From: Streptosporangiales bacterium
GTDB taxonomy: Bacteria > Actinomycetota > Actinomycetes > Streptosporangiales > WHST01
NCBI GenBank assembly: GCA_009379825.1
Contig: WHTA01000037.1
Coordinates: 1-50,355, forward strand
DNA length: 50,355 bases
Reading direction: 5' to 3'
The notes under the pieces are model-generated. The model saw only the letters and a list, made by a program, of their open reading frames with translations. It searched no databases and was not told where the DNA came from. This document shows positions 1 through 50,355 of the stretch, one piece after another. Position numbers and translations under genes: made by a program. Every line of letters begins with the position of its first letter. The stretch's first letter is position 1.

Positions 1-1
1 A

Positions 2-52
2 CACGGCATCTTCGCCCACAACCTGGTCAAGATCGGTGCACTGGCCGCGTGA
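2..52 (+). mobile_element. C-terminal end of a transposase (cut by window edge)
   Basis: The first bases read in one frame as HGIFAHNLVKIGALAA followed by TGA. A closing AHNLVKI block is common at the C-terminus of DDE transposases of several IS families. Only 16 residues are visible, so the family cannot be assigned. The bases up to about 168 show no gene and probably include the IS terminal repeat, but the other end is outside the window. Confidence 0.45.
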
Positions 53-168
53 AGAGCCACCCGGGAAGACCACGCTCGAAGAAACCCACCAAACACGAAC
101 CAGGTCACCCCAGCCCACCATTTTTCAGGTCGAAGTAGCTATGGCCGATCTATAACTCGGGCGCACTA

Positions 169-1293
169 GTGTCGCCTGGCGTGGGGCACTGGTCGGTCGG
201 GAGCGTCGTTGCGGCCGTGCTCGGCGTGGCCCTCGTCGCCGGCGGATGCACCGGTGGCGACGTCGAGGCCACGCCGAGCAGCACCGGCCCCAAGCCGTCC
301 CCGACGGTGCGCAAGGGCGAACACACCCCGGATCCCTCGGCCGAGCTCTGCCATGCGGTCTCGACCAGGACGCTGCGCAAGCTCGGTATCACCGAACCCG
401 AGATCTCGGCCTACGGCGAGTGCTCGTGGTCCCAGGACGACTCCGACGACGACCATTCGATGCGGCGCGAGCTGACCGTGACCGAGTCGACGTACACGCC
501 GCCGCTGACCAGGCGCAGCTACACGGCCAGCAAGGAGGCGCGGGCGCGGTTCCGCCGGCTGGCCGGCTGGACGGCTGGGCGGGTGTGCCCACCGTGCCCA
601 TGCGGAGGTTCGGCGACGAGGCTAAGGTCGCACGGTTCCTGCTGCCCGCGAGCAAGCGGGCCGAGGTGTGGATAGCGGTGCGGGACAGGAACACCATCGT
701 CGAGGTCAGGGCGCGGATCCAGTCGCTGGCCGACTCCGGGGGCGACCGGATGCCCGCCTTCGACCAGGTCGAGGCGGGCACCCTCGCCGCCGCGCGTGAG
801 CTGCTCGTGGAGCTGGCCGGCGGTAAGCAGCCGGCACCGCCCAGGGTCGGGTACCGGGACGGCGAGTTCGACACCGTACGTCCGGTCTGCTCCGCCGTGC
901 CGACCGCGAACCGCCTGATGCCAGGGGTGAAACAGTGGGACACCTCGCCGCCCGGTGGGCGGCGGCCCGGGTGCGCCTGGACCGACAACGAGACCGAGCA
1001 GCCCAGCCTGGCGGTGGACGTGGAGGCGATCGCACCGAGCCGCACCACCGGGGACGACGCGACCGCCGTCGCGCGCACGCTCTACTACACCAACGACGGT
1101 GAGCGGCTGACCGAGGACGGGCTCGGCGACGAGGCGAAGCTCGACTGGTTCGCGTACGGCGGCGGCAGGTCCCGCACCGTCCGGGTCGTGGTCAGGCACC
1201 CGCGACATCGACACCGACGCATATAGCAGGGACGACGCGATGAACGACGCGTACACCGCGGCCCTGGCGGCGGCGAAGCGGTTGCGTACCTGA
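169..1293 (+). pseudogene. two-module secreted lipoprotein (DUF3558-like), frame broken twice
   Basis: A GTG start gives a signal peptide with lipobox VAGGC (Cys27), so the product would be lipid-anchored outside the membrane. Two similar modules follow. Each has a Cys near an LCHAVS or VCSAV block and a second Cys in a CxW block (ECSW, GCAW), like the DUF3558 lipoproteins of actinomycetes. The frame shifts near 575 and shifts back near 1195, where the continuation ends at TGA 1291. The two shifts compensate, so the C-terminus is again in the original frame. Either two read errors or two indels explain this. It lies upstream of glnA2 with about 100 bp between. Function is unknown. Confidence 0.6.
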
Positions 1294-1393
1294 CAACGCT
1301 GACGGTCGACCGCGGCGCGTTGCTTGCGCGTGGCAGGATGCTCGTACTTGGGTGATATGTGTCCAGGTGGCCTGCCGGCAGGGATGGGATGCG

Positions 1394-2752
1394 ATGGACA
1401 AGCAGACGGAGTTCGTGTTGCGCACCGTGGAGGAGCGCGACATCCGTTTCGTGCGCCTGTGGTTCACCGACGTGCTCGGTTTCCTGAAGTCGGTCGCCGT
1501 CGCGCCCGCTGAGCTGGAGTCCGCGTTCGAGGAGGGCATCGGCTTCGACGGCTCGGCCATCGAGGGCTTCGCCCGGGTCTACGAGTCGGACATGCTCGCG
1601 AAGCCGGACCCTACGACGTTCCAGATCCTGCCGTGGCGCACCGACGCGCCGGGCGCGGCACGGATCTTCTGCGACATCCTGATGCCGGACGGCTCGCCGA
1701 GCCACGCCGACCCGCGGCACGTGCTGCGGCGGGCGCTGAAGCGTGCCGGTGACCTCGGCTTCACCTTCTACGCCCACCCGGAGATCGAGTTCTTCCTCTT
1801 CACCGACCCGCCGACGCCGGGCGGCTATCCGGTGCCGATCGACTCGGGCGGCTACTTCGACCAGACGCCGCACAGCGTCGCGCGCGACTTCAGGCGCACG
1901 GCCGTCACCATGCTGGAGAACATGGGCCTTTCTGTGGAGTTCAGCCACCACGAGGGCGCGCCCGGGCAGCAGGAGATCGACCTGCGGTACGCCGACGCGC
2001 TGAGCACCGCGGACAACATCATGACGTTCCGGTTCGTCATGAAAGAGGTCGCGCTGTCGCAGTCTGTCTACGCCTCGTTCATGCCGAAGCCGTTCACCGA
2101 GTACCCCGGCTCGGGTATGCACACGCACTTCTCCCTCTTCGAAGGTGAGCAGAACGCGTTCTACGAGCCGGGCGGGCAGTACCAGCTGTCCAAGGTCGGC
2201 CGCTCGTTCATCGCCGGCCTGCTCAGGCACGCCAGGGAATACGCCGCGGTGACCAACCAGTGGGTCAACTCGTACAAGCGGCTGTGGAGCTCCGCCGGGC
2301 AGACCGCGGGCGCCGGCGGCGAGGCCCCCGCGTACGTGTGCTGGGGACACAACAACCGGTCGGCGCTCATCCGTATCCCGATGTACTCGCAGCGTGGCCA
2401 CTCCACCCGGGTCGAGGTACGCTCACCGGACTCCGCGTGCAACCCGTACCTGGCGTTCGCGGTGATCCTCGCCGCCGGGTTGAAGGGCATCGAGGAGGAG
2501 TACGAGCTGCTCGACGGAGCCGAGGACGACGTGTGGGCGTTGACCGACGCCGAACGCAGAGTGCTCGGCATCGAGCCGTTGCCGGAGAGCCTCTCCGAAG
2601 CGATCGCCGTCATGCAGGACAGTGAGCTGATCGCGGAAACGCTGGGTGAGCACGTCTTCGACTTCTTCTTGCGCAACAAGCGCGAGGAGTGGAAGGACTA
2701 CCAACGCCAAGTGACTGCTTACGAACGGGATCGATATCTTCCGATCCTCTGA
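1394..2752 (+). CDS. glnA2: glutamine synthetase family protein, GlnA2 type (probable gamma-glutamylpolyamine synthetase)
   Basis: The 452-residue product has the full type I glutamine synthetase layout: an N-terminal beta-grasp with GFDGSAIEGF, the ATP/metal residues in EIEFF, the HTHFSL loop, the NNRSALIRIP nucleotide loop and EVRSPDSACNPYLAF near the C-terminus. The start MDKQTEF matches the start of Streptomyces GlnA2 proteins, so the ATG at 1394 is chosen over the upstream in-frame ATG. It lacks the adenylylation-site region of GlnA1. The S. coelicolor homologues GlnA2 and GlnA3 glutamylate polyamines; that role is inferred here from family likeness. glnE lies 7 kb downstream, as in other actinomycetes. 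Confidence 0.88.
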   Translation: MDKQTEFVLRTVEERDIRFVRLWFTDVLGFLKSVAVAPAELESAFEEGIGFDGSAIEGFARVYESDMLAKPDPTTFQILPWRTDAPGAARIFCDILMPDGSPSHADPRHVLRRALKRAGDLGFTFYAHPEIEFFLFTDPPTPGGYPVPIDSGGYFDQTPHSVARDFRRTAVTMLENMGLSVEFSHHEGAPGQQEIDLRYADALSTADNIMTFRFVMKEVALSQSVYASFMPKPFTEYPGSGMHTHFSLFEGEQNAFYEPGGQYQLSKVGRSFIAGLLRHAREYAAVTNQWVNSYKRLWSSAGQTAGAGGEAPAYVCWGHNNRSALIRIPMYSQRGHSTRVEVRSPDSACNPYLAFAVILAAGLKGIEEEYELLDGAEDDVWALTDAERRVLGIEPLPESLSEAIAVMQDSELIAETLGEHVFDFFLRNKREEWKDYQRQVTAYERDRYLPIL

Positions 2753-2783
2753 CCCATGAAGCGATTGGCGGTAGCGTAACGCC

Positions 2784-3629
2784 ATGGGCACGACCGACGA
2801 CGCGGAAGCAACGAATGTTCTGGTCACAGGGGCGTCCGGGGTCCTCGGTGAGCCGGTAGTCGCCGAGCTTGCTCGGCGCGGTTATCGAGTGCGAGCCATG
2901 AGTCGTGGGCTGGTCGATCTGCCACCTCGTACGAAGAAGGTGAACGTCGACCTCACAAGCGACGAGGGGATCGAGGAAGCGGTCGCCGGCGTCGACACGA
3001 TCGTGCACTGTGCCACCGATCTGGTACGCCACAAGGCGGTCGACGAAGAGGGCACCAAGCGGTTGTTGGCCGCCGCTAGGCTGGCCGAGGTGCGGCACGT
3101 CGTCTACGTCTCGATCGTCGGCGTCGACAAGGTGCCGTACACGTACTACAAGTCCAAGCTCGAAGCCGAGCAGCTGGTCGAGGAGTCCGACGTCGACTGG
3201 ACCATCCAGCGCATTACGCAGTTCCACGACTTCGTGCTCGCCCTGGCGCAGCAGTTCGCGCGCCCGCCGCTCGTGGTGGTGCCGCGGTTACGGGTGCAGC
3301 CGGTGGACGTACGCGACGTCGCACGGCGGCTCGCCGACCTGGTCGCGGCCGGCCCCTCCGGCCGGGTGCCCGACCTCGGTGGGCCGGCGATCTATCGCGG
3401 CGAGGCGCTGTTGCGCAGGTACCTGGCGCACGTAGGTGTGCAACGCACCGTGGTCGCGGCGACGTTGCCCGGTGCGGCCTGGCGGGCGCTGCGGGAAGGC
3501 GCGAACCTCGTGCCGGAGCCCGGCGGCGGCACCATCGGCTTCTTCGAGTTCCTCGACGAGGAGACCGTCGTCGAGGACGGCAAGGTCCTCGTCCGCTCCT
3601 CGTACGCGGAACGGCTCGCCGAGCTGTGA
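2784..3629 (+). CDS. NAD(P)-binding atypical SDR (NmrA-like)
   Basis: The 281-residue protein begins with a Rossmann fold carrying TGASGVLG (about residues 14-21). It continues with the SDR strand motif VDTIVHCAT and a YYKSK block at about 112 in place of the usual YxxxK. Family members bind NAD(P)H and act as oxidoreductases or redox sensors. The substrate cannot be read from the sequence. The start lies 31 bp after glnA2 on the same strand, and the next gene begins 6 bp after its stop, so it is probably the first gene of a short operon or part of the glnA2 transcript. Confidence 0.8.
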   Translation: MGTTDDAEATNVLVTGASGVLGEPVVAELARRGYRVRAMSRGLVDLPPRTKKVNVDLTSDEGIEEAVAGVDTIVHCATDLVRHKAVDEEGTKRLLAAARLAEVRHVVYVSIVGVDKVPYTYYKSKLEAEQLVEESDVDWTIQRITQFHDFVLALAQQFARPPLVVVPRLRVQPVDVRDVARRLADLVAAGPSGRVPDLGGPAIYRGEALLRRYLAHVGVQRTVVAATLPGAAWRALREGANLVPEPGGGTIGFFEFLDEETVVEDGKVLVRSSYAERLAEL

Positions 3630-3635
3630 CCGCCG

Positions 3636-4901
3636 GTGAGCAGCGGTAGGCAACGCCAGGCGGCGATCTACCGGGCCGGGGCCGTCGGGCGCCGTCCGGT
3701 CGTCCCCGTCGGCTACGCCGCGCTGAAGCGGCGCGCCCGCCGTTCGCTGAGCCGCGCGGCTTTCGACTACGTCGCAGGTGGTGCGGGCGTCGAGTCGACG
3801 GTTCGTGCAAACAGGGCGGCGTTCGAGCGCAGGCGCATCGTGCCGCGCATGCTGGTCGACGTGGCCGAGCGCGACACGGCGGTGACCGTGCTCGGGCGCC
3901 GGCTGCCCACGCCGCTGCTGCTCGCGCCCGTGGGTGCGCTCGAGATCGTGCACCGGCAGGCGGACGTGGCGGTCGCGCGTGCCGCGGCCGCGGAAGGCGT
4001 GCCCGTGGTGTTCTCCACCCAGGCGTCGCGCCCGCTCGAGCAGTGTGCGGCGGCGATGGGGGACGGGCCGCGGTGGTTCCAGCTGTACTGGAGCTCGTCG
4101 GACGACCTGGTGCGGAGCTTCGTCGCCCGCGCGGAGGCTACTGGCTGTGACGCCATCGTCGTGACGTTGGACACCACCATGCTGGGTTGGCGGACGAGGG
4201 ACCTGAACCGTGCGTACCTGCCGTTCGCGCACGGTCACGGCATCGCCCAGTACACCTCGGACCCGGTGTTCCGGCGCCTAGTCGACGACCGGCTCGCCCA
4301 CCCCCAGCCGCGGGAACGCCCGCGGCCGGCGCCGGCTGCCGTGCGGACGCTCGTCGACCTGGCCCGCGCCCATCCAGGCGCGTTCCTGCGCAACCTGCGG
4401 TCGCCGCGACCGGTGGCGGCCGTCGAGACGTTCCTCGACGTGTTCTCCCGGCCGACGCTGGCGTGGCCCGACCTGGCGCACCTGCGGGAGCTGACGACAC
4501 TGCCGATCGTGCTGAAGGGCATCCTGCATCCCGACGACGCGGCGCACGCGGTCGACGCCGGCGTGGACGCGGTGGTGGTGTCGAACCACGGCGGCCGGCA
4601 GGTCGACGGTGCCGTCGGCGCGCTGGACGCGCTGCCCGACGTGGTGGCGGCGGTGGCCGGGCGGCTGCCGGTGCTCTTCGACAGCGGCGTACGCACCGGA
4701 GCGGACGTGGTCAAGGCGCTGGCGCTCGGCGCTAGCGCCGTGCTCGTCGGCCGGCCGTACGTCTACGGCCTCGCGGTGGCCGGCGAGACCGGCGTACGCG
4801 AGGTGATCAGGAACCTGGCGGCCGACCTCGACCTCACCATGGGGCTGGCCGGCTGCCGCCGGGTCGGTGACCTCGGTCCTGAGGTCGTACGTACCCGATG
4901 A
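3636..4901 (+). CDS. FMN-dependent alpha-hydroxy-acid oxidase/dehydrogenase (lactate monooxygenase-like)
   Basis: The 421-residue TIM-barrel protein has the hallmarks of the FMN alpha-hydroxy-acid family. FDYVAGGAG lies near the N-terminus, FQLYWSSSD and VTLDTTMLGWR follow, SNHGGRQVDG carries the catalytic His and the substrate-binding Arg, and FDSGVRTGADVVKALALGA forms the FMN phosphate site. The YWSS spacing and the inserted middle loop (about residues 200-260) resemble lactate 2-monooxygenase more than LldD. Expected reaction is oxidation of an L-2-hydroxy acid such as lactate. It uses a GTG start 6 bp after the SDR stop. Confidence 0.85.
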   Translation: MSSGRQRQAAIYRAGAVGRRPVVPVGYAALKRRARRSLSRAAFDYVAGGAGVESTVRANRAAFERRRIVPRMLVDVAERDTAVTVLGRRLPTPLLLAPVGALEIVHRQADVAVARAAAAEGVPVVFSTQASRPLEQCAAAMGDGPRWFQLYWSSSDDLVRSFVARAEATGCDAIVVTLDTTMLGWRTRDLNRAYLPFAHGHGIAQYTSDPVFRRLVDDRLAHPQPRERPRPAPAAVRTLVDLARAHPGAFLRNLRSPRPVAAVETFLDVFSRPTLAWPDLAHLRELTTLPIVLKGILHPDDAAHAVDAGVDAVVVSNHGGRQVDGAVGALDALPDVVAAVAGRLPVLFDSGVRTGADVVKALALGASAVLVGRPYVYGLAVAGETGVREVIRNLAADLDLTMGLAGCRRVGDLGPEVVRTR

Positions 4902-4913
4902 GGGCAGGATGGA

Positions 4914-4942
4914 CAACTGGAGACATTCGTCTCATCCAGTTG
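4914..4942 (+). promoter_or_regulatory. bulged inverted repeat between two genes
   Basis: CAACTGG (4914-4920) is repeated in reverse as CCAGTTG (4936-4942). A nested AGAC/GTCT pair leaves only attc as the loop. It would fold into a hairpin with a small bulge, or serve as a dyad operator. It sits about 65 bp upstream of the glyoxalase-like start, after the oxidase stop. No T-run follows, so a simple terminator is less likely. Confidence 0.4.
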
Positions 4943-5005
4943 GCAGCCGACCGCCGACACGGCATCGTCTGTTCCGGACCATAGCAGCTGGGAGGGCAGG
5001 AACCA

Positions 5006-5632
5006 GTGATCGAGCCGCAACTCGACCACATCGTCTACGCCGCGCCCGACGTCGACGAGCTGGTCGCGTCGTTCGAGGAACGCACCGGGGTGCACGCGCC
5101 GTTCGGCGGCCGACACGTGGGCAAGGGCAGCCGCAACCACCTGGTGCGGCTCGGGCCGCTCGCCTACCTCGAGCTGATCGGGCCGGACGACCCGTCCGCG
5201 CCCGGCCGGGGCACCACCGCGTGGGGCATCCACGAGCTGACCGAGCCGCGCATCGTGGCCTGGCTGGTGCACCCCACCGACCTGGACGGGACGATCCGGC
5301 GGGCCAGGGAGCGCGGCTACGAGCCCGGCGAGGTGCAGCCGATGTCGCGGCAGACCCCGAAGGGGTCGCTGCTGGAGTGGCGGCTGGCCAAGTGGCCGCC
5401 GGAGAACAAGGATGGCCTGGTGCCGGCGCTGATCGACTGGCAGGACTCGCCGCAGCCGGCGACCGGTGACCTGCCCGAGCTGCCGCTGCTCTCGTTCGCC
5501 GGCCGACACCCGGACCCGGACGCGGTGCGCAAGGACCTCGACGCGCTGGACGTCACGCTCGACCTGCACCGGGGAGCGCCCGGCTTCGAGGTCGTGCTCG
5601 ACACCCCGAACGGACAGGTAACGCTGTCCTGA
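5006..5632 (+). CDS. VOC/glyoxalase-like domain protein
   Basis: The 208-residue protein starts with DHIVYAAPDVDEL, a typical first strand of a vicinal-oxygen-chelate fold. HLVRLG and YLELIGPD continue the first module (the E of YLELIG is a usual metal ligand), with a weaker second module ending VVLDTPNGQV. This matches the glyoxalase-like PF13468 type rather than lactoylglutathione lyase. The substrate is unknown. The GTG start at 5006 is supported by the GGGAGG tract upstream. The next gene follows after 19 bp with its own GAAAGGA site. Confidence 0.78.
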   Translation: MIEPQLDHIVYAAPDVDELVASFEERTGVHAPFGGRHVGKGSRNHLVRLGPLAYLELIGPDDPSAPGRGTTAWGIHELTEPRIVAWLVHPTDLDGTIRRARERGYEPGEVQPMSRQTPKGSLLEWRLAKWPPENKDGLVPALIDWQDSPQPATGDLPELPLLSFAGRHPDPDAVRKDLDALDVTLDLHRGAPGFEVVLDTPNGQVTLS

Positions 5633-5651
5633 CCCGAGAAAGGAACCTGGC

Positions 5652-6629
5652 ATGGCCAGAAAGCTCGGCCTTACCCTGCCGCAGCGCGGTGTGTTCTTCG
5701 ACGCGATCACGTACTCCGAGCTCGTCGAGACCGGTCACTTCGCGGACGAGTCCGGTGTCTACGACTCGCTGTGGATCGGCGACAGCCTGCTGGCCAAGCC
5801 GCGCCCTGAGTCGATCGCGCTGTTCGGTTCGCTCGCCGCTGTGACCGAACGGGTCGAGCTCGCGGTCGGCTGCATGGCGAGCTTCCCCGTGCGTGACCCG
5901 ATCCTGTTCGCCGACCAGTGGGCGACGCTCGACCAGCTCTCCAACGGGCGGATGCTGCTCGCCGCCTGCACGGGCATCGTGAAGGCGCGGGACGCGTCGG
6001 CGAAGGAGGGCGCGCTGTACGGCGTCACCGACAAGTCGCGCACCGGCCGGCTGGAGGAGTACATGCACATCCTCCGCCGGCTGTGGACCGAGGACAACGT
6101 GACGTTCGAGGGCCGGTACCTCAGCTTCGAGGACGTCTCCGTGAACCCGAAGCCGGTGCAGTCGCCGCCGCCGATCCACATCGCGTCGAACCCGGACCCG
6201 CGGCTGCGTGCGGAGAAGGCGCTGCGGCGCGTCGCGCGGCTGGCCGACGGCTGGATGACCACGAGGAAGGCGCCCGGCTACCTGACCGAGAACTGGCCGT
6301 TGGTGCGGCAGTACCTGGAGGAGGAGGGGCGCGACCCGGACAACTTCCCGGTCGTCGGTTACCACAACGTCAACCTCAACCCGGACCGCGACGCCGCGTA
6401 CGACGAGAGCTACCGGTTCCTCAGGGAGTACTACGGCCCGGTGTACTCGGAGGAGGACGCCAAGTACTGGACGGCCGCGGGCTCGGTCGACCAGGTCATC
6501 GCCGACCTGAACCAGCTGTACGCCGACGGCGCCACCGAGATCACGCTGCGGATCACGTCGTGGAACTGGCGGGAGCAGATCAAGGTGCTCACCGACGAGG
6601 TCATCCCGGCGGTGCGCGCCGCCGGTTAA
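5652..6629 (+). CDS. LLM-class F420/FMN-dependent oxidoreductase
   Basis: The 325-residue protein has the bacterial luciferase-like barrel: a LGLTLPQRG start, DSLWIGDSLL, VELAVGCMASFPVRDPILFADQWATLDQLSNGR and FEGRYLSFEDVSVNPKP-type blocks, each in the usual order. In actinomycetes such enzymes often use F420 rather than FMN; the sequence alone does not decide. It lies between a glyoxalase-like gene and an amidotransferase gene with 10-20 bp gaps, so all three are probably co-transcribed in a catabolic or detoxification operon. Confidence 0.85.
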   Translation: MARKLGLTLPQRGVFFDAITYSELVETGHFADESGVYDSLWIGDSLLAKPRPESIALFGSLAAVTERVELAVGCMASFPVRDPILFADQWATLDQLSNGRMLLAACTGIVKARDASAKEGALYGVTDKSRTGRLEEYMHILRRLWTEDNVTFEGRYLSFEDVSVNPKPVQSPPPIHIASNPDPRLRAEKALRRVARLADGWMTTRKAPGYLTENWPLVRQYLEEEGRDPDNFPVVGYHNVNLNPDRDAAYDESYRFLREYYGPVYSEEDAKYWTAAGSVDQVIADLNQLYADGATEITLRITSWNWREQIKVLTDEVIPAVRAAG

Positions 6630-6639
6630 CCTGGCGGCG

Positions 6640-7368
6640 ATGGCAGGGACGAGCCACGGTCCGCCGCGGGTGCTGGCCGTACAGAACGGCGAGCGCGGCG
6701 GGCCGCGCCGCTTCGGCGACTGGTTGACCGAGGACGGCCTCGTCGTCGACGTCGTGCCCGCGTACGCCGGCACCTCGTTGCCGCGGACGCTGGAACACGA
6801 CGCGCTGCTCGTGCTCGGCGGCGGTTACCTGCCCGACGACGACGAGCGGGCGCCGTGGCTCGCCCGCACCAGGGAGCTGGCCGGCCAGGCGCTAGCGGCC
6901 GGTGTGCCGTTCTTCGGCATCTGTCTCGGCGGCCAGCTGCTCGCGCACGTCGCCGGCGGCGAGGTGCAGGGCGACGTCGGCGCGCCGGAGAACGGCAGCA
7001 CCCCCGTCACCATCCGCGCGGAGGCGGCCGACGACCCACTGTTCCAGGGGCTGCCCGACGTGGTGCCGGCGATCGAGCACCACGTGGACGCGATCACCGC
7101 GCTGCCGCCGGATGCGGTGTGGCTGGCGGAGACGCAGCGCTGCCCGTACCAGGCGTTCCGGGTCGGCCCGCGGGCGTGGGGCGTGCAGTTCCACCCGGAG
7201 ACGACGCCGGACCGGATCCCGCAGTGGAACGCCGACACCATGCGTACGCAGGGCTTCGAGCCCGAGCAGGTGTACCGGCAGGCGATCATCGACGAGCCGG
7301 TGTCGACCCCCGTGTGGCGCGCCGTGGCCCACCGCTTCGCCCAGCTCGTGCACGCCACCGACCGGTAG
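6640..7368 (+). CDS. class I glutamine amidotransferase
   Basis: The 242-residue stand-alone GATase1 domain has the nucleophile elbow FGICLGGQ (Cys near residue 96) and the catalytic His-Glu in QFHPET. It most resembles the GMP-synthase-like amidotransferases that have no attached synthetase. Those release ammonia from glutamine or hydrolyse a gamma-glutamyl compound. Since a GlnA2-type enzyme lies upstream, a role in gamma-glutamyl amine breakdown is possible but unproven. The start is 10 bp after the flavin oxidoreductase stop. Confidence 0.82.
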   Translation: MAGTSHGPPRVLAVQNGERGGPRRFGDWLTEDGLVVDVVPAYAGTSLPRTLEHDALLVLGGGYLPDDDERAPWLARTRELAGQALAAGVPFFGICLGGQLLAHVAGGEVQGDVGAPENGSTPVTIRAEAADDPLFQGLPDVVPAIEHHVDAITALPPDAVWLAETQRCPYQAFRVGPRAWGVQFHPETTPDRIPQWNADTMRTQGFEPEQVYRQAIIDEPVSTPVWRAVAHRFAQLVHATDR

Positions 7369-7413
7369 CGCGCCGCCGCGACGGTAGCTCACTTGCCGCA
7401 ACGCCCTCGTGTG

Positions 7414-7431
7414 CGTACAATTTCTTGTACG
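7414..7431 (+). promoter_or_regulatory. palindromic operator of the yefM-yoeB operon
   Basis: CGTACAA (7414-7420) and TTGTACG (7425-7431) form a perfect 7-bp inverted repeat around tttc. It ends 1 nt before the AGGGAGG ribosome site (7433-7439). E. coli YefM-YoeB autoregulates at operators built on TGTACA, and the arms here contain the same GTAC core. Binding here would block transcription or initiation of the antitoxin-toxin mRNA. Confidence 0.65.
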
Positions 7432-7445
7432 TAGGGAGGTGGATC

Positions 7446-7697
7446 GTGAGGACCATGTCGTACTCCGAGTCCCGCGCACGGTACGCCGAGACGCTGGACT
7501 CCGTCACCGATGACCGCGAGGAAGTGATCATCACTCGTGCTGGGCACGACCCCGTGGTCATGGTTGCGCTCGACGACTATGAGTCGTTGAAGGAGACCGC
7601 CTACCTGCTCAAGAGCCCGGAGAACGCTCGCCGGCTGCTGACATCCATTGAGCGGCTCGAACACGGCGAGGGGATCCGGCGGGACCTGGTGGAATGA
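7446..7697 (+). CDS. yefM: YefM/RelB-family antitoxin (Phd-YefM fold)
   Basis: The small acidic protein has SYSESRARYAETLDSV at the N-terminus, then EEVIITRAGHDPVVMVALDDYESLKET-like blocks typical of the Phd/YefM DNA-binding dimer, and a charged toxin-wrapping tail ending GEGIRRDLVE. The GTG at 7446 is preferred because AGGGAGG ends 6 nt upstream; an ATG lies three codons later (7455). The stop overlaps the toxin start by 4 nt, so the two are translationally coupled, which keeps antitoxin in excess. It should neutralise YoeB and repress its own operon. Confidence 0.9.
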   Translation: MRTMSYSESRARYAETLDSVTDDREEVIITRAGHDPVVMVALDDYESLKETAYLLKSPENARRLLTSIERLEHGEGIRRDLVE

Positions 7698-7954
7698 AGC
7701 TGGTCTGGGACCAGAACGCCTGGGACGACTACCTCTGGTGGCAGACTCAGGATCGCAAAACCCTCAAGCGGATCAACGTGCTGATCAAAGAGATCCAGCG
7801 CAACGGCAACGAGGGTATCGGCAAACCCGAACCACTCAAACACGGCTTCCAGGGCTACTGGTCGCGCCGGGTCACCGACGAGCACCGTCTCGTGTACAAG
7901 GTCGCCGACGACGAGATCCGCATTGCGGCCTGCCGATACCACTACGGCAGCTGA
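7694..7954 (+). CDS. yoeB: YoeB-family mRNA interferase toxin
   Basis: This 86-residue protein has the complete Txe/YoeB sequence pattern: MKLVWDQNAWDDYLWW at the start, NVLIKEIQRN, GKPEPLKHGFQGYWSRR, DEHRLVYKV and a C-terminal CRYHYGS. The catalytic residues expected for YoeB (Glu in KPEPLK, the Arg after WSR, and the C-terminal His-Tyr) are present. YoeB binds the ribosome and cuts mRNA in the A site. Length is normal and nothing suggests inactivation. The pair is flanked by unrelated metabolic genes, consistent with chromosomal insertion. Confidence 0.93.
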   Translation: MKLVWDQNAWDDYLWWQTQDRKTLKRINVLIKEIQRNGNEGIGKPEPLKHGFQGYWSRRVTDEHRLVYKVADDEIRIAACRYHYGS

Positions 7955-7980
7955 CAGCCCGCGACCTGCGCCGCCGCGGT

Positions 7981-8643
7981 TTACGCGGGGTCGGTGGGGA
8001 GCAGGGTGCGCAGGGCGGCGACGGCGTTCTCGCGGTGTTCGTCGAGCACCTTCACCAGGGTGTCCGCGTCGCCGGTTCGGATGGCCGCCACCGCCTGCTC
8101 GTGCTCGTGCACGACGGTCGACCGGTGCTCGGCGAGGTTGTAGTACAACGAGCGGTACGCGTCGGTGGCGTCCCACAGCAGCCGGACGAACCTGACCAGC
8201 CTGGGCAGCCCGCACGGGTCCATCAGGGCGAAGTGGAAGCGGCGGTTGGCCTCGGTCATCGCGGCCAGGTCGCCGGCGGCCGACGCCCGCTCGACGTCGT
8301 GGTGCGCGTCGAGCACGCGGGTGACGTCCTCGGCGGTGAGCCGCGGCAGCGCCTCGCCTACCGCCTCCGGTTCCAGCAGCGCGCGGATCCGGTAGACCTC
8401 GAGCAGGTCGGCCAGCGAGAGCTCCGCGACGAAGTAGCCGCGGTGGGCGGCGTAGGTGACCTGGCCTTCACCCTCCAGGATCTTCAGCGCCTCGCGCAGC
8501 GGCACCCGGCTGACGCCGAGCTCCTCGGCCAGCGCGTCCTGGCGGATCTGCTCGCCGGGACGCAGTGTCCCCGCGGTGAGGAAGCCGCGCAGCTCGGCCA
8601 GCACGGCCTGCTGCGCGGTGGGCGGCTTCACCGAGCCGCTCAC
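7981..8643 (-). CDS. GntR-family regulator, FadR subfamily (FCD domain)
   Basis: Residues 10-75 form a winged helix with LRPGEQIRQDALAEELGVSR and VPLREALKILEGEG, the standard GntR recognition helix. The all-helical C-terminal half contains the FCD metal/ligand residues in the EANRRFHFALM and EHEQAVAAI regions. The start codon overlaps the stop of the upstream CoA-transferase gene by 4 nt, so both lie in one transcript and the protein probably controls it. The ligand is likely a carboxylic acid or CoA ester handled by that enzyme. Confidence 0.88.
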   Translation of the reverse strand: MSGSVKPPTAQQAVLAELRGFLTAGTLRPGEQIRQDALAEELGVSRVPLREALKILEGEGQVTYAAHRGYFVAELSLADLLEVYRIRALLEPEAVGEALPRLTAEDVTRVLDAHHDVERASAAGDLAAMTEANRRFHFALMDPCGLPRLVRFVRLLWDATDAYRSLYYNLAEHRSTVVHEHEQAVAAIRTGDADTLVKVLDEHRENAVAALRTLLPTDPA

Positions 8644-9776
8644 GTCAGCTCACCGCCCGTCAGCCAGTGCCGGACCGCGTCGCCGTGCTCGTCCACGTCC
8701 GGCGGCGGCGTGCGGTACGTGGGTGGGGTGGCGGACAGCTGGAACGGGCTGGCCACCTGGGAGCGCGAGCCGACCTGCACGACGGGCGCGAGCCCCAGCG
8801 CCGTCGCCAGCGTGAGCCCGCCGCCGATGTCGTTGACCGGGCCGCACGGCACGCTGGCGTCGCCGAGCAGCGTCTCCCACTCGTCGGCGCCCTTCGCCGC
8901 CAGCCGTTCGCCGAGCAGCCCGGTGAGCTCGTCGCGGTGCGCCACCCGGTAGGCGTTGTGCGCGAACCGCGGGTCGGCGGCCAGCTCGGGCACCCCGAGA
9001 CACGTGCACAGCGCGCCGAACTGCGCGTCGTTGCCGCACGCGATGACCAGCGGCCGGTCGGCAGTCTCGAACGGCTGGTACGGGCAAAGGCTGGGGTGCC
9101 TGTTGCCCATCGAGCGCGGCGACTCGCCGGTCTCCGTGTACGCGTTGCCGGCGTTCACCAGCGCGGACAGCGTGGACGACAGCAGGCTCAGCCGCAGGTG
9201 CTGCCCCTCGCCGGTGCGGTCGCGGTGCCTGATGGCGGCGAGGATGCCGATGGCGGCGTGCATGCCGGTCGTCACGTCGGACATGGCCACGCCCACCTTG
9301 CTCGGCTCGTCCGCCGGCCCGGTGACCGACATCAGCCCGGAGACCGCCTGCGCGACGGCGTCGTACCCGGGCAGCCGCGACGCGGCGCCGAAGCCGGTGA
9401 TCGAGCAGTAGACCAGCCCGGGGTTGTGCGCACGCAGCGCCTCGTAGCCGAGGCCCATCCGGTCCAGGCTGCCGGCGCGGAAGTTCTCGACGAAGACGTC
9501 CGCCTTGGTCGCGATGGCGACGGCGTCGGCCAGGCCCTCCTCGGTGCGCAGGTCGAGGGCGATGGAGTGCTTGTTGCGGTTGACAGAAAGATAGTACGTG
9601 CTGACGCCGTCGGTCGCCCACGGCGGTCCCCACCTGCGGGTCTCGTCGCCGATCGGGGTTTCGACCTTCACCACCGTGGCACCCAGGTCGGCCAGCAGCA
9701 TGGTGGCGTACGGTCCGGCGAGTACCCGGGAGAAGTCCGCGATGACCAGCCCGTCGAGGGCACCGGCGAGAGGCAC
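8640..9776 (-). CDS. class III CoA-transferase (CaiB/BaiF family)
   Basis: The 378-residue protein begins LDGLVIADFSRVLAGPYATM. It carries the adenosine-binding GADVVKVE-like block (here GATVVKVETP), NRNKHSIALDL, and GFGAASRLPGYDAVAQA, with the catalytic Asp in MSDVTTGMHA. These enzymes move CoA between carboxylic acids such as carnitine, oxalate or succinate. The substrate is not evident. The start is GTG with an AAGGAG site. It is the first gene of a two-gene operon with a FadR-type regulator, diverging from glnE. Confidence 0.88.
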   Translation of the reverse strand: MPLAGALDGLVIADFSRVLAGPYATMLLADLGATVVKVETPIGDETRRWGPPWATDGVSTYYLSVNRNKHSIALDLRTEEGLADAVAIATKADVFVENFRAGSLDRMGLGYEALRAHNPGLVYCSITGFGAASRLPGYDAVAQAVSGLMSVTGPADEPSKVGVAMSDVTTGMHAAIGILAAIRHRDRTGEGQHLRLSLLSSTLSALVNAGNAYTETGESPRSMGNRHPSLCPYQPFETADRPLVIACGNDAQFGALCTCLGVPELAADPRFAHNAYRVAHRDELTGLLGERLAAKGADEWETLLGDASVPCGPVNDIGGGLTLATALGLAPVVQVGSRSQVASPFQLSATPPTYRTPPPDVDEHGDAVRHWLTGGELT

Positions 9777-9783
9777 GGCAGCT

Positions 9784-9804
9784 CCTTGGATCCGATATCC
9801 GAAA
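9784..9804 (-). promoter_or_regulatory. candidate GntR operator upstream of the CoA-transferase operon
   Basis: Just upstream of the CoA-transferase ribosome site, the minus strand reads two direct copies of TCGGAT separated by one base. They also form an imperfect dyad (TTGGAT against ATCCGAA on the plus strand). Its position between a possible -10 (TAGGGT) and the ribosome site suits autorepression by the co-transcribed GntR protein. The symmetry is weak, so this is tentative. Confidence 0.33.
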
Positions 9805-9874
9805 GTCTCGCCAACCCTACCAAGGACGGGTGCGCGCGGCGTGCGGTCGCCGGCCGGCGGGATAGTCTCGGGGC

Positions 9875-12859
9875 GTGCGGGCGGATCTGGGCGAAGAACG
9901 GACGACGTTGCTCGGCCGGCTGGCGCGGTTGGGCTTCGCCGACCCGGAGGCCGCGAGCGAGCTGCTCGACGGGATCGCGGCCGAGCTGGTCGGTGACCTG
10001 GCGGACACCGCCGACCCCGACCTCGCGCTGGCGAACGTGTGCCGGCTTCGCGACGCGATCGCGTCCGGTGCCGACCCGGACGCCGGCGAGCTGGCCGCCC
10101 TCGACGACACCCTGCGCGGCGACGACGCGCTGCGGCACCGGCTGCTCGCGGTGCTCGGGTTCAGCTCCGCGCTCGGCGACCACCTGGTGCGGCACCCCGG
10201 CCAGTGGCGGGCGCTGCGCGAGCCGGTGGGGCAGCGGCCGCGGGCCGACCTGCTCGCGGCCGTCGGGGCGGACCCCGTCGCGGACCAGCCGTGCGCGTCG
10301 ACGGCGGACGGCAACCCGTACGACGCGCTTCGGGTCGGTTACCGGCGTGCGCTCCTGGTCGTCGCCGCCCGCGACCTGGCCGGCGAGCTCGCCCTGGACC
10401 AGGTGGCCGCCCTGCTGTCCGACCTCGCCTGCGCCGCGCTCGAGGCCGCGCTGGCCATCGCGCGCACCGAGCTGCCGGCCGACGCCGCGCCCTGCCGGCT
10501 CGCGGTGCTCGGCATGGGCAAGTGCGGCGGGCGCGAGCTGAACTACTCGAGCGACGTGGACGTCATCTTCGTCGCCGAGCCGGTCCCGGACGGCGACGAG
10601 GCGGTGGCGCTGGCGACCGCGACGAAGCTCGCCGCCGGCATGATGCGCGCCTGCTCGCAGAACACCCAGGAGGGCGTGCTGTGGCCGGTCGACGCGGCGC
10701 TGCGGCCGGAGGGCAAGGCGGGGCCGCTGGTACGTACCCTCGCCAGCCACGAGTCGTACCTCAACCGGTGGGCGAAGACCTGGGAGTTCCAGGCGCTGCT
10801 GAAGGTGCGGCCGGTGGCCGGCGACCTCGCGCTCGGCGAGGAGTACGTCGGCAGGGTCACGCCGCTGGTGTGGCACGCGGCCGACCGGGACGGCTTCGTC
10901 GACGAGGTGCAGGGGATGCGCCGCCGGGTGGAGGAGCACGTGCCGCAGCGCGACGCGGACCGTCAGCTCAAGCTCGGCCGCGGCGGCCTGCGCGACGTGG
11001 AGTTCGCGGTGCAGCTGCTGCAGCTCGTGCACGGCCGGTCCGACGAGACGTTGCACAGCGGCAACACGCTGGCCGCGCTGGCCGCGCTGACCGACGGCGG
11101 CTACGTCGGCCGCGACGACGGCCCGCCGCTCGCCGACGCGTACTGCTACCTGCGCACGCTGGAGCACCGGCTGCAGCTGCGCCGGCTGCGCCGCACCCAC
11201 GTCGTGCCCGCTGAGGACGCCGAGCTGCGCTGCCTCGGCCGTGCGCTCGGCTACCGCACGCAGCCGATCAGCGAGCTGGTGGAGCAGTGGCAGCGGCACG
11301 CGCGGGAGGTGCGGCGGCTGCACGAGAAGCTGTTCTACCGGCCGTTGCTGAACGCCGTCGCCAGGTTGCCAGGCGAGCAGGTGTCGCTCACGCCGGAGGC
11401 GGCCCGGCGCCGGCTGGAGGCGCTCGGCTACGCCGACCCCGCGGGTGCCCTGCGGCACATCGAGTCGTTGACTGCGGGGGTCAGCAGGCGGGCGGCGATC
11501 CAGCGCACGCTGCTGCCGGTGATGCTCGGCTACTTCGCCGACGGCCCCGACCCGGACTACGGGCTGCTCGCCTTCCGGCAGGCCAGCGACGCACTCGGCC
11601 GCACGCCCTGGTACCTCAGGCTGCTGCGGGAGGAGGTCGCCGCGGCGGAACGGCTGGCGAAGGTGCTCGCCGCCGGCCGGTACGCGGCCGACCTGCTGCT
11701 GCGCGCACCCGAGGCGGTGCGCATCGTCGGCGCGGAAGAGGAGCTGGTGCCGCGGCCGCACGACGCGCTGGCGCGCGAGGCCGCGTCCATCGTCGGCCGG
11801 CAGGACGACCCGGAGCGCGCGGTGGCCGGCCTGCGCGGGGTGCGTCGCAGGGAGCTGTTCCGGGTGTCGGCGGCCGACCTGCTCAGCTCGCTGGACGTCG
11901 AGGCGGTGGGCGCCGCGCTGACGACCGTCACCGAGGTCACCATCGCCGCGGCGCTCGACGTGGCGCTGCGCACGGTGCGCGCCGGGGAGCCGGCGCCCGG
12001 CCGGTTCGCCGTGATCGGGATGGGGCGCTTCGGCGGCGCGGAGATGGCGTACGGCAGCGACGCCGACGTGCTGTTCGTGTACGAGGCGGGCACCGGCGTC
12101 GCGGACGAGGACGCCGCCAGGTGGGCGCACGCGGTCGCCGACGAGCTGCGGCGGTTGCTGGCGCTGCCGTGCCCCGACCCGCCGGTGACCATCGACGCGG
12201 ATCTGCGCCCCGAGGGCAGGTCGGGACCGTTGGTGCGCAGCCTGGCCTCGTACCAGGCGTACTACCAGCGGTGGTCGTCGCCGTGGGAGAGCCAGGCGCT
12301 GCTGCGGGCGCGGCCGGTGGCCGGCGACCGGGAGCTCGGGGAGCGGTTCAGCGCGTCGATCGAGCCGCTGCGCTACCCGGCGCAGGGCCTCGGCGGCAGT
12401 GCGCTGAAGGAGATCCGCCGGCTGAAGGCGCGGATGGAGGCGGAGCGGCTGCCCCGCGGCGTGGACCCCGCCATGCACGTCAAGCTCGGCCCCGGTGGCC
12501 TGTCCGACGTCGAGTGGGTCGCGCAGCTGCTCCAGCTCCGGCACGCGGGCGCGCAACCGGCGCTGCGCACCACGGGTACGGTCACCGCGCTCGAGCAGGC
12601 CGTCGTGGCCGAGCTGCTCGACCCGGCCGACCGCGACGAGCTGGTCGCCGCCTGGCGGTTCGCCAGCCGGGTGCGCAACGCGCGCGGCCTGGTCACCGGC
12701 AAGCAGGGCGACACGATTCCCGTCGAGTTCAAGGAACGCGGCGCGGTCGCCCGGGTGCTCGGCTACGAACCCGACCACGTGGGCTCGCTCGTCGAGGACT
12801 ACCGGCGTTCGGCGCGGCACGCCCGCAACGTCTTCGAGCGCGTCTTCTACGAGAGCTAG
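9875..12859 (+). CDS. glnE: bifunctional glutamine synthetase adenylyltransferase/adenylyl-removing enzyme
   Basis: The 994-residue protein contains two nucleotidyltransferase domains. The N-terminal adenylyl-removing domain has GMGKCGGRELNYSSDVD at about 210-226; the C-terminal adenylyltransferase domain has GMGRFGGAEMAYGSDAD at about 715-731. Both keep the GxGxxGG-E-SD-D pattern, and the helical regulatory linker lies between. GlnE attaches and removes AMP on GlnA1 in response to nitrogen status. Length matches actinobacterial GlnE. The start is GTG. A GATAGT hexamer at 9861-9866 lies about 8 nt upstream, so the mRNA may be leaderless. The next gene starts 1 bp after the stop. Confidence 0.95.
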   Translation: MRADLGEERTTLLGRLARLGFADPEAASELLDGIAAELVGDLADTADPDLALANVCRLRDAIASGADPDAGELAALDDTLRGDDALRHRLLAVLGFSSALGDHLVRHPGQWRALREPVGQRPRADLLAAVGADPVADQPCASTADGNPYDALRVGYRRALLVVAARDLAGELALDQVAALLSDLACAALEAALAIARTELPADAAPCRLAVLGMGKCGGRELNYSSDVDVIFVAEPVPDGDEAVALATATKLAAGMMRACSQNTQEGVLWPVDAALRPEGKAGPLVRTLASHESYLNRWAKTWEFQALLKVRPVAGDLALGEEYVGRVTPLVWHAADRDGFVDEVQGMRRRVEEHVPQRDADRQLKLGRGGLRDVEFAVQLLQLVHGRSDETLHSGNTLAALAALTDGGYVGRDDGPPLADAYCYLRTLEHRLQLRRLRRTHVVPAEDAELRCLGRALGYRTQPISELVEQWQRHAREVRRLHEKLFYRPLLNAVARLPGEQVSLTPEAARRRLEALGYADPAGALRHIESLTAGVSRRAAIQRTLLPVMLGYFADGPDPDYGLLAFRQASDALGRTPWYLRLLREEVAAAERLAKVLAAGRYAADLLLRAPEAVRIVGAEEELVPRPHDALAREAASIVGRQDDPERAVAGLRGVRRRELFRVSAADLLSSLDVEAVGAALTTVTEVTIAAALDVALRTVRAGEPAPGRFAVIGMGRFGGAEMAYGSDADVLFVYEAGTGVADEDAARWAHAVADELRRLLALPCPDPPVTIDADLRPEGRSGPLVRSLASYQAYYQRWSSPWESQALLRARPVAGDRELGERFSASIEPLRYPAQGLGGSALKEIRRLKARMEAERLPRGVDPAMHVKLGPGGLSDVEWVAQLLQLRHAGAQPALRTTGTVTALEQAVVAELLDPADRDELVAAWRFASRVRNARGLVTGKQGDTIPVEFKERGAVARVLGYEPDHVGSLVEDYRRSARHARNVFERVFYES

Positions 12860-12860
12860 C

Positions 12861-13841
12861 GTGTTGCAGGCGGTCGTGGTCGGCGCGGGCGGCTGGGCGT
12901 ACACCGGGCTACCGGTGCCGACGCCGGCGCCGCACGAGGTGCTGGTGCGAGTACACGCTGTCGGTCTCAACCGGGCCGACCTGGACGAGCGCGACGGGCG
13001 GTACCGCGGCAAGGCGCACGATCCGGCGCTGCCGAACGTCGCAGGCGCGGAGCTTGCCGGTGCGGTCGAGTGGGTGGGCGGCGAGGTCACGGGCGTCGTG
13101 CCGGGCGACCGGGTGATGGCCATGGTCAACGGTGCGTTCGCCGAGTACGCGGTGGTCGACGCGCGGTTGCTGCTGCCGGTGCCGGCGGCGCTGACCTGGA
13201 CCGCCGCGGCGGCATTGCCGGTGGCGTGCCTCACCGAGCACGACGCTCTCGTGGCACGTGCCGGCCTCCGGCCGGGTGACTCGGTGCTCGTGCTGGGCGC
13301 CACGTCCGGCGTGGGCGTGTTCGCCGCCGCGCTCGCCCGCGAGCTCGGCGCGGCGACCGTGTTGGGCACTTCGCGGTCGGCGGCGAAGCTGAAGCTGGTG
13401 CCAGGTCTGGACGTGGCGATCGACACCTCGACGACCGACCTCGCCGACGCCGTCCTGGAGAGCACCGGTGGTGCGGGCGCGGACGTGGTCGTCGACCACG
13501 TCGGCGGCGAGCTGACCGACCGGGCGATCGCGGCGACCCGGGTTGGCGGCACGGTGGTGCAGGTCGGCAGGCTGGCCGGCGACCGTGCGCTGCTCGACCT
13601 CGGCCGGCTCGCGTACCGCAGGGTCCGCCTGGTCGGTACCACGTTCCGCACGAGAACCTCGGCGGAGCACGCGGAGGTGGTGGCGGGCGTACGCGCGGAC
13701 GTGCTTCCGCTCGTCGGGTCTGGCAGGCTCGGAGTACCCGTGGACCGAGTGTTCGCGTTCACCGACCTCGACGCGGCGTACGCGTACGTCACGTCGGGCA
13801 GCAGCGTCGGCAAGGTGGTGCTGACGCTCGGCGACGAGTGA
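12861..13841 (+). CDS. zinc-binding-type medium-chain dehydrogenase (quinone oxidoreductase-like)
   Basis: The 326-residue MDR protein has an N-terminal GroES-like domain with HAVGLNRADLDERDGRY and GAELAGAVEWVG. A Rossmann domain follows with VLGATSGVGVFAAALARELGA, so it binds NADPH. Catalytic and structural zinc cysteines are absent, as in quinone oxidoreductases and enoyl reductases. The GTG at 12861 lies 1 bp after the glnE stop, so translation is probably coupled. The downstream gene is another MDR enzyme 13 bp away. The substrate is unknown. Confidence 0.82.
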   Translation: MLQAVVVGAGGWAYTGLPVPTPAPHEVLVRVHAVGLNRADLDERDGRYRGKAHDPALPNVAGAELAGAVEWVGGEVTGVVPGDRVMAMVNGAFAEYAVVDARLLLPVPAALTWTAAAALPVACLTEHDALVARAGLRPGDSVLVLGATSGVGVFAAALARELGAATVLGTSRSAAKLKLVPGLDVAIDTSTTDLADAVLESTGGAGADVVVDHVGGELTDRAIAATRVGGTVVQVGRLAGDRALLDLGRLAYRRVRLVGTTFRTRTSAEHAEVVAGVRADVLPLVGSGRLGVPVDRVFAFTDLDAAYAYVTSGSSVGKVVLTLGDE

Positions 13842-13854
13842 GGGGTGGTGGCGG

Positions 13855-14877
13855 ATGAGTACCCGCAGCCGTGAGGTGCACCTGGCGGCTCGCCCGCACG
13901 GTGCGCCGACGATGGCGAACTTCGCCTTCGTCGAAACCGACGTGCGCTCCCCGACCACGGGTGAGGTGCAGGTGCGCAACCTGTTCTTCTCCGTCGACCC
14001 GTACATGCGCGGGCGGATGAACGACGCGAAGTCGTACGTGCCGCCGTTCCGGGTCGGCGAGGTGATGACCGGTGCGGCCGTCGGCGAGGTGGTCGCGTCG
14101 GCGAGCGACCGGCTCGCGGTCGGCGACGTGGTGGTGCACCAGCACGGCTGGCGCGAGTACGCGGTCGCGGCCGCCGGCGACTTCCGGCGCGTCGACGTGT
14201 CCGCCGTGCCGAGCCCTTCGGTCTACCTGGGCGTGCTCGGCGGCACCGGGTTCACCGCGCACTACGGCCTGCACGAGGCCGCCGGGATGCGGGCGGGCGA
14301 CGTGGTCTTCGTCTCCGCCGCGGCCGGCGCCGTCGGCAGCATCGCCGGGCAGCTCGCCAAGCTGGGCGGTGCGTCGCGGGTGGTCGGCAGTGCCGGCACC
14401 GCGGCGAAGGTGCAGTACGTGACCGGCACGCTGGGCTTCGACGCCGCGTTCAACTACAAGGACGGCCCGGCGGTGAAACAGCTCGCCGCGGCGGCACCGG
14501 ACGGCATCGACGTCTACTTCGACAACGTCGGCGGCGAGCAGCTGGAGGCGGCGATCGCCGTGATGAACGACTTCGGCAGGATCGCCGCCTGCGGTGCGGT
14601 GTCGGTCTACAACGCGACCGAGCCACCGCCCGGCCCGCGGAACCTGTTCCAGATCGTGCAGAAGCGGCTCACCGTACGCGGGTTCATCATCCGCGACCAC
14701 TACGACAGGTACGGCGAGTTCCTCGGCGCGGTCGGCCCGCTGCTGCGCGACGGCAAGCTCTCCTACGAGGAGACGATCGTCGACGGCGTCGACAACGCGC
14801 CGGACGCGTTCATCGCCATGCTGGACGGTGCGAACACCGGCAAGACGCTCGTCAGAACGTCCAGCGCTCGCCGGTGA
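13855..14877 (+). CDS. NADP-dependent medium-chain oxidoreductase (2-alkenal reductase/CurA-like)
   Basis: The 340-residue protein carries the leukotriene-B4-dehydrogenase-like pattern: FFSVDPYMRGRMND, GEVMTGAAVGEVVAS, AAAGAVGSIAGQLAKL as the NADPH loop, YFDNVGGEQLEAAI and a C-terminal NTGKTLVR. These enzymes reduce activated C=C bonds of 2-alkenals or enones. An ATG start follows a GAGGGGTGG tract. Its 3' end overlaps the 3' end of purC by 26 bp in convergent orientation. Confidence 0.85.
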   Translation: MSTRSREVHLAARPHGAPTMANFAFVETDVRSPTTGEVQVRNLFFSVDPYMRGRMNDAKSYVPPFRVGEVMTGAAVGEVVASASDRLAVGDVVVHQHGWREYAVAAAGDFRRVDVSAVPSPSVYLGVLGGTGFTAHYGLHEAAGMRAGDVVFVSAAAGAVGSIAGQLAKLGGASRVVGSAGTAAKVQYVTGTLGFDAAFNYKDGPAVKQLAAAAPDGIDVYFDNVGGEQLEAAIAVMNDFGRIAACGAVSVYNATEPPPGPRNLFQIVQKRLTVRGFIIRDHYDRYGEFLGAVGPLLRDGKLSYEETIVDGVDNAPDAFIAMLDGANTGKTLVRTSSARR

Positions 14878-15685
14878 TCCTGCCGTAGACGTCGGCGTAG
14901 CGGTCCTGGATGGCGGCGACGACGTCGTCCGGGATCTCCGGGCCAGGCTCCGTCTTGTCCCAGTCCAGCCCGGACGCCCAGTCCCTCGCGACCTGCTTGT
15001 CCATCGCGTACTGCGGCTGGCCAGGTTGCCACCTGTCGGCCGGCCAGAACCTGGAGGAGTCCGGGGTGAGCAGCTCGTCGGCGAGCACCAGGCTGCCGTC
15101 GGGTGCCCGGCCGAACTCCAGCTTCGTGTCGGCGATGACGATGCCGCGGTCGGCGGCGAGCTTCGCGCCACGGCGGTAGATCTCCACCGTGGCGTCGGCG
15201 AGCGCCTGCGTCGTGTCGGCGCCGAGCTCGTCGACCAACGCGTCGGCGGTGACGAACTCGTCGTGGCCCGCGGTGGCCTTCGTGGTCGGCGTGAAGATCG
15301 GCTCGGGCAGCCGCGACCCCTCGAGCAGACCGGCCGGCAGCTGCACGCCGGAGATCGCGCCGGTGGTCTGGTACTCGCGCAGGCCGAGCCCGGCGAGGTG
15401 GCCGCGGGCGATGAACTCGAACGGCACCATGTCCAGCCGCCGGCACCGCACCGCGCGGCCAGCGAACTCCGCCGGCACGTCGGTGCCGGAGATCACATGG
15501 TTCGGGAAGACGTCCGCGAGCTGCTCGAACCACCACAGCGACAGGGCCGTGAGGATCTTGCCCTTGTCCGGGATCGGCGTGGGCAGCACCACGTCGTAGA
15601 CGGAGATGCGGTCGGAGGCGACGAGCACCAGGTCGTCGCCTTCTGCGTACACGTCACGGACCTTGCCGGTATGTATCAGCTCCAC
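14852..15685 (-). CDS. purC: phosphoribosylaminoimidazole-succinocarboxamide synthase
   Basis: The 277-residue enzyme begins with the SAICAR synthetase block MELIHTGKVRDVY and continues with LVASDRISVYDV, FIARGHLAGLGLREY (family Arg and His), PEPIFTPTTKA, IADTKLEFG and ADELLTPDSSRFWP. It joins CAIR to aspartate with ATP in purine synthesis. Length and motifs are complete. The last codons lie inside the 3' end of the convergent reductase gene, so the two transcripts would be antisense to each other there. Confidence 0.95.
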   Translation of the reverse strand: MELIHTGKVRDVYAEGDDLVLVASDRISVYDVVLPTPIPDKGKILTALSLWWFEQLADVFPNHVISGTDVPAEFAGRAVRCRRLDMVPFEFIARGHLAGLGLREYQTTGAISGVQLPAGLLEGSRLPEPIFTPTTKATAGHDEFVTADALVDELGADTTQALADATVEIYRRGAKLAADRGIVIADTKLEFGRAPDGSLVLADELLTPDSSRFWPADRWQPGQPQYAMDKQVARDWASGLDWDKTEPGPEIPDDVVAAIQDRYADVYGRITGERWTF

Positions 15686-15719
15686 GGGGACGAGCCTAGC
15701 CGCGCCGGCCGACGCCTCC

Positions 15720-15839
15720 TCAGGAGACGTCCTTGCGGGACGCCCGGATGTAGTTGACCACGGCCGCGGTCAGGCTGCCGTAGACGACGACGACACCGAT
15801 GAGCAACATGACGATGGCGCTTGTACCCACGGCGCTCAC
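15720..15839 (-). CDS. metS: MetS-like small subunit of an NSS amino-acid importer
   Basis: This 39-residue protein consists of one membrane span (about residues 7-29, AIVMLLIGVVVVYGSLTAA) followed by a basic tail NYIRASRK. That is the form of MetS, the short partner of the MetP methionine/alanine transporter in corynebacteria. The GTG start overlaps the large-subunit stop by 4 nt (GTGA), a strong argument that the two are one functional unit. It is easily missed because of its size. Confidence 0.85.
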   Translation of the reverse strand: MSAVGTSAIVMLLIGVVVVYGSLTAAVVNYIRASRKDVS

Positions 15840-17362
15840 CCTTCCGAAGGAATCTGGTGCGACTTGCGGACCGCCTGCATGAGCACGGCGACGGCGAGGG
15901 ACAGCACGACGGCACCCCAGCCGATCACGATGAGGCCGGACAGCGGGTAGTCCTCGTACCTGGTGGTCAGCTCGGTGTAGAGGTTGTAGACGGTCATCGA
16001 GCCGAGCAGCAGCGGTGTGATGATGAGCAGCGAGCCCTTCCACCACCAACCGGCCTTGAAGTACGAGGTGGCGTTCAGGTGGGTCTGCATGCCGTTCAGG
16101 GCACGCGCGACCCAGCCGACCAGGACGATCTCGCCGAGGCCACACAGCACCAGACCGAAGTTGTTCAGGAACCGGTCCGCCGTGTCGAGGTAGAACAGGC
16201 CACCCTTGCTCACGTACAGCAGGCTGATCAGTGCGGCCAACCCGGTGAGGATGGTGACGGCGGCCGGCCGGCTGAGCGAGAACTTCTCCCGTACCGCCGC
16301 GATCCCCGGCTCCAGGATGGATACCGCGGACGTGATGCCGGCGATGAAGAGCGCGCCGAAGAAGAGCACGCCGAAGAGGCTGTTCAGGCCGGGCAGCTCG
16401 TTGATGATCGCGGGGAACGCGATGAACGCGAGGCCGACACCGCTCTCCACGACGTCGGTCACCTGTGCGCCTGACGCGTTGGCGAGGAAGCCGAGCACCG
16501 AGAACACGCCGACCGCAGCGAGGATCTCGAAACCGGAGTTGGACAGCCCGACGACGGCGGCGCTGTTCGTGAGGTCCGTCTTGCGCTGCAGGTAGCTCGA
16601 GTACGCGATCATCGTGCCGAACGCGATGCTGGTCGAGAAGAACACCTGGCCGTACGCGGCGATCCACACCGCCGGGTTGCCCAGTGCGGCGAAGTCGGGC
16701 GTGAACAACACGTCCAACCCGACGGCGGCACCTGGCAGGGTGATGCCGCGGATGACGATGATGAGCAGCAGCACGACCAGCAACGGCATGAAGACCTTCG
16801 CGGCCAGCTCGATGCCCTTGCTGACGCGCCGCATGAGGATCGCGTAGACGAGCAGCCAGGCAATCGCCACCGCGAGCAGCACCTTGAGCTGGAGCCCGCC
16901 GAACTGCCAGAACCCCGACGGGTCGCCGTCGGCCGAGGTGCCGAGGAAGCTGCCGATGAAGAACCCCGCCGGGTCGTCACCCCACTGGGTGCCGAACGAG
17001 TACACCATGTAGCTCAGGCACCAGCCGAGGATCGTCACGTAGTACGTGACGACGAGGAACGACACGGCGGTCTGCCACCAGCCCAGCCACTCCCACCGGC
17101 GCCGGATCTGGCGGAACGTGAACGGTGCGCCGGCCCGGTACCTGTGGCCGAGACCGTACTCGAGCATGAGGATCGGTAACGCTGCGGTCACGAGTGCGAC
17201 GAGGTACGGGATGATGAAGGCCCCGCCGCCGTTCTCGTACGTGACGGCCGGGAACCGCCAGATGTTGCCGAGGCCGACCGCCGATCCCGCGGCGGCCAAC
17301 ATGAATCCGACCTTGCTTCCCCACCGCTCGCGACCATCGGCGGCGACGGCTGACCCGGTCAT
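15836..17362 (-). CDS. metP: sodium-dependent amino-acid transporter, NSS/SNF family (MetP-like)
   Basis: The polytopic protein of about 508 residues starts at ATG 17362 after GGGGAG. TM1 carries the signature AAAGSAVGLGNIWRFP with the unwound Na+/substrate site, followed by ENGGGAFIIPYL. TM6 has FFSTSIAFGTMIAYSSY and TM8 FIAGITSAVS, in the usual positions. About 11-12 spans are visible. It should import a neutral amino acid such as methionine or alanine with sodium. An extra in-frame 15 codons upstream lack a ribosome site. It is coupled to metS downstream. Confidence 0.9.
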   Translation of the reverse strand: MTGSAVAADGRERWGSKVGFMLAAAGSAVGLGNIWRFPAVTYENGGGAFIIPYLVALVTAALPILMLEYGLGHRYRAGAPFTFRQIRRRWEWLGWWQTAVSFLVVTYYVTILGWCLSYMVYSFGTQWGDDPAGFFIGSFLGTSADGDPSGFWQFGGLQLKVLLAVAIAWLLVYAILMRRVSKGIELAAKVFMPLLVVLLLIIVIRGITLPGAAVGLDVLFTPDFAALGNPAVWIAAYGQVFFSTSIAFGTMIAYSSYLQRKTDLTNSAAVVGLSNSGFEILAAVGVFSVLGFLANASGAQVTDVVESGVGLAFIAFPAIINELPGLNSLFGVLFFGALFIAGITSAVSILEPGIAAVREKFSLSRPAAVTILTGLAALISLLYVSKGGLFYLDTADRFLNNFGLVLCGLGEIVLVGWVARALNGMQTHLNATSYFKAGWWWKGSLLIITPLLLGSMTVYNLYTELTTRYEDYPLSGLIVIGWGAVVLSLAVAVLMQAVRKSHQIPSEG

Positions 17363-17516
17363 CAGTGCTCCCCAGTCCACTCGGTTCGGAGCGACACACG
17401 GTACCAACCGACCTGGCGTCCACCAAGGACTGTGCAGGCGCCAAGCACACCTATGGCCGCACTATGTCGTGGACACCTAACGTCACGGGGGACATCGACG
17501 AGCAACCGGGGGACAC

Positions 17517-18677
17517 GTGCCCGTACTGGAGCGTCCGCGCGTCGAGGCGATACCTGCGGCCCGTGGTCCGCACCGGATGGTGGGCGACCGGGCCACGGCG
17601 GCGCTCTACCGGGCGTGGCCCGTGGTGCTGGTGTACATGGCGGTACGCGGACTGGGTCTACTCGTGTTGTCGTTGTGGGCCGCGGTGGTGGGCAGCAACC
17701 CGCACCAGCTGCTCGCCGGGCGCTGGGACTCGCTCTGGTACATGCGGATCGCGCGTTTCGGCTACGGCTGGCAGGTGGAGCTGGCCGACGGTGCTGTGCA
17801 CTCGAACCTGGCGTTCTTCCCACTGCTGCCGTGGCTGGAGCGGGTGCTCGTCACGGTGAGCCCGCTATCGTACGGGGACGCCGGGTTGACGGTCAGCTGG
17901 GTGGCCTCGGTGCTCGCCGCGTGGGGGATCTACCTGATCGCCGAGCGGTTGTACGGACCGCGTGCGGGTTGTTATGCGGTCATGCTGTGGGCCGCCATGC
18001 CGGTCGGCATCGTGCAGTCGATGGCTTACAGCGAGTCGTTGTTCACCGCGCTCGCCGCCTGGGCGCTGTATGCCGTACTCCGTCGGCAGTGGGTGGCGGC
18101 CGGGCTGCTCGCGGTGCTTGCCGGCCTCACCCGGCCGTTCGGCATGGCCGTCGTCGCGGCCGTCGTCGTCGCCGCGCTCGTCACGTGCGTGCGGGAGCGG
18201 AAGCTGAGCTGGCAGCCGGTCGTCGGCGCGCTGCTCGCGCCGTGGGGTACGGCCGGTTACGTCCTCTGGGTCGGGTGGTACACCGGCGGCGGCATCTTCG
18301 GCTACCTCGACGTGCAGGGGCAGTGGAACAACGGCTTCGACGCCGGACTGAACTTCGTACAGCTCATCGGTTCGACCTTCACCGCGTTCCCCGCGGTGCT
18401 CGGTGGCGTCGGCATGGTGCTCGGGTTGGGCGCCGTGGCGTGGCTGTGTCTTTCGTGTGTACGGCAGCGGCAGCCGATGGCGCTGCTCGCGTACTGGGTG
18501 GTCACGGTCGCACTCGCCTTCGGCACCTCGGGGTACTTCGGGTCCAAGCCGCGGTTCCTGGTGCCGGCCTTCGTGCTGTTCTTCCCGTTGGCGGTGCAGC
18601 TCGCCCGGGCACGTGCGGGCGTGGCTGTCGCGGTCGCCGCGACCGCAGTGTTGGTCAGCGCGGTGTTCGGTGCCTGA
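17517..18677 (+). CDS. integral membrane mannosyltransferase (PIG-V-like, GT-C fold)
   Basis: The 386-residue membrane protein has many spans and the PIG-V signatures in loops: GRWDSLWYMRIARFGYGW (the Asp after RW is the expected catalytic acid), LAFFPLLPWLER, and MAYSESLFTALAAWALY. Such GT-C enzymes transfer mannose from polyprenyl-phosphate-mannose to a lipid or protein outside the membrane. The acceptor is not evident. The start is GTG 17517 after GGGGGA. It is divergent from the NSS transporter and stands alone. Confidence 0.8.
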   Translation: MPVLERPRVEAIPAARGPHRMVGDRATAALYRAWPVVLVYMAVRGLGLLVLSLWAAVVGSNPHQLLAGRWDSLWYMRIARFGYGWQVELADGAVHSNLAFFPLLPWLERVLVTVSPLSYGDAGLTVSWVASVLAAWGIYLIAERLYGPRAGCYAVMLWAAMPVGIVQSMAYSESLFTALAAWALYAVLRRQWVAAGLLAVLAGLTRPFGMAVVAAVVVAALVTCVRERKLSWQPVVGALLAPWGTAGYVLWVGWYTGGGIFGYLDVQGQWNNGFDAGLNFVQLIGSTFTAFPAVLGGVGMVLGLGAVAWLCLSCVRQRQPMALLAYWVVTVALAFGTSGYFGSKPRFLVPAFVLFFPLAVQLARARAGVAVAVAATAVLVSAVFGA

Positions 18678-18808
18678 TGGCTGCACGCGGGTTGGGCGCC
18701 GTAACGCGGCTGACGGGGCGATCTCGCGGAAACGGGTGCGCGATCCGCCGTACCGGCTTACGATACTCACAGTGATATAACCGGTACTAATTGTGATCGG
18801 AGCTCGTC

Positions 18809-19138
18809 ATGGTCACCCGTATCGTTGCCGCGCTGGCGGCTGCCGCGCTGCTCGTGCCAGCCACCGTCACGCCGGCGGCGGCCAGCCAACAGCCGGTGTT
18901 CAGCTACCAGACGCAGGCTGGCGCCACGCACAAGATCACGAGCCCGGACGCGGGTAAGTGCTACCGCCTGAAGGCGCACGGCGACCTGGTGCTCCGGGTC
19001 AGGAACGCCACCGACCTGGACGCCGTGGTCTCGGCGACGGCCAACTGCAAGGTGAGCGGGAACGCGCACGTCGTCGCGCACGGCCACGTCAAGGCAAAGA
19101 TCGCACTCGCCGCTTCGGTCCGCTTCCGCCAGGCATAG
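18809..19138 (+). CDS. small secreted protein of unknown function
   Basis: The 109-residue product has a clear Sec signal (MVTRIVAALAAAALLVPATV, cleavage probably after AAAS near residue 26). The mature part of about 83 residues has two cysteines (CYRLK and NCKVSG) that could form one disulfide. No known domain is recognised. A TTACGAT/GATATAA-rich stretch at 18757-18780 probably holds the promoter. The gene is monocistronic, ending before a strong bidirectional terminator at 19232. Confidence 0.65.
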   Translation: MVTRIVAALAAAALLVPATVTPAAASQQPVFSYQTQAGATHKITSPDAGKCYRLKAHGDLVLRVRNATDLDAVVSATANCKVSGNAHVVAHGHVKAKIALAASVRFRQA

Positions 19139-19231
19139 CCCGCCGACGCGCCGAGTGACCACCGCCGGCATGGAGGAGGAGGCGAGGCCCTGTCACGCGA
19201 TCGAGCGATGCGACACGTCAGAGAACCGTGC

Positions 19232-19262
19232 GGCCCCGGCCACTCACGAGGTGGCCGGGGCC
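19232..19262. terminator. bidirectional hairpin terminator
   Basis: GGCCCCGGCCAC (19232-19243) and its perfect reverse complement GTGGCCGGGGCC (19251-19262) enclose a 7-nt loop. It lies between the convergent small secreted protein gene and the trpB2-type gene, 5 bp from the latter's stop. There is no T-run, as is usual in actinomycetes. Confidence 0.85.
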
Positions 19263-19267
19263 GACAC

Positions 19268-20629
19268 TCAACCCGCCGGCTGCGGGACCGTCCGCAGCGA
19301 CGCCTGCAGGGCTTCCTCGGTCAGGTCGTTGTCGACGATCTGACCGGCGAGGTACGCGTCGTACGCCGCGAGGTCGAGCATGCCGTGTCCGCACAGCGCG
19401 GTGAGGATGACCTTCTCTTCGCCGGAATCCTTGCAGGACAAGGCTTCCCGGACACATGCGGCAAGCGCGTGCGTGGGCTCGGGTGCCGACACGATGCCTT
19501 CGGCGCGGGCGAACTGCACGGCCGCGGCGAAGCACTCGCGCTGCGGGATGGCGACCGCCTCGAGCAGACCGAGCTCGTAGATGTGACTCGTGAGCGGCGC
19601 CATGCCGTGGTACCGCAGGCCGCCGGCGTGGATCGGGTCGGGGACGAAGTCGTGCCCGAGCGTGTGCATCTTCAGCAGCGGCGTCAGCCCGCTGGTGTCG
19701 CCGAAGTCGTACTCGTACGTGCCACGGGTCAACGACGGGCACGCCGCCGGCTCGACCGCACGGATCACCGGTGACATCCGCCCGGCGAGCTTCTCCTGGA
19801 TGAACGGGAAGGTGAGGCCGCCGAAGTTCGAGCCACCACCGGTGCAGCCGACGATCAGGTCGGGCATCTCGCCGGCCCGTTCGAACTGCAGCAGCGCCTC
19901 CTCGCCGATCACCGTCTGGTGCATCAGTACGTGGTTGAGGACGCTGCCGAGCGAATACCTGGTGTCGTCGGCCTGCCCGGCGACCTCGACCGCCTCGGAG
20001 ATGGCCAGCCCCAGGCTGCCCGGATGGTCGTCGGGGAACGCCCGGCCGGACTCGGTGAGGCGCGAAGGCGACCGGTGCACGGTGGCGCCGTACGTCTCCA
20101 TCATCATGCGGCGGTACGGCTTCTGGTCGTAGCTCGCACCGACCTGCCACACCTCGCACTCGAGGTCGAACAGCGCGCAGGCGAACGCGAGCGCCGTGCC
20201 CCACTGGCCGGCGCCGGTCTCCGTGGTCAGCTTCCGCACGCCCGCCTGCGCGTTGTAGAACGCCTGCGGCACCGACGTGTTCGGCTTGTGCGAGCCGGCG
20301 GGGGAGACGCCCTCGTACTTGTAGTAGATGTGCGCGGGCGTGCCGAGTGCCGCCTCCAGGCGGTGGGCGCGGTACAGCGGCGACGGCCGCCACAGCCGGT
20401 ACGCGTCCTGCACCTCGGCGGGGATGTCGACGTACCTGTCGGTGGTGACCTCCTGCGCGATCAGGTCCATCGGGAACAGCGGCGTCAGCGCGTCCGGGTC
20501 GATCGGTTCGCGGGTGCCCGGATGCAGCGGCGGTGGGGGCGGCTCGGGCAGGTCGGCGCACAGGTTGTACCACCTGGTCGGCAACTCGGACTCGTCCAGG
20601 ACGAACTTGTGCTGATGGACGGTGCTCAC
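19268..20629 (-). CDS. TrpB2-type tryptophan synthase beta-like PLP enzyme
   Basis: The 453-residue protein has the long N-terminal extension of TrpB2 proteins and RPSPLYRAHRLEAALG. The PLP lysine lies in GSHKPNTSVPQAF, TETGAGQWGTALAFACALF follows, and the phosphate loop is GCTGGGSNFGG. TrpB2 enzymes make tryptophan from indole and serine, or phosphoserine in some archaea, without a firm TrpA partner. No other trp gene is near. The GTG start at 20629 follows GGGAGG. The long open frame upstream belongs to the broken DHFR-like gene. Confidence 0.88.
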   Translation of the reverse strand: MSTVHQHKFVLDESELPTRWYNLCADLPEPPPPPLHPGTREPIDPDALTPLFPMDLIAQEVTTDRYVDIPAEVQDAYRLWRPSPLYRAHRLEAALGTPAHIYYKYEGVSPAGSHKPNTSVPQAFYNAQAGVRKLTTETGAGQWGTALAFACALFDLECEVWQVGASYDQKPYRRMMMETYGATVHRSPSRLTESGRAFPDDHPGSLGLAISEAVEVAGQADDTRYSLGSVLNHVLMHQTVIGEEALLQFERAGEMPDLIVGCTGGGSNFGGLTFPFIQEKLAGRMSPVIRAVEPAACPSLTRGTYEYDFGDTSGLTPLLKMHTLGHDFVPDPIHAGGLRYHGMAPLTSHIYELGLLEAVAIPQRECFAAAVQFARAEGIVSAPEPTHALAACVREALSCKDSGEEKVILTALCGHGMLDLAAYDAYLAGQIVDNDLTEEALQASLRTVPQPAG

Positions 20630-20706
20630 GACAACCTCCCGACACCCACGGCGAGTGGTCGTCCCATCTTCACTCCAACCGCCGCTCCCGTCGACCCACG
20701 CTCTGG

Positions 20707-21250
20707 TCAGCTGGCGTCCGGTGCGTAGACGAGGTGCAGGACGCCGGTCTGGAAGGTCTTCGAGCTGAGCAGCTTCAGCGGCTGGGTCGGGGTGTCCTCG
20801 AACAGCCGTTGGCCGTGGCCGACGGCGATCGGGTGGACGAGCAGGTTCAGCTCGTCGAGCAGCCCGTTGGCGAGCAGCCAGCGAGCGGTCGTCGCGCAGC
20901 CGGACATCTGGATGTCGCCTGTTGTCCGTTCCTTGACCTCGCGCAAACCGGTGGCCACGTCGCCGGAGATGATCGTGGTGTTGTTCCAGTCCGCCTGTTG
21001 CAGGGTGTTCGACAGGACGTACTTGTCGATGTCGTTGATGAACGTGGCGAAGTCCTGGTCCGCGTCCGCCGCCGGCCAGTACTCGGCCCACTCCTCGTAC
21101 AGCTTGCGGCCCATCAGGAACGCCCCAGCGGACTCCATGCCGACCCCGATCGCGGCGCCCATCTCGTCGTTGAAGTACGGGAAATGCCACTGGTCCGGCG
21201 ACTCGACAACCGTCCAGCGAGATGAAGAAGTTCGAGACGATCTTGCCCAT
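20707..21250 (-). pseudogene. DHFR/RibD-C-domain reductase, frameshifted
   Basis: ATG 21250 begins MGKIVSNFFISLDG, the usual start of RibD-C/DHFR-like proteins, but the frame is lost near 21210. The adjoining frame then continues VVESPDQWHFPYFNDEMG, GAFLMGRKLYEEWAEYW, KYVLSNTL and LVHPIAVGHGQRLF to TGA at 20707. Two bases appear to be missing relative to the expected DGVVE. Family members use NADPH to reduce pterin- or flavin-like compounds, and many are unassigned. It lies downstream of the damaged isochorismatase in the same orientation. Confidence 0.8.
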
Positions 21251-21307
21251 TGGTCTGCTCCTCGGCCTCGGGGGTTTCGCAAGGTAGACCGCAACGGACG
21301 CAGGAAC

Positions 21308-21632
21308 TCATCGCTGCGCGGAGAACCTCGTGAGCTCGCCGACCACCTCGTCGTGCAGATGAGTCTCACCCAGCGCATAGCGGCGCCGAACTTGCGCGGA
21401 CTGGCCGAGCTGTTTCCACGATGGCGGCGGTCGTCGTGCCGTTGCTGGCCGCGTCCTCCTCGGTGACGACCGTGGGGACGCCGAGCGATCGGGAGACCGC
21501 GGTGACCCATGCGGCTGTCTGGAATGCCGCGTCGAGCGCGGCTCTGTCGATGTCGCGTCGGTCCGGCCCGTAGAAGTCGGACTGCATGTCGATGACGAGC
21601 AGGTACGAGTCGGTGACGTCGAGGAAGGTCAT
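21308..21632 (-). pseudogene. truncated isochorismatase-family hydrolase
   Basis: ATG 21632 starts MTFLDVTDSYLLVIDMQSDFYGP, which carries the family's first catalytic Asp (IDMQ). It continues through SLGVPTVVTEEDAASNGTT to about residue 70. The rest, including the catalytic Lys and Cys regions of a roughly 190-residue enzyme, is missing. What follows is either a short nonsense tail ending near 21366 or, in another frame, RYALGETHLHDEVVGELTRF to a stop at 21308, which may be the original C-terminus. This is an internal deletion of about 300 bp, not a base-call error. Confidence 0.72.
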
Positions 21633-21646
21633 CGTCGAGGGCCCTT

Positions 21647-22428
21647 TCAGTCGGTCTGGAGTCGGGAGCGCAGGTACCTCGTGGCGATTTCGTGTGCACG
21701 CGCGGGGCTGATCGCCGTGCCGTGACCCGGGTAGACGACGTCGCAGGCCGTGGTTGACAGGCGCTGCATCGTCGAGCGGTACTGCGACACGTCCGATCCG
21801 GCGACGGTGTCTAGCACGCCGTCGTAGAGTGCGTCGCCGCTGAACAGCGTTCCCGCGTGCTCGTCCAGCAGGCCGATGCTTCCCGGCGAGTGTCCCGGTA
21901 GATGGACGACGGTGAGCTGCCTGTCGCCGAGGTCTATCCGGTCGCCTTCCTGCACGGTTCGTGTTACGGCGGCTGGGCGGATCGCGAAGGCGGCGGGATC
22001 GAAACCGGGAGACGGGTAGGTTTCGACCGGCACCTCGGGCAGGGCTGCGATGAAGTCGGCGTCGGCGATACCGAGCAGGGCGAAGAGCTCGCGGGCGAAC
22101 AGGCTCGTGGGTCCTGGACGCTCGACCATGTCGGCCTCGGCCGGATGGACGGCGACGTCGGCGAACTCGTACGCGCCGCCCGAGTGGTCGAGGTGCGTAT
22201 GGGTGACCACGAGCATCGGGTCCCTGTCGAAGAGACCGGGAAGGTTCGCGCGCAACGACACAAGCCCGAGCCCGGCGTCGACGAAGACGTCTCGGTCGGT
22301 GCCGCATACCACGCGTTGGCCTGCAGGAGCGGGTCGACGAGCGGCTCGAAGATGCGGGTCACGGCCGGAGTGACTCGTTCCGTCCTGAACCAGCGGCTGT
22401 CGCACACGAGGCCACCTATTTTGGCCAC
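21647..22428 (-). pseudogene. metallo-beta-lactamase-fold hydrolase, frameshifted
   Basis: ATG 22428 gives MAKIGGLVCDSRWFRTERV to PLLQANAW. One base is lost near 22310 and the next frame continues with CGTDRDVFVDAGLG, the metal motif THTHLDHSGG, LPGHSPGSIGL, SGDALYDG and YPGHGT, ending at 21647. A single G missing from a TGGG run would explain the break. All zinc ligands are otherwise present. It diverges from the TetR gene at 22450 and probably headed an operon with the isochorismatase and DHFR-like genes. Confidence 0.82.
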
Positions 22429-22449
22429 ACATTTAATACGCTGCCTATC

Positions 22450-23085
22450 GTGAAGTCAACGGCAGCGAAGAGGACACGTAAGGAACCGGCCCAACGGCGA
22501 GCGGAAATCATCGAGGTCGCGGTCGCCCTGGCCGACGAGATCGGGTTGGACCGGCTGACCGGGCGCGACATTGCCGCGCGAATGGGTGTCGCGCCGGGCC
22601 TGCTGCACCATTACTTCCCGCAAATCGACGACCTCATCGTCGAAGCCTTCCGGCACGTGGTGACGACCGACATCGAACAGCTGGCCGATGGCCTCGACGA
22701 CCTGCCGGCGACCGAAGCGCTCACCGAGTTCCGCACGCGCTCCCTGGCGCGGCGCCGGGAAGCGGTCCTCGCGCTGTGGATGAGCGCATGGGTAACGGCC
22801 AGTCGGCGTCCAAAGCTCGCGCGCGAGGTCGACCGTCAGATGGCGGCCGGAGTCGACCTCCTGGCCCGCGTGATCGACAAGGGCAGGCGGGCTCGGGAGT
22901 TCGCCACCGACGACAGTGCGCAGAGCGCCTGGCGGATCCTCGTCACGCTAGCCGGCATCGCAGTCCAGCGCTCGATTCGCCCGGCGACGCAGCGCGCCGA
23001 CGATCTGAGCCATGTGGTCAGGGAGGTAGCGGAACGCGAGCTGGATCTGTCCGCGGGAACGCTGGCAAACGACACGCGCGAGTGA
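22450..23085 (+). CDS. TetR-family transcriptional regulator (BetI-like)
   Basis: The 211-residue protein has an N-terminal HTH with RRAEIIEVAVALADEIGLD and the recognition region DIAARMGVAPGLLHHYFP. The helical C-terminal ligand domain contains WMSAWVTASRRPKLAREVD, as in BetI/TetR_C_6 proteins. It starts 21 bp from the divergent metallo-hydrolase gene and so probably represses that operon. The frame is intact although its likely targets are all broken. The ligand is unknown. Confidence 0.85.
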   Translation: MKSTAAKRTRKEPAQRRAEIIEVAVALADEIGLDRLTGRDIAARMGVAPGLLHHYFPQIDDLIVEAFRHVVTTDIEQLADGLDDLPATEALTEFRTRSLARRREAVLALWMSAWVTASRRPKLAREVDRQMAAGVDLLARVIDKGRRAREFATDDSAQSAWRILVTLAGIAVQRSIRPATQRADDLSHVVREVAERELDLSAGTLANDTRE

Positions 23086-23205
23086 GAGGCGCCCTGCAGT
23101 GCCAGGGTAGGCATTGCATGGCTGCGGTGCCTCAGGCACGATGCCGCCCTACAGGTCACGCTTGCCAGCGTCCGAGCCACTCGGCGGCACCGGTTGTGGT
23201 GGTCG

Positions 23206-23922
23206 CTAGTCGCCGGTGACGGTGCGGCCGAGCGAACGGTGACCGGCCTGGGTGGGGCTGAAGGCGAGGTCGAATGCCACGGGTGCGGCGATCGCCAGGG
23301 CGTGCAGCGGTTGGGCGGGGCGGGCGTGCAGCTGGAGTACGTAGCAGCCGAGCACCCGCCCCGGACCAAACGCTCCCGGTTGCGCGTAGCCGCCGAGCTT
23401 GTGCACGCGGCCGATCGGGGTCTTGGCGGCGTCGGTGAGGGTGAACCCGAGCAGCCGCGTGTTGTCGGAGACGAGCTCGCCGAGGTCGCGGCCGCCGGCC
23501 TGCAGGCCGAGCCTGACCTTGCCCATGACGTTCTTCTGTTGCAAGACACCGATCTCGCCGCCTGCGGGGGCGGTCAGCGTGACCTTGCTCTTCCACACCT
23601 TCTTGTGCGCGAGCCGCGCCCAGGGCGTTCCGTACGGGTCGAAGAACGCGATCCGGTCGGTGTTCGCGTGGTCCATCAGCTCGCCGAAGGAGTTCTCTGC
23701 CGGGTCGAGCTGCTCTGCGGTCAGCTCGTGGCAGCGCCCGACGACCATGCCGGCCGGGCTGAGGATGCTGTACCGGAGTCCGTCTGCGAGGTCGGTGACC
23801 CACTGGTACAGGATCAGCAGCGGCTCACCGAACAGTGTGCCGTCGCCTGCGCCGACCGGCTGAACCCGCGCATGGGCGAGGATCTCCCGGATCTGTGCGT
23901 CCTCGAGGCGGTCGGGATACAT
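23206..23922 (-). CDS. LURP-one-related/scramblase-like beta-barrel protein
   Basis: The 238-residue protein shows repeated short strands: EPLLILYQWVTDLADGLRYSILSP, GVLQQKNVMGKVRLGLQ, LGFTLTDAAKTPIGRVHK. These resemble tubby-like or LURP-one/phospholipid-scramblase-like proteins, whose bacterial role is unclear. No signal peptide is seen. The minus-strand sequence TATATT six bases before the ATG could be a -10 for a leaderless mRNA. It is flanked by CCGA/TCGG arms that may be an operator. The assignment rests on pattern only. Confidence 0.55.
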   Translation of the reverse strand: MYPDRLEDAQIREILAHARVQPVGAGDGTLFGEPLLILYQWVTDLADGLRYSILSPAGMVVGRCHELTAEQLDPAENSFGELMDHANTDRIAFFDPYGTPWARLAHKKVWKSKVTLTAPAGGEIGVLQQKNVMGKVRLGLQAGGRDLGELVSDNTRLLGFTLTDAAKTPIGRVHKLGGYAQPGAFGPGRVLGCYVLQLHARPAQPLHALAIAAPVAFDLAFSPTQAGHRSLGRTVTGD

Positions 23923-24030
23923 GCCGACAATATATCGGCTGCGGGCAGAAAATTGGTCCGCACAACCACGCCCTGGCGACGACGGCCGCCGGGAGCGTTA
24001 CCCACCGGATCGTTTCTCGACCTTCGAGCC

Positions 24031-24817
24031 ATGGGGTCGCCGATGCTGTGGGGTGCACGTCCGGTCTTCGCGACCTTGTCCGCGTTCGTCATGCTGGTGG
24101 CCACGTTGACGGTCACGACGTCGGCTTCGGCTGCCCAACGGGACAACGTCCGGGTGTCCATCGCCAACGTCGAGGGCAGCCGCATGCCGCCGGTGGGCAA
24201 GTTCCTCGGCAACCGGAAGCCGCACGTCATGGTGCTCACTGAGGTGTACAAGGCGCGCAAGCACCTGAGAGCCGTCGCCGACCGCAAGGGCTACCGGCTG
24301 CGGCAGTACACCACGCAAGTGTGGGACCGAGGCTCCGGGCGTAGCGCTGCTCATCCGCAACGGCGTGCAGATCAAGAGTCGCGTCCTCCTGAAGATGAGC
24401 CAGCCGTGGTGGTGGCCGAACGCGGGTAAGCGACACGAGCCGCGGCGCTACCCGGCGGTCGACCTGCGCGTGTCCGGCCAACGGTGGCTCGTCATGGGCG
24501 TGCACTACCCGCCGGGCGGCCCGGCTGGGGGCATGAAGGTCAACCACAAGAACCGCCGCGCATGGCTCGAGTCCAAGAGGGCCGTGCAGGCGTACGCCGC
24601 CCGCCACCCGAACCCGCCCGTCCTGGCCGCAGGCGACCTCAACGCGTACGCCTCGGAGTGCCGCCACCACTTTCCCGGCTTCGAGGTGGCCAAGGGCGGC
24701 AAGGTGGACCACGCCATGGCCAAGAAGGACCGCGGCGTCCGCCTCGAGTGGGTCAACCGCGACAAGGCTCCGGTTGGCCACGGCTGGGCGACGTTCAAGT
24801 TCAGCGCCCCCGGGTAA
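24031..24817 (+). pseudogene. secreted endonuclease/exonuclease/phosphatase-like protein, frameshifted
   Basis: The first frame gives a signal peptide (FATLSAFVMLVATLTV to SASA) and NVEGSRMPP, KPHVMVLTEVYKARKHL. The frame is lost near 24325, and the next one continues APGVALLIRNGVQI, RRYPAVDLRVSGQRWLVMGVHYPPG, VLAAGDLNAYASE and DHAMAKKD to TAA 24815. The order NVE - TEV - GVHYPP - GDLN - DHAM is that of the EEP fold, which cuts phosphodiesters or phosphoesters. The usual Glu, Asp-Leu-Asn and terminal Asp-His are still encoded. An ATG 4 codons downstream is an alternative start. Confidence 0.72.
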
Positions 24818-24826
24818 CGACGAGGG

Positions 24827-25699
24827 TCACTTCGACAGCGCGTGGGCACCGGCGGCGATGTCCTCGAGGAGCGTCGGTCCGCTCGGTGTCCAGCCGAGCA
24901 GCTCCTGGGTGCGTGTGCTCGACGCGGTGACGTCCATGCCGAAGAAGCCTCCGATCCAGCCGAAGTGGGCCTGGGCGTCCTCCGCCGCGACCGACACCGT
25001 CGGCAGGCGAGGTAGTCGCCGATGCCAGCGGCGATGTCGCGGGAGGCAATGCCGCCCTCCGCCACCGCGTGCACCCGTGCACCCGGAGGGGCTTTCTCCA
25101 GCGCGAGTCGGACCGTCCGCGCGGCGTCGCAACGATGCACGGCCGCCCACCGGGTCGAGCCGTCGCCGATGTAGCCGGCCGCTCCGCGTTCCTTCGCGAT
25201 CCCCATCAACGTTCGCGGTAGCCGCACTGCTCGCCACCGGCCGGACCCCGCGGTCGGCGTAGGACAGGGCGAGGTTCTCGCTGCCGCCACGCATCGAGTC
25301 GGCACCGTGGCGCGGTGACTCGTCGTCTTCCGTCAACGGGCGCCCGGTGACACCCGATGCCAGCCCGGAGGCGAGCAGGAACGGCCGGTCGCTGCCCTCG
25401 AGCGTGTCGAGCATCCGCAGGACGGCGGCGTGCTCGCTGCGACCGGCGTCGACGTAGTCGGTGAAGTCGTGCTTGAAGGCGAGATGGATGACCCCGTCCG
25501 ACGCCGCGGCCGCCGCGGCCAGGCCGTCGAGGTCGTCGAGGCTGCCGCGGTGGGCGGTGACGCCCTTCGCCGCGAGGGCGGCGGCCGTGTCGTCGGAGCG
25601 GGCGAGGCCGATGACGTCGTGGCCGTGGGCGAGGAGCTCGTCGGTGACGGCCGACCCGATCTAGCCGGAGGCGTCGGTGACGAAGACGCGCTCTAGCAC
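24827..25699 (-). pseudogene. NAD-dependent epimerase/dehydratase (extended SDR), multiply broken
   Basis: GTG 25699 gives VFVTDASG then an in-frame TAG (25661-25663) where the NAD motif TGxxGxIG should continue as IGSAVTDELLAHGHDV. The same frame runs on through HLAFKHDF and NLALSYADRGVRPV, then shifts near 25225 into VRLPRTLMGIAKERGAAGYIGDG, WAAVHRCDAARTVRLALE. It shifts again near 25008 into FGWIGGFFGMDV and TRTQELLGWTP. One nonsense change plus two frameshifts make this a true pseudogene. The original product was a sugar-epimerase-like SDR. The TetR gene at 25736 diverges from it. Confidence 0.88.
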
Positions 25700-25704
25700 G
25701 TGAT

Positions 25705-25727
25705 GTCAGTGGCTGTAATCACTAGAC
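25705..25727 (+). promoter_or_regulatory. dyad between TetR gene and epimerase pseudogene
   Basis: GTCAGTG (25705-25711) and CACTAGAC (25720-25727) form a near-palindrome with an 8-bp centre, one base longer on the right arm. It fills the 36-bp gap between the two divergent starts, where a TetR operator is expected. Confidence 0.5.
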
Positions 25728-25735
25728 TCCATGGC

Positions 25736-26293
25736 ATGGGTCGATGGGAGCCGGACGCGCAGGGGCGGATGATCCGCGCCGCGATGGAGCTCTTCGCCGA
25801 GCGAGGGTTCGAGCAGACGACCGCTGGCGACATCGCCGAGCGTGCCGGCGTGACCGAGCGCACCTTCTTCCGGCACTTCGCCGACAAGCGCGAGGTCCTC
25901 TTCGACGGTTCCAAGACCATGGAACGGACGGCGCACGACGCGATCCTGGCCGCGCCCGCCGACCTCGCACCGTTGGACGCGGCGCTGGCCGGGATGGTCG
26001 CGGCCGGCGGCCTGCTCGAGGACCGTCGCGACCACATCGTACGCCGCTCCCAGATCGTCGCGGCCAACCCGAGCCTGCACGAGCGCGAGCTGCTGAAGCT
26101 CGCGGCGCTGACCGATGCGACAGCCGAGGCGTTGCGCACCCGAGGGGTCGCCGAGCCCACCGCCAACCTCGCCGCCCACAGCGCGGTGACCGTCTTCCAG
26201 GTGGCGTTCGCGCGCTGGGTCGCCGCGGAGGAGCGGCCCGGCTTCGCCGCCTACATCGCAGCGGACGCAGCGGCACTACGCGCCCTGAGATAG
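25736..26293 (+). CDS. TetR-family transcriptional regulator
   Basis: The start MGRWEPDAQGRMIRAAMELF is typical of a common actinobacterial TetR group. It is followed by ERGFEQTTAGDIAERAGVTERTFFRHF, a textbook TetR HTH with the recognition helix ending in FFRHF. The remaining 120 residues form the helical ligand domain. ATG 25736 is preferred over an in-frame ATG at 25700, which would run into the operator. It probably controlled the divergent epimerase gene, now a pseudogene, and perhaps itself. Confidence 0.87.
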   Translation: MGRWEPDAQGRMIRAAMELFAERGFEQTTAGDIAERAGVTERTFFRHFADKREVLFDGSKTMERTAHDAILAAPADLAPLDAALAGMVAAGGLLEDRRDHIVRRSQIVAANPSLHERELLKLAALTDATAEALRTRGVAEPTANLAAHSAVTVFQVAFARWVAAEERPGFAAYIAADAAALRALR

Positions 26294-26414
26294 CGGCTCA
26301 AACTCGGTCGATGCTCCCGTTCACGCCCCTTTGCCTTCGAGCAGGGCGGCCGAGCGTGACGTGCTGCTTGGCGGGCATGACGGTGTCGAGACCGAACCAG
26401 ATGTCGTCGTTGCG

Positions 26415-26562
26415 TCAGGATGTGGCGGCATAGCTCGCGGCTCGCTGTGCGGAGAGCAGCGCTTCGGCGTCGTGCAACGTGGCGTCGTTGATGGCGCCTT
26501 CGAACGCGATCGCGTTACCGTCGCCGACGTCCTTCCCGCGGAGAAGGAAGGTCAGCCGTCAT
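26415..26562 (-). pseudogene. short gene remnant downstream of the ABC operon
   Basis: ATG 26562 begins MTADLPSPRE; after a one-base shift the neighbouring frame reads GKDVGDGNAIAFEGAINDA and LHDAEALLSAQRAASYAATS to TGA at 26415. Codon use looks like real coding sequence, but only about 48 residues remain and no family is recognised. It begins 12 bp after the last ABC permease stop on the same strand, so it may once have been the fourth gene of that operon. Confidence 0.35.
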
Positions 26563-26574
26563 GATATGGCTGCC

Positions 26575-27399
26575 TCAGTAGCGGCCGAGGGTGCCGCGGT
26601 GTTTGGCGATTCGTTCGCCGAGGCCGAAGGCTGCGATCCCGGTGGCTAGGTAGGTCAGCGAGACGGTGAGGAGCCAGACGAGGCCGCCCTGGCCCCAGGG
26701 GTCGGTGACTGGCTGGTCGGTGAACAGGGTCCGGTAGAGGCTGCCGACCCCGTCGGTGAGTGGGAAGAAGTGGCCGATCGTCGCCCACCAGTTCGGCACC
26801 GTGATCAGCGGGATGGCGCTGGCGCTGAAGAGCATCACCATCGTCAGTACGAAGTCGTTGGCGAGCTGGATCCGTTTCCAGACCAGGGTCGCTCCGGCGA
26901 TGATCAGCGATACCCCGATGGCGGCCAGCGTGATCAGGAATGCCGGGATCAGGGCGGCGGCGTTCCAGTCGATCCGGATGTCGGTGAACGGGGCCACGAT
27001 GGCGAACGTGCCTGCGGCGACGAAGAGCGTCTCGATCAAGGCGGCCACCACTCGCCCGGCGGCTGCTACCAGCCAGGACGGGAGTGGTGAGAGGTAGACC
27101 TGCTCGATGGTGCCGGTCTGGATCTCGGCGAGGAGCCGCCAGAACATCTTGACGACTTGCATGTAGAAGAAGGTGAACGGCAGGAACCAGACGAGCATGA
27201 TGGACACGGTCTCGCTGTCGAGGGTCCATTCGACCTGTCCGCGGACGATGTTCTCGCCCGCGCCGAGCAGCGGCCCGAGCAGCAGGATGAACACGCCGAA
27301 CATCGGTAGTTCGATGAGGATCTGCAGCCGTTCCGACCAGGCGAATCGCAGTCCCTTGCGGACCTCGTTTCCTACGGCGACGAGGAATCTCGGCGTCAT
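26575..27399 (-). CDS. ABC-2 type exporter permease (second permease)
   Basis: The 274-residue membrane protein has six predicted spans, e.g. QILIELPMFGVFILLLG and LVWFLPFTFFYMQVVKMFWR. The ABC-2 signature region AEIQTGTIEQVYLSPLP precedes the third span. It pairs with the permease encoded just upstream, which overlaps it by 4 nt. Together with the ATPase they form a heterodimeric drug or lipid exporter. The substrate is unknown. Confidence 0.88.
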   Translation of the reverse strand: MTPRFLVAVGNEVRKGLRFAWSERLQILIELPMFGVFILLLGPLLGAGENIVRGQVEWTLDSETVSIMLVWFLPFTFFYMQVVKMFWRLLAEIQTGTIEQVYLSPLPSWLVAAAGRVVAALIETLFVAAGTFAIVAPFTDIRIDWNAAALIPAFLITLAAIGVSLIIAGATLVWKRIQLANDFVLTMVMLFSASAIPLITVPNWWATIGHFFPLTDGVGSLYRTLFTDQPVTDPWGQGGLVWLLTVSLTYLATGIAAFGLGERIAKHRGTLGRY

Positions 27400-28217
27400 C
27401 GGGGACTCACTCCTCCCTCGCTCTTGGCCTTGCGGATGTTGCGTGCATAGACGGTGAGGCCAATTGCGACGAACACCGTTGTGTGGACCAGCAGGAGCGG
27501 CAGCGTTCCGTCTGCCCAGGCGGCCGACAGCGGCTCGCCGGCGAGCGTGGTGTTAAGCGCCTGGACTCCCACGGCGGTCGGGATGAGCCGGGCGGCGGCT
27601 TCCAGGGCGTCAGGGAAGACGGAGATCGGTACGATCATGCCGCCGAAGAACATGATCACCATGTTGAACACATGGGTGATGGCGCCGATGCTCGCGACCC
27701 GCACCGTCATCGCGACGATCAGCAGGCCGTAGCCCATGGCGTCGAGGAGGGTGAGCAGCGCCGGGACGATCGCGGACGGGTGCGGCGCGTACTGCAGGCC
27801 GAAGGCCGCGACGAAGCCGATCCAGAGGACGGCTGCGGCGGCCATGCCCTGCAAGGCCAGTGCGGTGACTCTGCCGAGGACGCTCGTGATCGCTGTGATC
27901 GGGCTCAGCTGCGTCTGTTCGAGCGTGCCGCCGTTGATCTCTTCGGCGATGCCGCCCGCGCCTTCGACCGCCAGGGCTGCGGCGATCACCACCGCCATCA
28001 GCGCCGGCAAGGTGCGGATCATGAGGTCTTCGACGACGTGCCCGCCACCGATGAAGAAGTTGACGCCCAGGTAGACGGCGGCGTTCATGAGCATGCCGAC
28101 GACCGCCATAGCCCAGCGTCGCTTGGCCAGGCGCAGTCCCTTCCCGACCTCGTTGGCCCACAGGCGGATCTGCGGGGCCGTGCTGGTGGCGTGGGCCGGG
28201 ATCACCGCGGTGCTCAT
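27396..28217 (-). CDS. ABC-2 type exporter permease (first permease)
   Basis: The 273-residue membrane protein begins with a cytoplasmic N-terminus (RLWANEVGKGLRLAKRRW), then about six spans. IAEEINGGTLEQTQLSP marks the ABC-2 coupling-helix region, and FGGMIVPISVFP lies in the fifth segment. It resembles the downstream permease only in layout, as expected for a heterodimer. Four-base ATGA overlaps at both ends link it to ATPase and second permease, so all three are translated together. Confidence 0.88.
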   Translation of the reverse strand: MSTAVIPAHATSTAPQIRLWANEVGKGLRLAKRRWAMAVVGMLMNAAVYLGVNFFIGGGHVVEDLMIRTLPALMAVVIAAALAVEGAGGIAEEINGGTLEQTQLSPITAITSVLGRVTALALQGMAAAAVLWIGFVAAFGLQYAPHPSAIVPALLTLLDAMGYGLLIVAMTVRVASIGAITHVFNMVIMFFGGMIVPISVFPDALEAAARLIPTAVGVQALNTTLAGEPLSAAWADGTLPLLLVHTTVFVAIGLTVYARNIRKAKSEGGVSPR

Positions 28218-29176
28218 ACGGCGCGCTCCTCCGCTGCGGGCTCGTCGTGGACGAGCCGGATGAAGACCTCTTCGAGGCTGGGCTGCGCCTTGGTCACCGC
28301 CGACAGTGGAGCGCCGGTCTCCCTGAGCTTGTCGAGGAAGTCGTACAGCGCCCCGGTGTCGGCGTCGGGCAGGACGACCTGGGTCGCGGCGCCGTCCTGG
28401 CTGACCCTCGCGCCCTCAGGAAGCGAGGCGCGCAGGCCGTCGAGCGGGGCGTCGAGGCGTACCTCGAAGCGGTTCTCCGCGTGGCGGGCCAGGAGTTCGG
28501 CCGTGGGCAGGTCGGCGATGATCTCGCCCTGCCTGATCACGGCGATCCGGTCGGAAAGTTCCTGGGCAGCCTGCAGCTGGTGCGTGGTGAGCACGATGGT
28601 CTTGGCCTCGTCGCGGGCGAGGCGACTGATCCAGTCCTTGAAGGTCCGGGCTGCCTCCACGTCGAGGCCGAGGGTCGGCTCGTCGAGCAGGAGGATCTGC
28701 GGGTCGCTGATGAGCGCGGCCGCCACGGCCACCTTCTGCTGCATACCGCGGGAGAACCCGCCGACGACCTGGTGGCGCCGGTCCCACAGGCCCAGCTCGG
28801 TCAGCAGGCGTCTCGCCCGCGGTTTGATCTCGGCGCCGCGCAGGCCCTTGAGGCGGCCGAAGTACATCAGGTTCTCCCAGGCCGACATCGGCCAGTAGAC
28901 GTTGCGCGACCCCTCCAGCACCGCGCCGACGAGGCGGACGGCCGCGGCGCGTTCGCGGCGGATGTCGTGACCGCCGATACGGACAGTGCCCGCGGTGGGC
29001 GTGATCAGTCCTGCGGTCATCTTGATGATCGTGGTCTTGCCCGCGCCGTTGGGGCCGAGCAGGCCGATGACCTGGCCCCACGGCACGGACAGGGTGGTCG
29101 GCTGGACGGCCGTGAGCGCCTTGTCACCACGCCCGTAGGTCTTCGCAAGCCCCAGGAGTTCGATCGCGTCGGTCAT
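28214..29176 (-). CDS. ABC exporter ATP-binding protein
   Basis: The 320-residue ATPase has the Walker A loop GLLGPNGAGKTT, the Q-loop, the signature block FSRGMQQKVAVAAALI, Walker B ILLLDEPTLGLD and the switch His in LTTHQ. A C-terminal extension of about 90 residues is typical of drug-exporter ATPases of the DrrA/CcmA type. ATG 29176 is chosen because GGAGG lies 5 nt upstream. The first operator of the divergent TetR gene lies just behind this ribosome site. Confidence 0.92.
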   Translation of the reverse strand: MTDAIELLGLAKTYGRGDKALTAVQPTTLSVPWGQVIGLLGPNGAGKTTIIKMTAGLITPTAGTVRIGGHDIRRERAAAVRLVGAVLEGSRNVYWPMSAWENLMYFGRLKGLRGAEIKPRARRLLTELGLWDRRHQVVGGFSRGMQQKVAVAAALISDPQILLLDEPTLGLDVEAARTFKDWISRLARDEAKTIVLTTHQLQAAQELSDRIAVIRQGEIIADLPTAELLARHAENRFEVRLDAPLDGLRASLPEGARVSQDGAATQVVLPDADTGALYDFLDKLRETGAPLSAVTKAQPSLEEVFIRLVHDEPAAEERAV

Positions 29177-29187
29177 GACGCCTCCAG

Positions 29188-29234
29188 ACTTATGCCATAA
29201 GTTCATAGCCGAAGCTATGACTTATGGTGTAAGT
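29188..29234. promoter_or_regulatory. two tandem TetR operators between ABC operon and regulator gene
   Basis: ACTTATG-C-CATAAGT (29188-29202) is a perfect 7-1-7 palindrome. A second copy, ACTTATG-G-TGTAAGT (29220-29234), has two changes in its right arm. The copies start 32 bp apart, about three helical turns, so two dimers would bind the same face of the DNA. Between them lies a further CATAGC/GCTATG dyad. One site abuts the ABC ribosome site, the other abuts the TetR start, so both genes should be controlled. Confidence 0.82.
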
Positions 29235-29242
29235 TGTCAAGG

Positions 29243-29881
29243 GTGGCGACGAAGATCTCCGAGGCGGAGGCCAAACGCGAGCCGCTGAGCAGGGATCGCA
29301 TTCTGCGCGCGGCCCTGCGCTATATCGACGAGCACGGACTGGAGCAACTGAGCATGCACAAGCTCGGTACCGTCCTCGGCGTCGAGGCCATGTCGTTGTA
29401 CAACCACGTCGCGAACAAGGGCGACGTGCTCGACGGTGTCGTCGGTGTCCTTTGGGAGGAGGTCGAGACGGCCGCCGACCCGGGCGGGGACTGGCGGGAG
29501 AACTATCAGCGCTTCGCCCGCGCGATCCGCGACGTGCTTGGCCAGCACCCCAGGGCCGTGCCGCTTGTGCCGTTCCGGCCGGTCATGACCAACGCCTCGC
29601 TACGGGCCGTCCAGACCCAGGTCGCGGTCGCCGTGGAGTCCGGGGTGGACACCCCCGAGGCGTATGCGCTGCTGCGCACCGTCACCTCCTACGCGCTCGG
29701 CCATGCGGCGATCTACACGAACTGGGAACTGGCGTGCGCCTCCTGCGCCCCCGCGGTCACCGACCTGTTGCGCGCGGACACCCCCGACGAGCTCGCCGCG
29801 GTCGCCGAAGTCTTCTGCGGCCAGTCCGACCCTGAGGCCCAGTTCGAGCTCGGCCTCGACCGCATGCTCCGCGACCGCTGA
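29243..29881 (+). CDS. TetR-family regulator with TetR_C_1 ligand domain
   Basis: The 212-residue protein has an N-terminal HTH (REPLSRDRILRAALRYIDEHG, then HKLGTVLGVEAMSLYNHV, the recognition region of the TetR(A) group). The C-terminal domain is of the TetR_C_1 type, with AYALLRTVTSYALGHA. This subgroup commonly controls drug exporters. GTG 29243 is preferred; a TTG at 29234 would lie inside the operator. It should repress the divergent ABC exporter and itself until the exported drug binds. Confidence 0.9.
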   Translation: MATKISEAEAKREPLSRDRILRAALRYIDEHGLEQLSMHKLGTVLGVEAMSLYNHVANKGDVLDGVVGVLWEEVETAADPGGDWRENYQRFARAIRDVLGQHPRAVPLVPFRPVMTNASLRAVQTQVAVAVESGVDTPEAYALLRTVTSYALGHAAIYTNWELACASCAPAVTDLLRADTPDELAAVAEVFCGQSDPEAQFELGLDRMLRDR

Positions 29882-29906
29882 CGACAGCGACCGCAGGTAG
29901 CCGTCC

Positions 29907-30539
29907 TCACCGGCCGGTATCCAGGTAGCCGGCGTCGGTCGCGGCGACGACCGCGGCGGTACGGTCGTCCACGCCGAGCTTGGCGAACACATGCAACAGG
30001 TGCGTCTTGATCGTGGACAGGCTCAGGTGCATCGTGCCGGCGATCTCCTTGTTCGTGCATCCCGCGGCGACGAGCCGAAGGATCTCCGTCTCCCGACGGC
30101 TCAGCCCCTGCGACGCCGGCGCCCGCACCTGGTTCATCAACCGGGTGGCCACCCGTGGGGACACCGCCGACTCACCTCGGGCCGCCGCCCGAACGGCGGC
30201 GAGCAGGTCGTCATGGCTCGCGTCCTTCAGCAGGTAGCCGGTCGCACCCGCGCCCACCGCCTTGGCGATGTCGGCGTCGCTGTCGTATGTGGTGAGCACG
30301 AGCACGCGGACGTCGGGTAGCCGCCGGCACAGGCTCGCGGTGGCGGTCGCCCCGTCGACCTCGGGCATCCGCAGGTCCATCAGCACGACATCGGGGCGCA
30401 GGGCGTTCGCCAGCGCGAGCGCCTCCGCACCGTCGCACGCCTCACCCACCAGGTCGACGCCGTCGGCCTGCTCGAGCACCGTACGCAGACCCAGCCGCAC
30501 CAACGGATGGTCGTCGGCGACCAGCACCCGGACCGTCAT
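29907..30539 (-). CDS. NarL/LuxR-type response regulator
   Basis: The 210-residue protein has a receiver domain with VADDHPLVRLG, phosphoacceptor Asp in VVLMDLRMPEVDG, the Thr in LTTYDSD and the Lys in LLKDAS. The C-terminal LuxR HTH reads LSRRETEILRLVAAG and TNKEIAGTMHLSLSTIKTHL. Its start overlaps the kinase stop by 4 nt, so the two form a co-translated two-component system. Targets are not evident; the adjacent exporter or DUF1707 genes are candidates. Confidence 0.93.
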   Translation of the reverse strand: MTVRVLVADDHPLVRLGLRTVLEQADGVDLVGEACDGAEALALANALRPDVVLMDLRMPEVDGATATASLCRRLPDVRVLVLTTYDSDADIAKAVGAGATGYLLKDASHDDLLAAVRAAARGESAVSPRVATRLMNQVRAPASQGLSRRETEILRLVAAGCTNKEIAGTMHLSLSTIKTHLLHVFAKLGVDDRTAAVVAATDAGYLDTGR

Positions 30540-31753
30540 GCGACCGGCACCTGTGCCGCCACCGACGTGCCCGCACCCGGCGCACTTTCCACGGTCAGCG
30601 AGCCACCTACCGCGGCGACGCGCTCGTGCATGGTCGCGAGCCCGAGTCCGCCGTCGCGGCCGGCCACCGCGGACACGGTTGGGTCGAAGCCGGCACCGTC
30701 ATCGGTGACGTCGAGGGCCACCACGTCACCGATGTACGACAGTGTCACCGTCGCCTCCCGGGCCCGGGAGTGCCGGCGGACGTTCGCCAGGGCCTCCTCC
30801 GCCATGCGCAATAGCGCGGTCTCCGTCCCCGCCGGTAGCCGCCGCGGGTCCCCGGTGACCTCGGTCCGCACCGCGATGCCGGCCTGCCCGGCGAGACGGT
30901 CGGCCACCGTGGCGACCGCTTGGTGCAGTGTCTGCTGCTCCAGCGCCTCCGGGCGCAGGTCCCACACCAGGCCGCGGACGTCGTGCAACCCGCTGCGCGC
31001 GGTCGTCAGTGCCCGGTCCAACGTCACAGCCGTCTCCGGTGCACCGTCCCGGTACGAGGTCCGCGCGGCCTCAAGCAGCAGCACGATGCTGGCCAGGTTC
31101 TGGGTGAGCGTGTCGTGCAGGTCCGCGGCGAGCCGGCCGCGTTCGGCGAGCACACCGGCGCGGCGCTGCTCGGTGGCAAGCTCCGCGCGCGCCGCCGCCA
31201 CCTGCCTGTCCAGGTATACGCACAACGCGACCAGGCCGAACACGGCGGCAGTCCCGGTGACAGCACCGAGGCTCATACCCTGCCAGTTCAGCGGGCCACC
31301 GAGTGAACCCTGCACACCGGACGCGAGCACGGTCACCGTGACTACCGCCGTGACGACTCCCAGGGCAACGCGCCAGTCGAGGTACCCGAACAGCTGGGCG
31401 ACCATGACCACGCCGACGACGCCGTAGCCGCGGTCCACGGCCAGCAGCCCGATCCACAGCACCGTGCCGACCAGGAGATAGGCCAGCAACGCGGCACCGG
31501 AACGCTCCAGCCGCTGGAACGCCCGCAGGTTCCAGTAGCCGTACCACCCGCCGAACGCGGCGGCGAGCAGAACGGTGACTGGCCACAGTCTGGTCGCCGA
31601 GAGCAGCGCACCGACGCTGGCCGCTGCCAGGGCGAGGTAGAGCACACCGTGGCACGACCACGCCACCAGCTGGCGCCGCCAGGCACGACGAACTGGCCCA
31701 CCGGTACCCACACGCGCTTCGGCAGGAGCAGATGGTGCCTGTTCAGCACTCAC
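30536..31753 (-). CDS. NarL-type sensor histidine kinase
   Basis: The 405-residue protein has about 5-6 membrane spans with almost no outside loop. A HisKA_3 region follows with RLAADLHDTLTQNLASIVLLLEAA (His in LHDTLTQ), and an ATPase domain with ALANVRRHS, VTDDGAGFD and GGLGLATMHERV. A membrane-embedded sensor suggests detection of membrane stress or a lipophilic compound. GTG 31753 follows GGAG and is chosen; a further 69 codons of open frame upstream look non-coding. Confidence 0.9.
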   Translation of the reverse strand: MSAEQAPSAPAEARVGTGGPVRRAWRRQLVAWSCHGVLYLALAAASVGALLSATRLWPVTVLLAAAFGGWYGYWNLRAFQRLERSGAALLAYLLVGTVLWIGLLAVDRGYGVVGVVMVAQLFGYLDWRVALGVVTAVVTVTVLASGVQGSLGGPLNWQGMSLGAVTGTAAVFGLVALCVYLDRQVAAARAELATEQRRAGVLAERGRLAADLHDTLTQNLASIVLLLEAARTSYRDGAPETAVTLDRALTTARSGLHDVRGLVWDLRPEALEQQTLHQAVATVADRLAGQAGIAVRTEVTGDPRRLPAGTETALLRMAEEALANVRRHSRAREATVTLSYIGDVVALDVTDDGAGFDPTVSAVAGRDGGLGLATMHERVAAVGGSLTVESAPGAGTSVAAQVPVA

Positions 31754-31913
31754 GACGCTCCATTGCACCACGGTTTCGCCGTCTCCGGTATCGACCAGAC
31801 GACCGATGCCTTGGGTCGACCGAACGGCCGCACCGAACCGGCGGCACGACCGATGGGCACAGCGTCGAGCCGGCTGGAGGCTGACGGATAGACCCGGATA
31901 TGCGAGGTGACCT

Positions 31914-32303
31914 ATGGCCATGGACCCGTCGACACGAGTGTCCGACCGGGATCGCGACACCGTGCTTCGGCTACTCGGCGAGCAGGCTGCCCTGGGCAGG
32001 CTGACCTACGCCGAGCTCGACGAACGCACCGACGCCGCACTGACCGCCCGCACCTGGGGTGACCTGCACGCGCTCACCGCCGATCTCCCGGTCGATGCCG
32101 TGCTGCGCGGCGAACCGACCGAACCCCCGCCCCAGCGCCGTCGCAGGTCTCGGCTGTGCCTGCTCTGCCTGGTGCCGTTCGTGCTCGCCGGGCTGGCCGC
32201 CAGCCTCGGCACGGTCGGACCGGTGGGGCTGCTGGTGGCGGTCCCGCTGTGCATCGTGATCGCTGCGAAGGCGGGCGGGAGCCCGAGGTCGTGGTGCCGA
32301 TGA
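31914..32303 (+). CDS. DUF1707 (SHOCT-like) domain membrane protein
   Basis: Residues 8-60 match the DUF1707 pattern: RVSDRDRDTVLRLLGEQAALGRLTYAELDERTDAALTAR in outline, then DLHALTADLP. After a proline/arginine linker, two short spans follow (about 82-118). The function of DUF1707 is not known. Many are found next to two-component systems or small membrane proteins. It is divergent from the kinase gene, and its stop overlaps the start of the next gene by 4 nt (ATGA). Confidence 0.82.
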   Translation: MAMDPSTRVSDRDRDTVLRLLGEQAALGRLTYAELDERTDAALTARTWGDLHALTADLPVDAVLRGEPTEPPPQRRRRSRLCLLCLVPFVLAGLAASLGTVGPVGLLVAVPLCIVIAAKAGGSPRSWCR

Positions 32304-33199
32304 GGACCGCGGCGATCACCGGCGAGCGTATCGTGCTTGGCAGGGACGCCGGTGTCTACGGGCGCATCGCGCGGGTGCTGGTCGGCGCGTGGCTGCTGCT
32401 CGCCGGCGTGGACCAGGTGACCGGGCCGGGCCGCGGCGTCGGCGACGTGGCCCTGGCGATCGGCGTCCTGGCCGTTGGTGCGCTCTTCTACACCGCCGTG
32501 ATGTACGTGCTCGGCGACCGAGTGTTCGCGCGGCTGAACCCGTGGACCAGCACGGCGTTGCTCCTTGCCCCGATCGTCACGGTGGCCGTGCTCGACGAGG
32601 TCACTGCACTGCCGGCGCCCATGCCCGCCGCGGTCTACGGCTATGCCGGGTTGTCGAGCGTGTTGATCGGCATCGCCGGCTACGGCGGATGCGAGGTCGT
32701 CGGGCTCCCCGTCGTCGTGCTGCGGCGCAGGTACACCGTCTACTGCGCGATGAACGCCCTCGACGCCGCCGAACGGCCGCTGACCCGGGCGTCGTCGACG
32801 ACCACGCGCGCTGTGACCGGCGTACCGGCATTGCTCGGCGGACTCCACTACCTCCTGCTGCAGCCCCTGCTGCATCTGGCCGGCGTCCAGGTGCCGTTCG
32901 ACCCGCGCTGGCCGGTGCTGCTGTTCCTGCCCGCGATCGTGCTGCTGGCGCGAGCCGGCTGGTCAGGCGTCCGCCGCACGGGCTGGTCCACCGCAAGCAC
33001 CGCCACCCGCAGCTCCGCTGCAGGTGCCCTGGGCCTCGCCGTCACCGCCCTCGGCATCCTCGCCTTCGGCAGCCTCCTGTTCGCCTACGTCACGCTCACC
33101 GCGGTCATCTTCCTCACCGGGATCGCCGCCGCCGCCCGTCAAGCTCTGGACACCCGCCATCGGCGCCCCGGTCGATCCGGCGCACGTGACTTGGCCTGA
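32300..33199 (+). CDS. polytopic membrane protein of unknown function
   Basis: The 299-residue protein has roughly seven hydrophobic segments, including ARVLVGAWLLLAGVDQVTG, LAIGVLAVGALFYTAVMYVLG and a last one near VTLTAVIFLTGIAAA. A loop with GYGGCEVVGLPVVVLRRRYTVYCAMNALDAAER contains two cysteines at about 132 and 149 that might bind a metal or form a disulfide. I do not recognise a named family. ATG 32300 lies in an ATGA overlap with the DUF1707 gene, so the two act together. The 230 bp after its stop hold no gene I can support. Confidence 0.7.
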   Translation: MRTAAITGERIVLGRDAGVYGRIARVLVGAWLLLAGVDQVTGPGRGVGDVALAIGVLAVGALFYTAVMYVLGDRVFARLNPWTSTALLLAPIVTVAVLDEVTALPAPMPAAVYGYAGLSSVLIGIAGYGGCEVVGLPVVVLRRRYTVYCAMNALDAAERPLTRASSTTTRAVTGVPALLGGLHYLLLQPLLHLAGVQVPFDPRWPVLLFLPAIVLLARAGWSGVRRTGWSTASTATRSSAAGALGLAVTALGILAFGSLLFAYVTLTAVIFLTGIAAAARQALDTRHRRPGRSGARDLA

Positions 33200-33431
33200 C
33201 ACTGCCGCGCAGGCGAGGAGTCGCGGCGGGTGGTGGCGCCGGCATGGCCGCCGGGAACTCGACCAGGTCGGTGTGGAGCTGCTGTGCGAAGGCGGCTCGC
33301 CCAAGGTCCGGTGCCCCCGGGATAACGTCCACGTTGGTGGTGATACCGGGGACGCCGTACGGCGGCTGCGCCACTTGCCAGGCGACGCGCACTCACTGTG
33401 TAACAGGGATAGCGATCGCCGCACGGCGTGC

Positions 33432-34401
33432 CTACGTGACGGTGTCGGCGGCGCAGCGGAAGCCGGGGTTGCCGGTGGAGCTGTCGGGGGTGTTGTGGGT
33501 GCGAGCGGCGACGCGGTAGCGGTTGCAGTGGGAGTGGTGGCACAGGTAGCTGCCGCCGCGGATCACCCGGGAGTCGCCAGTGTCCGGGCCCGTCGGGTTC
33601 TTCCTGGTCTCGGGGCGGTCGTCGGCGTGCCAGGTGGTGTTCCAGTAGTCGGCGCACCACTCCCAGACGTTGCCGGCGACCTCGTAGAGCCCGTACCCGT
33701 TGGGGGCGAACGATTTCACTGGTGCGGTGCCGAGATGGCCGTCGTCGGCGGTGTTGTGGGTGGGGGACCGGCCCTGCCAGATGTTGCACCGCCAGCGTCC
33801 CCGTGGGGTGAGCTCGTCGCCCCACGCGTAGCGGGCGCGTTCGAGGCCGCCGCGCGCGGCGCGTGCCCATTCCGTTTCGGTGGGGAGTCGCTTGCCGGCC
33901 CAGGCGGCGTAGGCGTACGCGTCGCGCCAGGAGACGTGCATCACGGGGTGCTGCGGCCGGTTGGTGATCGAAGAGTCGGGGCCTTCCGGGGTGCGTCAGG
34001 TGGCGCCTTCGACGGCGAGCCACCATGGCGCGTCGGGAATGGTCGCGTCCAGGACGTCGTGCCTGTGGTCCGGGTCGACGAACGCCCCGAACACGAACGA
34101 CCAGCGGAACTGTTCGGCGTCGGTGACGTAGCCGGTCGCCTTCACGAACGCGGCGAACTGTCGGGTTGGCCACCGTGGTCGGGTCGATGTGGAACGGCGC
34201 CAGCTCGAGGGTACGCACCGGCCCCTCGCCGTCGTCGGGGAAGGCGTCGGCATCGTCGCCACCCATCTGGAACTGCCCGCCGGGGATTCGCACCATCTTC
34301 CTGGTGACCGCACGCGGGTCACGTTCGGGCGGAGTGAGCCCGAGCTCGACCTCGGCGACGTCGAGGTCCCGTCCTGAGGACGGGCCGCAGCATGCCGACA
34401 T
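33432..34401 (-). pseudogene. formylglycine-generating enzyme (SUMF1/FGE family), broken
   Basis: ATG 34401 gives MSACCGPSSG, then MVRIPGGQFQMGGDDADAF and the typical FGE start. The frame is lost near 34165, resumes as RQFAAFVKATGYVTDAEQF and FRWSFVFG, then meets TGA at 33996-33998 where FGE proteins have Trp (GATWRTPEGP). It continues as [28 protein letters not shown] and [19 protein letters not shown] with both active-site cysteines. FGE is a copper enzyme that converts a sulfatase Cys to formylglycine. No sulfatase is visible nearby. The start overlaps the csoR stop. Confidence 0.88.
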
Positions 34402-34712
34402 CACTCATCTCCGTCCGCGGCGTCGTCGGTTGTCGGCGGCGGCCGGAAGACGACCTTGTCGTACTTCAGTGTCTCCATCAGCTCGTCCACGATCTCCTCG
34501 GTGCGACCCTCGCGCATCGCCTTGGCCACGCAGGTCTCCAGGTGGTGGCGCAGGACCTCGCGGCTGGTGCGTTCGAGCGTGCCCTGCACCGCGGAGAGCT
34601 GTTTCATCACGTCGGGGCAGTATGCCTCGCGTTCGACCATGCGGATGATGCCGTCGAGGTGTCCGCGGGCGGTCTTGAGCCGGTTCGCCACTCGCCGATG
34701 GTGCTCTGCCAT
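34401..34712 (-). CDS. csoR: CsoR-type metal-sensing repressor
   Basis: The 103-residue all-helical protein matches CsoR: HRRVANRLKTARGHLDGIIRMVE, then Cys in YCPDVMKQLSAVQG, and His-Cys in LRHHLETCVAKAM. This gives the Cys-His-Cys Cu(I) ligand set of copper-sensing CsoR. Apo-CsoR should bind the 29-bp palindrome just upstream and release it on metal binding. The stop overlaps the FGE start, so sensor and FGE were made together. Confidence 0.9.
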   Translation of the reverse strand: MAEHHRRVANRLKTARGHLDGIIRMVEREAYCPDVMKQLSAVQGTLERTSREVLRHHLETCVAKAMREGRTEEIVDELMETLKYDKVVFRPPPTTDDAADGDE

Positions 34713-34719
34713 GACCTCA

Positions 34720-34748
34720 CCCTAACCCCACCGGGGGTGGGGTTAGGG
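34720..34748. promoter_or_regulatory. 29-bp perfect palindrome, probable CsoR operator
   Basis: CCCTAACCCCACC (34720-34732) is repeated exactly in reverse (34736-34748) around ggg. CsoR operators are GC-tract dyads of this kind. It lies 7 bp before the csoR start and 7 bp before the divergent methyltransferase start at 34756, so one site could control both. Confidence 0.8.
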
Positions 34749-34755
34749 CGAGCGG

Positions 34756-35503
34756 ATGAGCGCGGTGTCGTGGTCGAGGTACGTGACCGGGTTCCACGAT
34801 TCCCGGCCTGGGATCACCGAGCGAGTGCTGCGGCGTGCCCGTTCGGCCGTCGGCGACCCGTACGACTGGCTGTTGGCCGCTGTTCCTGGCGAGGCGACGG
34901 TGCTCGACCTGGTGTGCGGTAGCGCGCCGCTGTCGCTGCGGGCTGGCCAGCCCTATCTGGGCTTGGACGCCTCCGCTGCGAAGCTGCGTGCGGCTAGGGA
35001 CCGGGGTGCCACGGTCGTACGGGGATCCGCGGATGCGCTGCCGATACGGACGTCCGCCGTGGACGCGGTCGCGTGCGATGGCGTTGCAGGTCGTCGAGCC
35101 GTTGGCGGGCGTGCTCGCCGAGATCGGGCGGGTGCTGGCGGCTGGCGGGCGGTTGGTCGCGACGCTGCCGGCGGACGGACCGTTGCGGCCGACCGACGTC
35201 GTCGAGGTCGGCGTGCTGCTCGCTGCGCTGGGTCGACGGCTCGGCTACCCCAACGATGCCGACTTGCGGCGGCTGCCGGAGCTGTTCGTTTCGGCCGGCC
35301 TCCGTCCGGTTGTGGACGAGCGGCGCAGGTTCGAGTACCGGCTCGACGACGCCGCGGCCGTCGACGTGTTCCTGTCCTCCCTGTACTTGCCTGGTATCGC
35401 GCCGGCGCGGTACGCGGCGGCACGGCGATGGCTGCGTGTCCTGGTGCGGGCGGGCGCCGTGCTGCCGGTGCCGATTCGGCGGGTGGTCGCGGTCCGTACG
35501 TGA
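34756..35503 (+). pseudogene. class I SAM-dependent methyltransferase, frameshifted
   Basis: The first frame encodes RYVTGFHDSRPGITERVL, the SAM motif VLDLVCGSAPLSL, YLGLDASAAKL and VRGSADALPIRTSAVDAVAC. The frame is lost near 35080, where two bases appear to be missing. The next frame continues MALQVVEPLAGVLAEIGRVLAAGGRLVATLP and a C-terminal lid to TGA 35501. The motif order is that of the methyltransferase_11 group. The substrate is unknown. Sharing the CsoR operator suggests a metal-responsive gene. Confidence 0.78.
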
Positions 35504-35512
35504 GCCGGCTCA

Positions 35513-35541
35513 CTGACCGGCGCTCGCGCCGGACCTAGCGT
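35513..35541 (+). promoter_or_regulatory. promoter with internal palindrome for the DUF427-merB-chimera operon
   Basis: CTGACC (35513-35518) and TAGCGT (35536-35541) are 17 bp apart, a plausible -35/-10 pair; TAGCGT is also the -10 of the merR promoter at 40045. Between them CCGGCG-CTCG-CGCCGG (35517-35532) is a perfect palindrome that could be an operator. Alternatively it is the terminator of the preceding methyltransferase gene. Confidence 0.45.
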
Positions 35542-35571
35542 GGTCGAGATTTGCGGAAGGGGGTACAGCGC

Positions 35572-35871
35572 ATGACGGTGCGAGCAAGGTGGAACGGCGT
35601 GGTGTTGGCGGAGAGCGACGAGACGCGGATGGTGGAGGGCAACCACTATTTTCCGCCGGCGTCGGTGCGGCAGGAGTGTCTCGCCAAGACCAGGCTGCAT
35701 ACCGTGTGTCCGTGGAAGGGCGTCGCGTCCTATTACACGGTCACCGTAGACGGTGTGTCGAACAAGAATGCCGCGTGGTACTACCCGAGGCCGTTCCCGC
35801 TGGCGCGGAAGATCAAGAACTACGTTGCGTTCCATGGTGACGTCGAGATCGTCGAAATGGGGGAGTCATGA
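35572..35871 (+). CDS. DUF427 family protein
   Basis: The 99-residue protein fits DUF427 throughout: ARWNGVVLAESDETRMVEGNHYFPP in outline, TVCPWKGVASYYTVTVDG, NAAWYYPRPFPLARKIKNYVAFHG. The family is a small beta-barrel of unknown role found widely in actinomycetes. ATG 35572 is chosen over an in-frame ATG 7 codons earlier because it follows GGAAGGGGG and removes a basic leader not seen in the family. The stop overlaps the next start by 4 nt. Confidence 0.85.
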   Translation: MTVRARWNGVVLAESDETRMVEGNHYFPPASVRQECLAKTRLHTVCPWKGVASYYTVTVDGVSNKNAAWYYPRPFPLARKIKNYVAFHGDVEIVEMGES

Positions 35872-37070
35872 CCGAGCAGGTGGACGTCGTCGTCCTCGGC
35901 ATGGGCGTCGGTGGTGAATCGGTCGCGGACACATTGGCGGGGAAGGGGCTCGACGTCGACGGCATGGCCGGGCATGCGTCGGTGACGCCGGACTGGGCGC
36001 CGGTGGCGACCAGGATCCGTGAGGAGGCGACGACCGACTGGGACGATCGCATCGCGGTGGAGCGGTTCACCGGCGCGGGTGGGACGTTCGTCCGCGGCCG
36101 TGGCCGGCTGGTCGGCACCGGCAAGGTGGAGGTCGACGGCGTGACGTACGAGGCGCGCCGCGGCGTCGTGATCGGCACCGGCACGGTGCCCGTCGTGCCG
36201 CCGGTCGACGGGCTAGCGGACACGCCGTACTGGACGAACCGTGACGCGATGAAGGCGACTGAGCCGCCGGAGTCGTTGCTGGTGCTCGGTGGCGGCGCCG
36301 TGGGTCTGGAGGTGGCGCAGGCGTTCGCCAGGTTCGGCTCGGACGTCACGGTGGTGGAGGCGCTCGACCGGCTGCTGCCGGTGGAGGAGCCCGAGGTGTC
36401 GCACGTCGTGCGGGATGCGCTGGAGCGCGACGGCATCGCCGTGCGCGCGGCCAGCCGGGCGAGCCAGGTGAGCTACGACGGTGAGCGGTTCGCCGTGAAG
36501 CTGCACGACGGCGCTGTGCTGTACGCGCAGCGGTTGCTCTACCGACTGCTCGTCCGCGGCGAGCCGGTACCCGTCGAACGGCTGGCCGCCGAGACCGGCT
36601 GGGATGCCGGGCAGCTGCGTGGTGAGCTGACCCGGCACCCCGGCACCGACTGGGACGGCGACCGGGTCGCCGGATTCAACCTCACCCTCCGTCCGACACC
36701 GCACCGGATCGCCCTCGACGGCACCACCGTGTACGCGTTCTGCGCCACCGGTGCGATGGAGATCCTGATCGCACTCGGCCGCGCCGGGACTATCGACTCG
36801 CCGTGCGCGGCAACCGGTACGAACGTGTGCGTCGAGATCACACCCGACGGCGTCGTGGTGGACCCGCCGGAGGCCGTCGTGTCGAAGGTCCGGCCGACGG
36901 GGGAGCTCGCCGACGTGCGTCGCGACGTCTGCGGCCTCGGCCACTTCTTCAGCTCACCGGACGCCGCCACCGACTGGCTGGCCCGCAATCCGGCAGGCCG
37001 GGTCGACCCGGTGGCCGACGAGTTCGAGATCACCCGGCGCGCCCTGCGCGAGGTCGGCTGGGCCGCCTAG
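35868..37070 (+). CDS. chimera: truncated FAD disulfide-oxidoreductase domain fused to MerB-like domain
   Basis: Residues 1-215 resemble flavin disulfide reductases: VDVVVLGMGVGGESVADTLAGKGLDV, GVVIGTGTVPVVPPVDGL, LLVLGGGAVGLEVAQAFARFG. The segment that should carry the CxxxxC redox pair and PSK is absent, a gap of about 35 residues after GLDV. The central and dimerisation domains are also cut off. From about residue 217 the frame passes into a MerB-like domain: LLYRLLVRGEPVPVERLAAE, FNLTLRPT, YAFC, SPCAATG, DVCGLGHFFSS. Cys96 and Cys159 of MerB are kept, but Asp99 is Gly (CATG for CALD). Activity is therefore doubtful. It may be a sensor, a mercury-binding protein or an evolutionary scar. 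Confidence 0.75.
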   Translation: MTEQVDVVVLGMGVGGESVADTLAGKGLDVDGMAGHASVTPDWAPVATRIREEATTDWDDRIAVERFTGAGGTFVRGRGRLVGTGKVEVDGVTYEARRGVVIGTGTVPVVPPVDGLADTPYWTNRDAMKATEPPESLLVLGGGAVGLEVAQAFARFGSDVTVVEALDRLLPVEEPEVSHVVRDALERDGIAVRAASRASQVSYDGERFAVKLHDGAVLYAQRLLYRLLVRGEPVPVERLAAETGWDAGQLRGELTRHPGTDWDGDRVAGFNLTLRPTPHRIALDGTTVYAFCATGAMEILIALGRAGTIDSPCAATGTNVCVEITPDGVVVDPPEAVVSKVRPTGELADVRRDVCGLGHFFSSPDAATDWLARNPAGRVDPVADEFEITRRALREVGWAA

Positions 37071-37231
37071 TCGCCCTCGTCCTCGCCGATGCCATGCTCG
37101 GCGAGGACGGACGCGACCTCGGGGCTGGGTGGCTTGCCCGCCACCCAGGCGCCGTCGGTGGCGGCACCGGCGTCGAGGAGTGCCCGTACCGTGCCCACCC
37201 GGGTCCGGTTGCGGGTCGTCACCGAGGTGCA
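37067..37231 (-). pseudogene. C-terminal remnant resembling an ankyrin-repeat protein
   Basis: The last 54 codons before TAG 37067 read RVGTVRALLDAGAATDGAW and SPEVASVLAEHGIGEDEGD, with the LLDAGA and VLAEHG spacing of ankyrin helices. No other repeat is present upstream, where a damaged peroxiredoxin begins in its place. Its TAG overlaps the TAG of the convergent chimera gene on the other strand (CTAG). It looks like a deletion junction between two genes. Confidence 0.4.
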
Positions 37232-37602
37232 GGCCGCTGCCCAGACGCCACGGGCGACGGCCGGCCAGGTTCGGGGATCGAACACCGCTTGGGTGCGGTC
37301 TCGACGCCGAACTCGACGTAGAGTTTCCCCTTCGGGTCGGCGACCACGGCGAGCGGCAGGTCGGCGTGGTACTGCGCGATCGACTCCGCGGTGGAGTGGA
37401 AGACGACGACTTCCTGGATGCCGGCAGCGGCGATCTCGTCGCGCCTGCTGGTGATGGAACGTAGGTGCAGGTTGCAGACCGGGCATCCGGCGTACCGGCG
37501 GAACTGCAGGTGTACCAACCGCTTCGGGTCGGGGATCCGGACGAGGTCGCCCCACGCGGTCTGCACGCTGTGGGTTGGCACGGTGTCGCCGGCTGCCAGT
37601 TT
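37232..37602 (-). pseudogene. peroxiredoxin-like (AhpC/TSA-type) protein, damaged at both ends
   Basis: The frame reads TKLAAGDTVP, VRIPDPKRLVHLQFRRYAGCPVCNLHLRSI with a CxxC pair, VVVFHSTAESIAQYH and LPLAVVADPKGKLYVEFGV. It then shifts near 37290 into AVFDPRTWPAVARGVWAA, after which the C-terminus is missing. The expected ATG before ACG AAA is replaced by CCG, so there is no good start; a GTG at 37581 is the only remaining one. The preceding gene's stop is also lost at this junction, implying a small deletion between them. Confidence 0.7.
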
Positions 37603-38125
37603 CGTCGGGATGCACGAGCCAGTACATCCGGTCCGACCGCGGTTGCCGCCGGACCACCACGTCGACTGTACCGCCGCCGGTCACTGTCAACCGGGTTGCG
37701 AGCTGCCTGGTCCAGGCGACGCGTTCGGCCGCCAGGTCGACCAGCGGCGCACGGTCGAGGAACCGCAGCACGGTACGTCGGGGCAGCTGCGGCAGCAGCC
37801 CGACCACGGTCAGTGTCCGGCGCTGGGCGTCCCAGCTGACCTGTGCGACCTGCTCCCACCCCCAGAGTGCCCAGCTCTCCGTACCGTCGGCACCGGTCAG
37901 GCGATGTAGTGCAGCGTCGGTGACGACGACGGACGCCTCCTCGGCGTCACAGGCGTAGGCAAGAACTCGCTCGCCGGGTGCGAGCTCACGAAGTCTGCGA
38001 ACAGCGGGCGGCCTGCGTACCTGGTTCGCCAGGTGCTCGAACGTGCGCCGCCACGCGTCCCACCATCGCCGGGTCGGCACAGGCGGGGCCGGTACGTCGA
38101 CGGCCGGGCCCGCGTGCGTAGCCAT
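37603..38125 (-). CDS. PH-like-domain protein of unknown function, stop codon lost
   Basis: About 174 residues look like native coding sequence: RRWWDAWRRTFEHLANQVRRPP, LAPGERVLAYACDAEEASVVVTDAALHRL, VSWDAQRRTLTVVGLLP, and a last block RSDRMYWLVHPDE. Alternating strands and a final helix recall bacterial PH-like folds. The frame has no stop here and runs on out of register through the peroxiredoxin, so the natural end was probably deleted. The start is ATG 38125, 6 bp after the glutaredoxin stop. Confidence 0.55.
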
Positions 38126-38131
38126 CGCCGG

Positions 38132-38467
38132 TCACCTGGCACGCTGCCACGGCCAGCGGAGCTTGCGGGGTTCCGCCGCGGTGGCGAGGTCGGGGAACTG
38201 TTCCCTGACCGCGGCGCGGACGTCCGCGACGCTGGGGTTGACCAGGGCGACGGTGCCGACGAAGACGGTGGGTACCGTCTCGTTGCCGCCGGCCACCGAG
38301 CGCACCCGGGCAGCTGCCTTCGGGTCGGACCAGATGTTGACCTCCCGTAGCGGCAGGTCGGTCTTGACCAGGCCGCGTCGAAGCATGGCACAGAACGGGC
38401 AGCCGGGTCGCCAGTAGAACTCGACCACCCGTTGCCTGGTGCCCTCGGTATGCCCGCTGATCGTCAT
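38132..38467 (-). CDS. glutaredoxin/mycoredoxin-like protein
   Basis: This 111-residue thioredoxin-fold protein has VVEFYWRPGCPFCAMLRRGL with a CPFC active site near residue 23-26. The cis-Pro lies in ETVPTVFVG and a conserved end block is ALVNPSVADV. It resembles actinobacterial mycoredoxins, which reduce mycothiol mixed disulfides with one or both cysteines. A basic C-terminal tail follows. The gene stands at the head of the minus-strand group with the PH-like and peroxiredoxin genes, suggesting a thiol-stress operon. Confidence 0.85.
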   Translation of the reverse strand: MTISGHTEGTRQRVVEFYWRPGCPFCAMLRRGLVKTDLPLREVNIWSDPKAAARVRSVAGGNETVPTVFVGTVALVNPSVADVRAAVREQFPDLATAAEPRKLRWPWQRAR

Positions 38468-38655
38468 CGCAGTGCTCCTCCCATGGTCTGGTCACTACGT
38501 GGAGAACACCGCGCGGCGAGATCGATCGCCGCAACTGTCAGCATCACGACAGTCTGCCCAGCGCATGATGCTCGGTCTGTGACCGGGCTCACGGAAGCAG
38601 CGCCAGGACTACCTGCATAGTTCCAGCAGGCGACGATGATCAGCGTGGAGGCAGC

Positions 38656-39177
38656 GTGCTGCAATGGGTCCGATGGCGCCTGGCCGTGCTGCTCGCCGTG
38701 GTGATCCTGGCGGGCATCGGTTGCGGCACCGGTGACTCCGGCTCCGGCGCGCCCGCATCTACTGGAACGCCGAAGAAGCTCGACTTCACTGCGACGACGC
38801 TCGACGGCAAGAAGTTCGACGGCACAACGCTTGCGGGCAAGCCGGCGGTGCTGTGGTTCTGGGCGCTGTGGTGCCCCACCTGCGGGGCGCAGGCGCCGCA
38901 CGTTGCCGACCTCGCGGAGGAGTACCAAGGCGAGGTCACCTTCGTCGGCGTCGCCGGACTCGACGACAAGCCGCAGATGAGGAAGTTCGTCGCACGCACC
39001 GGTGTCGACGGATTCACGCATCTCGCGGACGACTCCGGCACGGTGTGGAAACGGTTCGGCATCACGGCACAGAGCACCTACGTGCTGCTCGACGCCAAGG
39101 GCGCCGTCGTGCAGTCCGGCTACCTCGAGGACGACGAGCTGTCGAAGCGGGTGGCCAAGCTGGCGCGGTCGCGATGA
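38656..39177 (+). CDS. TlpA/DsbE-like thioredoxin lipoprotein
   Basis: The 173-residue protein begins with a lipoprotein signal (VRWRLAVLLAVVILAGIGC, lipobox Cys near 23). The thioredoxin domain has VLWFWALWCPTCGAQAPHV, so the active site is CPTC, with the cis-Pro region altered to QSTYVLL. It is like the extracellular DsbE/DsbF of mycobacteria. GTG 38656 follows GGAGG. The stop overlaps the ccdA start (ATGA), so the membrane reductase feeds electrons to this lipoprotein. Near merR, it may keep outer-face thiols reduced or carry Hg(II). Confidence 0.85.
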   Translation: MLQWVRWRLAVLLAVVILAGIGCGTGDSGSGAPASTGTPKKLDFTATTLDGKKFDGTTLAGKPAVLWFWALWCPTCGAQAPHVADLAEEYQGEVTFVGVAGLDDKPQMRKFVARTGVDGFTHLADDSGTVWKRFGITAQSTYVLLDAKGAVVQSGYLEDDELSKRVAKLARSR

Positions 39178-40022
39178 ACGAGGTGCCGCTAGCGCTGGCC
39201 GCGGCGGCCGGTGCTCTGGCGGTAGTGAACCCGTGCGGGTTCGCACTGTTGCCGGTGTACGCGTCCCTGCTGGTGGTCGGTGAGCCGCCGGGCCGGCTCA
39301 CCGCGGTGTGGCGCGCACTGGGGTTCAGCGCCGCGATTATCGCCGGGTTCGTCGCGGTGTTCGGCGCCTTCGGGCTGCTCGTCGCACCGTTGGCGGGCGC
39401 TGCGCAGCAGCACCTGCCGTGGGTGACGATCGCGCTCGGGGTGCTGCTGATGGCGGCCGGTGGCTGGCTGCTCGCTGGCCGGTCGCTGCCCTTCCCCGCG
39501 CTGCATCTCGGACAAGGGCGCCCAGTCAGCCGGACGTTCCCGTCGATGGCGCTGTTCGGTGCGGGGTATGCGTTGGCGTCGTTGAGTTGTACCGTCGGGC
39601 CGTTCCTGGCCATCGTGGTCTCCAGCTTCAGTACCGGCTCCGCCGCCGCCGGGCTCGGCCTGTTCGCCGCCTATGGCGTCGGCATGGCGCTCGTGGTCGG
39701 CGCGGTCTCCCTCGCTGTCGCGTTGGCGCGGATGTCACTGGCCCAGTGGCTGCGACGCACCGGGAGACTCGTGTCGCGGCTGGCCGGCGGTCTGTTGGTC
39801 GTGGTCGGCGGTTACGTCGCCTACTACGGCTGGTACGAGATCAGGTCGCGACGGGCCATCGTGGACGATCCGGTGATCACGGTCGCGGCGACGATCCAGC
39901 GCTGGCTCGCCGGCTTCCTCGATCGGCTCGGTGTCACCGGTGTGTTCGCCGCATTCGCCGCACTGTTGCTCGTCGGGTTGGCGGTGGGCTGGTTCCGCCG
40001 CCGCGCACGCCCCTCGAGTTGA
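39174..40022 (+). CDS. ccdA: CcdA/DsbD-family thiol-reducing membrane protein
   Basis: The 282-residue protein has the CcdA fold: six core spans with NPCGFALLPVYASLLVV in TM1 and LASLSCTVGPFLAIVVSSF in TM4. The two membrane cysteines carry electrons across the membrane. Two extra C-terminal segments end in RRRARP. It is translationally coupled to the TlpA-like lipoprotein gene. Its TGA lies within the -35 region of the merR promoter, so merR follows almost directly. Confidence 0.9.
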   Translation: MNEVPLALAAAAGALAVVNPCGFALLPVYASLLVVGEPPGRLTAVWRALGFSAAIIAGFVAVFGAFGLLVAPLAGAAQQHLPWVTIALGVLLMAAGGWLLAGRSLPFPALHLGQGRPVSRTFPSMALFGAGYALASLSCTVGPFLAIVVSSFSTGSAAAGLGLFAAYGVGMALVVGAVSLAVALARMSLAQWLRRTGRLVSRLAGGLLVVVGGYVAYYGWYEIRSRRAIVDDPVITVAATIQRWLAGFLDRLGVTGVFAAFAALLLVGLAVGWFRRRARPSS

Positions 40023-40050
40023 CTCGATACTCCGGTACCGGGTCTAGCGT
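40019..40050 (+). promoter_or_regulatory. merR promoter with MerR-type operator in a 20-bp spacer
   Basis: TTGACT (40019-40024) and TAGCGT (40045-40050) are separated by 20 bp, longer than a normal promoter, as in MerR-activated promoters. The dyad CTCGATA-CTCCGG-TACCGGG (40023-40042, 7-6-7) fills the spacer. The -10 ends 6 nt before ATG 40057, so transcription should start at or next to the A of the start codon and the mRNA is leaderless. Confidence 0.8.
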
Positions 40051-40056
40051 GACGGC

Positions 40057-40461
40057 ATGCGTACCGGAGAGGTTGCCGCGCAGGCGAACGTGAACATCCA
40101 GACCCTGCGCTACTACGAGCGCCGGGGATTGCTTCCCGAGCCGCCGCGCCGGGCGTCCGGGTATCGGGTCTACGGACCGGACGCGGTGGAGGTCGTGCGA
40201 TTCATCAAGCGTGGGCAAGAGCTCGGCTTCAGCCTTGAGGAGATCGAGTCGTTGTTCGACCTGATGGCGGGCGGGCCCGACGACTGCGACCAGGTCCGCA
40301 ATGTCGCCCGGAGGCGTATCGCGCAGCTGGAGGCCCGGATCACCGACCTGCAGGCGATGCGCGACTCGCTCGACGAGCTGGTGGCCACCTGCCATCTGCC
40401 CCGCGCCGAACGGCACTGCCCGTTGCTCCGTGCGCTGGGTTGCATGGGACCGAGGGTGTGA
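40057..40461 (+). CDS. merR: MerR-family mercury-responsive regulator
   Basis: The 134-residue protein has the winged HTH MRTGEVAAQANVNIQTLRYYERRGLLP, then SGYRVYG and LGFSLEEIESLFDL. The long dimer helix contains CDQVRN, and the C-terminal loop ATCHLPRAERHCPLL holds two more cysteines. These match the three Hg(II)-binding cysteines of MerR (82, 117, 126 in Tn501). It should untwist the long-spacer promoters upstream of itself and at 43761-43830 when mercury binds. Confidence 0.92.
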   Translation: MRTGEVAAQANVNIQTLRYYERRGLLPEPPRRASGYRVYGPDAVEVVRFIKRGQELGFSLEEIESLFDLMAGGPDDCDQVRNVARRRIAQLEARITDLQAMRDSLDELVATCHLPRAERHCPLLRALGCMGPRV

Positions 40462-40468
40462 GGGAACC

Positions 40469-40564
40469 ATGACGCAACACGCGCGCGCTAGCGAGTTGGA
40501 ACGCTCGGCCTCGCTCCTCTACCGTGACGAGCTGCGTCCGCTGGTCCATCCTTGGTGCGCCTGA
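40469..40564 (+). CDS. 31-residue small ORF after merR (gene start cut off, or a real peptide)
   Basis: ATG 40469 follows AGGGA 7 bp after the merR stop and encodes MTQHARASELERSASLLYRD up to HPWCA and TGA. The start signal is good, but the frame ends abruptly at the beginning of the broken SDR gene. It may be the N-terminal fragment of a mer-linked gene cut by the arrival of the SDR/SMP-30 block. No family is recognised. Confidence 0.35.
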   Translation: MTQHARASELERSASLLYRDELRPLVHPWCA

Positions 40565-41521
40565 GGGGTGTCTCGACGGACGGGTCGCGATCGTCAGCGG
40601 AGCGGGCAGGGGAATCGGCCGCGAGCACGCCCTGCTGCTCGCTGCCGAGGGCGCAAAGGTGCTCGTCAACGACCTCGGGGCCGCACCCGATGGCTCCGGT
40701 GGTGACACTACGGTCGCCCAGGCGGTGGTCGACGAGATCACGGCCGAGGGTGGCCAGGCGGTGGCGAACAGCGACAGCGTCGCGGACTGGCAGGCTGCCA
40801 AGCGGATCGTCGACACGGCGGTAGAGACGTTCGGTGACCTGCACGTCGTCGTGAACAACGCCTGGCAGGGGCGTGCGCGGACGCTGCTGAACACCACCGA
40901 GCAGCTCTACGACGCGTTCTTCGCCGTGCACCTGAAGGGCAGCTTCGCGATGACGCGGTGGGCCGCCGCCTACTGGCGGGACCAGGCAGCCGTCGGTGTG
41001 GACCGGGCAATCGTCAACACCTCCTCCGGCGCCGGCCTGCACGGTACCGCCGGGTCGAGCGGGTACGCCGAGGCCAAGGCCGGCATCGCCGCGATGACGA
41101 TGGTCGCCGCGACGGAGCTGGAACCATACGGGGTGCGCGTCAACTGCATCGTGCCGACCGCCCGCACCCGCGGCAGCGACGACGTCCGCGTCCGACGTGA
41201 CTCGCTGCCGTCGTCGGTGGACGGGTTCGACGTGTTGCACCCGGGTAACGCGCACCGTTCGTCGCGTACCTGGCCACGGCGGACTGCACCTTCACCGGCC
41301 AAGTGTTCGCGGTCTCCGGCGGTTCGGTCGGCATGTACCAGGGCTGGTCGATCGCGCGCGAGGTCCGTTCCGACCACCGGTGGGCGGTCTCCGAGCTCGC
41401 CATCGCCATGGACGGCCTGCCGCGGGAGATCCCGGTACGCAAGGATGCCGGGGCGGCCATGACGGCCAGCTGCAGCGCCGAGACCGAGGCGACGCCGAAG
41501 ACCCGGTTGGGGTTCGGCTGA
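40524..41521 (+). pseudogene. short-chain dehydrogenase/reductase, start unclear and frameshifted
   Basis: The core starts LDGRVAIVSGAGRGIGREHALLLAAEGAKV with the classical TGxxxGIG-type NAD loop, then VVNNAWQGRARTLL, NTSSGAGLHG, and YAEAKAG as the catalytic YxxxK. The frame is lost near 41245, and the next frame continues FVAYLATADCTFTGQVFAVSGGSVGMYQGW to TGA 41519. No good start lies at the usual place a few residues before LDGRVA, so the 5' end is also altered. Family members oxidise steroid-like or aliphatic alcohols. One base separates it from the SMP-30 gene. Confidence 0.8.
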
Positions 41522-41522
41522 C

Positions 41523-42388
41523 ATGCCGTCGGCGGAGCAGGTGACCGACCCGGTCGTCGAGAGTACGGCGAGGGACCGGTATGGCACTCCGGCTGGCCGG
41601 GCCTGCGGTGGGTGGACATGATCGGCGGCGGCGTGTTCGAGCTGGACGCCTCGTCCGGCAGGGTGCGCAGGTTCGATCCCGGCGCGATCGTCTCGATGCT
41701 GCGGCCCACCGTCGACGGCGGTGTCGTGTTCACCGTCGAGCGGGGGATCGCCTTGGCCGACAAGGAATTCCGGTGAGTGCGGAAGTTGGGGGAGCTGTGG
41801 TCGGAGCCGGGGATCCGGATGAACGACGGTGCCTGCGACCCGGACGGCCGGTTCTACTGCGGATCCATGGCCTACGACGCCCCGCCTGCCACCGCCGCGC
41901 TGTACCGGTTGGACGGCGACGGCACCGTCACAGTCGTGCTCTCCGGCGTCACCGTGTCAAACGGACTGGCTTGGAGCCCGGACGGTGCCACCGCGTACTA
42001 CGTCGACTCGGCGACCCGGATTGTGGACGCGTTCGACTACGACACCGCGGACGGGCTGACCGACCGTAGAACCGTCCTCGCGGTTCCGCAGGACGCCGGT
42101 CTGCCGGACGGCCTCACCGTCGATGCCGACGGCGACATCTGGGTCGCGCTGATGGGTGGCTCGGCGGTCCGGCACTACACCCGGGACGGGACGCTCGCCG
42201 ACATGATCGAGCTTGCGGTCTCGCAGGTGACCGCGTGCACCTTCGGCGGCCCGAACCTGGACGAGCTGTACGTCCCCACCTCGAAGCTGAACATTGACCC
42301 CACCGAGCAACCATGGGCAGGCGCCGTGTTCCGTGCCAACCGCGGCATCTCGACGCCGAGGACCCCGCGCGAAGGGGCGGATCGATGA
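41523..42388 (+). pseudogene. SMP-30/gluconolactonase-family protein, frameshift plus nonsense codon
   Basis: ATG 41523 gives MPSAEQVTDPVVE, then the frame shifts near 41562 into YGEGPVWHSGWPGLRWVDM, GGGVFELDASSGRVRRFDPG and VDGGVVFTVERGIALADKEFR. TGA at 41774-41776 interrupts this frame, which then goes on as GIRMNDGACDPDGRFYCGSM, SNGLAWSPDGATAYYVDS, LPDGLTVDADGDIWVAL to 42388. The metal ligands of the SMP-30 propeller (Glu in YGEGP, Asn in MNDGACD, the later Asn and Asp) are still encoded. It formed an operon with the upstream SDR gene. Confidence 0.86.
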
Positions 42389-42458
42389 CCCCGCCGACCG
42401 GCCGCTCCGAGCCGGACGTCGCGGCCAACATGGCCGGTTCCACACACACGCGCGCCAG
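42385..42458 (+). pseudogene. N-terminal stub of a third gene of the SDR/SMP-30 operon
   Basis: ATG 42385 overlaps the SMP-30 stop by 4 nt (ATGA), the normal coupling in this genome, and reads MTPPTGRSEPDVAANMAGST. The open frame then runs antisense into the Clp-domain gene on the other strand, which is plainly coding. So only the first 25 or so codons survive. The family cannot be told. Confidence 0.4.
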
Positions 42459-43316
42459 CTACCGCGGGAGATCTGGTAACTGCTCGATTGCCTTGCGTAC
42501 GCACTCGTCGCAGATACACACGCCAGGTCCACCGACTAGTCGCACTGTCGGCGATGCGGGCTTGCCGCAGAAGGAGCACGACTGCCCACGCCTGCGGCGT
42601 CGTATCCGGCGGGCCCTTAGCGGAAGGCACCCTTCCAGCTCGCGTTTCACCGATGCGACGTCGACGTCGAGGCGGGTGAGAACGCGGCTGGCCTGCGATC
42701 CGGGATCGGTTGCGAGACAGAAGAGCAGGTGTTCGGTGCCGACGTAACACTGGCCGCGGTCCCGGGCAATGGCGTATGCTCCGTCGATCGCCTCGCGTGC
42801 GTCATCGGAAAGCTCTGGTGCGCGGCGCGTTCGGCGCCGGTCGGTGGGTGCACCGAACAGCTCGCGCATCGCGTCCCGGAGATTGTCAGGAGTAACACCG
42901 AGGCGGTCGAGCGCCGCGGCGGCGACTCCGGCGTGCAGTAGACCGAGCAACAGGTACTGACTATCGACCTCCTCGCAGCCGTCGTGCTCGGCCTCGCTGT
43001 GTGCCTTGTCCAAACATGCCTGCAACCGGGGCCGGACTTCTAGCTCGGCGTCTGTCAGCAATCGCATCGGGGCGACCCCGAACCGTTGGCGGGCGGCTTG
43101 CCGTGTCATCCCAAGCCGGTCACCGATCGCCGTCCACGAGCAGCCGGCGTCGTGTGCCTCGCGGACGAACTGCTCGAGGACCGCGTCCCCCGCGTGGACG
43201 AGGTCTCGGCTGACGCTGGCCGCGATGTCGACGAGCGAGAGCGGATCCGCACCAGAGCCGGCACGTGTCCTCACCAGCTCGAGGTGGTCGACCGGATCTT
43301 CGCTCAGCTCGTCCAT
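42459..43316 (-). CDS. HTH / Clp_N / ClpX-zinc-finger protein without ATPase domain
   Basis: The 285-residue protein contains an HTH-like block (EAHDAGCSWTAIGDRLGMTRQAARQRF, about 53-80). It is followed by two Clp N-terminal repeats (AHSEAEHDGCEEVDSQYLLLGLLH and AYAIARDRGQCYVGTEHLLFCLA). At the C-terminus is a four-cysteine ClpX-type zinc finger (CSFCGKPASPTVRLVGGPG, then CICDECV). No Walker motifs are present. It cannot unfold proteins itself, so it is probably a regulator or adaptor of Clp proteolysis that also binds DNA. It overlaps the palindromes upstream and is likely autoregulated. Confidence 0.83.
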   Translation of the reverse strand: MDELSEDPVDHLELVRTRAGSGADPLSLVDIAASVSRDLVHAGDAVLEQFVREAHDAGCSWTAIGDRLGMTRQAARQRFGVAPMRLLTDAELEVRPRLQACLDKAHSEAEHDGCEEVDSQYLLLGLLHAGVAAAALDRLGVTPDNLRDAMRELFGAPTDRRRTRRAPELSDDAREAIDGAYAIARDRGQCYVGTEHLLFCLATDPGSQASRVLTRLDVDVASVKRELEGCLPLRARRIRRRRRGQSCSFCGKPASPTVRLVGGPGVCICDECVRKAIEQLPDLPR

Positions 43317-43337
43317 TTGACAACTATAGGTTGTCAA
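43317..43337. promoter_or_regulatory. perfect palindrome directly before the Clp-domain gene
   Basis: TTGACAAC (43317-43324) and GTTGTCAA (43330-43337) enclose TATAG. The arm touches the start codon (43314-43316). A second, weaker ACAA/TTGT dyad (43349-43352 and 43360-43363) is centred about 29 bp upstream. The HTH of the adjacent protein is the obvious binder. Confidence 0.75.
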
Positions 43338-43499
43338 ATAGACGATTAACAACTTTGGATTGTCGAGTCGCCGGGACGTACCCGCGGCAGCTCGCCGTCG
43401 GACGTGTCGATGTGGGCCTCGCGGTCGCCGATGTGGCGGTGCAGCGGTGCCACATCGAGCCCGTCCCGGTTCGTCACCTCGGGGAGGTCACGCAGCGGT

Positions 43500-43754
43500 T
43501 CACCCGCGGCGCGACCGACGGCGCCGTGCCGTCGATGCCGCCCACACGACGGCGACGGCCAGCGCGAGGGTGGCGAGGACGAGGAGCCAGTTCTCTTCAA
43601 GGAACGCGCCGGCGGCACCGAGCAATCCGGCGGCGACCAGCACCGGAGCGAGGCAGCACAGCATGATGGCCATGCCGCCGCCGGCCGCGGCGAGTATTCC
43701 GCGGGAGCGACGGCCGACGATGCGTTCCTCGTCGTTGTTGTCGGTGAGCGCCAT
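43500..43754 (-). CDS. MerF-like small mercury-transport membrane protein
   Basis: The 84-residue protein has two membrane spans. The first carries a vicinal cysteine pair in MAIMLCCLAPVLVAAGLLG, the place and context of the CCFTPVL pair of MerF/MerT. The second span is NWLLVLATLALAVAVVWAA with a basic tail. The second cysteine pair of MerF is absent. ATG 43754 lies 6 nt after the -10 of a MerR-type promoter, so it should be induced by mercury and move Hg(II) inward to MerA. It is divergent from merA. The 160 bp after its stop show no convincing gene. Confidence 0.75.
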   Translation of the reverse strand: MALTDNNDEERIVGRRSRGILAAAGGGMAIMLCCLAPVLVAAGLLGAAGAFLEENWLLVLATLALAVAVVWAASTARRRRSRRG

Positions 43755-43760
43755 GCACCC

Positions 43761-43830
43761 ACTGTCCGCCCTGTACTCGGATACCGGGTCAAGGGGGCTT
43801 GACCCCGCAGTGGGGTACAGGGTGGAGGGT
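43761..43830. promoter_or_regulatory. back-to-back MerR-type promoters for merF-like gene and merA
   Basis: Minus strand: -35 TTGACC (43792-43787), 20-bp spacer with CCCGGTA-TCCGAG-TACAGGG, -10 GACAGT (43766-43761), 6 nt to ATG. Plus strand: -35 TTGACC (43799-43804), 20-bp spacer with CCCCGCA-GTGGGG-TACAGGG (43803-43822), -10 GAGGGT (43825-43830), 7 nt to the merA ATG. In both, the dyad begins 4 nt after the first base of the -35, exactly as at merR. The two -35 boxes lie 6 bp apart. Confidence 0.8.
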
Positions 43831-43837
43831 GGCAGGT

Positions 43838-45265
43838 ATGAGCGATGAGCGGTACGACCTGGCGATCGTGGGATCCGGCGGTGCGGCGTTCGCCGCGGCG
43901 ATCGCGGCGCGCGAGCGTGACCTCGCCGTGGTGATGGTCGAGTCAGGGACGATCGGCGGTACCTGCGTGAACACCGGGTGCGTGCCGAGCAAGGCCATGC
44001 TCGCGGCGGCCGAGGCCCGCCACGTAGCGGCGAGCCAGCGGTTCCCCGGTGTGCCGACCCAGGCGGGCCGGGTCGACCTCGCCGCGTTGGTGGGCGCGAA
44101 GCAGGACCTGGTCGAGGCGATGCGGGCGGAGAAGTACGTTGATCTCGCGGCCGAGTACGGCTGGAGGGTCGTGCACGGCTTCGCGCGGTTCGCCGGCGAG
44201 GCCGACGCGCCGGTGCTGGACGTGGACACCGCCGATGGACCGGTGCGGATCGACGCGGCGCAGTACCTCGTCGCGAACGGCGCGACGCCGTCCGCGCCAC
44301 CGGTGGACGGCCTGGCTGCCACCGGCTACCTGACTTCTACCACTGCGCTTGAGCTCACCGCGTTGCCGGCGTCGATGGTCGTGGTGGGTGGCAACGCCGT
44401 CGGGTTGGAGCTCGCGCAGCTGTTCGCCCGCCTCGGCGTCGACGTCACCGTCCTCGAGGCGCTCGACCGGCTCGCGCCGTTCGACGAGCCGGAGGTTTCC
44501 CATGCCCTGGCGGACGCGTTCGTAGCCGACGGCATCTCGGTCGTTACGGACGCCATGGTGACGTCGGTGCGGCGCACGGCGGCGGGCTACGTCGTAACCG
44601 TCGACGCCGAGGACCACGGTGGCGTGGAGCTGGTGGCCGAGCAGCTGGTGGTCGCGACGGGACGTCGCCCGGCCACGGAGCACCTTGGTCTCGACGGTGT
44701 CGGTGTGAAGACCGACGAGCGCGGGGCGGTGGTCGTTGACGAGTGCCAGCGCACCGCCAACCCGCGGATCTGGGCCGCGGGTGACGTGACCGGCGGTCCT
44801 CAGTTCGTCTACGTCGCCGCCGGGCAGGGGACAGCGGCGGTTGACAACGCGTTCGCCGACGCGCGGCGCACACTCCACTACGCGAGCCTGCCCAGGGTGA
44901 CGTTCACCTCGCCTGCGATCGCCGCGGTCGGGCTGACGGCGGCCGAGGCGGCCGCGCACGGGCTGGACGTCGACAGCCGGGTGCTCCCGCTCGACCGGGT
45001 TCCCCGCGCGATCGTCGATGGCGACACCCGAGGTCTGGTGAAGATCGTCGCGGACCGGGCGACGGGCCGGGTGGTCGGTGTGTCCATGCTCGCGCATGGT
45101 GCCGGCGACGCCATCCTCGCCGCCGTGTACGCCGTCAAGGCCGGCATGACCGTGCAGCAGGTCGCCGACACCTGGGCGCCGTACCTCACCGCGGCCGAGG
45201 CGCTCAAGCTCGCCGCGCAGACGTTCACTCGTGACGTCAGCAAGCTCTCGTGCTGCGCCTCGTGA
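43838..45265 (+). CDS. merA: mercuric reductase
   Basis: The 475-residue flavoprotein has VGSGGAAFAAAIAARERDLAVVMVE for FAD and the redox pair in GGTCVNTGCVPSK. VVGGNAVGLELAQLFARLG binds NADPH, and RIWAAGDVTGGPQFVYVAA is the FAD ribityl site. The C-terminal SKLSCCAS carries the vicinal Cys pair that hands Hg(II) to the active site; the MerA tyrosine lies in WAPYLTAAEALKLA. It reduces Hg(II) to Hg(0). There is no N-terminal MerP-like domain. ATG 43838 fits the leaderless promoter; earlier in-frame codons lie within it. It overlaps merB by 4 nt. Confidence 0.95.
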   Translation: MSDERYDLAIVGSGGAAFAAAIAARERDLAVVMVESGTIGGTCVNTGCVPSKAMLAAAEARHVAASQRFPGVPTQAGRVDLAALVGAKQDLVEAMRAEKYVDLAAEYGWRVVHGFARFAGEADAPVLDVDTADGPVRIDAAQYLVANGATPSAPPVDGLAATGYLTSTTALELTALPASMVVVGGNAVGLELAQLFARLGVDVTVLEALDRLAPFDEPEVSHALADAFVADGISVVTDAMVTSVRRTAAGYVVTVDAEDHGGVELVAEQLVVATGRRPATEHLGLDGVGVKTDERGAVVVDECQRTANPRIWAAGDVTGGPQFVYVAAGQGTAAVDNAFADARRTLHYASLPRVTFTSPAIAAVGLTAAEAAAHGLDVDSRVLPLDRVPRAIVDGDTRGLVKIVADRATGRVVGVSMLAHGAGDAILAAVYAVKAGMTVQQVADTWAPYLTAAEALKLAAQTFTRDVSKLSCCAS

Positions 45266-45903
45266 ACGGAGTCGAAACCGTGGACCTCCAGCTGGACAAG
45301 TGCACGGCGACCGCCGCGCTGAGCGCCGAAGCACGACAGGTGCACGTATACGTGCTGCGCACCTTCGCCGCGACCGGCCGCGCACCGAGCAGGGCCGACC
45401 TGCGACGCGTCGCCGCCGACCGGGGCTGCGACCCGGCAATGGTGCTGACCGAACTCGCCGAACGCGACGTAGTGGCGGTCGACGCTCGCGGTGAGCTCCG
45501 TGCCGCCTACCCGTTCTCGCCGACACCGACCGCGATCCAGGTCACCTGGGACGGCGGGCCGACGGTGTACGCGATGTGCGCCGTGGATGCGCTTGGGATG
45601 TCCGCGATGCTCGACCGTCCGGTCACTATCACTGCGACCGAACCGGACACCGGCAACGCGGTGACCGTCCACGTCGACGGCGATCGCGCGGACTGGACGC
45701 CGGCATCCGCCGTCGTGTTTGCGGGTGCCACCGATGACTCCTGCTGTCCCTCGGTGGACCGGACGTGCGGCGCCATCAACTTCTTCACCACGTCGGAGGC
45801 GGCCGGCGACTGGGCGAGCCGGCATCCCGATGTCTCCGGCGCCGTCCTCGACCGCGCGACGGCATTGGCGCAAGCAGTCGCGGAGTTCGGCGCCATGCTG
45901 TAA
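45262..45903 (+). CDS. merB: organomercurial lyase (alkylmercury lyase)
   Basis: The 213-residue protein shows an N-terminal winged-helix part (EARQVHVYVLRTFAATGRAPSR) and the MerB catalytic part. YAMCAVDALGMSAML holds the equivalents of Cys96 and Asp99; RTCGAINFFTTSEAAGDW holds Cys159. All three catalytic residues are present, unlike in the chimera at 35868. It splits C-Hg bonds and passes Hg(II) to MerA. GTG 45262 overlaps the merA stop (GTGA), so MerA and MerB are made together. The 190 bp after its stop contain no gene I can support. Confidence 0.9.
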   Translation: MNGVETVDLQLDKCTATAALSAEARQVHVYVLRTFAATGRAPSRADLRRVAADRGCDPAMVLTELAERDVVAVDARGELRAAYPFSPTPTAIQVTWDGGPTVYAMCAVDALGMSAMLDRPVTITATEPDTGNAVTVHVDGDRADWTPASAVVFAGATDDSCCPSVDRTCGAINFFTTSEAAGDWASRHPDVSGAVLDRATALAQAVAEFGAML

Positions 45904-46092
45904 CGGAAGCCGTCGACGGCACGCGGCTGCGTGGCGGTGTGGTTGGTCGACAATTCGGTGGCGGCGCCGACCTGGTGCGGTCCGTCGACGTGCGGTGCTC
46001 ACCGGAACGCCCTGCCTTGCCTGGTGGTCGGCTGGTAGCGCGGGAGGCGGTCATTGGACCGCGCAGGTGTCGCCGTATTCCCGCTGGTGCGG

Positions 46093-46692
46093 CTACCGAT
46101 CGTGCCGTCGACCGGATTGCCGGTTCCTGGCGGCGTGGGTGCGGACCTTGGCCCGGTTGCCGCAGCGGGTCATGGAGCACCAGCGCCTGCGGGTGCCGCG
46201 GGAGGTGTCCAGGAACAGCATCCGGCACTCGGTGGCCGCGCATTCGTGTACCCGGGTCAGCTCGGGCCCGGTGACCAGGTCGATGGTGTCGCGGGCGAGC
46301 ACGGCGAGGGCGGCCTCGACGGGGTGGTCGCTGCGGCGGGCTGCGGTGCGCCCGCTGGGGTTCAGCCGTAGCTGGGGCGTGGGATGCGCGGCGGCCGCGT
46401 TGACCAGCCTGACCGCCCCGGCGGCCGGTGTGCGGGCGTGGCGGGCGGCGTCGACGACGGCGTAGGCGGCGTCGCGGAGTCGCCGCATCCGGTCGAGGTC
46501 GCCCAGGTCGAGCGGCACGAGGTCGTCGAGCAGGTCGGCGTCGACGAGCCAGGTCGCGAGGTCGGCGGGGGCGGGGATGCGTTCGACCGAGGTGGAGCCG
46601 CGCCGGCCGATGGTGGCCAGCAGGTTCAGGCAGGGGCGCCCGGCGTCGAAGCGCGTCCGCGCCGCCTGCGTGTTCGACGGTTGGGCTTGCAC
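46093..46692 (-). CDS. ABATE-domain / CGNR zinc-finger regulator
   Basis: The 199-residue protein begins with an ABATE-type stress domain (FDAGRPCLNLLATIGRRG, then DLATWLVDADLL) and ends with a CGNR zinc finger: CAATECRMLFLDTSRGTRR and WCSMTRCGNRAKV. CGNR proteins are DNA-binding regulators, often of neighbouring detoxification genes. GTG 46692 follows GGAGG. It is divergent from the AhpD-like gene over a 23-bp palindrome, which it probably binds. Confidence 0.87.
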   Translation of the reverse strand: MQAQPSNTQAARTRFDAGRPCLNLLATIGRRGSTSVERIPAPADLATWLVDADLLDDLVPLDLGDLDRMRRLRDAAYAVVDAARHARTPAAGAVRLVNAAAAHPTPQLRLNPSGRTAARRSDHPVEAALAVLARDTIDLVTGPELTRVHECAATECRMLFLDTSRGTRRRWCSMTRCGNRAKVRTHAARNRQSGRRHDR

Positions 46693-46707
46693 GTCTCACC
46701 TCCGCGT

Positions 46708-46730
46708 GCTAACTGTTTAAACCGGTTAGC
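46708..46730. promoter_or_regulatory. 23-bp near-perfect palindrome, probable CGNR-regulator operator
   Basis: The outer arms GCTAAC (46708-46713) and GTTAGC (46725-46730) are exact, and the centre contains TTTAAA. Only two base pairs of the 23-bp dyad mismatch. It lies in the 64-bp gap between the divergent CGNR and AhpD-like genes and is strikingly AT-rich for this genome. Confidence 0.72.
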
Positions 46731-46756
46731 TTATCGCTGTGAGTTGAGGAGAGATC

Positions 46757-47305
46757 ATGCCGCGGTTCCCGGTCCACACCATCGACGATGCGCCGGAGGC
46801 GTCCCGGGCGGCGCTGGAGGCGACCCGGCAGCGGTTGGGGAAGGTGCTCAACATCTACGGCGAGATGGCGCACGCCCCGGTGCTGCTCGCCGTCTCGAAC
46901 GCGATGAGTCAGGCGGTCGCCGAGCACGGCACGTTCGACGCGCGTACCCGGGAGGCGATCGCGCTCGCGGTGGGCAACCAGAACGGCTGCGGCTACTGCC
47001 AGTCCGCGCACACTCTCGGCGCGGTCCGCGCTGGCTGGAGCGAGGAGCAGACGCTCGCCATCCGCGACGGTCAGCTCGGCTTCGCCCCCAAGCTCGACGC
47101 GTTGCTGATGGTGGCCAGGCAGATCGCGGCGAACGTGGGCGAGGTTGCGGACGAGACGTACGAGCACGCTCGCCGGGCGGGGTGGAGCGATGAGGAGCTG
47201 GCAGAGCTGTTCGCCCACGTCATGGTGAACATGCTCACCAACTACTTCAACCACTACGCGGAGACGGAGCTGGACATCCCGGCCGCGTCCGGCTTGGCTA
47301 GCTGA
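46757..47305 (+). CDS. carboxymuconolactone decarboxylase/AhpD-like protein
   Basis: The 182-residue helical protein has the AhpD signature REAIALAVGNQNGCGYCQSAH, with a CxxC pair and the proton-relay His and Glu. Proteins of this form act as thiol peroxidases or reductase adaptors, or are uncharacterised. The length fits a single CMD domain with an N-terminal extension. ATG 46757 follows GAGGAGAG. It is the first gene of a plus-strand run with HAD, DehI and two DsbA-fold genes, and its promoter overlaps the palindrome. Confidence 0.87.
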   Translation: MPRFPVHTIDDAPEASRAALEATRQRLGKVLNIYGEMAHAPVLLAVSNAMSQAVAEHGTFDARTREAIALAVGNQNGCGYCQSAHTLGAVRAGWSEEQTLAIRDGQLGFAPKLDALLMVARQIAANVGEVADETYEHARRAGWSDEELAELFAHVMVNMLTNYFNHYAETELDIPAASGLAS

Positions 47306-47330
47306 GGCGCCAGATGCTCGAGGAGGCACG

Positions 47331-48020
47331 ATGGCGACCCGTCCGTCGGCAGTGGCGTTCGACGTGGTCGAGACGCTGATGTCGTTGCAGCCGCTGGAGG
47401 CACGGTTGGAAACGGTCGGGCAACCGGCGTCCGTCCTGCCGGCGTGGTTCGCACGGCTGCTGCTTTACGGGGTCGGGCTGTCCGCGGCCGGCGACTACGT
47501 GCCCTTCCCTGAGGCCGCGGCCGAGGCGCTGCGTGCCGTCAGCGGGTACCGGCTGTCCGACGAGGACGTGGCGTATGTGCTCGCTGGGTTCGGGCAGCTG
47601 CCCGCCCACCCGGACGCAGAACCTGCGATCAGGCGGCTGGCCGACGCGGGGGTACGGGTGGTTTGCCTCACCAACGGGAGCGCCGACGTCACGGCGGCGT
47701 TCCTGGCCCGCGCCGGGGCGGCGCACCTCGTCGAGCGGGTGATCAGCACGGCGGAGGTGAACAGCTGGAAGCCGCCGGCCCGCGTCTACCGCCACGCGCT
47801 CGACGTGTTGGAGCTGCCGGCCGAGCGGGTGGCACTCGTCGCCGTCCACGCCTGGGACTGCCACGGAGCCAAGCGGGCCGGCCTCACCACCGGATGGGCG
47901 AGCCGCGCCGAAGGCGGCTACGGTGCACTGTTCGCCCCCGCCGACGTCAGCGGCGCCGACCTGGTCGAGGTCGCCGAGGGACTGCTGGCCCTCCCCGAGG
48001 GGGCCGGCGATGCGCGGTGA
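47331..48020 (+). CDS. haloacid dehalogenase type II-like HAD hydrolase
   Basis: The 229-residue protein has HAD motif I as VAFDVVETLMSL (nucleophile Asp), motif II in VVCLTNGSADVT, the motif III Lys in NSWKPPARVY and a motif IV-like block VALVAVHAWDCHGA. The FDxVETL form and the cap domain (residues 20-90) are those of L-2-haloacid dehalogenase-like HADs. It may remove halide from 2-haloacids. Its stop overlaps the start of the DehI-like gene by 4 nt. Confidence 0.83.
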   Translation: MATRPSAVAFDVVETLMSLQPLEARLETVGQPASVLPAWFARLLLYGVGLSAAGDYVPFPEAAAEALRAVSGYRLSDEDVAYVLAGFGQLPAHPDAEPAIRRLADAGVRVVCLTNGSADVTAAFLARAGAAHLVERVISTAEVNSWKPPARVYRHALDVLELPAERVALVAVHAWDCHGAKRAGLTTGWASRAEGGYGALFAPADVSGADLVEVAEGLLALPEGAGDAR

Positions 48021-48776
48021 CGACGGGGACGTGGCGGTACCCGATGGTGGAACCCGGCGCGGCGACGGGCAAGGTGGCGGCCGTGTACGCGCAGATCGCC
48101 GAGGTGATGCCGATCGTGCCGAGCCTGTTCAAGTCGCTGGCGGCGTGCCCGCCGTACCTGGCACTGGCGTGGGACCAGGCAGCGCCGGCGTTGCGCGACG
48201 ACATCCACCTGGCGGCCGCGACGGCCTCGCCGACTCGGTGCGCACCGCCGCCGTGCCACCGGCGGACGCGAGGGTACGGGAGGCGATGGCGGAGTTCATG
48301 TCGCCGTTGAGCTGGATGCTGCTGGTCTTCGCGGGGCTGCGAGAAGCGCTGGCCGGCCACCTCGACGACGTCCCCGCCGATAACCGGCTACCAGCAGCGA
48401 CCGGACCGATGCAGCCTCGCCGGTGGGTACCTACGCCCGCCGAGAGCGGCGCGCAGCAGGTGTACGGGGACATTCGCGCCGCGCTGCGCACGCCGCTGGT
48501 CAACAGCATCTGGCTGAGCCTGGCCGGCCGAGGTCTCCTCGACGCGGCCTGGCACGAAGTAGCCGGCCAAGTGCCGCAGACCCGGCAGCGGGCCGCTGCG
48601 CTGGGTCAGCGGGCGACACAGACCGCGCAAGAGCTGGCCTGGCCTGTGGTCGTCAGCCCGCGGCCTCGGCCGAGGCCGGCATCGCCGACGCAAGCCCCGG
48701 CATGGCGGCGATCCTGGACTGCTACTTCGCGACGCTGCCGCGGGTGCTCACGTTGGTGGCCTGCTGCGCAGGGTAG
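48017..48776 (+). pseudogene. DehI-type haloacid dehalogenase, two frameshifts
   Basis: GTG 48017 gives MVEPGAATGKVAAVYAQIAE, VMPIVPSLFKSLAACPPYLALAWDQ. The frame shifts near 48235 into VREAMAEFMSPLSWMLLVFAGLREAL, the helical region and TPLVNSIWLSLAG. It shifts again near 48665 into a third frame ending ILDCYFATLPRVLTLVACCAG and TAG 48774. This layout is that of DehI, which removes halide from both D- and L-2-haloacids by direct water attack. It is unrelated to the HAD enzyme encoded just before. Two shifts make function unlikely unless the read is wrong. Confidence 0.75.
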
Positions 48777-48836
48777 GGATCACGGTGCCGGTCCCCCGGG
48801 GCCGAGCGCGGAACGTATGCCGGTCGGGAGGGCCGC

Positions 48837-49526
48837 ATGAGAATCGAGATCTGGTCGGACATCGTGTGTCCGTGGTGTGCGATCGGCAAGGCGCAGCTCG
48901 AGGCGGCGCTTGCCGAGTTCGAGCATGCCGACGGCGTCGACGTGGTCTGGCGCAGCTTCGAGCTCGACCCTGGTGCCCCCGCTGTGCGGGAAGGCGACTA
49001 CGCCGCCATGCTGGCGAGCAAGTACGGCACCAGCCTGGCCGGCGGGCAGGCGATGATCGCGCGAATGACCGAGGCCGCCGCCGACGCGGGCCTGGGGTTC
49101 GACCTCGAACGTGCCCGTCCCGGCAACTCCTTCGACGCGCACCGGCTCGCACACCTCGCCGCGGACCACGGCCGGCAGAGTGCAGTCGTCCAGCGCCTCA
49201 TGCGTGGCTATCTGTCCGAAGGCGAGGCCATCGGCGACCCCGCCACCTTGCTGCGGCTCGCCGCCGACGCCGGCCTGGAGCCGGACCAGGTGCGCGACAC
49301 CCTCGACTCGGACGCCTACGCCGACGCGGTGCGCGCCGAAGAGCACGAGGCGCTCGAACTCGGCGTCACCGCGGTGCCGCTGTTCCTGCTCGACCGGCGA
49401 CTCGCGATACCCGGTGCCCAACCGGTCGAGATGATGCTTCAGGCGCTGCGCCGCGCCACGCGAGAACGCGATCCGGCCGCGGCCCGTGACACGCCGGTGC
49501 ACCGAGTCGACAGGGAGGCAAGATGA
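48837..49526 (+). CDS. DsbA-family oxidoreductase (FrnE-like)
   Basis: The 229-residue cytoplasmic thioredoxin-fold protein begins MRIEIWSDIVCPWCAIGK with a CPWC site, continues WRSFELDPGA, NSFDAHRLAHLA and EHEALELGVTAVPLFLLD (cis-Pro in VTAVP). This is the FrnE/DSBA-like pattern linked to disulfide isomerase activity and to 2-hydroxychromene-type isomerases. No signal peptide is present. The stop overlaps the following gene by 4 nt. Confidence 0.87.
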   Translation: MRIEIWSDIVCPWCAIGKAQLEAALAEFEHADGVDVVWRSFELDPGAPAVREGDYAAMLASKYGTSLAGGQAMIARMTEAAADAGLGFDLERARPGNSFDAHRLAHLAADHGRQSAVVQRLMRGYLSEGEAIGDPATLLRLAADAGLEPDQVRDTLDSDAYADAVRAEEHEALELGVTAVPLFLLDRRLAIPGAQPVEMMLQALRRATRERDPAAARDTPVHRVDREAR

Positions 49527-50221
49527 GCGACGTCGACGTGGAGTTCTTCTTCGACCCGGTGTGCCCGTTCTGCTGGGTCACCGCGCAGTGGGTACGCAAC
49601 GTCCGCCGACACCGGCCGCTGCGCATCGAGTGGCGCCCGCTGTCGCTGCGGATCCTCAACGAGCCGATCGGCTACGCGGGGCGCCCCGCCGCCTATCCCG
49701 AGGCGCACCAGCGCGGACTGGAGATGCTGCGCGTGGTTGTCGCCGCCCGCGCCGCCCACGGCCCGGAGGTGATCGACGCCCTGTACCGGACGCTGGGGGA
49801 GGCGGTATGGCACGCGCCGGTACCGGAAGCCCCCGGCTTCGAAGCGGTCCTGGCCGACACCGCCCGGCCCCGTGACCTCGCCGGAGCACTCGACAGCGCC
49901 GGGCTGCCCCGCGATCTCGCCGACGCCGCCATCGACGGGTCTTTCGATGACGAGATCCGCGCCGAGACCGAGGACGCCGTCGCCCGCGTGGGCGGCGGCG
50001 TCGGCACGCCCATCCTGTCGTTCCACCCGCCGGACGGACCCGCCCTGTTCGGTCCGGTGATCCACCGTGCCCCCGACGGCGACGATGCGCTGCGCGTGTG
50101 GGATGCCGTCACCACACTCGCCAACTGGCCCGGGTTCGCCGAGATCAAACGCACGCTGCGGGCCTTCCCGGACACCCCGCTGTCCGCCCGCATCGCCGGG
50201 CACGACACCCATGTCCGCTAG
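49523..50221 (+). CDS. mycothiol-dependent nitroreductase-like DsbA-fold protein (Rv2466c family)
   Basis: The 232-residue protein opens VEFFFDPVCPFCWVTAQWVR with a CPFC active site, then WRPLSLRILNE. It ends with VGTPILSFHPPDGPALFGPVIHRAPDGDDALRVWDA in outline and FAEIKRTLR. Order and spacing follow M. tuberculosis Rv2466c, a mycothiol-dependent reductase that also protects against oxidants. This supports a mycothiol-producing host. It is coupled to the preceding FrnE-like gene by ATGA. Transposase sequence begins 16 bp after its stop. Confidence 0.87.
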   Translation: MSDVDVEFFFDPVCPFCWVTAQWVRNVRRHRPLRIEWRPLSLRILNEPIGYAGRPAAYPEAHQRGLEMLRVVVAARAAHGPEVIDALYRTLGEAVWHAPVPEAPGFEAVLADTARPRDLAGALDSAGLPRDLADAAIDGSFDDEIRAETEDAVARVGGGVGTPILSFHPPDGPALFGPVIHRAPDGDDALRVWDAVTTLANWPGFAEIKRTLRAFPDTPLSARIAGHDTHVR

Positions 50222-50237
50222 ATGGTTGATTCCTTGG

Positions 50238-50355
50238 TCAGTGGTCGTAGGCGGTTAGTGATCGTTTGCTGGTGACGCCGGTGGTCCAGTTGGTCCAGAT
50301 GCCGGAGGTGAGGGCGAGGAGTCGCTGGGCGATGCGGGTGAAGACTCCGGTGGGT
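50238..50355 (-). mobile_element. C-terminal end of a transposase, IS982-like (cut by window edge)
   Basis: The minus strand reads TGVFTRIAQRLLALTSGIW, NWTTGVTSKRSLTAYDH and TGA. Closing blocks of the form RxAQRxLALTxxIWHN and RSLTAYDH are typical of IS982-family transposases of actinomycetes. Only 38 residues are visible. The IS end must lie in the 16 bp between this stop and the preceding gene, or inside its 3' end. Confidence 0.7.

Follow-up and report, generated by a model that had tools for sequence, protein, structure and literature searches.

A single reading frame joins a truncated non-MerA oxidoreductase to a MerB-like domain with glycine at position 99

The window, the whole 50,355-nucleotide stretch of contig WHTA01000037.1 from a Streptosporangiales bacterium, encodes a 400-residue protein (P0001) in which the N-terminal part of a disulfide oxidoreductase passes directly into a MerB-like domain with glycine in place of the catalytic aspartate. 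The ORF is probably a chance in-frame deletion fusion of fairly recent date, a largely neutral relic within a decaying part of a mercury-resistance region that would be dead in both catalytic senses. Three roles were first proposed for it (mercury sequestration, mercury sensing or a neutral fusion); the last of these is favoured, as no second fusion was found in the collections searched, and sequestration is less favoured though three cysteines are kept.

One frame, two families

The original prediction described a frame open over 400 codons that is coupled to a preceding DUF427 gene by ATGA, and both the frame and the overlap were confirmed. The parts are listed by their positions in the window.

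35551..35871, forward strand: DUF427 (PF04248) gene, overlapping the chimeric ORF via ATGA
35868..37070, forward strand: chimeric ORF (P0001), single open frame, 400 aa
35868..35957, forward strand: residues 1-30, N-terminal FAD-binding (GxGxxG) segment of a pyridine-nucleotide disulfide oxidoreductase (Pfam PF07992 at 6-225; alignment with intact relatives)
35955..35960, forward strand: point at which 36 codons (redox CxxxxC segment) are missing, from comparison with L089/L110
35958..36539, forward strand: residues 31-224, remainder of the first FAD segment and NAD(P)-binding domain (Pfam PF00070 at 137-214; AlphaFold)
36531..36542, forward strand: fusion junction RLL/Y(RLL), where family identity switches without a linker
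36540..37067, forward strand: residues 225-400, MerB-like half (Pfam PF12324 at 222-270 and PF03243 at 272-390; AlphaFold; Foldseek)
36741..36752, forward strand: Cys292-Ala-Thr-Gly295, equivalent to MerB Cys96 to position 99, with Gly replacing the catalytic Asp
36804..36806, forward strand: Cys313, equivalent of MerB Cys117 (alignment)
36930..36932, forward strand: Cys355, equivalent of MerB Cys159 (alignment)

Pfam recognises Pyr_redox_2 (6-225), Pyr_redox (137-214), the HTH_15 domain of MerB (222-270) and MerB itself (272-390). Around the junction (residues 222-228) intact oxidoreductases read RLLVSVGR or RLLVAVGR onward, and the corresponding entry into MerB proteins reads, for instance, LLRLLARGEPV. 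The GC content of third codon positions (GC3) is 0.93 over residues 31-224 and 0.89 over residues 225-400, next to 0.90 for the merA gene of the window; because GC by codon position is coding-type in both halves, the 400-codon frame is not a chance product of GC-rich DNA. Two separate genes, raised at the outset as an objection to the fusion, are ruled out by one stop-free frame with high GC3 on either side of the junction. An in-frame GTG (residue 217) and an in-frame TTG (residue 223) lie just upstream of the MerB half, but inspection by eye revealed no clear ribosome site before either, and internal initiation at these codons is unlikely.

What remains of the flavoprotein

Profile matches derive residues 1-224 from a pyridine-nucleotide disulfide oxidoreductase other than MerA. 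Its nearest relatives (66-71% identity) are the intact protein L021 from a Propionibacteriales MAG and proteins of the genomes G078 (locus L109), G131, G099, G244, G252 and G267, all six from one family, to which the genome with the sister of the MerB half (G185) also belongs. On the MerA model TIGR02053 (cut-off 454.45 bits) P0001 scores 122.3 and L021 300.9 bits; since even the intact relative stays below the cut-off, the flavin half is not the MerA fragment that it had been taken for. L021 scores 297.3 bits on the lipoamide dehydrogenase model (cut-off 408.8), and no NCBIfam model reached its cut-off to name this oxidoreductase.

In the alignment, L089/L110 reads GLDV-VGIEG..GGECPYWGCIPSK..RRV-DGMAGH where P0001 reads GLDV-DGMAGH, so that of the stretch GLDVVGIEG..LVGGECPYWGCIPSKM...RRVDGMAGH 36 codons are gone, in frame. 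With them went the two redox cysteines and the last part of the FAD Rossmann strand, in agreement with the redox-cysteine segment having been called absent. The segment (GGECPY..C.P.K) is present in 5/5 relatives inspected, and intact L021, unlike P0001, has the redox segment. V-V-G-I and V-D-G-M lie in the same frame in L089, 108 nt apart. An origin of the loss by slippage between repeats was rejected, as the best DNA match (9/12) is not above chance by a rough estimate.

Judged against L021, P0001 lacks the redox segment, the second FAD segment and the dimerisation domain. L021 has a full Pyr_redox_2 and a dimerisation domain (PF02852 at 345-452), of which the first is incomplete in P0001 and the second unmatched by Pfam, as had been predicted. 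The NAD(P)-binding Rossmann domain, in contrast, had been reported missing and is present, being matched by PF00070 at 137-214 and modelled by AlphaFold with means of 82-97 in the 10-residue blocks over residues 121-220.

AlphaFold was run on each half by itself, since in a joint alignment MerB rows had been paired with the flavin part. The flavin half (38-row alignment) gave a mean pLDDT of 78.6 and a pTM of 0.57, with residues 34-58 and 104-109 below 50, and among its best 50 Foldseek rows MerA and dihydrolipoamide dehydrogenases score TM 0.55-0.63 by query length. The MerB half (29-row alignment) reached a mean pLDDT of 95.2 and a pTM of 0.89, and ranks 1-8 of its Foldseek matches are all MerB crystal structures (TM 0.89-0.91 by query length). 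To the question whether both halves fold, the models thus answer with a confident fold for the MerB half and a poorly predicted one for the FAD part.

A MerB fold with glycine at position 99

The catalytic aspartate of MerB, Asp99, is the proton donor in C-Hg cleavage. P0001 keeps the equivalents of Cys96, Cys117 and Cys159 as Cys292, Cys313 and Cys355 and has Gly295 at position 99, which bears out the predicted retention of Cys96 and Cys159 with Gly for Asp99 and adds a third cysteine. Asp occupies position 99 in 41/41 other homologues covering the site (42 in the fetched loci, one of which does not cover it). The five other MerBs of the same genome all have Asp. Four of these lie on two other contigs, at L102 (G000 contig C25, 14000-28000) and L103 (contig C17); one cluster also contains a merA-like gene, together with a MerR-like frame that a stop interrupts.

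The sister of the MerB half in the tree is the MerB of G185 (L096, 6840-7472), a standalone protein of 210 aa with about 50% identity, which keeps Asp99 and the N-terminal region, of which about 30 residues are missing from P0001. Both Pfam cut-offs are passed by the MerB half (PF03243 82.4 against 27 bits; PF12324 35.6 against 27.2 bits). Curated MerB models place P0001 below their cut-offs (NF033555 165 against 200 bits; PRK13239 146.7 against 193 bits), and on the NCBIfam model the G185 MerB just passes with 200.5 bits. The other merB-like gene of the window, which contains the Asp, fails the same 200-bit cut-off by more (65 bits), so the cut-off says little about activity.

The closest folds of the MerB half include mercury-bound D99S MerB (5c0t) and mercury-bound MerB2 (5c17), which makes Hg(II) binding without Asp99 plausible on structural modelling. 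C-Hg cleavage without Asp99 is unlikely, to judge from the residues present. According to the available portion of a computational study, Asp99 matters considerably for the energetics with which mercury is released (PMC4525700).

Isolation of the fusion

A search with the full-length fusion returned no second copy among the matches listed from 61 genomes, the source genome included, and a 232 aa query spanning the junction returned no second fusion among the matches listed from 394 genomes, again including its own; the two genome sets overlap. Seven weak rows of the 394-genome search that cross the junction proved, on retrieval of their loci, to be plain oxidoreductases, one stretch ending at a contig end; the other weak rows, outside these seven, extend at most about 45 residues beyond the junction. 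A pattern search of genome contigs, which reaches close relatives only, gave 44 loci, none matching past residue 244. The plasmid collection (72,556 records) held no fusion, the sole record covering at least 80% (H1) having separate merB and oxidoreductase genes. No fusion was found in either of the two genus-mates searched and no relative among viral contigs, and in 139 loci no ORF other than that of the window and its copies matches both halves. Searches with the MerB half only (396 genomes; 22 genomes) served to find MerB relatives. The original prediction held that a lack of homologues with both halves together would mark the ORF as a chance deletion fusion, and no such homologue was found in the genomes searched, the plasmid collection or the ORFs of the fetched loci.

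Two sets of candidates for further fusions were rejected. Some merB matches sit in long open frames, the extra length being a neighbour's shadow frame or an N-terminal extension; the eight long merB frames (310-874 codons) were judged by eye, and none scored with both halves. A row from the source genome that covers residues 157-391 runs across neighbouring merA and merB genes and is interrupted by a stop. Separately, a thioredoxin-like N-terminal region is, as judged by eye, joined to a MerB-like C-terminus at L096 5881-6843 and at L107 1954-3369 and 11407-12438, a recurrent fusion that occurs in two genomes, G185 and G072.

Origin of the parts and state of the neighbourhood

In G078 a DUF427 gene (66.7% identical) overlaps the start of an intact oxidoreductase via TGATG, where the overlap in the window is ATGA. 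Because the overlap in G078 is with an intact oxidoreductase, the DUF427 coupling belongs to the oxidoreductase and merB is the newcomer; at least in one relative, the combination of DUF427 with the oxidoreductase is thus the older one. Across the 74 loci with an oxidoreductase of this family (bit score > 170), some of which overlap the same place and whose flanks differ in length, DUF427 occurs in 4/74 and merB in 0/74. Two of the four are the same G078 place, and the other two are uncoupled.

The surroundings of the chimeric ORF are a mercury/thiol neighbourhood, with a gene for a ResA/TlpA-like thioredoxin (38.7-39.2 kb), then a CcdA-like gene (39.2-40.0 kb) that owes its name to similarity with an annotated CcdA in L115, and a gene for a MerR-family regulator (40057-40461; TIGR02051 127.5 against 150.85 bits). 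A merA gene (548.9 against 454.45 bits) and a second merB-like gene (MerB Pfam 116 against 27 bits) lie at 43.8-45.9 kb. Within 43545-45903 the merA overlaps this Asp-containing merB-like gene, which has Glu at the Cys117 position ('117alt' type), and a sub-threshold MerE-like reading frame diverges from the pair. The mer cluster of L115 (Rhodococcus qingshengii pCP2, NZ_CP088908) has CcdA, TlpA, merA, merB, two further FAD oxidoreductases and glucose-6-phosphate dehydrogenase, a gene set that suggests linked NADPH/thiol supply.

Several genes near the ORF are broken between frames. The FGE-sulfatase domain is split into profile positions 3-46 and 86-254 and the SMP-30 domain into 14-66 and 83-245; a methyltransferase is split near 35075, weakly so as both pieces fall under the Pfam cut-off. 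An AhpC-like gene is probably also split, as is a short-chain dehydrogenase gene near 41.25 kb, and one unnamed gene appears frameshifted besides these five. The apparently frameshifted genes lie at:

33438..34371, reverse strand
about 35075, forward strand
37219..38125, reverse strand
41243..41777, forward strand
48014..48761, forward strand

Split frames thus cluster in about 33-49 kb, with few in 1-32 kb (coding track by eye, with the Pfam check on the 33-49 kb side only), and the mostly unbroken coding track of 1-32 kb favours regional decay over genome-wide assembly error.

Recent damage or continued constraint

Columns at least 90% conserved among relatives were compared with P0001, the missing segment being set aside. 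Departures number 0/74 columns in residues 1-224 (64 sequences with P0001) and 8/24 in the MerB half (22 sequences with P0001), a difference with a Fisher p of 5e-6 between column sets that come from families of different depth. We rejected this difference as proof of faster decay of the MerB half, because the sister MerB of G185 itself departs in 6/27 columns (p 0.53 against P0001); much of the excess is clade divergence. The 0/74 bounds free drift of residues 1-224 since the damage at about 0.04 substitutions per site (95%), so that either the damage is recent or residues 1-224 are still constrained.

Branch lengths resemble those of the sisters, at 0.211 against 0.202 for the oxidoreductase half and 0.547 against 0.496 for the MerB half. 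Terminal branches rank 21/64 and 5/22, respectively, with no clear acceleration. The intact frame, the absence of losses in conserved columns of the first half, the sister-like branches and the good MerB fold fit a recent fusion and continued selection equally.

Interpretation and alternatives

The course of events that we infer starts from the arrangement seen in one relative, in which DUF427 is coupled to an oxidoreductase of the NAD(P)/FAD disulfide type, intact and distinct from MerA. One in-frame loss would have deleted the 36 codons with the redox cysteines; another would have joined the oxidoreductase, right after its NAD(P) domain, to merB, deleting the oxidoreductase C-terminus and about 30 N-terminal merB codons. 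Reduction of disulfides or of Hg(II) is not expected of the product, from which dimerisation domain, second FAD segment and redox cysteines are all missing, and lacking Asp99 it should not cleave C-Hg efficiently. If made, the protein could still bind Hg(II) or R-Hg through two cysteines of its MerB fold. A promoter scan found 0 sites where 0.1 are expected by chance.

For such a relic we count the absence of a second fusion from the collections searched, the DUF427 overlap with an intact oxidoreductase in G078, the lack of merB in the 74 oxidoreductase loci, the loss of both the redox segment and Asp99, the poor FAD model, the split neighbours, the five other MerBs with Asp and the nearby merA with its second merB-like gene. 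Against it stands the frame, intact over 400 codons although two deletions both had to be in frame, together with the unaltered conserved columns of residues 1-224, branches no longer than those of sisters, the confidently predicted MerB fold and the three kept cysteines.

The main rival is a mercury-binding protein, which is possible though doubtful: a lyase-dead MerB half would hold Hg(II) or organomercury on Cys292/Cys355 and buffer it for the product of the nearby merA, with the NAD(P)-binding half as a platform for fold, oligomerisation or nucleotide binding. The kept cysteines and predicted fold would suit this, as would the mercury-bound D99S and MerB2 structures among the closest folds, the remainder of residues 1-224 without conserved-column loss, the shared region with merA, a merB-like gene and a MerR-family regulator, and the natural 99Ser MerBs that, in the available text of PMC8261052, occur in genomes that also have canonical MerB. 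The fusion is nevertheless known from a single genome, its FAD half is damaged and its neighbours are split between frames. That the ORF is a new layout, a 99Gly MerB with three cysteines set on an NAD(P)-binding domain without redox cysteines and co-opted beside merA/merB as a mercury buffer or sensor, we regard as unlikely, albeit compatible with the data since residues 1-224 show no conserved-column loss and the MerB fold is confident.

It is quite improbable that the contig joins oxidoreductase and merB loci that are not adjacent in the cell. The genome is a draft of 169 contigs with 3.33% contamination, the fusion was seen once, and several of the nearby frameshifts could be assembly errors; but two independent in-frame events would both have to be artefacts, frame and GC3 continue through the junction, and the split frames are concentrated on one side of the window. 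An active bifunctional MerBA-like enzyme, whose flavoprotein half would pass on or reduce mercury freed by the MerB half, has a precedent in existing MerBA fusions, with a predicted fold of MerB tethered to MerA (PMC11227200, in excerpt), but is highly improbable for a protein of a non-MerA flavin family without redox cysteines, second FAD segment and dimerisation domain and with Gly for Asp99.

Relation to known systems and meaning

The available portion of PMC11227200 describes MerBA fusions of alpha-proteobacteria, including Rhizobium leguminosarum STf07 and Mesorhizobium sp., which, like P0001, have an alkylmercury lyase and a flavoprotein of the disulfide-reductase family on one chain. 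As given there, MerB is N-terminal and is followed by a linker and a complete MerA, with active-site Cys/Asp/Cys. In P0001 the order is reversed, both parts are incomplete, the flavoprotein is truncated and not MerA, and Asp has become Gly, which sets it outside the MerBA definition. The 99Ser MerB-like variants, of which PMC8261052 in its available part counts 13, all from Firmicutes with canonical MerB in the same genome, share with P0001 the MerB fold, the kept Cys pair, the replacement of Asp99 and the company of Asp-MerBs (5c17 and 5c0t being structures of this kind); P0001 differs in having Gly instead of Ser and in being fused.

The titles and abstract openings listed for the mer, MerB-fusion and DUF427 literature contain no flavoprotein-then-MerB fusion and no 99Gly MerB. 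The original statement that no protein of such a layout had been described therefore stands for this literature as regards a truncated non-MerA flavoprotein with a 99Gly MerB, and novelty is not thereby proven; it does not stand for reductase/MerB fusions as such, which the available text of PMC11227200 reports as MerBA.

If the ORF is a relic, it shows how gene fusions and losses of catalytic residues arise in genomes with multiple merB genes, and matters little beyond the fact that survey counts of 'MerB' can include dead copies. If it is functional, it would be a natural lyase-less mercury-binding MerB and would help to ask what Asp99 contributes and whether MerB may act as a mercury carrier.
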